A stretch of 64,000 nt of DNA from Dysidea avara (taxonomy: Eukaryota; Porifera; Demospongiae; Dictyoceratida; Dysideidae), in the NCBI RefSeq assembly GCF_963678975.1, contig NC_089281.1, positions 4,489,277-4,553,276 of the forward strand. The letters are read 5' to 3'. Below are positions 1 through 64,000 of the stretch, one piece after another. Numbering within the stretch: position 1 is the stretch's first letter; each line of letters opens with the position of its first letter. The notes under the pieces were generated by a model. That model was not told the origin of the DNA. It made no database searches and saw only the letters and a program-made list of their open reading frames with translations. The translations under genes and the position numbers were made by a program.

Positions 1-1147
1 ATAAAAGGAAAGACAAGGCGCAGAGGGTACACACTTCATTAAAACCCCTAAAGGCACATGTCACTGGTGAGTTTGTTGTTGTGGTGTAAAATGGTGGCCG
101 TGTGTTTGACTTCCAGCCTTGTAACTGTGGTCAGACACACAGGCAGACTGGTAGGCAGGATGGTAGGTAGGTAGGCAGGCGGGTGGGCGGGCAGGCAGGC
201 AGACAAAAGATCAAGTTTCAGTAATTTTTTTAAATTTCTATATCCAGCTGCCTATAAGTTTTTTTCTTCTAAGTTGTTTTTAATAATACTTGTCTATTAT
301 GAAAGGTTACACTTTGTACATGATAACATGCACTACTCCAGGAAAGATCCAGTTATCCTAGAAACAGAACCTCTATGAACGTGTCTGCTTGTATCTTGTT
401 GTGAAATGTATCTTGTTGTGAAATGTATCTTGTTGTGAAATGCATTTTACAAGTTATAACAAGGCAAAAATTTTATTTTATATAGCTGCAACATAATTAG
501 AGAATTATAAAATAATTCATGGAAATACAAAATTACAATAAATTTAATTGGTAAATCCTATTAGCTATGACAAATAACCTTCTGCTCATCACAGGTAGGC
601 ACTAGTTTTCTATCATGGTGTTCCAGGTTGTGATAAATGGTTATCTTCTTGATTGCAACTCAAGATTCATCCATTAAACCAGTTAAAACGGCATGTACAC
701 TCATGCACTACAGCATTTGGGTGTGTTCTTGAGCCAAATGTAGCACTCAGCTTTTCCTTGTGTTATATTTGCCTCTTGACCTCACCCTCATTCATTTTTT
801 GCACTTGCTGCAGTGATTTAACTAGTCTGTATTGTTGTAGTGATATCTATAATACACTTTATGTTGTGGTTTGCAAATTGTTTCAGACTTCTGTGCTGTT
901 TGTAGATGAAGGCGTATGACTTACACTTTTAACCAAGTTTGCTGCTTGCAGTGTGGTGTGTATAGCTAGATGCTCTCTAAGTAATTAACGATTGTTGGGA
1001 CAATATTCCTGCATAGTTCTTATGTAATTTCAACTAGCCATATAATTGCACTGTAAATTAAGTAACAACTTGACATGTATACTTATGTGCTACTAGCATT
1101 ATTCTCATTGTGTTTCAGTTAGCCATTTGTGTCTAACTATATCTAAT

Positions 1148-1795
1148 GGGGAGAGAGAGTGTCGAACTGTGGTATACACTGTGAAAAATAAGCCCATAAA
1201 GTCCTATGGCATCATTCAAATGACTCAGTAATTTGTGTTGATTGGTGACTAATTATAAGCTCAGTGTGCACACTTGTGTACATGACTACCAAGTGAAAGA
1301 ACAGTGTACTACACCTTCACTCTAGTCTACACCTTCAAGTGAAAGAACAGTGTACTACACCTTCACTCTAGTCTACACCTTCAAGTGAAAGAACAGTGTA
1401 CTACACCTTCACTCTAGTCTACACCTTCAAGTGAAAGAACAGTGTACTCGAGAAAAGTATGGCACATCACACAGAACCAAGGAACTCACCATACAAAGAG
1501 GAAGACACAAGCAGCTAACCGGGAAAGCAAACAATGAGGTTTCATCATGTTCGAGCGAGGTTGAGATTTCATTCAATATTTCATCGTGGTCGCCATCCCC
1601 TGCATTGACAGTTCTAGATGGAATTTCAGCCATTGCGATTCCATGTGGACCATCCGTCAAAACATTTAAGGTGTTAAATCTGAGCAATCAATAGCAATCA
1701 GGTTTGCGAGAAGAAACGAAGGTATGCAGTTAACTTTACGGGCTTATTTTTTATAGCCTATAGTGCAGTTCAACACTCCCTCCCCACTTGCTATT
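1148..1795. mobile_element. MITE with ~55-bp terminal inverted repeats
   Basis: The left end (1148-1203) and the reverse complement of the right end (1733-1795) match: GGGGAGRGAGTGTYGAACTG, then a TAT-containing stretch, then AAAATAAGCCCRTAAAG. The interior carries a 46-bp tandem repeat and no credible transposase. A clean target-site duplication is not visible. Open frames inside it on both strands (1427-1694) resemble nothing I recognise. It ends 71 bp upstream of the AOX/XDH-like exon at 1867, so it sits in that gene's intron if the gene is real. Confidence 0.65.
1291..1450. repeat. 46-bp tandem repeat, about 3.5 copies
   Basis: The unit starting AAGTGAAAGAACAGTGTACT recurs at 1291, 1337, 1383 and 1429 with almost no divergence. 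The fourth copy is partial. It lies inside the MITE at 1148-1795. Confidence 0.9.
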
Positions 1796-1866
1796 GTGCA
1801 TATCTATATGCACAATTATATGTCAACATCCTTTACACAGCTAATTTCAAACTGTTTCCACTGTAG

Positions 1867-2101
1867 CATGTGGTGAACCTCCAATGTGTATGAGTAGTTC
1901 CACATTGTTTGCTGTGAAGAAAGCTATCGTAGCTGCCAAAGCAGAAATCAATAACAAAGATTTCACTCCTCTTGGTGAGTTAGTAGTTAATGTTATGGTG
2001 TTTTGTTGCAAGTATGAACTTCTGTTTTTTTAGCTGTGCCTGCTACAGTAGAAGATATCCAACAAAACTGTTTGGTAGATCCATCTCAATTTACTCTTTA
2101 A
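1867..2101 (+). CDS. C-terminal two exons of an aldehyde oxidase/xanthine dehydrogenase family copy (partial)
   Basis: Two exons are visible: 1867-1974 and 2034-2101 (stop TAA 2099-2101), joined by a short GT-AG intron. They encode the end of the molybdenum-binding domain. The first begins ACGEPPMC, containing the GEPP motif whose Glu is the catalytic base in the family (E1261 of bovine XDH). The last reads ATVEDIQQNCLVDPSQFTL. Both match the last two exons of the complete minus-strand gene at 17184-30035, with the same intron position and phase, so this is a paralogue in the opposite orientation. The preceding exon should end in phase 1. Positions 3-77 are open in the right frame (QRVHTSLKPLKAHVT), end at a good donor (gtgagt) in phase 1 and could be a diverged version of it, but the similarity is weak. 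The gene may run in from the left edge, or this may be a 3' fragment; I cannot tell. Confidence 0.75.
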
Positions 2102-4315
2102 ACAATTGTGTAGTAATGAAATTAATAATTATTGTGTCACATTACTTGTGTGAATGTTTGTGACTTACGTCAGTAAGTGCAATGATGTATTTTAAACTAC
2201 CATTGCTTATAATAACTGTGTCAAATACTGTAGTTATGTAGTAGCTGTGGCTCATGAGGTGGCATGCAGTAACCAGGAGGAGCATGTGGGCACCGTTTTG
2301 GGAGAGTTCAAGGTAGTTAACATGATAACATCACTGGTAAGCTAGCTACTAAACTGCAGATCCTGCGTGACCACATCAGTAGTAGGTCAGTATAGGTTTC
2401 TAATGTGATATCTTCAAAATAATTTGCTAAATGCTTTTTACATGTTGGACTAACTCTCACTTGAATACAGTTGCAGTCTGTTGCCTTCTTGGGGTGGAGA
2501 TCCATTGAAATATCTGCAACTCAGTCATGATATTACAAGCTGTAATTCCCAGAAACTATGATCATTTAATATCACAACACTGCTACTAGCTACTGCAGTT
2601 CAACCTTCTTCTGTGAGCAAAGCTTCACCAAAAGTATTGGTAGCGGCAAAGCATGATTGTCAATCATTTCTCTCAAATTGCTTCCAGATTCAAACTTGTC
2701 ACAGAAATTGGCTACTAATGGGGGTCTGGTAATGTATTCATTGCAGTGGCATAGCCAGACTTTTATTTGGTGATGGAGCAGAGGTGTAGCCAGAACCCAA
2801 GCTGCCTGGGTCTAGGCATCAATAATTTAAAAATCAAGATCAAGATACTCTAAATTTGCCATTGTGAGCAGGCTGTTACCTTTATATTTTGCTCTTGGCT
2901 ACTATGACATGTATGCTAGACCCCCCTCCATTTGTAAGAAATCGCTTCAAAGCTACATTAGGTTAGGGCTAGTTGTAAATTTTTTTTTTTTACAATTAGC
3001 CACATGTATAAATATATACTGATACTGTTCATGGTTCCTTTCAGATAGTTAAAATGTACATGTTCTTATAACATCTGTCAATTATTGTGGATTCTTCCAA
3101 GTATTAGTATCAGTACAGTATTATTATTATCAATTCATAGTTAAAATGACAGAGGTGTACAAAAGGACAAACATGCAAACTTACACCCCACAAATAAGCT
3201 TACATACAAGTGAACAAATGAACAACTTAACTAAAATGCTTGGTCTCTGTGCATAGCTATATATTTAGCCACTTTGTTTTGCATGTGGAATAACATTCAG
3301 TTGCCTGAAATATTTGCTCTCTTAGAGTACATCTGTATTATAAGACTAGAGTCGTAGGAAAACATTTGAGAGAATCAAATAATAAAAGGGGTTTATCATT
3401 GTACAACATAACAAATTCAATTGCACATCAAGCAACTACAAACAAACAGATATTATGGAAGTTATAGCAACAAAACCAAAATCAAGAATGTAACAGAATG
3501 AAATGTTTGAGTTTTGTGCAAATCTTTAGCTCCTTGGAGGTTATCAGTCATGCAGCTACATATCATTCCCACCATTTGTGTATATCAAACTGCAACTGTT
3601 AAGATCAAATTACTTAATTGGCTATTAATAAGCAGTCACAAACTGTGTAAATTGTATTTAGTATTCTCTATTCTTGGATTTTCCTCATACTTTTAGGTCA
3701 GTGCTCACTGACACATTAAAATTAGCTTATGTTATGCCAAAGAATATACTGGGCTGGGTATTCTAATAAACTAGTTAGTTTGAAATAGCTGTATTTATTA
3801 TCCAGCTGATTATGCCGAGGGGATTAGATTTGTTACAATTCACAATAAACTACTATGTTAGGTATTAAGATACGTAGCTGATTACTGTTCTTAACTTGTG
3901 GTGGGAGGTCATTTTATTGTCTTATTGTTCTAGGGAACTAGCTAACTGTTCATGTAACCATCCATGCAAAGTGGTAGCTAGGATTGATGTACTGTAATAG
4001 TGGAATATTGTTCTTATCCATTGATAAGCTCTTCTTTGAATTTTTTTCTATAGTGGTCCAGTAGCCAATATAATCATTATAATAGGGATTTTACACAGAA
4101 CTAGCAAATTCAAGCATGAAATACAGGAGGAGAATCCAACAATAAAAGACAGAAGGTACTACCACACAGTGACTGCTTGATTACTTTGATAGCTGATTGC
4201 ACTATTAGAGTAACTCAATCTTCAAGACAAGCAGCATGTCTATATGCCTCACAGTCAGTCTTGATATACATTTGCGGAGCTAAACAACAAGCACAAAAGT
4301 TAGGTCATTCCATTG
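2102..4315. other. Non-coding stretch, no gene seen
   Basis: AT-rich sequence. The open frames are short and random-looking, without splice-flanked conserved segments. No RNA gene was recognised. Confidence 0.6.
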
Positions 4316-4925
4316 CTGATTCCAAGTAAAAGGAAAATTAGGAAGTTTAGGGATCATAGAAATAAAAAGCACGAGGTTGCCTACACCTCATAGTGGACAG
4401 TTAACCCTTGATTCAGTCATTGGTGTAGACAGAATTAGGGATTACATGTCCACTAGTATATCTTCAGGTGTAGGCAACCTCCCTGTTTCACTACTTTTTA
4501 TTTCAAATCAAACTAGTTGCTTGCATTATTATGACTTATTGAGCTGAAGCAATGTTGAACCAATCAAGCCCATAGCCTTAGCCGTTATTGAGTTACACTT
4601 GTCTGAAGGCAGGCAGTCAGTCAGTCAGTCAGTCAGTCAGTCAGTCAGTCAGTCAGTCAGTCAGTCAGTCAGTCAGTCAGTCAGTCAGTCAGTCAGTCAG
4701 TCAGTCAGTCAGTCAGTCAGTAGACAATTCCACTACATAACTTTTTAAAAAGATTTTGTAGCAACCTACTGGAAGCATTTCAGGTCATATTGAAGGTATT
4801 TTGGGGTGTTGGTTTATACTGCCGAGGTGCCATGAAGGTAGCTGTTGGTTTTACGGTGATATTTTGGTCAGAAAAGCCTGGTCTTCATTATCCCTAATAG
4901 TACTATCAATATAAATTCACTGGAA
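4316..4925. mobile_element. Copy of a composite dispersed repeat, containing a CAGT expansion
   Basis: The left part (4316-4510) is a foldback: GCCTACACC and TCCACTAGTATATCTTC arms surround ATTAGGGATTA. It matches 31070-31340. The right part (4550-4925) holds CATAGCCTTAGCCGTTATTGAG, CTGAAGGCAGGCAG and an end CCCTAATAGTACTATCA, matching 31860-32130. In the other orientation the same family appears at 23970-24340, 39100-39990, 54970-55700 and 63497-64000. No protein-coding capacity is visible. Its class is unknown. Confidence 0.6.
4614..4720. repeat. (CAGT)n microsatellite, about 27 units
   Basis: Perfect tetranucleotide repeat. It sits exactly where other copies of the dispersed family have only a few GACT/CAGT units beside the CTGAAGGC motif, so it is an expansion inside the element. 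Confidence 0.95.
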
Positions 4926-6235
4926 AAGAGTAACTGTAGCTACAAGCACGTTACATCAGTCAGTAGTAGTGACATCACTACACCTAGTACCTTGCTGAGT
5001 ACAAAGTGTATCAATATTTCCTGACTGCTGCAAGTATTAGAGTAAGTGACTGCTCTATTAGAGTATCTCAATCTTATTACTGCAAAGCATGAAGAATCAC
5101 ATTCTTGATATGAAATGTATTAAATTTTGAAAATTATCCCATTATGCTGGCTGTTAGCCTATTACCATAAACAGGAAAAGTTTCACAGTTAAGGTTTACC
5201 AAGATGATTCATGGTAAAACTTTTGCAATAATAACACATAGAAAATAATTCAATTTAGCAAGGAACTTCACAGTTTGCTTTAGAAACATGAAAACATGAG
5301 CTTTACTCAACAAAACGTTTGATCCTGTTTACAGTATGCTCAAAAGTATGATAACTGGTGCAACCCTACCAACTGCAGTATATCAAAGGCTTAGGTCCTC
5401 AGTATATTTTCCGTTTTCACTATTCATTGTACATCTTTGTCTTTTGCAGGGATATTCAAACCGCGAAGTAAGATATGCTGCAATCTTTCTGATGATTTTG
5501 ACTTATATAGTTCCTGAGAGAATGCTAAGCCTGTTAATACAGGAAGTGATAATCTTTTTGTATATTTTATTTATTATTCTGGCCTTAATGGGAATCTCGA
5601 AACTAAAACTGTGGATGCAGAAAATCAGTTAAACTTGACATTCTGGGACCTCAGACCCGGTAGCTATGCACGCAGTGCATGAATTGATCCCAGTATGATG
5701 CAATCTAGCTAGCTATATAGTTATAGGCATGCCCCATTATACAAAGGGAGGGCAGTGCTTGATTTGATCCAGCACTCCACTTGTGCAAGTATCGTGTAGA
5801 TTGGTCACTACGCAAAGTACTGTACTGTAGTGATTTAACTATAGAGCTGTATGGCACTGAAAGTAGCTAACTAATGGGAATTAATAGAATAGGATAAGGA
5901 TTGCATTTTATGCAAATCGAGTACTCACATGATCATCAGATACACACCTTGTGTTAGCTAAGCTATGCAGGTGGCTATTGCTATGGCTACAATGATGGTA
6001 CCATAGTGCACTGCACATGTTTGGTGAGAATAGTGTAGCTAGAGAAAATCAGTCGAGATTGTATATGATTTCATAACTGTAGGCTATGTTGAGGGGCATT
6101 GGTGGGAGGGAATTGAGGTGACAACTGAAATCAAGATACTTTGGAAACGGACCTTCCGGCACAGTGAAGATGAACAGTGGAAGATCATATTTTCATCAAA
6201 TTATAAGATAGCTATATAAGTGATGTAGCCACATC
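4926..6235. other. Non-coding stretch
   Basis: A 98-codon open frame at 5336-5632 is hydrophobic but has no recognisable family, splice context or neighbour. The short motif TGACTGCTCTATTAGAGTA occurs near 5048. Nothing else was identified. Confidence 0.5.
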
Positions 6236-6486
6236 TTATGAGTCTTACTATTTTACATAGGGTCATGATCAATTGATCACGCATTTTGTGGTCTAGCAAA
6301 CCTTTTATGAATACTAGAGCTAAAGTCACTGTGACCACTAACACCATGCAGTTAGTACTGTAGCTGTACTTTAAGATGATAGTGGTGACTTAAACCCAAG
6401 TATTCATAAAGGTTTACTATGCATACCAGACAGCCAACTGCATGATCAATCAATCATGACCCTATAAAATAGTAGGACTCATGATA
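6236..6486. mobile_element. Foldback MITE
   Basis: The arms begin ATGAGTCTTACTATTTTACA on the left and the complementary TGACCCTATAAAATAGTAGG on the right. They continue through TGATCAATTGATCA and the tail CCTTTTATGAATACT. It is ~250 bp and non-coding. Confidence 0.65.
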
Positions 6487-6943
6487 ATAATGGAGAGTAA
6501 AAGGTTGTTGCTCTTACTAGTGACTGATAGATACAACATGTGATTCAAAACCATGTCAAACTCTATCTACTGTTGGAAGATCATAATGTGTCATTCATCA
6601 TTTGTTCAAATTTTTAAAAAAATTCTTAGTAGTATGTACTTGCTGTTTCTCACTTTCGCGATATTTGGTTTTGGATATAACAACACATAATTATTTATAT
6701 TCAGTAGCTATAAAAATATCTGACACTTCACGTACTGATCTTAATGACTATCAGCACAGAACTTAAACTAATTCTATGTGACCAGGGGGTCATGGTGCCA
6801 CATCTGTTTTGTTATTTCCCAATCTAGATTAATGTGAGGTTTATAGCAAAAACAGAAAGTATATTGGTACTGATCAAGTTCAACACCATGCAGTGAAAAG
6901 GAGAACAGTGCAGAGATGGTAGATGGGAGGCTCAGGTATCTTA

Positions 6944-7193
6944 CAGTGGAACCTCAGTTATCCAGACCCCACTTATTAGGATTCTCGGTTAACCGAACTA
7001 CGGAAATGACTGCTCTATTAGGTAGTGGCTGTTCTATTATGTCAACTATGATTCAGATTAGGGTAGTTGAAAATACTGATCTTTTTTCTTTACGCTATTT
7101 TAAAGTAATTTATATCTATGTTTATACACAGTTTCAGAGATACAGACTATTCAGACTTATGGACCACCCCTGGTCCCAAGAGGTTCCTCTGCT
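6944..7193. mobile_element. pogo/Tigger-like MITE
   Basis: The left end CAGTGGAACCTCAGTTATCC and a degenerate right end GAGGTTCC...CTG form the terminal inverted repeats typical of pogo-type elements, with TA flanking the left side. The interior includes GGTTAACCGAAC and TGACTGCTCTATTAG, as in the copy at 21133-21366. Confidence 0.6.
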
Positions 7194-8210
7194 GAGCTAC
7201 TCTAATAGCTGGAGCACTCACATATTCTAATAAAGCAGTCGGGTGCTGTGTAGCTATAATCATTGTATATTTGTCAAAAGCAACATAAAAACTTCCTAGG
7301 GGGCACACCCACTAGCTACCAAGGTACTTTAACAAAACAACGCATTTGTGTCCTTGAGTGTAACCCCAACTTTCAGTGCTTCAACTGCCTGTACAGTGAA
7401 GATGCATCATAGTGATCATATCTCATGTATGGACCTGATGTGGTTATTACAAGGATTTTTTGATGGTCAATAGATGGCATGAACTCTTTGACCAGTGATT
7501 ACTACATAAATCAACATAATATAAAATCTTTGGCCATATATGTATGTAAATAGAGAAAGTAATGTATGTAAGTAATATAATGTATATACTTTATGCTGCC
7601 GGTACAAGATACTGGAAGTGCTTTCACCATTAAGTTTTAATTAAACAAAGTAGCGAATCTGTGCCTCATAAGGTTGGCTTGCAAAGACTGTCTAGTCATT
7701 TTCTTGTAACACCATCAGGACATAAAGAACCTGATGACATGTCCTCCCAATGTGATGTTGTACAACAACAATACAGATTTGAAGCCACACTTGTACAGCA
7801 CCTGCATGCAGCAGTAACTCAGTACTAGCAATTAGCAACAAGAATCAAGTGGAAGAACATGAAATAAACAGATAATGTGAGCACAACAGATAGTATATCT
7901 GCAGCAGTGGAAGAGATGAATTTGAAGACTGTTATAAGACCCACCAATCTGTAGAACAGAAGAAACAATTCAGAAATGATCATTATACAAAATGTATTTT
8001 AAAAATTGCACTGCTTTGAATGAAGTCTATACAGTTGCATGGTACAGAGCTACTTTGAAAAGTCCCATCATGATGATACCATAACCTTAAGCAGAAAATA
8101 TTACACTTCTAGTGCTACAGACAAAATACAACCGCCTATAAGGGCTTTAGTGCCGATAACTGATGTCATCATTATCATAACATTTGATACAGGTTGTATG
8201 TACACAATTA
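7194..8210. other. Non-coding stretch
   Basis: No exon, RNA gene or clear transposon end was recognised here. Confidence 0.5.
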
Positions 8211-8545
8211 TTTTCACTGACAATTATAATTTTTTTCAAATCCCAGCGAAAATGTCAGGCAACCTAAAGATTACCTGACATTGATATGCTACTGTTTTAC
8301 ACAATTCATCATAATAGGGAAATCCTTACAATACATCGACAGAATAGAGTGACTCAACCTAAAATAATAATACAATCATTGTTGTCAAATTGTGTTTGCT
8401 ATTATTGACAATGCTTCACTATAAAAAAAACTCTACAACTTTCTTCTATTTTGATCTAATGTTTTGTCAGGCAGGTTCCATTATGGTCGGCCATGCATGA
8501 GATTTGCCTGACAAATGGCCTATGTCAGGCAGTAATAATTGGCTC
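8211..8545. repeat. Dispersed repeat, paired with 57481-57800
   Basis: The two copies are about 90% identical by eye over ~330 bp. TGTCAGGCA/TGCCTGACA motifs recur in inverted orientation at both ends, suggesting a non-autonomous foldback element. Confidence 0.7.
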
Positions 8546-8639
8546 TGCTCCGATATAGCTATTAGGAAGCAATAGCTAGTGGGATAGCACATAGCACTAA
8601 TAGATAATTAGGAAGGGCGGCGCCAGCCAAATTCAAGAA

Positions 8640-8822
8640 ATTGTATGAAATCAGAATTTAAGAAATTGTATTGCATGTTGTAACTTCGTTTTGTGTATGT
8701 ATGTATGTACTGTAAGTTACTCATATTGTATTTGTGTTCTCAGGGCATAGCTGAAAAACAGCCTTTTTGGCTGATGCTATTTTCCCTGATTAAATAAAAT
8801 TTTTTAAAAAAAGAAAAAAAAG
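8640..8822 (+). mobile_element. 3' tail of a non-LTR retrotransposon (LINE-like)
   Basis: The stretch has a short stem-loop (GAAAAACAGCC TTTTT GGCTG), then TGCTATTTTCCCTGATTAAATAAA, then an A-rich run ending near 8822. This is the usual layout of a 5'-truncated LINE/SINE 3' end. It abuts the first visible PARP exon and may have replaced or interrupted upstream exons. Identification is by structure only. Confidence 0.45.
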
Positions 8823-15499
<6,677 letters not shown>

Positions 15500-17183
15500 T
15501 GACTGAATTTATTTTTTTTAATTTTGTAATTTTATAAATGCTGTTTGCTAATGCTTTGATAATTAAAACTAGTGTTTGTGCAGAGACGTCCTGTTTGCAG
15601 GGGGTGCTGATGCTGTGTTGTGTTTGTGTGTGTGAAATATAATTGTACTAGCATAAGTAAGAATCAGTCTATCTGATTTGTTATTCTGTGCTAACCATTG
15701 ATCCAATCTGGATTAGCTGTATTGTTGGTTTCTGTTAGTGCGAATCCAAAGTATATATTATGCTCATAGTATAACAGTCCCACGTAGCCTGATCACTTTC
15801 ATTTTTGTGCGTGTGTGTGTGGGCCCATGTATAGTTACACACAGAAGAAAAGAAATTAAACTATTCAATTAAGACCTAACAATATGATGTTATGATAAAT
15901 CAACTACTGGGATTAAAAATGCTAATTTTTATTAATTTTCCATACAGTCACAGTTTGTTCAATGATTGACTTTTGTGTAGAGGAAACGTTGCAAGATTCT
16001 GCCAATTAATTTTGTGTTAGCATAATACTCAAGTTGAGCCTATTGTAACAAAAATCAATGAAAAATTATTAAGCTATGCAATCCACACAACCTCAGGTGC
16101 TGGGCAACTTCACTGGACCAAGCACCATCAAATAGGCACAAATACATATTACAATATTGCAGCTCATGATCAACTTTATATCTCATTGCTGCACATTAGG
16201 TGGCCAATTTCTTTATAGTTAATGGTAATGCTATAGCATACAGACTACGTAGGTGAATATTTCAATTGATAATCTGGAGTATGGATTAATACTCTCTAAT
16301 AGAGCAGTCAGATCTGGATTATTAACCCTCTGGTTTCTCAAATATTACAAATTCCTTTAAACATACAATTACACTCCCTGTTTTAAATCTCATAACTCTT
16401 TTATACTTGCAGTTATCATCACAAACGTTTAGCAGTACATTAATGGTATTAATAGGGTCATGAATAATCCAATTAGATTTATTTGCAAATCAATGTGTAT
16501 GATTTTATTACAATAGATACACTCTGTTTATTTTCAACTTTACTTGATTGCTACACCATTTAGGCATGATGGTTTTACAACAAACATACTGTTGGGACAT
16601 AGATGCACATGTAAGAATCATAGATGAATGTGGGTTGTTCTAATAGATCTAGATCCTTGTAAACATTTTTTTTATTTCTTAAGTGTGCACATACTTAGAG
16701 ATATTCATTCATCTCAAAGTTATGGAAATCGGAAACCACGGGTTAATACTCTCTAATAGAGCAGTCAGGATTATTGTACCAGTGTGTAAAATACTCTAAT
16801 AAACATGTATAAATTGCATATTGTTGAAGACACCATAATAAATTTGATATGTTTGACTTGTGCTCTAAGATGCGGCACACATACCAGTAATCCTAATATT
16901 GCAAGCAACTATGGTTTGCTCTGACCCAGCCCATTCATGGGACAGAGTTTGAACAATACACATGTCTTCTGAATACACATTGTGCCCAATCATACTGAGA
17001 TGATGTGATTGTGGAAGTTCAACATGTAGCTAGCTACTCTATAGAGCTGTGTGCTTTTGGCATAATATTTTGTCAAAATAATTTGTTAGACTGTATTTGC
17101 CTCAACTTCTATCTTGTTCATATAACTCTAAAAACATACACAAAATCAAAAACATTTTCAGATTGAATTTCTCATAAAAAGGT
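15500..17183. other. Convergent intergenic region
   Basis: Lies between the 3' ends of the PARP-like gene (+) and the AOX/XDH gene (-). It contains presumptive 3' UTRs and two copies of the motif CTCTAATAGAGCAGTCA (about 16290 and 16747). No further gene was seen. Confidence 0.6.
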
Positions 17184-30035
<12,852 letters not shown>

Positions 30036-30132
30036 TTCTAAATATTGAGGAGGCGAATTTGGACCCCCGAGTTAAGCGCCTGTGAGCCTGTTGGCAAATA
30101 ATATATAATTATAGGCGCTTCATACAAACGAA
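30036..30132. promoter_or_regulatory. Divergent (bidirectional) promoter between the AOX/XDH and TMEM87-like genes
   Basis: Only 97 bp separate the two start codons, so both 5' UTRs and core promoters must lie here unless 5' UTRs overlap. A TATA-like AATAATATATAATTATAG lies at about 30097-30114. AAGCGCC and GGCGCTT occur as an inverted pair on either side of it. Transcription starts are unknown. Confidence 0.6.
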
Positions 30133-33100
30133 ATGACTGAAATGAGGAAGTGTCACGCTTTGTCTCTCGTCTTTCTAATATTCAGCGTATTGTGTTTATT
30201 AGTGAGCGGTATTCCCAGTGGTGGAAAGTTCCATGGCGAGTTCGTATATATCCCAACTAACAATGGCCAAAGACAAAGTTTAAAGGTAAATAACTACAGT
30301 GTAACTACTTATTTATTGTAGGCATACTTGTCGTAATTACTATAGGCACATTACATGATCATGGAGGAAGGAGGGACAGTGTGTATTAAGGCTATGGCCA
30401 GTAAGTGTACTTGTATAGTAGTTGTATTTTGCATACACCACAAAATATGGTGGATTTGATACTTTCTTTTCCAGTTGCATGTAAATGTGTATCTTATACA
30501 ATTGACAAGTGTTGTAACAGCAAATGAATATTGTGGCCTATGGCAGAAAATGTGAATGTTTTGTATGTTGATAGTGTGCCAATTACAGGCAACATATCCT
30601 TTACCTGGAAAGCAGTGAGACAATTGCAAGCCCACTCTTTGTTTCCTGTCCACCGCTTGCATCCATTTACTGTCAACACTAAAATATTGGTAATATTGTA
30701 TAGCCTCCTTAAAAACAATCTTGTAAAGTAACTGTCAGTGTGATATCAAGTCTTTTTTTGTGTGTGATGCCTGCTGCTTAAAAGATGAAGGTACAAGTTC
30801 AAGGTTTGCTATAACTGAATTCAAGCCAATATTGGCTTGAAAAGTGGCCAGTCTTATAATGGATTAATGGAAATGGCCTGCCCTCCTGCATGCAAATACG
30901 AGGACAGGAAACAGAATTTATTGCGAGTGGCCTAATGCTGATGGTATGTTGTACAGTGTAGTTCACTGCTACCTGTGGTTTGCATGGCATTTGTATAGTT
31001 ATTTTACTCTCATAAACAGTACACTTCACCAAACATCAAATTAAGTATTTTTTTGCTTATATAATAACAAATACGTATAGGGAAAATTAGGAATTTTAAA
31101 TTTGATTAACTATTATAGGGATAAAAAAAAAAGTTAGGAAACAAGGGAAGTCGCCTACACCAGCAAATATACTAGTGAACTTTTAATCCCTAATGCAGTC
31201 TATAGCTACCTGTGACTGAATTAGGGATTAAATGTTCACTAGTATATCTGCAGGTGTAGGTGACCTCCCTTGTTTCCCTACTTTTTTTTTCTATATCCTT
31301 GATCAAATTTAAAATTCCTAATTTTTCCTTATACTTGTTTGTTTACTTTTTTGTAACATTATTGTATCTGCACATTCCGCATCGAAAGAAAGGATGGTGC
31401 CAGGGTGCGGGCGCCACGGTTTTCAATTACTGACTTGAAAGTGGAGTGTCCATTACGTTTCACTTTCAGCTATGTTCAGCCTGTTATACAGTGCTACAAA
31501 CGAAGAACAGTAAGAGAAGCGCCTCTGCAATCAATCCAGTCACCACAAATAATACGGATGATTCGTGTGGCCTATCTACCAATTACTACCTCGCAAGTAA
31601 AGTGATCAATATGCCTCGCTTTCAGCCCATTAACAGTGTTACGAACGAAGAACAGTATTAGAAGTGCCTCTGCAATCAATTCACTCATCATGGAAATTAC
31701 AGACGATTCCTGTTTACAAATGTAGAGAAGTCATGCATCGTGCTACCGCAAATCAACACTTTGGGTTGTCAGCGAAAAGAAATCGGACACAAAGGAGGAC
31801 AAAGGTAAGTCCATGGTGCGTACATTGTACGTACTGCAGTATGCCTAAAGGCACATTGAACAGTGAAAATATCAAGCCCATAGCCTTAGCCGTTATCGAG
31901 TTATGCTTGCCTGAAGGCAGGCAGGCAGGCAATTAGTCAGTAGAAAATTCCATTGAATAATTAAAAAAAATTCATAACGATATATTGGAGGCGTTTAGGA
32001 TCATACTGAAGGCACTTTGGGCTTGACCAATACTGCCAAGGCACCAGGATGGTATTGTGAAGTTGGTTTTAGGATGATATTTTTGGCCAGAAAAACCCAA
32101 ATCTCCATGATCCCTAATATACAGTACTACCATACTGTATGATGTAGTGTGCATGTTATCTATTTTGCAAATAGTCCTGTTCCTGTTCACTGCAAGTAAG
32201 CTACTGCTGAAATATTCCCTTGTACATAATGTGTATAGCAGTACAAATTCTATCCAATTAGTACCACAGACTGATAATGATTTATTAATGGCAATACACC
32301 TGTAGGTTAAACCCCTGTAGGTACAGTAAGTCATTACAAGTCTCTTGATGAGCTTCTGTTTGCCATCATGTATAGCCAGTCAGTCACATATAAAGAAGCC
32401 TAATAGTTTAGCACTTCCTTTTGTGGACTTTTAGTGCTATTTGTAGCTGCTGTACTGGTCTAAATTAATATCCCAAAGCTGGAGATAAAGTTTGGTAGAT
32501 GAGCAATGAATACAATCCATTTCTATCCATTACAAATATGCCCTGAGCAGTACAGGTATGAAGCAGTATTCTCTTTCTAGTACATTTTGTTTCAAATTTG
32601 CCACCATTGTAAATCCAGTTAAAAGTCTCCAACTTTTGTTACTGTGCGTTATACGTATACTATAGTTTGCACCTACATAGCTAAGGCTTATTTATATAAT
32701 ACATGTATACTGGTCTCTACAATTTTCCTATTTGCTGTACATTGTGTGGCAGTCGTACTGAAGTATCGGAATTTGGATGTTGTGACATCGACTGTGTGCT
32801 CACAGTAGGGGTAGCTGAGGGTAAACATTTTCTCCTTGCCACTTACTAAATTGTTTTCCCCTTATTTGTGATCAATAATTTCTTTGTATACATCCAAAGG
32901 GTGCTGGATACATACAAGCATTACATCATACCTATAATTATGTTGAGAACAATACCAAATAAAGTAATTCCAGAGGGCCGTATGTGTGCATATGTAAACA
33001 TAGTGGACTTAACATGTCATTTATTCTTTATACAGCTCCTAACGTTGAGTTTACCATTTCAATTAACATCACTCAATATGAATGTGTTAACGTTGGAGTG

Positions 33101-36100
33101 AGTTGTGTAATGTACATGTAAAGTTCTGCTATGTGAGTTGATTCTGTCTTACTCAAAGCCAATATGTTTGTGTAGTGGAATGCTTACTTGTTGTATACTT
33201 AGTTGATTGTATTAGAAGTACTGTATAATGATGAGGGTTGTGGATATTAAATTAGTTATTGCTTAGGGTGATTAATAATGGAGGGGTCACAAAAGATTGA
33301 AATACTTTAATAGAGAAATTGACCACTCTACCACATTTACTTGGTTAAACGCCGCACCTTAATTAGTAGCCACACTTGAGTAGTGTCAAAATCAATTTTG
33401 AAAATAAGGGGTTAAACATTCATTGAATAGTTCTCTAGTTTGAATAGTCACTGCATCGATTTTTTAAAACTAAAGTAGTAGAAGCTGCTCAGGTTGATCT
33501 TATTGTAATCTGTTACAGGATTACTATGTTGACAAGTATCACCTGAACTGTTCATATCACTACTGGAACACTCTCTCTACTACATTCCGCAATACTGATG
33601 TTGTGCTGGTAGGTACATGTGTCCAACTGTATCAGTCATAGGGGAATTACAATTATGTAATTGATTACAATTAATTACGATTACCTTATGCCTAAACTGT
33701 TTGTTTATAACTGAGCATATATACATGCATGGCAGTATGTGAGTATATTATTGTGCATTTGTATAGGGTGTGCATCTATTTTTTAGTTGAGGCCTGTGTG
33801 TGCACACATTATATAGTTATACAACGGGCACGAGTGCTCTGCCTGATATAAACGCACGAGCCTGAGGGCCGTTAGGCCCGAAGGCAAGTGCATTTATACA
33901 GGCAGAGCACGAGTGTACGTTGTATAACTGTTATGTACCACTCACCTAATAGGTGGGGAGAGTCTCGCAAGTCAGCTGTAGCACTTATAAAGGTCAGGTT
34001 TCTAACATTGATTGTGGGTAACCAAGCCGAACATTCTGATGACATTCCCTCTACAGTACTGCAGCCACCTAAGATATTGAAAGCTAGTACGCTATGGTTT
34101 ATATCACTAACCTGCATTCGCTGTTCGACTCTGTGCTCAGCATGCCAGCGTGATCACTCAGTCGCCATATAGACTAAACGCCAGACTAATCGCCATAGTG
34201 ATTTTCTCGAGCAAAAAAAAGCAGCTAATAGATGGTTTAAGTAAGCAAAACCAAACTACAAAACGATACTAGCCTAATTCTTACTATTCACACTGGCTAA
34301 ACTTGAATCTGGTGGCATGACAAAAACTGGTTACCACAATCGAACGTAAAGGTGAGTATTATTTAGAATGTAATAGTTTTATTGAGTCACTGTCGAAGTG
34401 GACTACAGTTTAACTTGGGCTCAGATGGCACCAAACTAGTAAGGTGTATAAGTACATTTATATATATGTAGACTAGAGTTGTGGCCACCGTGTTGGCTTT
34501 TTCAATTGCTATTGGCTGCTTGGTAAATATTATACGTATTGGTGACGTTATGGCCCACAATCGACCTTTACATGTCAGGCTATAAAAGAATTCGAGTGAT
34601 CTGTGAGGTGTCTTTCCACCTATTAGGTGAGGTGTCGTAGTGGTCTCGGCTGCTGGCACTTGTGCATTGCTGCACAAACCGCAGCCAGTGCAATATCTGT
34701 ATATTGCACTGCAGTCAGTGCATTATAACTTATAATGCACTCGTTGCGGTCTACGAAACTGCAACCAGTGCGTTATAAGTTATAATACACTCACTGCGGT
34801 CTGCAGCAGTGCAATATACAAATTATGGCACTGGCGGTGCCTTTGAACTGCCCACGCAGAGTGGTACATACATACATACATAACGGCTCATTTAACTGCC
34901 ACTGGTAATGGGTAGTACAGTATGCAGAGGTAGACTGTAAATGGGGTGTTTCTGTACTTTCAGACCTACAATATTAAGAATTTGATACATGCAATGTGTG
35001 TGCGAGCGTGCGTGTGTGGTTTGGCAGCATATCTTGTACAAGATCAAATAGACTAAAGTTACTGAAACCTCAATAGTTATAACAATAATGTTGCTAAGCA
35101 AACCATAATTTATTTCTAGTTGTAAAATGCAAACTATAAACCTGATCACCATGAAATTTGGTACACATTAAGAGAATGTGATGGCAAATTTAATACCAGC
35201 CAGGTCTGTTGTAAATTTGATAAAAATGTTTTTAAGTCATGTAAAAGAAAATGTTTATACTAGAAACCATTGTAGCTCAAGCCTTTTACAAGTCAAAACC
35301 AAATTATATGAAATCATGGCGTCAAAATACTCTAATAGAACAGTCACACTGTACATAAAAAATGTCGATAAAATTTCCCAAGATTCAAACCAAAACAGCA
35401 CATCTAAACACCCAAACCATTAACCACTGTTGCCAATTTATTTCCCTACCTTTATACAGTGGAACCTCTCTTATACGGGTGGTCTGGTACATACGTACTA
35501 CCATCCGTATCTCAGAAATGTCGGTAACTAAGAATAACATGCTATTATGTGGCTAACTTAAATATTGCTATCACTTAGTGTTCTATGCAGTTTAGTGGGC
35601 AGAGGAAGAAGTCAATATGGAGCATTCATAGTCACTCCCCTGGGCTGTAAAAATGTATTATCACCTAACAACTATGTGGTAGTTATTAAACTATACCACA
35701 CCAGTGGTTGAGATCAAAATCGCCGCGCTGTGGTATATAACTGATATACCATGGCAAACTGGTATATAAGTGATATAGCACACTTTGTGGCTATGCTTAC
35801 CATATATGGTGTAACTTCACACATTCCACGAAATCCTTATCTAAACGGTAAACAAGTCTCTATTAACAAGCACCTAAATTATAGTAGGTGGTACTATAAT
35901 AAATCAACCAAGAATTATTCACCTGAGCAAGGAGACGAATTTTCCATGAGCTCTTATCTCCTTCGTGGATAACTCACTAATTGCGAGTAGATGGGCGTGG
36001 CACCACTAAAGAGTCTAAAACGTCTGATCCATCAAGGATTTCTACTAATTTCGATACAGTAGATTTAAAAAGTTGTGAAATCACTTGTCATGGTCCCATG

Positions 36101-36858
36101 TCATTATTACCTACTGTAGTTGCTACCATTGTTTGGCTACCAGATTTCTCAACTTTTAAACCAAAGTTTTTAAAAGGCCACACCAGTTTGCATGGATACT
36201 ATTCTATTGGCTAGTTTGCTGTAGTTTATCAAAAATATACTATTGGAGATTTTTATACAGGACATGATATTAATGTTGTATATGTTATCCACAGGATAGC
36301 AACTACAGTGCAATACAGTATTGTGATTTTGATGATTTTCACTCAGTAGAACATCCTCATGTTAGTTCACTGTATATCACATGTCAGTATATCACACACG
36401 TGGAGTGTATACCTGTACTTATTGTATGTCTACGTACATGTACGCCCCTCCTGTATGTGTCATCTATTGTACGGTTGTGTGTGTGTATGTAGATTTGTAT
36501 GTTGCTTACTGAGACCTCTGTACTTTGTGCCCAGACACTACATTGGTGCTGATATACGTAAGCAGAGTTTTTGGGCACAACCTGTTGCCCTCCTAGATTG
36601 ATATTGATTTTTGACTAACAACTACGTAGTAGAGGCATACTTTGGTTGTAGTAGTGGAGAATCTTGAACTGTTTGTGTCTATACAGTTGTCTAGTCAGTA
36701 CAGAAACCTGACTGTTTTATTGTATGGTGGAAGCTCATTCTGGCCACATCTGGTATCGGAGAAAAGTCAACAAAACTACAAATGTTGTAAAATGCTATTT
36801 TTTAAAAGTCTATACTAGTATTTTGCGTTTTAGTCTAGATGGTTGTGAACTAGCTGTG

Positions 36859-36946
<88 letters not shown>

Positions 36947-39900
36947 TGTGTAATACAGTGTACTGTATGGTCAACTGTGTGAAGCTGTTTATTTTTCTGT
37001 ACATTTTGTGTGACAGTGGGTGTACATACTGTATATGGTTCTTACCATTCCACAGTGTACAAAGCCATTCTGCAGAATTCCTACCAGAGGATCATACGTT
37101 GTGATCATATCACTTTCTACTACTGCTAAGAATTTCTCTTTATCATGTGAGCTTGTGTGTTACAATGGCTTGTTTGTTTACTAGATGTTATTGCTATATC
37201 ACTTTCCTCTCCATTTTGTGTCAACTTTTGGTTGATTGATTTGACAAAACACTGCAAAACTTTACCTGAAATTAAGTCCGAAGCCACTCGATTATATCTT
37301 GAGTAAACAGTATAACTAGTCCTATTACTCCTCTGACTCACCTTATTAGTTTACAATACATGCAGTTAGTTTGAGTATAGCACTATATACTGTATGTGCT
37401 TGCTTAATACAGTGGAACTTCAGGTAATATCTTAACACCAATTCTTCAAGGTTTCTGAAAACCAATTGCTAGAATGTTCTGTTAGAGTGACAGTCCACTC
37501 CTGTACATAAATGTTTAACATAGTCTTTTTCTCTATGGATTTGTGGTCTTATGAACAACTTCAGCACTTTTAGCTATCTAAAGTTGGATGGTACTATCCA
37601 GGGCCCAGGGGTTTGAGTAACTGAGGTCCCACTGTACATAAGCGATACTGTTATACTGTATATGCTCATAGATACACTTGAGATGAAGAACTGGTTTGGA
37701 TATCTCAGCCTTGTAGATTATCCTTCATTGATTGTGAGTTGTCATCAACTGAATATCTAAATGATATTTTAAACCAAGTGCACAGCCACAGGCCGGTTGT
37801 GAGCATGCACTTGGTTTCCTAAAATAAAGTGTGGTATGTGTGTATGCGTGCGTGTGTGTGCATGTTGTGTGTGTGAGTGATACTACACACACCTTTACTC
37901 ATCAGTTGTCCCCAAGGTTTGGGTACTATTGTTAAGGGGTTGAAATCCTTTGCCCTTTTAAGCTACAGTACTGGTTTCCTGAAATTAGCTTGGAAACAAT
38001 GTGTCCACACGGCAACCAAGATTCAAGCTACAAAAAAATATGCCTTTATTTTATGTATGAATGAATACAAGACTATTTATGGACTATTAAAGGTAGCATC
38101 CTTATAAACCACAGGGTCCTCTTTACTTGAAGAGGGTGTGGCCCAGCCAAACAGTAACTAAAACACTTCATAACTACTGAACGACTGAAGCTACCGTACA
38201 TATGTACTCAATACCTGAAACCTATCTGCTGTGTGGCTGTTTTAGACCAAAATCACTGCCTCAAATGGTACCAAGAAAAAAGAAATGATTTGATTTGCAT
38301 GGTGGGCATGATCCTGTTTAGTTGTGGAACACTTTGCACAGACGAATGCCAGCTAAAGAACTGAGAAACTTAAACATGCAACAGACAATTATATTCATAT
38401 TTGTAATTATTGTTTATTGTGAACTTCATAGTAACTGATTCAAACATGTTTATAATAGGTTTCCAGTCTATAATCACATTATATTATCTGTCCTGTGCAG
38501 TTCTATGGAGTGATTACTGCAGTGTATATCAGCTATGCTATAATATGGGTGACTCTAATGGCTGTCTCTTATACAGATGTGATTCAGTTACAGGTAAATA
38601 TGTGCATTCTGCATATTGCATGTGTGCATATCCACAATAACTTGTACATACACACTTTGTGTGCACGTATGTATGTATGTATGTATGTATGTGCATATGT
38701 TTGTAGGTGTATCTGTACTGCTTAACATTTCAGGTCCTCTTCCATTTATTTAAGAGAGTGTCTTTAGTTAACAAGTATAAGTTTCATTACTGTAAATTAC
38801 TCTAGTTTCCTTTTCACCTAATAATTATTGTTTCTATACGGTCATTGCATCCTAGCACATATTTCATTACAGTACGCACATACATAGTAAATAGGCAATA
38901 TATCTATTATGTGTGTAATTTCAACTTTTATCTCATTGTAGTGGTGGATTATGGCAGTAATAGTGTTTGCTGTTCTGGAAAACTTATTGTTCTTCACTGA
39001 GTATAAGATAGTGAATTCAACAGGGACTCATGGTAATTGAGCTATATTTGTATTACTGTATTTGATGGCATTTCCATAGCAAATTTCTGCATTTGAAATT
39101 ATCATACAGTACGATAGTACAGTATAGTAGGGACCACAAAGGAGTAGGCATGGCCCACAAAATAATACCACCCAAAAACCAGCCTCAATTTTCCCTGACG
39201 ACGATGAGGCAGTGTTGGTTAGGTAAAACTAAGCCTTAGTAACAAGCTTTCAGATCGACCTGAAACACTTTCAACAAGTTGCTACAGATTTTGTTTTAAA
39301 CTTAATTTAACGGAATTTTCTAGTGACTGACTGACTGACTAACTGACTGACTGACTAATGCCTTCAGACAAGCATAACTCGATAACGGCTAAGGCTATAG
39401 GCTTGATTTTTTTACTGTTCGACGTTGCTTCAGCCTGAGAGGTGCCTTTTGGCATACCGCAATACATACAATACATGTACATTCTTCATGGAATTACCAG
39501 TGTCCTCCTTTGTGTCTCATTCATCTTTGCTGACAGCGAAAAGTGTCGATTTGGTGGTAGTACATGATGACTTCCTTCGTAACAGAAATTGTCTGTATTT
39601 TTCATAATGGCTACTTTGATTGCAGAGGTGCTTTTCGAATACCTGTAGTTCTTGATTCGTACTGCTGTGTAACGGGTTAAACATAGTCAACAACGAAGCG
39701 TAATGGATACTTCACTTTTTAGACGATAATTGATATAACTGGGACGCGTGGCACCATTTCTTTCTTTTTTCGGTATGCGTGGATTGCAGAGGTACTTTTC
39801 AAACAGTTCTTGGTTCAAAATGCTGTGTAACGGGTTGAACATAGCTGACAATGAAGCGTAATGGATACTTCACTTTTCAGACGATAATTGATATAGCTGG

Positions 39901-42900
39901 GGTACGCGGTGCCATTTTAGATGCGGTATGCATGGGTTCACTAGTCATGGTAATTTACAAAAAAGTTAGCAAACAAGTACACACAAAAAAATTGGAATTT
40001 TCAACTAGAGTAGGGACCAAAGCAAATCGATAAAAAGTACTGAAACAAGTTGGAGTAGTCTATGATATTAAATCACAGTAAAACAATAGGAAGTGTTATA
40101 TCCCTACTGTGCTCAACGGAAATGCACAGTGAGGATATAACACTCCTTATTGGTTTACTGTTATTTAATATCATGGACTACTCCAACTTGTTTCAGTACT
40201 TTTTATCGATGTGCTATGGTCCCTACTCTGAGTACTTGTGAATACTAAATACCACATAACGATCTTTGATATCGTACAGTTAAATTAAACAGCGTTTATG
40301 CAATCCAAGAATAACTACTATGTAATAAATGTGGGCTAGCATTCTTCGAGTACTAATTCATCTAAGACCAAAGAGGAATACACTGAAATTAAGTGGAGCT
40401 AATAAATGTGTGATAAAGAAAATGCCATTTAAAAGTACATACATGCATACCAAACTTAAAATTTTCAGCATGTAAATCTGGACCTGTACATTGCATCCAG
40501 CAAGAACCTCTACCATGCACCTAGAGCCAATAACTTTTCATGAGGTATTATCATTGCAAGTTCTTTGTACCATAGCAACCAAAATAGAAGTGACGTATTT
40601 GGTGATCAGTGCTCAATTTATGTTTATAATTGTACAGTTGAGACACGTCTGGTGTACATCCTTGCTGGGTTGATATCTGCGGTAGCAAAGTCACTGGTTA
40701 GAGTATTGCTGGTCTTCATCAGTCTGGGATATGGAGTTGTATTGTAAGTTGGTATTCAGTAGAAGCAACATCAATGTGTAACTAATGTTTGTATACATAC
40801 AAGTATGTATGTCAAGTATGTATGTGTATTGGAAGAAAGAAAGCATGTACCACTTTACACCTAAGTCAGACAATACCATGCATGAAAGTATAGTTATATC
40901 AAAACCCCTGGGGCACCAAAAAAGTCCTCTGAAACAGTGCATGAACTCACAAGAACATGTATAATTACCATTTAGTGTATTTAGCACTTTTTTCCAAATA
41001 AGGAAGAAGTTTATGTACATGTATTTAACTACTCTGCAAATACTGTATGTACTTATTTATCTTTGTGTTTATTGTTATTAGCCTCATTGCTAAATCTCAA
41101 AAAATCAAGTTGCTGGTTATAGGGCTGTTGTTTGGAGTGTTTACCTTTCTTGATGGCATCACTCGATCATATTCTGTAAGTGTATAAAGTGTTTAATAGG
41201 GCCACATAAACTTAATTACTAGTTTCTCATCCTCCTGCATTCAAAATAGCTGTGCAGGAGGGCAGATTTTTAACTAGCTAGATAGCTGAATTAGCTAGTT
41301 AAAATGACTCAGAATGCATTCTTCTTAGACTGCTCTAGCAAGGTACCAACTTTTAAAATGTGCTGGATGGCTGCACTAAGCCACCAGTGGCACAAAAAAT
41401 CCTTGATGAGGTAAGAAAAATGGTGATGCGGGTGGGGATGAGAAACTAATAATTAAATTTATGCGGCCTAACCTGCTACTTTGCGAGGAAAGAGTTAATT
41501 AAGGATTAACTGTCCACTAGTATATCTTCAATTGTTTCACTACTTTTTTCTATGATCCTCAATTGAACTTAAAATTCCTTGCACTTTTTTGTTTCCTTTT
41601 TTGTAACATTATGACTGGGTAAACATCGGATCAAAAATGCCAGACTTATTGTTTTTGTCTGCATGACCTTGTGCCCCAACAATCAATTACTGAAAAGTGC
41701 CAAGTGGTCATTATGCTTTGTTTTCAGCTATGTTCAGCCTGCCCATTACACTGTGTTATAAATGAAGAACTATATGAGAAGTTCCTCTGCAATCAATCCA
41801 GTCACTACGGAAAAGACAGATGATTCCCATTACTAACGTAGGGAAGCCATCATGTGCTACCACGAATTGACACCTGAGCTGTCAGCAAAGAGAAATGGGA
41901 TACAAAGGGGAATCCATTGTATGTGCATTGTATGTACTGCGGTATTCCAAAAAGCACCTGTCAGGCTGAATAACAGACTCCAAAAGTGGCTTCAGTACAA
42001 CCCAAAATGCTTCCAATAGGTTGCTATGAAATTTAACTACTGCCTAATGATTGACTGACTGACTTACTTACTTACTAATGCCTCCAGACAAGCGTAACAC
42101 AATAATGGCTGGGGCTACAGGCTCATTGTTCAACGTAACCAATACTGCCAAGGCACCATGAAGGTATTGTGAGGCTGCCAGTATTTTTTTGTGAGAAAGT
42201 ACAAACCTCCATGATCCCTAATATACAGTCACTACCATACTGTATGATGTAGCTGCAAATATGTCATTAGTATCATGTTGTAGCAACCTCATGTCATCTT
42301 AATCGTATGTATAAATTGTTGTTCTCTTTGTTCCTACAGGTAACTGGTGGCAATACAGTATATTTCACTGTAATTCCAATAATTATTATTGATCTCACAG
42401 TTCTCTACTGGATATCCTTATACTAGCTACTTACCTACGTATGCATATATGTATGTTAGGGCCGTGTGATAATGAAAAAAAAACTATATCTCAATAAGTT
42501 TCAATAACAAAAACCATTTTATCATGATAAATGATATTATCTCAGTGATGAAATGTTGTCATTGAGTACTTATACACGTACAGCTTTGCGTAATAATATG
42601 TAATTGTTTAAGGCTAGTATCTCCTGCTCTTTTCAGCATTAACACAGCTGATTGTGACCTTACTCATAAGAATACCAAGTGCCTGCTTTTAATATACAAT
42701 TGTTGACGGAGATTTACAGTACTATTATCTTGATATATTGATAATAGAAAATTCATTATCTTTATCACGATAATGACATAGGTATCATGATAATAACGTT
42801 ATCGATATTATCACACAGCTGTAATGTACGAGTATTACACTTTCCAACATGCCATTACAACTTGCGTGTTAGACTTCAACACATTTGATACGAAAATTGA

Positions 42901-45888
42901 AAACATAGTTGTACAGGTAAGTCCCATAAGAACCATGTGTAGCTACCTCTATAAGGACCACTCTCTAAGGATATGCAAAAGCACAACATTTATGTGCTTG
43001 TAACACTGGCAGCACATGGGCATTTAAATGGATAGTAACAGCCATACTAAAATTAGAAGGAGGTGTTCAAGGTACAGCAATGAACCCTGTGTTTTGAAAA
43101 TCTATCTATTACATATATATATGGCTGTACCATATACATATTTATTGTTTAAAATACTGCCAATTGTATGTACATTTAAACAACAACTTTGTGTTTCCTT
43201 GACTTCACTTATCCACGTGTTTGTGGCTGCAAGAAAGACCAGTGCTGTTGTAGCACAACGACATGACATGAGCAAGATGAGGTTATATAAACATTTTAAA
43301 TTTACCATCATCTTTGCTGTCATTGGTAAATACACACATAATACACATGTATGCAGTGTGACATATGTATTTAGGTATCTATAATGTATTATACCAAGAC
43401 TAAATTAACACATATGTTTCTACTAGCTGTTTCATTCATATTGTTATTTCACAGTTGGTATTATCTATGTGACATGGAGAACTGCGTTTGCAATTGCTTC
43501 TATAGACTGTATCAAAGTAAGCACATGTAGTGTGTTATAATGTGGTGTATACAAAATTTAAATCTGAGTGATTAGGAATACAATGTGCATAGTATAGATC
43601 ACAGCACTGAAACAAAGCTGTATTTGAAGTTATCCGTATTTTCAATTTCAGCAAAATCCTTTTAGTAAAATTTTGTATCTTCCATTGGGATCACACTGTA
43701 ATGTAGCTCAGAAGATGCCACTGTCAAAGCTAATCAAAGTATTTGCTATAGAAAATGATTGCCTGCAGGTTTAGAATATTTTGAAATTCCAGTTTTATTA
43801 GTTGCCCAATGATATTTTTCTGTACCTGAGTGATCATTTTAGTATTGTTGAAATAAGTTTTGCTAGAAAAACTTTTAACAAGAATTTTGTATATCAAACA
43901 GATAAAAATTGACATTTTGTACCTTAACAAGTAGTACTGTTGGTCCCATGTCTGGTTACAACATACTTAAACACAGCAATTACAAATAAGCAATCCGTAT
44001 CCACTATCTTCTAAATACACGTGTATGGACAATTTGGATTCAGTTTATTGTGATGAAATAATGATGAAGCTGTTGATATCTTATCTGCAAATCAACACCT
44101 TTACAGAAGACTAGAGGAAAAAGAAAGAGGGAAGATAAGTCCATATTGAGTGCGCTGTATGTCCCGCAGTATACATAGAGCACATTTTGGGCCCAAATAA
44201 TATTTAACTGTCAAAGGCAATTAGTCCATCAGGCAGTAAGTCATCAATCAATAGAAAATTGATTTACGTAGAAACTTCTACTTTCAGATAATTAGGCACG
44301 TTTGGGTTTGATTTTTGCTGCACTTAACCAATACTCAAAATTGTCATGGTGAATATTTCGTGCTGTTGATAGTTCCGATGGGAATGCATATACCTTTCCA
44401 GTCCCTATTGTTAAATGCTACCATACTTCATTCAAACTACTCTCTCATTTGTGGCATCTCTTATCCTGTTTAGAAGTGTCGTGTATGTAGTCTGATGGAA
44501 ATTAAACATTTATTCTTTAAAAACAAAATTACATATACAAGTGTGGAATGCCTACATATACAGACAGTACTGCCCAAGCGCAACGTCGCACTCGCTCGCA
44601 CATGCAACTTTGCTCGGGATTTTAAAAATCGCTAATTAAGGGGCGTGGCAACTGTTTTGCTCGTGAATGAAACAGCTGCCACGTTGTCTCACGAGCGAAG
44701 CAGTTGCCACGCATCTCAATTAGCAATTTTTTTAATCTCGAGCGAAGTTGTGTGTGCGAGTGAGTGCGATGTTACGCTTGGGCGGTACCGTATCATACAC
44801 ACATGTATATATGTACTATTCCATTTGTGTCAATTATTTATTAACAGGATCCTGAGGTGTTATGGCTGGGTGATGTGTGGAGGGAGATACTGTTCTCAGT
44901 AGTGTTAGCAATCTTAATGATACTGTGTCGACCTAAAGATGAACATGGAGGGTATGTACCTCTATGTTGTATTTCTACTATGTACTATTTTTATAGCAAA
45001 CAGCTTGTATGTACTAAAAGATGCTAACAATAATACTTTGTAGTTCCAGTTTCCTTTTGTGCTTATGCAGATTCAACGAAATAGTTTATCATTATGAAGA
45101 TGAACCAGAACAAGGAGCAAATAAAAATTTTGGTAAGCAATTTATACCGTCTACACAGTAGTTAGTAAGTGAATTGTCATTTTTGACCTAAAGCCAATAG
45201 TGACTGAAATATACGTGATTTTCATGACGTCATGTCATACCCCGTGATGTACCCCTTAGAGACATACACAGGTGAATTTTGGTAGGCAGTAGACCATAGC
45301 TTAAGCCTCCAGTATTGTCAGATAGTATTGTGAGAATTGATCATGGTCAATTTATCCTTCTCACAAAATTATAAACTACAATACTTAAGGATGTTCACAT
45401 CTTGTGTTTCATGCATGTGTCATGTGCAGTTGTATGCACATATTTTATAAGCATTTTGTATTCCCTCTCAGATACCATTGTAATGCGCCAACTTCCAAAA
45501 GAAACTGCCGATACTGAGAAATTCAAAGAAGTAAAAATTATGTCGCATGTTTGTAGTATATGTGTTTCATTATTTGCTCTTCTTTACCACATTTTCTGTT
45601 CTACACAATTTTTGCTTGCCAGATGACTCCAATTTTTTTAACGTTTCAGAATTATGTACTGCAAAATTGATATTTATGTGATTTATTTGTATATGTATGA
45701 ATGTGTATGTACATCCTGGGGGTACATATATGCAGTTACATCATTAGGCATACAACCTAACAAGTTATCACATACCCCTGCTAAAGTATATACATTAATA
45801 GATAGTTTGCGTATATGTATGCATGACCCATGTACTATAATATTGTTATTTTCATTTGTTATAGACCCCTGAAGAGAACATTTGTTGA
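30133..45888 (+). CDS. TMEM87: TMEM87-like Golgi seven-transmembrane (GOST family) protein, about 21 exons
   Basis: Exons: 30133-30285, 30346-30400, 30589-30689 (or 30697), 32753-32820, 33036-33097, 33519-33608, 36295-36360, 36687-36786, 37017-37100, 37672-37733, 38501-38593, 38942-39032, 40638-40743, 41082-41175, 42340-42411, 43217-43325, 43455-43516, 44848-44951, 45071-45132, 45472-45530 and 45865-45888. Together they give ~574 codons, near vertebrate TMEM87A/B. Residues 1-26 form a signal peptide. The lumenal part follows, with glycosylation sites (NIT, NCS, NLT). Then come LSLVDYPSLIFYGVITAVYI (first helix), LENLLFFTEY, ISAVAKSLVRVLLVFISLGY, TFLDGITR, KMRLYKHF and ILFSVVLAILMILCRP, in the family's order, then an acidic cytoplasmic tail. 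TMEM87 proteins reside in Golgi/endosomal membranes and are linked to retrograde transport; that is family knowledge. Phases agree except between the third and fourth exons: the third must use a downstream donor (gtatag, 30698) or a small exon is missed. The intron at 42412-43216 looks U12-type. Confidence 0.87.
31060..32140. mobile_element. Composite dispersed repeat in a TMEM87 intron
   Basis: It starts with a foldback (CTACACCAGCAAATATACTA ... CTAGTATATCTGCAGGTGTA), followed by AAATTCCTAATTTTTCC. A middle part shares AGCTATGTTCAGCCTG with 41730. The right part runs CATAGCCTTAGCCGTTATCG to CTACCATACTGTATGATG. A second full-length copy is at 41480-42250; reverse-orientation copies are listed separately. 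Open frames inside (31405-31936) are not recognisable. Confidence 0.6.
33813..34866. mobile_element. Palindrome-rich element in a TMEM87 intron
   Basis: 33813-33935 is a hairpin: TTATACAACGGGCACGAGTG with CACGAGTGTACGTTGTATAA, nested GCTCTGCCTG/CAGGCAGAGC, and a GGGCCGTTAGGCCC core. TATGTACCACTC at 33934 and GAGTGGTACATA at 34859 form a pair of inverted ends. Near the right end, 34680-34830 holds several GCATTATAACTTATAATGC palindromes in tandem. The right end resembles that of 14000-14582. Confidence 0.55.
36859..36948. repeat. (TGCG)n microsatellite
   Basis: About 22 GTGC units in a TMEM87 intron; a repeating Cys-Val-Arg-Ala frame through it is an artefact. Confidence 0.95.
37410..37634. 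mobile_element. pogo/Tigger-like MITE
   Basis: Ends CAGTGGAACTTCAGGTAAT and GAGTAACTGAGGTCCCACTG, flanked by TA on both sides, ~225 bp. It lies in the intron just upstream of the exon at 37672. Another partial copy starts at about 35457 (CAGTGGAACCTCTCTTATAC). Confidence 0.8.
39100..39990. mobile_element. Dispersed repeat copy (ATCATACAGTACGATAGTAC end)
   Basis: It starts with the conserved end, then GTAGGGACCACAAAGGAGTA, CATGGCCCACAAAATAATAC and GACTGACTGACTAACTGACT. Then come ACAAGCATAACTCGATAACG and an internal duplication: two ~130-bp units around AATGGATACTTCACTTTT at 39690-39790 and 39840-39930. It is in a TMEM87 intron. Confidence 0.6.
40010..40226. mobile_element. Long foldback MITE
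   Basis: Two ~95-bp arms are nearly perfectly complementary. The left begins GTAGGGACCAAAGCAAATCG and the right ends CGATGTGCTATGGTCCCTAC; both contain AAAAAGTACTGAAACAAGTT. A short loop separates GTTATATCC and GGATATAAC. Confidence 0.8.
41480..42260. mobile_element. Second copy of the composite dispersed repeat
   Basis: Matches 31150-32140 in the same order (GGATTAACTGTCCACTAGTA, AGCTATGTTCAGCCTG, CCAATACTGCCAAGGCACCA, CTACCATACTGTATGATG) with substantial divergence. It lies in the intron before the exon at 42340. Confidence 0.6.
42412..43216 (+). other. Candidate U12-type AT-AC intron of the TMEM87-like gene
   Basis: No usable GT donor follows ...DLTVLYW before an in-frame TAG. The sequence there is TGG|ATATCCTTATAC, an exact U12 5' splice site (ATATCCTT). 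At the other end TTCCTTGAC matches the U12 branch site, and 13-14 nt later CTTATCCAC|GTGTTT ends in AC. Splicing these (phase 0) gives YWVFVAARKTSAVVAQRHDM followed by SKMRLYKHF, which aligns without gaps to the corresponding stretch of vertebrate TMEM87 as I recall it. A hAT-like MITE (42457-42823) sits 45 nt inside the intron. Confidence 0.8.
42457..42823. mobile_element. hAT-like MITE (TAGGGC(C/T)GTG family), copy 1
   Basis: Left end TAGGGCCGTGTGATAATG, right end ATTATCACACAGCTGTA. Interior motifs ATCATGATAA/TTATCACGATAA recur on both arms. The flanks (ATGTATGT/ATGTACGA) are a decayed candidate 8-bp duplication. Same family as 53495-53746 and 61998-62249. Confidence 0.75.
44570..44785. mobile_element. 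Full-length foldback MITE with TA target site (mariner-like)
   Basis: The ends CTGCCCAAGCGCAACGTCGC and GCGATGTTACGCTTGGGCGG are inverted repeats flanked by TA. The arms run nearly the whole 216 bp, through GCTCGCACATGCAACTT, GCTAATTAAGGGGCGTGGCA and the core TGTCTCACGAGCG. The open frame at 44645 is internal to it. The duplicated copy at about 59404-59588 lacks the left arm's end. Confidence 0.8.
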
Positions 45889-46659
45889 TACTTCAGTTCA
45901 AGCAATGCCATAAAGTCACAGGAACTTGTAACCAAGAACAATTTTCAAATTTGCTGTTAAACAGTATAATGAGATTACATGATCAACTGGTGGATCTCTC
46001 ATACTGCACAGAGCACACTTGAAATGATGAATATATATATAATGATACAATTAAACCCAACAGTGCTTTCAGAATGTGACCCGAAATGCTTCCTATAAAT
46101 TATGTTTTTTTAAATTTATTTCTGTTGGCTGACTAACTTACCAATGCCTTCAGACAAGCATAACTCAACAACAGCTATAGCTAGAGGACCTTTTCGTATT
46201 GTTCTTCATTAGTAGTGGTGTGTAGGAGGCTGAACATAATGTAGCTGAAATGAAGTGTAATGGCAACTTGCACACGTTCAGACACAAAATTAATTTTATG
46301 ATACATGTATATGTCTAATGCCATTCTTTCTTTTGATGTGGTATGCCGGGTTCACCAGTTATAATTATGCTAACAAACAAGTATAAGCCGAATCCCATTA
46401 TTTGTTATGTACTACATGTACATTTTCTAGGAAATTTGATACACTTGAATAGTCTCACTACTATACTCATTATAGAAATATGTGTACAAGTAATTATTGT
46501 CTGCATGGTGCAAATAGATCAAGTCATGTTGTGTACATCATATCTGTTGTAGAGCTTTATACAAGTAGGCTAGCTCTACACAATACAATGCACTCTTAAA
46601 TGTAATGAACTATACATTATCATATGTATATAGTGACTGATGAACTGTTAGTTATTATA
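44619..46659. repeat. Segmental duplication block A (TMEM87 3' end)
   Basis: Matches 59404-61430 at roughly 95% or more by eye, through the last four TMEM87 exons, their introns and 3' flank. Confidence 0.9.
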
Positions 46660-47079
46660 ATAACAACAATTCAGGTGAATTTGGTGCCAAGACCAAGCGG
46701 CACAAAATTCACCTGAATTGTCGTTATTAAAATTTAACCATTAACCTACCATCACAGCCATTTCTTGGCCGCCATCTTGGATTTCACATCTTTTTTCACC
46801 ATGGCCTTTTTGGGGGCCGCACCTTTTTTTATAGCTTGGCTGTTTTTGATTAGATATCACTTCTTTTTGTATTTGTATACATCAAAGCCGGCCTATGGCT
46901 GGCTTTGGGGCTTTTTTAACCCATGTGTTTTTTTCTTTACTACAGGAAGAAGAAAAGAACTTAAAGAAGAATTTTAGTACTTCAATTATTTTTGATTTTA
47001 TTAATAATTATACAAATTATATACATATATTTATTACATGCCCATTATTCCCCACAGGATATTTTTTTTGCAGCTGATC

Positions 47080-50000
47080 TCTCTACTGGGTGACTTGAAA
47101 TGTAGCTGAACTATATACGGGATGGTTTCTTTGTAGCTGAACTCTCTACAAGGTAACCTCTTCTAGCTGGTCTCTCTACAGGGTATTTTGTTTCTAGCTG
47201 AACTCTCTACAGGTGATTTGTTTGCAGCTAAACTCTCTACATGGTGGTGTCTTTGTAGCCGAACTCTCTACATGATGGTTTCTTTGTAGCTGAACTCTCT
47301 ATAAGGTGACTTCGTCTAGCTGAACTCTCTACAGGGTGATGTTTTTGTAGCTGAACTCTCTGCAGGGTGATTTGTTTGCAGCTGAACTCTCTACATGATG
47401 GTTTCTTTGTAGTTGAACTCTCTACAAGGTGACTTCGTCCAGCTGATCTCTCTACGGGGTGATTTGTTTCTAGCTGAACTCTCTACAGGTGATTTGTTTG
47501 CAGCTAAACTCTCTACATGGTGGTTTCTTTGTAGCTGAACTCCCTACATGATGGTTTCTTTGTAGCTGAACTCTCTACAAGGTAACTTCTTCTCTACAGG
47601 GTGATTTGTTGTAGTTGAATTCTCTACAAGGTGGTTTGTATGAGGCTGAACTCTCTACATGGCGGTTTCTTTGTAGCTGAATTCTCTACAGAGTGATTTG
47701 TTTGCAGCTGAACTCTCTACATGATGGTTTCTTTGTAACTGAACACTCTACAAGGTGACTTCTTCTAGCTGATCTTTCTACAGGGTGAATTGTTGTAGCT
47801 GAACTATCTACAAGGTAACTTCTTCTAGCTGATCTCTATACAGGGTAATTTGTTTGTAGTTGAATTCTGTACAGGTGGTTTCTTTGTAGCTGAACTCTGT
47901 ACATGATGGTTTCTTTGTAGCTAAACTCTTTACAAGGTGACTTCTTCTAGCTGAACTCTCTACGGGGTAAATTCTTTGTAGCTGAACTCTCTATATGATG
48001 GTTTCTTTGTAACTGAATTCTCTACAAGGTAACTTCTTCTAGCTGATCTTTCTACTGGGTGATTTGTTTGCAGCTGAACTCTCTACATGGTGGTTTCTTT
48101 GTTGCTGAACTCTCTACAAGGTGAATTCTTCTACCTGATCTCTCTACAGGGTGATTTGTTTGTAACTGAACTCTGTACAAGTGCGTTTTTGTGGGTGATC
48201 TCACCTAAGGTTGATTTGTTTGTAGCTGAACTCACTAGAGGGTGATTTTGCTTGTAGCTGAACTCCTTGCATTGTATCTAGTTTCTAGCTGATCTCTCTA
48301 CAGGGTGATTTGTTTGTAGCTGATCTCTCTACAAGTTGATTTGTGTGTAGCTGATCTCTCTGCAGGTTGATTAATTTGCAGCCGATCTCTCTACAAGGTA
48401 ATTTGTTTGTAGCTGAACTGTCTATAAAGTGATTTATTTGTAGCTGATCTCTCTGCAGGTTGATTTGTTTTAGCTGAACTCTCTACAGGGTGATATACTT
48501 GTAGCTGAACTCCTTACATTGTGTCTAGTTTCTAGCTGATCTCTCTACAGGGTGATTTGTTTGTAGCTGATCTCTCTACAAGTTGATTTGTGTGTAGCTG
48601 ATCTTTCAACTGGTTGATTTGTTTGTAGCCGATCTCTCTACAGGGTAATTTGTTTGTAGCTGAACTCTGTACAAGGTGCTTTTTTGTGGGTGATCTCACT
48701 GCAGGTTGATTTGTTTGTAGCTGAACTTACTAAAGGGTGATTTGCTTGTAGCTGAACTCCTTACATTGTGTCCAGTTTCTAGCTGATCTCTCTACAGAGT
48801 GATTTGTTTGTAGCTGAACTCTCTACATGGTGGTTTCTTTGTTGCTGAACTCTCTACAGGGTGTTTTGCTTGTAGCTGAACTCTCTGCAGGGTGATTTGT
48901 TTCTAGCTTATCTCTCTACAGGTTGATTTGTGTGTAACTGATCTCTCTACAAGCTGATTTGTTTGTAGCTGAATTCTCTGCAAAGTGTTTTGTTTGTAGC
49001 TGACCTCTCTTCAGGGTGATTGTTTATAGTTGATCTCTCTACAGGGTGATTTTTTTGTAGCTGACCTCTCTTCAGGGTGATTTGTTTCTAGCTGATCTCT
49101 CTACAGGCTGATTTTTTGTAGCTGACCTCTCTTCAGGGTGATTTGTTTCTAGCTGATTGCTCTGCAGGTTGATTTGCTTGTAGATGAACTCTCTACAGGG
49201 TAACTTGCTTGTAGCTGAACTCCTTACTTTGTGTCTAGTTTGTAGCTGATCTCTCTACAGGGTGATTTGTTTGTAGCTGATCTCTATACAAGTTGATTGT
49301 GTGTAGCTGATCTCTCTGCAGGGTGATTTGTTTGTAGCCGATCTCTCTACAAGGTAATTAATTTTGTTTGTAGCTGAACTATCTATAAGGTGATTTGTAT
49401 GTAGCTAATCTCTCTGCAGATTGATTTGTTTTAGCTGAACTCTGATTTGTTTTTAGCTTATCTCTGTACAGGTTGATTTGTGTGTAACTGATCTCTCTAC
49501 AAGCTGATTTGTTTGTAGCTGATCACTCTGCAGGTTGATTTGTTTCTAGATGATCTCTCTACAGGTTGATTTGTTTGTTGCTGATCGCTCTAAAGGTTGA
49601 TTTGTTTGTAGCTGAACTCTCTGCAAAATGTTTTGTTTGTAGTTGATCTCTCTACAAGGTGATTTTTTGTAGCTGACCTCTCTTCAGGGTGATTTGTTTC
49701 TAGCTGATATCTCTACAGGGTGATTTTTTGTAGCTGACCTCTCTTCAGGGTGATTTGTTTCTAGCTAATCGCTCTATATACAGGTTGGTTTGTTTGTAGC
49801 TGAACTCTCTACACGGTGATTTGCTTGTGGCTGAACTCCTTACATTGTGTCTAGTTTCTAGCTGATCTCTCTACAGGGTGATTTGTTTGTAGCTAAAATC
49901 TTTACAAGGTGATTTGCTTGTAGCTGAACTCCTTACATTATGTCTAGTTTCTAGCTGATCTCTCTACAGGGTGATTTGTTTGTAGCTGATCTCTCTACAA

Positions 50001-52110
50001 GTTGAATTGTGTGTAGCTGATCTCTCTGCAGGTTGATTTGTTTGTAGCCGATCTCTCTACAAGGTAATTTATTTGTAGCTGAACTATCTAAAAGGTGATT
50101 GTTTGTAGCTAATCTCTCTGCAGGTTGATTTGTTTTAGCTGAACTCTCTACAGGGTGATTTATTTGTAGCTGAACTCCTTACATTGTGTGTAGTTTGTAG
50201 CTGATCTCTCTACAGGGTGATTTGTTTGTAATTGATCTCTCTACAAGTTGATTTGTGTGTAGCTGATCTCTCTGCAGGTTGATTTGTTTGTAGCCTATCT
50301 CTCTATAGGGTAATTTGTTTGTAGCTGAACTCTCTATAAGGTAATTTGTTTGTAGTTGATCTCTCTGCAGGTTGATTTGTTTTAGCTGAACTCTCTACAG
50401 GCTGATTTGTTTGTAGCCGATCTCTCTACAGGGTAATTTGTTTGTAGCTGAACTCTCTACAAGTTGATTTGTGTGTAGCTGATCTCTCTGCAGGTTGATT
50501 TGTTTGTAGCCGATCTCTCTACAGGGCAATTTGTTTGTAGCTGATCTCTCTACAGGGTGATTTATTTGTAGCTGACCTCTCTTCAGGGTGATTTGTTTCT
50601 AGCTGATCTCTCTACAGGGTGATTTTTTGTAGCTGACCTCTCTTCAGGGTGATGTGTTTCTAGCTGATTGCTCTGCAGGTTGATTTGCTTGTAGATGAAC
50701 TCTCTACAGGGTAACTTGCTTGTAGCTGAACTCCTTACTTTGTGTCTAGTTTGTAGCTGATCTCTCTACAGGGTGATTTGTTTGTAGCTGAACTCCTTAC
50801 ATTGTGTGTAGTTTCTAGCTGATCTCTCTACAGGGTGATTTGTTTGTAGCCGGTCTCTGTACAAGGTAATTTGTTTGTAGCTGAACTATCTATAAGGTGA
50901 TTTGTATGTAGCTAATCTCTCTGCAGATTGATTTGTTTTAGCTGAACTCTGATTTGTTTTTAGCTTATCTCTGTACAGGTTGATTTGTGTGTAACTGATC
51001 TCTCTACAAGCTGATTTGTTTGTAGCTGATCACTCTGCAGGTTGATTTGTTTCTAGATGATCTCTCTACAGGTTGATTTGTTTGTTGCTGATCGCTCTAA
51101 AGGTTGATTTGTTTGTAGCTGAACTCTCTGCAAAATGTTTTGTTTGTAGTTGATCTCTCTACAAGGTGATTTTTTGTAGCTGACCTCTCTTCAGGGTGAT
51201 TTGTTTCTAGCTGATATCTCTACAGGGTGATTTTTGTAGCTGACCTCTCTTCAGGGTGATTTGTTTCTAGCTGATCGCTCTACAGGTTGTTTTGTTTGTA
51301 GCTGAACTCTCTACACGGTGATTTGCTTGTAGCTGAACTCCTTACATTGTGTCTAGTTTCTAGCTGATCTCTCTACAGGGTGATTTGTTTGTAGCTGATC
51401 TCTCTACAAGTTGAATTGTGTGTAGCTGATCTCTCTGCAGGTTGATTTGTTTGTAGCCGATCTCTCTACAAGGTAATTTATTTGTAGCTGAACTGTCTAA
51501 AAGGTGATTTATTTGTAGCTGATCTCTCTGCAGGTTGATTTGTTTTAGCTGAACTCTCTACAGTGTGATTTATTTGTACTGAACTCCTTACATTGTGTCT
51601 AGTTTCTAGCTGATGTCTCTACAGGGTGATTTTTTGTAGCTGAACTCTCTTCAGGGTGATTTGTTTCTAGCTGATCTCTCTACAGGTAGGTTTGTGTTGA
51701 TTTGTTCATTGCTGATCGCTCTAAAGGTTGATTTGTTGCAGTTGAACACCCTGCAAAGTGTTTTGTTTGTATATAGCTGATCACTCTAAAGGGTAATTTG
51801 TTTGTAGCTGAACTCTCTCCACAGTGACTTGTGTGTAGCTGAATTCTGTGTAACTGAATTCTCTAGAGAGTGACTTAATTGTAGCTGAATTCTCTACACA
51901 GTGCATGACTTGTTTATAGCTGAACTTTCTTCAGTGTGACTTGTAATGTTCTGAATCTCTATACAGATATATTTGCTTAACTCTCCTCATGGTGACTGTC
52001 TTCTTGCTGAACTGTCTATAAGATTAACGTTTTGCAGCTGAACTCCCTACAGAATAACTTGTGATGTAATAAAATTCTATAATGGAGTAAATAAATTAGC
52101 CGAATGCTCT
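47080..52110. repeat. Minisatellite array, ~31-bp unit, on the order of 160 copies
   Basis: The unit is approximately GTAGCTGAACTCTCTACAGG followed by GTGATTTGTTT, repeated head to tail for ~5 kb. GAACTC alternates with GATCTC, and spacer variants include GGTGGTTTCTTT, CTTACATTGTGTCTAG and CTTCAGGGTGATT. Variant types are clustered: TGGTTTCTTT units dominate the left third and GTTGATTTG units the centre. No open frame crosses it. Confidence 0.95.
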
Positions 52111-52139
52111 ATTAGGGTGACTGTTCTATTAGAGTATCT

Positions 52140-52925
52140 CGATCTCGCATTTGTTACACGGAGTTGGCTTTCGAATCATAACTCAGTGGTTTGCAATCCG
52201 ATTCTTCTGTACTACTGCAAGGACTTTCTATGAAGATTATTCCAGCTATACACCGATTTTCAGCTCATTGCTCTAAGCGGTTTGCCTAGTAGGCGTGAAA
52301 ACTAATACTTTTTTATTCATAAAAATCGATCGCGTAATTGTGACACAGGTTGGGTTTTGTGTCATATCTCCGTGGTCTTTATCTCGATTCCTTTCAAACC
52401 ACCAAAAGGCACTCCTACGATGGTTACTCCATCTACATAGCAATTTTCAACTCATTCCATGAAGCGGTTTACCCTGTAGGCGTGACAACAAATCGATCTT
52501 GTTTTACGCGAATAAGCGGTCATAACTCCTGAACCATTCATCGGATTTGTACCAAATTTGATGCTAGGATTTGCCTTTGGACTCCCTTTCTGTGTACCAA
52601 ATTTCAAGGCGATCGGAGTACGCGTTTGCTTGTTATAGCAATTTTTGCAAGTGTGCGAAAAGACGAAGAAGAAGAAGAAAAAAAAACGAAGAAAAAAAAC
52701 GAAACTTTGGCAGCTCGTATCTCGGAAATGGCTGGAGCGATTTCCTTCAAATTTGGAATGTAGACTCCCTTGGCTGGCGGGCAACTGTGTAGCAAATTTG
52801 GTTCCAATCAGATAAGTGATCACCGAGATACAAAGGTGTGAAAATGACGTTTTCGTTCTTCCTGTCAATATACTCACGGGTGTGGCGCGCCGGCTTCTTG
52901 GGCCGCACGACACACTACCGTGTGT
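52140..52925. repeat. Right arm of the insertion: about four degenerate ~180-bp monomers
   Basis: Related lines recur: CATAACTCAGTGGT, CATATCTCCGTGGT, CATAACTCCTGAACC and CGTATCTCGGAAATGG each start a unit. They are followed by a GATT-C-TTC-AA segment, an ACTCC stretch and, in the first two, CAACTCATT(C/G)...AAGCGGTTT. A purine tract (GAAGAAGAAG, then A-runs) lies at 52662-52702. The 153-codon minus frame (52452-52913) crosses this low-complexity tract and is probably not a gene. Confidence 0.6.
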
Positions 52926-53494
52926 CTTGATACATGGGCAGTGTTATCATATGGGCAGTAGGGATCATGAAGGTTTGCACTTTCCTGCCATGAAATGTCA
53001 ATCAACGACTAGCATCACCTTTCCTTCACAACAATTTGATAGTATTGGTTAGGTGTTGTAAGCGAGCCTGAACTGAAGTTTTTAAACATTATTTTCCTTT
53101 TAGCTGAATTGACTAATTGTAACTCACTGTTACCTCTGGCCAAGCATAACTTGACTATAATGCACAGGTTTGGTTTCTTCTTGTGCTGTTTGACATTGCT
53201 TAGGCTCAAAATGTGCCTTTTCATTTACCTCTGTACAGCTACAATGAACTTACCTGTGTTCCATTTCTTTCTCCATGCACTACCATGTAGGTGTTGTTAT
53301 AGGTAGCATGTCAGTTTTCTTGTGGTGGTTATCACAATTAAATATATATTGTGGATTGATTGCAGAGGTACTTTCTTGTACTGTTTTGCACTGTGTGTCA
53401 AGCAGAACGTAGCTGAAGAAACAAGCACTCAGTAAGTGACAGTTAAGTTGGAGTGCATGCTCTTTCAGATACACAATTAATTTATGATATGTTT

Positions 53495-53746
53495 TAGGGC
53501 TGTGTGACAATGAGAAAACCTAAATCTTGATAAGTTCTGATAACCAAAAAACCATTATTTTTATCACGATAAACAATATTCTCACAAGAGTACCCATCTG
53601 CCTACTTTTAATATACAATAATCTATGGATATAATTTTACTATTTGATAATAGAGAAACCATTATCATAATTAGCTTTATCATGATAATGACATAGGTAT
53701 CACGATAATAGATAATATTGCATTATTGGTATATCGCACAGCCGTA
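53495..53746. mobile_element. hAT-like MITE with 8-bp TSD, copy 2
   Basis: TAGGGCTGTGTGACAATG ... CGCACAGCCGTA is flanked by a perfect 8-bp duplication ATATGTTT (53487-53494 and 53747-53754). 252 bp, non-coding. Confidence 0.88.
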
Positions 53747-54969
53747 ATATGTTTAGCACATTCTATATCCTTTGATGCGATAGAACATCAATGCAGAAGA
53801 ATACAATAGCCCTACATTAGTTGAGCTACCTGACATGACCACCACATCACAAAGTGATCTCACTAAAGAGGTATCCACTAAGTGAGGTTTAGTGTATGAA
53901 AATTACATAGCTTTTATTATGATGAATGTAAAGTTCTATAAACCATTCATACACAATACTAAATCTATTGTGTTCACAGATAGTTAAAAGTCAATTGATC
54001 ATCTACACCTAACAACAGTCATTCTGCTGGTTTGATCTGTTTTGAGTCACACAGACTGATTATTTTTAATGTGATTATATACTTGCTGCATCAAACTTGA
54101 TTGCAAGTTGCTGCAGTTAAGATGGCACTCCAGTCCCATCAACCCAACTTTCTGAAGTGAATTAATCAGCAGCTCGTGTTTGAAATCACTGATCAACAAT
54201 CAAAATGTGAACACTTTCTTCAGTAGCAATCAAATCAATAGTGACTTTCTATTGTGGTGCAAAGTTGTAGGTATACTAGTATGTGTAAATATTTAGTTAA
54301 GCCTTTAGTACAGTCAGCAACAAAGTTAAGAATTATTATAATTGTCATCTTTGTCTAGTATGGTATTGTCCTAACCTACAGTCCATCATTGGGAGCCTAG
54401 CCAACTTGGTGACCAAACACTCACAATGAACTTATTGACTACTAATGTAGTATACAGTCAGACCAACTACTTTTTGATCTGAATTCAATTCTAAATCTTA
54501 CACTTAATCTCAGTTATCTGGAAATGTACTTTAGTTATACCTAGAAACACACACATGTAGACCACATTAGTGTAAATGACATGTGGCTTTGAGTTCAAGT
54601 TACTATTTGACACCAGAACGTTTAGATAATTATACTTGCAGGCTGCAGGCTGAACATCACTGTTGTAAAATAATTAAATAGGGTGAACTAATGAGTAGCT
54701 AAGATAGCCAATAAACTTTTGCAAGTATTACGTATGTGATTCAGAAGATTGAGAAGAGAATATTTTCTAACATTTAGCAGAAATCATTTTAACCACACTC
54801 TAAGTAATGATTATTATGATGTAAATAAACCAGCATGCATCCAGGTGATAAGGTATATATTAACTAAAAACTTAAACGTTCATCATAATTAATTTTATAC
54901 TTATGGTAAAGAAATGAATTATAGATGATGAAAATGAAAACTAAATTGTGGCTGCTTGACTGTCACTCA

Positions 54970-55700
54970 TCATACAGTATGATAGTACTGTATAGTAGGG
55001 ACCACAAAGGTTTGGGCATGGCCCATGAAAAAACATCATCCAAAAACCAGCCTCACTTTACCCTGACAACAATGAAGCAGGTAAAACTAAGCCCAAACAA
55101 GCCTTCAGATCAACCCAAAGTGCTTTCAACAAGTTGCTATGAAATTTTATTAAACGGAATTTTCTAGTGACTGACTAAGTAAATGACTGATGTCTTCATG
55201 TAGACAAGCTTAACTCAATAATGGCTAAAGCTACAGACTTGATTGTTCACTGTTCAATGTTGCTTCAGCTGATATGTGCCTTTTGGCATACCACAGTACA
55301 TACAATGTATTCTTCATGGACTTACCAGTGTCCTCCTTTGTGTCTCATTCATCTTTGCTTACAGAGAAAGGTGCCAATTTGGTGGTAGTGTGTAATGGCT
55401 TCCGTTCATAATGGAAATCATCCAAAGTGGCTACTTTGATTGCAGCAGTGCTTTTCAAATAGTTCTTGATTTGTAATGCTTTGTAACGGGTTGAACATAG
55501 CCAACAACAAAGACTTCACTTTTCAGACGATAATTAGCTGGGGCATCTGTTTCTTTTGATGTGGTATGTTTGGGTTCACCAGTCATAATAATTTTATTTT
55601 ACAAAAAAAGTTAACATACAAGTACACAAAAAAATGGAATTTTCAATGGTCCCTTACTCAAGTTGAAAAGTCCAAACTTTTATTGTGTACTTGTTTGTTA
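54970..55700. mobile_element. Dispersed repeat copy (ATCATACAGTATGATAGTAC end)
   Basis: Same order of motifs as 39100-39990: GTAGGGACCACAAAGG, CATGGCCCATGAAAAAACAT, AATTTTCTAGTGACTGAC, then CGTTCATAATGGAAATC and an end GGAATTTTCAATGGTCCCT. The copies in B' and B'' share an internal ~230-bp deletion. Confidence 0.7.
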
Positions 55701-56171
55701 TGCGGTAGTCAAAATACTCTTTCACTACCTCCTGTATACCCTAGAACAAACTAATGATTGACAAGTACACAAAAAAATTTGGAATTTTCATAACAATCAC
55801 ATATACTTTAACTTGCTTGTACACATATAAGGTACCACTCTTCATGCATATAAATTGCTTTATTTATTTACCATCCCTAGGAACTTGAATAGGTCACTAA
55901 ATTCTAAACTACGTATTAGCTAGCTATAGACCAGTAAACATAAAATTAATGGTATAATAGTGAGACAACTGTTCAGGTCAGCACAAAAAGTGATGTGTAT
56001 AAAAAATGGCCCGGCTAGGATCATCACTCTCTAATCCCTGTAAGTTCAGTAAACTTTAGTACAGTTTGGATCAAATACATACTACAACATGACATAATGT
56101 AATAACATATACAAACTATCTACAACTATTTGCATTGTCCAGTCAATCTATAAAGTCTTTGTTTAGTCATT

Positions 56172-56612
56172 TCACTCAGCAAGGTTGAACTTGACTGCAA
56201 GGTACTTCAGAACAGCTGGTGTACCATGGCCAGAACCCATGGACCAATCAAACTTGGCTGTTGTGATGTTGGAAATACGTAGCCCAGACTTATAATCATG
56301 AAACTGTTTACCATCAAGTAAAATTTGAATGTAATCATCTTTAGCAATGAATGTAACAGTGACATCTTCCCTTCCTTTAAAATCATATCCATCAACTCTT
56401 TGTGGTTTCTCCCCTCGTTGATATGGCCATTTTCCATCTATTTGTGATGAAATTACCACTTCTCTTTCATCAAAGCGAGGATTGAAGTGAAGAATGATAT
56501 CTCCCTTATCATTGTACAAGTCTATTTTCACCCTTCCTTCCTTGGGGTTGGTGTAGGCTGCCTCTATACCTCTGCCAGTTTGGAAGTTGGTAAAGCTAAT
56601 ACTGTTTTCCAT
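56172..56612 (-). CDS. Galectin-like lectin, single carbohydrate-recognition domain
   Basis: An intronless frame of 146 residues with ATG at 56612. It is the size of one galectin CRD (~135 residues), and the whole protein is that domain. The core galectin signature is visible: ILHFNPRFDEREVVISS (residues ~40-56) with the sugar-contacting H-N-R, and GKWPYQRGEK (~61-70) carrying the conserved Trp. Then come VTVTFIAKDDYIQILLDGKQ with the usual F and DG turn, and a closing LKYLAVKFNLAE strand. Two ligand positions differ: V-x-N is V-x-S and the E of W-x-x-E-x-R is replaced (W-PYQ-R), so beta-galactoside binding may be altered. There is no signal peptide, as expected for galectins, which leave cells by a non-classical route. 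Single-exon form could mean a retrocopy. It lies in unique sequence between duplicated blocks. Confidence 0.85.
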   Translation of the reverse strand: MENSISFTNFQTGRGIEAAYTNPKEGRVKIDLYNDKGDIILHFNPRFDEREVVISSQIDGKWPYQRGEKPQRVDGYDFKGREDVTVTFIAKDDYIQILLDGKQFHDYKSGLRISNITTAKFDWSMGSGHGTPAVLKYLAVKFNLAE

Positions 56613-57480
56613 TTGTAACTCGTATATCTGTCAGTAGTGATGCTATCCACAGAGTAGTTCATATACTCTATATAAAAACAGTCTCCTTTTATACACAACA
56701 AACTGTGTAGAGAGTTTCATGAGGTGACTGATTCTTGGGAGTGTGTATTTTTTGCAGCAGCTGTCAGATGAGATTTCCATTGCATAGTATTGAGACTATT
56801 CAAGTGTATCAAATTTCCTAGAAAATGTACATGTAGTACATAACAAATAATGGAATCCAGCTTGAACTTGGGATACCACATCAAAAGAAAGAATGTCATT
56901 ATATCTATGTGTGTGCTTCATCAACTACTGAAAAGAGAAGTCACCATTACACTGTTCAACCTGCCACACACCATTACAAATGAAGAACAGTACAAGAAGC
57001 ACCTTCGTCTTTTGGGCTTAATTAATACTGCCAAGGTGCTGTGAAGATATTGCGAGGCCAGTTTCTGGTCAATGTATTTTGTGAGAAAGTGCAACTCCCC
57101 CTGATCCTTATAATATGCAGCTGTATGACAATACTTCAACTACAACATAACTACTACAACACGATAAACACTTAAGAACATATAAAGGTGTAGGCATATT
57201 GAAATCTATGCAGCTGGGGTAGTGATTTTTGTGTTAGAGATGTTTTATTATATAATAAATATATATATGATACTTCTTTGGGTGATGTTGGACTCGCCAA
57301 ATTTGATTGGCAAGTGATAGCTAAGGCTCCTCCACCATGATTGGATGCGACTTAGTTCTTATACAATGGAGACACATTGACAAATTTTTGTTTATCTGCT
57401 ATTATACGCTACATGTGTGTTGCTAAATATTCTGGAATTTTGTATAAATGCAACAATGCAGTCATAAACTATAGTCCAGA

Positions 57481-57800
57481 GACAGTTATAATACTTTTCA
57501 AATCTCAGTGAAAATGTCAGACAACCTAAACCATTACCTGACATTGATATGCTACTGTTTTACACAATTTGTCATAATAGGAAAATCCTTACAATATGTT
57601 GATAGAATAGAGTGACTCAACCTATAATAATGTAATCATTGTTGTCTAATTGCGTTTGCTATTATTGACAATGCTTCACTATAAAAACTCTACAACTTCC
57701 TTCTATTTTAATCTGACATTTTGTCAGGCAGGTTCCATTATGGTCAGCCATGCATGATATTTGCCTGACAAATGGCCTATGTCAGGCAGTAATAATTGAC
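57481..57800. repeat. Dispersed repeat, partner of 8211-8545
   Basis: Same order and orientation as the upstream copy: AAATGTCAGACAACCTAAAC ... TTTGTCAGGCAGGTTCCATT ... TGGCCTATGTCAGGCAGTAA. Confidence 0.7.
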
Positions 57801-57944
57801 TCTGAACTATACTGGTGTAGACCGTGTATAGTGTTCTATATTTCAAGTGTTTTCAGTGTGAAATACGAGCAGTGTCAGCAATAAAGATGTAGAGGGGCAG
57901 TCAGCAATGTTATGTTTTATCATACAGCATGATGGTAATGATGC

Positions 57945-59403
57945 ACTGACCAGCAGTCAAAATGTGAACACTTTCTTCAGTAGCAATCAAATCAATAGTG
58001 ACTTTCTATTGTGGTGCAAAGTTGTAGGTATACTAGTATGTGTAAATATTTAGTTAAGCCTTTAGTACAGTCAGCAACAAAGTTAAAAATATGATTATAT
58101 AGTTGTCATCTTTGTCTAGTATGGTATTGTCCTAGCCTACAGTCCATCATTGGGAGCCTAGCCAACTTGGTGACCAAACACTCACAATGAACTTATTGAC
58201 TACTAATGCAGTATACAGTCAGACCAACTATTTTTTGATCTGAATTCAATTCTAATTAAATCTTGCACTTAATCTCAGTTATCTGGAAATGTACTTTAGT
58301 TATACCTAGAAACACACATATGTAGACCACACCGACCACATCAGTGTAAATGACGTTGAATTCATGTTACTAATTGACACCAGAGCTTTTAGATATACTT
58401 GTAAGCTGCAGGCTGAACATCACTGTTGTAAAATAATTACAAGTAGGGTGAACTAATGAGTAGCTAAGATTGCATGCCAATAAAATTGCCCGATTTCTTT
58501 TGCAAGTATTACGTATGTGATAAGAAGACTGAGAAGAGAATATTTTCTAACATTTAGTAGAAATCAGTAAAAATTTACAAACACACACTAAGTAATGATT
58601 ATCAATGGCGGATCCAGGATGGGGCATTTGGGGCAAATGCCCCCCCCCCCCCCCCCCCCCCTCACCTCACCTTGTGGAGTAGCCATAGCTAGGCTACTTC
58701 TTTTTGGTTAAAATAGCTACTAAACTTACATCAGGCCTTATAACTCATGAAAATATGCACATTTTAATAGCATTTATTATTACAAATTCACATAAAACCA
58801 AAGCAAATCAGTCTAACTATGAAATTGTCACCTAGTACCTTCGTACGTACTAAGCGCCTCTAAAAATAATTATCGTGTTGCAAGACATTAATAGCCTTTA
58901 AAGACTTCACAACCATCTGCAAAGGCAAAATGGCTAAATCAGTAGTGAGACACTACAAAAAGGTGATCATTTGCTGTTTCAAAAATGCAGCAACTAATAA
59001 GAGAATCCAACCACTTACAACTTAGCCTGTTTGTGCCCCTCCCCTTGCCAGCTGCTGGATCCGCCCCTGATTATTATGATGTAAATAAACCAGCATGCAT
59101 CCAGGTGATAAGGTATATATTAACTAAAAACTTAAACGTTCATCATAATTAATTTTATACTTATGGTAAAGAAATGAAATTATAAATGAAAACAAAATTG
59201 TGGCTGCTTGACTGACACTCATCATACAGTATGATAGTACTGTATAGTGGGACCACAAAGGTTTGGGCATGGCCCATGAAAAAACATCACCCAAAAACCA
59301 GCCTCACTTTTCTCTGAAAACGATGACTTACCAGTGTCCTCCTTTGTGTCTCATTCATCTTTGCTTACAGAGAAAGGTGCCAATTTGGTGGTAGTGTGTA
59401 ATG
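57945..59403. repeat. Third partial copy of block B (B'')
   Basis: Matches 54181-55401 and 62670-63666. It carries a MITE at 58603-59069 that the other two lack. It shares with B' an internal deletion (CTCTGAAAACGATGACTTAC) and an extra GCATGCCAAT(A)AAATTGCCCG segment absent from B. It ends abruptly at the start of block A'. Confidence 0.88.
58603..59069. mobile_element. hAT-like MITE with G/C-rich inverted ends and a poly-C run
   Basis: Left end CAATGGCGGATCCAG and right end CTGGATCCGCCCCTG are inverted. The paralogous sequences at 54810 and 63333 (TAATGATTATTATGATG) show the empty site, with ATTAT duplicated at insertion. A run of ~22 C follows the left end at about 58640-58661. Confidence 0.8.
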
Positions 59404-61430
59404 AGATTTTAAAAATCACTAATTAAGGGGCGTGGCAACTGTTTTGCTCATCATTTTCGTGAATGAAACAGCTGCCACGTTGTCTCATGAGTGAAGCAGT
59501 TGCCACGCACCTCAATTAGCAATTTTTTAAAATTTCGAGTGAAGTTGTGTGTGCGAGTGAGTGTGATGTTGCGCTTGGGCGGTACTGTATCATACACACA
59601 TGTATATATGTACTATTCCATTTGTGTCAATTTTTATTAACAGGATCCTGAGGTATTATGGCTGGGTGATGTGTGGAGAGAGATACTGTTCTCAGTAGTG
59701 TTAGCAATCTTAATGATACTGTGTCGACCTAAAGATGAATATGGAGGGTATGTACCTCTATGTTGTATTTCTACTATGTTTATAGCAAACAGCTTGTATG
59801 TGCTAAAAGATGCTAACAATAATACTTTGTAGTTCCAGTTTCCTTTTGTGCTTATGCAGATTCAACAAAATAGTTTATGATTATGAAGATGAACCAGAAC
59901 AAGGAGCAAATAAAAATTTTGGTAAGCAATTTATACCGTCTACACAGTAGTTAGTAAATGAATTGTCATTTTTGACCTAAAGCCAATAGTGACTGAAATA
60001 TACGTGATTTTCATGACGTCATGTCATACCCCGTGATGTACCCCTTAGAGACATACACAGATGAATTTTGGTAGGCAGTAGACCATAGCTTAAGCCTCCA
60101 GTATTGTCAGATAGTATTGTGAGAATTGATCATGGTCAATTGATCCTTCTCACAAAATTATAAACTACAATATTTAAGGATGTTCACATCTTGTGTTTCA
60201 TGTATGTGTCATGTGCAGTTGTATGCACATATTTTATAAGCATTTTGTATTCCCTCTCAGATACCATTGTAATGCGCCAACTTCCAAAAGAAACTGCCGA
60301 TACTGAGAAATTCAAAGAAGTAAAAATTATGTCGCATGTTTGTAGTATATGTGTTTCATTATGTGCTCTTCTTTACCACATTTTCTGTTCTACACACTTT
60401 TTGCTTACCAGATGACTCCAATTTTTTTAACGTTTCAGAATTATGTACTGCAAAATTGATCTTGTGTGGTTTATTTGTATATGTATGAATGCGTATGTAC
60501 ATCCTGGGGGTACATATATGTAGTTACATCATTAGGCATACAGCCTAACAAGTCCCTGCTAAAGTATATACATTAATAGATAGTTTGCGTATATGTATGC
60601 ATGACCCATGTACTATAATATTGTTATTTTCATTTGTTATAGACCCCTGAAGAGAACATGTGATGATACTTCAGTTCAAGCAATGCCAAAAAGTCATAGG
60701 AACTTGTAACCAAGAACAATTTTCAAATTTGCTGTTAAACAGTATAATGAGATTATATGATCAACTGGTGGATCTCTCATACTGCACAGAGCACACTTGA
60801 AATGATGAATAGATATAATGATATAATTAAACCCAACAGTACTTTCAGAATGTGACCCGAAATGCTTCCTATAAATTATGTTTTTTTAAATTTATTTCTG
60901 TTGGCTGACTAACTTACCAGACAAGCATAACTCAACAACAGCTATAGCTAGAGGACCTTTTCGTACTGTTCTTCATTTGTAGTGGTGTGTAGGAGGCTGA
61001 ACATAATGTAGCTGAAATGAAGTGTAATGGCAACTTGCACACGTTCAGACACAAAATTAATTTTATGATACATGTATATGTCTAATGCCATTCTTTCTTT
61101 TGATGTGGTATGCCGGGTTCACCAGTTATAATTATGCTAACAAACAAGTATAAGCCGAATCCCATTATTTGTTATGAACTACATGTACATTTTGTAGGAA
61201 ATTTGATACACTTGAATAGTCTCACTACTATACTCATTATAGAAATATGTGTACAAGTAATTATTGTCTGCAAGGTACAAATAGATCAAGTCATGTTGTG
61301 TACATCATATCTGTGTGTAGAGCTTTATACAAGTAGGCTAGCTCTACACAATACAATGCACTCTTAAATGTAATGAACTATACATTATCATATGTATATT
61401 AGTGACTGATGAACTGTTAGTTATTATACA
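59404..61430. repeat. Segmental duplication block A'
   Basis: Copy of 44619-46659. The left breakpoint falls inside the foldback MITE, so only part of that element was copied. The right end continues directly into block B'. Confidence 0.9.
59644..60663 (+). pseudogene. Duplicated last four exons of the TMEM87-like gene
   Basis: Exons 59644-59747, 59860-59921, 60261-60319 and 60643-60663 match 44848-44951, 45071-45132, 45472-45530 and 45865-45888. Splice sites and frame are kept: DPEVLWLGDVWREILFSVVL, then a tail ending TPEENM and stop. Only the last helix and cytoplasmic tail are encoded. There is no start, no upstream exon and no obvious promoter, so it is a truncated duplicate. Because the gene is upstream in the same orientation, these exons could in principle serve as alternative 3' exons. 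Substitutions are few (E-to-K and H-to-D in the tail), indicating a recent event. Confidence 0.85.
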
Positions 61431-64000
61431 GGGGCAGTGTTATCATATGGGCAGTAGGGATCATGAAGGTTTGTACTTTCCTGCTATGAAATGTCAATCA
61501 ACAACTAGCATCACCTTTCCTTCACGACAATTTGACAGTATTGGTTAGGTGTTGTAAGCAAGCCTGAAATGAAGTTTCTATGGAATTTTAAACATTATTT
61601 TCCTTTTAGCTGAATTGACTAATTGTAACTCACTGTTACCTCTGGCCAAGCATAACTTGACTATAATGCTACCGGCTTGGTTTCTTCTTGTGCTGTTTGA
61701 CATTGCTTAGGCTCAAAATGTGCCTTTTCATTTATGTCTGTGCAGCTACAATGAACTTACTGTGTTCCATTTCTTTCTCCATGCACTACCATGTAGGTGT
61801 TGTTATAGGTAGCATGTCAGTTTTCTTGTGGTGGTTATCACAATTAAATAAATATTGTGGATTGATTGCAGAGGTACTTTCTTGTACTGTTTTGCACTGT
61901 GTGTCAAGCAGAACGTAGCTGAAGAAACAAGCCACTCAGTAAGTGACAGTTAAGTTGGAGTGCATGCTCTTTCAGATACACAATTTATGATATGTTGTAG
62001 GGCTGTGTGACAATGAGAAAACCTAAATCTTGATAAGTTCTGATACCAAAAAAACCATTATTTTTATCACGATAAACAATATTCTCACAAGAGTACCCAT
62101 CTGCCTACTTTTAATATGCAATAGTCTATGGATATTTACTATTATTTTATAATAGAGAATCCATTATCATAATTAGCTTTATCATGATAATGACATAGGT
62201 ATCACGATAATAGATAATATTGCATTATTGGTATTATTGCACAGCCCTAATATATATCTTTTGATGCGATAGAACATCAGTGCAGAAGAATACAGTAAAA
62301 CTATCAATAGCCCTATGTTAGTTGACCTACCTGACATGACCACCACATCACAAAGTGATCTCACTAAAGAGGTATCCACTAAGTGAGGTTTAGTGTATGA
62401 AAATTACATAGCTTTATTATGATGAATATAAACCATTCATACACAGCTGTACTAAATCTATTGTGTTCACAGATAGTTAAAAGTCAATTGATCATCTAAA
62501 CCTAACAACAGTCATTCTGCTGGTTTGATCTGTTTTGAGTCGCACAGACTGATTATTTTTAATGTGATTATATACTTGCTGCATCAAACTTGATTGCAAG
62601 TTGCTGCAGTTAAGATGGTACTCCAGTCCCATCAACCCAACTTTCTGAAGTGAATTAATCAGCAGCTCGTATTTGAAATCACTGATCAACAATCAAAATG
62701 TGAACACTTTCTTCAGTAGCAAACAAATCAATAGTGACTTTCTATTGTGGTGCAAAGTTGTAGGTATACTAGTATGTGTAAATATTTAGTTAAGCCTTTA
62801 GTACAGTCAGCAACAAAGTTAAAAATATGATTATATAGTTATCATCTTTGTCTAGTATGGTATTGTCCTAACCTACAGTCCATCATTGGGAGCCTAGCCA
62901 ACTTGGTGACCAAACACTCACAATGAACTTATTGACTACTAATGCAGTATACAGTCAGACCAACCATTTTTTGATCTGAATTCAATTCTAATTAAATCTT
63001 GCACTTAATCTCAGTTATCTGGAAATGTACTTTAGTTATACCCAGAAACACACATATGTAGACCACACCGACCACATCAGTGTAAATGACGTTGAATTCA
63101 TGTTACTAATTGACACCAGAGCTTTTAGATATACTTGTAAGCTGCAGGCTGAACATCACTGTTGTAAAATAATTATAAGTAGGGTGAACTAATGAGTAGC
63201 TAAGATTGCATGCCAATATAATTGCCCGATTTCTTTTGCAAGTAATACGTATGTGATAAGAAGACCGAGAAGAGAATATTTTCTAACATTTAGTAGAAAT
63301 CAGTAAAAATTTACAAACACACACTAAGTAATGATTATTATGATGTAAATAAACCAGCATGCATCCAGGTAATAAGGTATATATTAACTAAAAACTTAAA
63401 CGTTCATCATAATTAATTTTATACTTATGGTAAAGAAATGAAATTATATATGATGAAAATGAAAACAAAATTGTGGCTGCTTGACTGTCACTCATCATAC
63501 AGTATGATAGTACTGTATAGTAGGGACCACAAAGGTTTGGGCATGGCCCATGAAAAAACATCACCCAAAAACCAGCCTCACTTTTCTCTGAAAACGATGA
63601 CTTACCAGTGTCCTCCTTTGTGTCTCATTCATCTTTGCTTACAGAGAAAGGTGCCAATTTGGTGGGAGTGTGTAATGGCTTTCCTTCATAATGGAAATCA
63701 TCCAGAGTGGCTACTTTGATTGCAGCGGTGCTTTTCAAACAGTTCTTGATTCGTAATACTGTGTAACGGGTTGAACATAGCCAACAACAAAGACTTCACT
63801 TTTCAGATGATAATTGATAGCTGGGGCATTTGTTTCTTTTGATGCAGTATGCGTGGATTCACCAGTCATAATAATTTTATTTTACAAAAAAGGTAACAGA
63901 CAAGTACGCAAAAATTGGAATTTTCAATGGTCCCTACTCAAGTTGAAAAGTCCAATTTTTTGTGTACTTGTTTGTTCTACAGCACAGGAAGTAGTCAAAA
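61431..64000. repeat. Segmental duplication block B'
   Basis: Continuous copy of 52931-55700 running to the window edge, with the shared hAT-like MITE (61998-62249) and dispersed repeat (63497-64000). No exon was recognised. Confidence 0.9.
61998..62249. mobile_element. hAT-like MITE, copy 3 (duplicated with block B')
   Basis: TAGGGCTGTGTGACAATG ... TTGCACAGCCCTA at the same relative place as 53495-53746. It was therefore copied by the segmental duplication and was not inserted independently. Confidence 0.85.

Follow-up and report, generated by a model that had tools for sequence, protein, structure and literature searches.

The closest described systems are the mammalian TMEM87 genes. In the passages of PMC6717393 that concern mouse Tmem87b, exons 11 and 12 are separated by a minor intron that contains exon 11a; exons 11 and 11a are both 72 bp long and are mutually exclusive. 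Similarly, the excerpted text of PMC8329584 describes TMEM87a and b with the same exon and minor-intron arrangement. A second point of reference is human SMYD2, which the excerpted listing in PMC7367187 gives as a U12-type intron (ATATCCTTTA, CTTTCCTTGACT, AGCAC). Among minor introns, those with AT-AC termini account for ~22% in human and 24% in mouse in the figures quoted from PMC6717393, and for ~26% in human in those quoted from PMC10639083. AT-AC introns of the U2 type also exist, and in sodium-channel genes their +5 position is always G, according to the section of PMC2831892 that deals with them.

Here, we describe a well-supported member of the U12 class in the sponge Dysidea avara. The window, that is, the whole stretch of DNA that was analysed, is 64,000 nucleotides long; coordinates refer to it unless stated otherwise, and the gene, its intron, and the features within that intron are on the plus strand. 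By homology, the window gene is a TMEM87 (GOST) gene. Its model, built from the spliced frame, includes exons at 40638..40743 (ETRLVYILAGLISAVAKSL...) and 41082..41175 (...LIAKSQKIKLLVIGLLFGVFTFLDGITRSYS), each followed by a GT-AG intron. Next comes the 72-bp exon at 42340..42411 (VTGGNTVYFTVIPIIIIDLTVLYW), which is in phase 0 at both ends, follows the acceptor CTACAG, ends in ...DLTVLYW, and closes in TGG. Beyond the AT-AC intron, the 109-bp exon at 43217..43325 opens with GTGTTTGTG and its reading starts VFVAARKTS; two further exons are placed at 43455..43516 (GIIYVTWRTAFAIASIDCIK) and 44848..44952 (DPEVLWLGDVWREILFSVVLAILMILCRPKDEHGG, 3' end approximate). The model as given leaves out two earlier exons, at 38482 and 38943, whose boundaries are approximate.

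The intron itself occupies 42412..43216 (805 bp, phase 0), with ATATCCTTAT as its first letters and TTATCCAC, closing in CAC, as its last. Its 5' splice site ATATCCTT (42412..42419, +5 = C) is exact against the U12 consensus in the quoted portion of PMC2831892, and it is the sole exact RTATCCTT between 41178 and 43216. Near the 3' end, the branch-site pattern TTCCTTRAC is matched by TTCCTTGAC at 43195..43203, with a putative branch A at 43202; the motif ends 13 nt, and the A lies 14 nt, before the final base of the intron, whose terminal AC is at 43215..43216. For U12 branch sites, the optimal distance is given as 11-13 nt in the excerpted text of PMC6717393. Should the intron be retained, translation would reach an in-frame TAG at 42424..42426 (ORF 42271-42426).

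Removal of the intron restores the reading frame, which is then open through six exons, from 40638 to 44952, with the AT-AC join in place and GT-AG neighbours. The spliced protein matches human TMEM87A (sequence taken from the PDB set) with a phmmer E value of 1.7e-25; the alignment has no gap across the exon junction, the nearest being 18 residues upstream, and the junction falls after human W377 (W377|I in the numbering of the 8hsi chain). The GOST_TM domain is present as well (PF06814, E 1.3e-23, 84.3 bits vs. a cut-off of 25.2), the query having been the spliced protein with one extra residue at one exon joint. Much of this had been anticipated: the original prediction, made from the letters alone, had named an exact U12 5' site, a branch-site match, a terminal AC ~13 nt past it, and a frame restored with a gapless match to the family, and all four are borne out at the positions given above.

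It is important to remember that ATATCCTT alone is common. It is found at 22,397 places in the genome (11,204 and 11,193 on the two strands of 550.8 Mb, or ~2.0e-5 per position), and its reversed control pattern at 20,992. TTCCTTRAC has a single occurrence in the window, both strands counted, and RTATCCTT followed by TTCCTTRAC within 5 kb is found there only once on the two strands combined, the one case being the intron at 42412. At fixed boundaries, base frequencies give a probability of ~7.5e-9 that the 5' site is accompanied by TTCCTTRAC at one of 21 allowed places.

To compare joins, all GT-AG, GC-AG, AT-AC, AT-AG, and GT-AC pairs with donors in 42340-42599 and acceptors in 42480-43299 were listed, and the 162 that are open and in-frame were scored by local BLOSUM62 alignment to a stretch of human TMEM87A. 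The 42411/43217 AT-AC join ranks first with a score of 104; the second and third (90 and 88) are also AT-AC, without a U12 5' site in register. The first alternative to be weighed is an ordinary GT-AG join, which would either skip part of the conserved segment or use an upstream extension of the next exon. The original prediction had held that no GT-AG pair could join here. Taken literally this was slightly too strong, as the ranges tried contain nine GT-AG joins that are open and in-frame; a canonical CAG|GTAAGT is also present at 42917 inside the intron, and no stop interrupts the next exon's frame upstream as far as 43028. The best of the nine nevertheless scores 61 vs. 104, and all of them use acceptors at 43237, 43253, or 43276, inside the next exon, thereby losing at least VLYW and VFVAARK, so that none keeps the conserved segment. 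Nor was any open in-phase GT-AG join found into the 43028-43216 extension within those ranges. For skipping of the 72-bp exon, the range tried holds no open in-phase AG upstream of 43217; the two that are open and in phase, 43237 and 43276, are both within the next exon. We thus consider a GT-AG join of either kind very unlikely.

Two observations on the same stretch can be noted in their own right. The donor at 42917 is a perfect major-class site inside a minor intron, ~90 nt past the transposon described below, and it could define a cryptic exon. Separately, the downstream exon can be read in frame for a further 63 codons upstream into the intron (43028-43216), with a partly hydrophobic reading.

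The AT-AC intron has a counterpart elsewhere in the same genome. A GOST_TM family search returned a single match, on contig C2, and this is a second, diverged TMEM87 gene; the window gene, taken exon by exon, was below threshold in that search. The protein of this paralogue is 47% identical to that of the window gene by the aligner's count, the figure for human being 34%. Its 81-bp exon at L014:5880-5960 (locus L014 being the extracted stretch of C2) closes in TGG and is followed by a 452-bp intron, again phase 0 and AT-AC and at the identical codon boundary. The intron starts ATATCCTTTTGAG, giving the 5' site ATATCCTTTT; it carries the branch site ATCCTTAAC at 6389-6397 and closes GGTCAC at 6412, likewise with a CAC end, and the next exon opens GTCTTCACT. 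The paralogue junction 5960/6413 of L014 corresponds to C2:45048959/45049412. The branch A is 16 nt from the intron end (14 in the window intron). Scored in the same way, the paralogue's AT-AC join is the best of 73 open joins at 121, ahead of the next at 107 and of the best of five GT-AG joins at 74.

The two genes have downstream exons of equal length (109 bp), with 61/109 bases identical; upstream of the intron, the 72-bp exon of the window gene corresponds to one of 81 bp in the paralogue, with 38/60 identical over the last 60 bases. The intron interiors are unalignable, blastn returning just two words of 10-11 nt. Since the exons align and the intron interiors do not, the splice signals have been kept for longer than the sequence between them. 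This retention beyond the divergence of the intron is the strongest evidence for their function, and it offers a clean case in which the splice signals of a minor intron are kept, while the remainder has diverged past alignment and has taken in a transposon.

The paralogue also bears on a second alternative, namely that the window gene is a decaying copy with no working intron, in which retention would stop translation at the TAG at 42424..42426. The paralogue's exon pair aligns better to human TMEM87A (121 vs. 104), so the window copy could be the less constrained of the two, and its intron does carry a transposon. Against this, six exons share an uninterrupted frame and have splice sites at their joints, the profile score of 84.3 bits is well above the cut-off of 25.2, and neither the 8-nt 5' site nor the branch site is damaged. 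Decay therefore seems to us highly improbable.

The AT-AC introns of some sodium-channel genes are removed by the major (U2) spliceosome, and this route has the slightest chance of all for the TMEM87 intron. Termini alone do leave the pathway undecided, as the excerpted discussion in PMC2831892 points out, but the sodium-channel kind described there has G at +5. Both TMEM87 paralogues have C at +5 with the full ATATCCTT signal, which speaks against the U2 type, and in each the branch site is of the U12 type, its A 14-16 nt from the intron end.

A genome search for the U11, U12, U4atac, and U6atac RNAs had been proposed alongside the original prediction as a check, and all four were found above the Rfam gathering score, U4atac narrowly. 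U6atac was matched over its full length with 108.5 bits, U12 with 107.7, U11 with 83.0, and U4atac with 57.6 bits against a gathering threshold of 53, a margin of 4.6 bits. Judging from the alignments, UCCUU at the 5' site can pair with AAAGGAGAGA (AAGGA) of the U6atac match, and UUCCUU at the branch site with GAGUAAGGAA (GUAAGGAA) of the U12 match. A second, shorter U6atac-like match (58.1 bits; L011 1501-1599, i.e., C5:36200715-36200813) has an intact 5' half and a degraded 3' half and is probably a pseudogene or a variant. Within the window, an Rfam scan at gathering thresholds gave no matches, and a tRNA scan gave none.

We consider it very probable that, as a whole, the locus holds a U12-dependent AT-AC intron of the TMEM87 transcript, that this intron is old, and that a miniature inverted-repeat transposable element (MITE) was inserted later. 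The U12-dependent reading of the original prediction gains support from the paralogue intron, the four snRNA matches, and the minor intron of mouse Tmem87a/b. In such a scheme, UAUCCUU at the 5' site would be paired first with U11 and later with U6atac, and UUCCUUGAC with U12; A42412 would be attacked by the branch A at 43202, and the exons would be joined at W|V within the seven-helix domain. The intron would have been in place before the two TMEM87 paralogues of this genome diverged. The hAT-like MITE would have arrived afterward, 45 nt inside the 5' end, and decayed like its sisters, leaving the recognition elements untouched. Please note that the actual splicing, the branch nucleotide, and the orthology with the mammalian intron are all points that we infer from sequence.

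The MITE itself is 367 bp long (TAGGGCCGTGTGATAA...TTATCACACAGCTGTA) and occupies 42457..42823, flanked by target-site duplications: ATGTATGT on the left (42449..42456) and ATGTACGA on the right (42824..42831), identical at 6/8 bases. It lies 45 nt from the 5' site on one side and 371 nt before the branch site on the other, distances that leave both recognition elements free. An insertion of 367 bp, hAT-like and 45 nt from the 5' end, was part of the original prediction; these figures proved exact, and the ends and 8-bp duplications of sister copies agree with it. Our literature search found nothing joining U12-type introns, transposable element insertion, and the minor spliceosome.

Of 183 first-look candidates in the genome, 40 were scored as matches, the window copy included, so that the family numbers at least 40; ends and duplications were examined in 20 of the 40 scored copies (L017-L036). 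In sister copies, the inverted ends are of the TAGGGCTGTG type and the target duplications measure 8 bp, and intact elements (L020, L024, L026, and L033) carry the 16-bp inverted TAGGGCTGTGCGATAA on both sides; in the window copy, one end departs from the other at 3/16 bases. Among the 20 copies, the duplications agree at 8/8 positions in nine, at 7/8 in three, and at 6/8 in two, the window copy among them; in the other six they agree at 5/8 or fewer, two of these having a truncated left end. With a mean identity of 85.1% to the other 17 alignable copies (18 in total), compared with a median of 85.8% among those others, the window MITE is, by its divergence, an ordinary old copy.

Members of the hAT-type MITEs have TAGGG/CAGGG ends. 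The window family resembles them in its short length, multicopy nature, 16-bp inverted ends TAGGGCTGTGCGATAA, and 8-bp duplications, and we take the TAGGG ends and 8-bp duplications to fit hAT elements. From the ends and the duplication length, it is reasonable to call the superfamily hAT-like. Compared with their own shuffles, the insert (z -4.5) and the intron 42412-43216 as a whole (z -4.2) both fold better; no function is drawn from either value.

Shorter relatives are located elsewhere in the window, at 53495-53746 and 61998-62249. One of them has the perfect duplication ATATGTTT and the other has ATATGTTG/ATATATAT; by eye they share their flanks, so they are probably part of a local duplication. 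In addition, an inverted repeat, long and imperfect (GCCCAAGCG...CGCTTGGGC), was noticed by eye in a later intron of the window TMEM87 gene, at 44570-44790; it resembles another MITE.

How does this intron relate to that of mammals? The window intron is real and conserved, and it lies in a gene family already known, from mouse, to have a minor intron. Mouse Tmem87a/Tmem87b and the window gene belong to the same family, and in the excerpted descriptions, as here, the minor intron follows a 72-bp exon. The comparison with mouse was made by exon number and by the 72-bp exon length alone, as these are given in the quoted passages, and the upstream exon of the paralogue is 81 bp, so that the 72-bp match could be a coincidence. 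With this in mind, the window intron is probably the same as the minor intron of mammalian TMEM87A/B. The support for conservation beyond the D. avara genome comes from the mouse papers; a search for relatives with one of our alignments (A2) in the genome and viral contig collections gave 27 and 43 pattern matches, of which none was confirmed.

One difference stands out. In the excerpted mouse description, exon 11a has its own U12 5' site, whereas the window gene and its paralogue each have a single exon at this place. When the exon peptides were slid over the introns between the neighbouring exons, no second, 11a-like copy was found in either gene: the next best ungapped score was 11 vs. 126 for the window exon (24 residues) and 21 vs. 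104 for the paralogue (last 20 residues). If the window intron is indeed the mammalian one, then the paired exons seen in mammals came later. We lean slightly toward the wider proposal that an AT-AC U12 intron at W|V/I is ancient in animals, with its class, subtype, and place kept both here and in the line to mammals, that the mammalian exon pair arose when the exon was later copied into this intron, and that the two one-exon genes here preserve the ancestral arrangement. Two one-exon versions of TMEM87, set against a mammalian exon switch regulated by the minor spliceosome, make the order in which this switch evolved testable.

The SMYD2 intron, as it is listed in the excerpt of PMC7367187, shares with the window intron the ATATCCTT 5' site, the TTTCCTTGAC branch site, and the AC end; it belongs to another gene and is in phase 1 rather than phase 0. 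The original prediction had emphasised that AT-AC introns are rare in any animal genome. Its U12 AT-AC reading holds, but the surprise was overrated, as AT-AC termini account for ~22-26% of human minor introns in the figures excerpted above and as TMEM87 is already described in the quoted mouse work as carrying a minor intron. In practical terms, gene finders limited to GT-AG will break the TMEM87 gene model.

Three other features of the window are worth recording. At 10897-15499, macro and WWE domains accompany a split PARP catalytic domain, the second PARP piece falling below the Pfam cut-off; presumably this gene is PARP14-like. On the minus strand, 29664-30071 is an exon with a 2Fe-2S (Fer2) domain, which by its look we take to belong to a xanthine dehydrogenase-like gene. 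Also on the minus strand, a galectin-like open frame is present at 56175-56630 (PF00337, E 1.2e-16).
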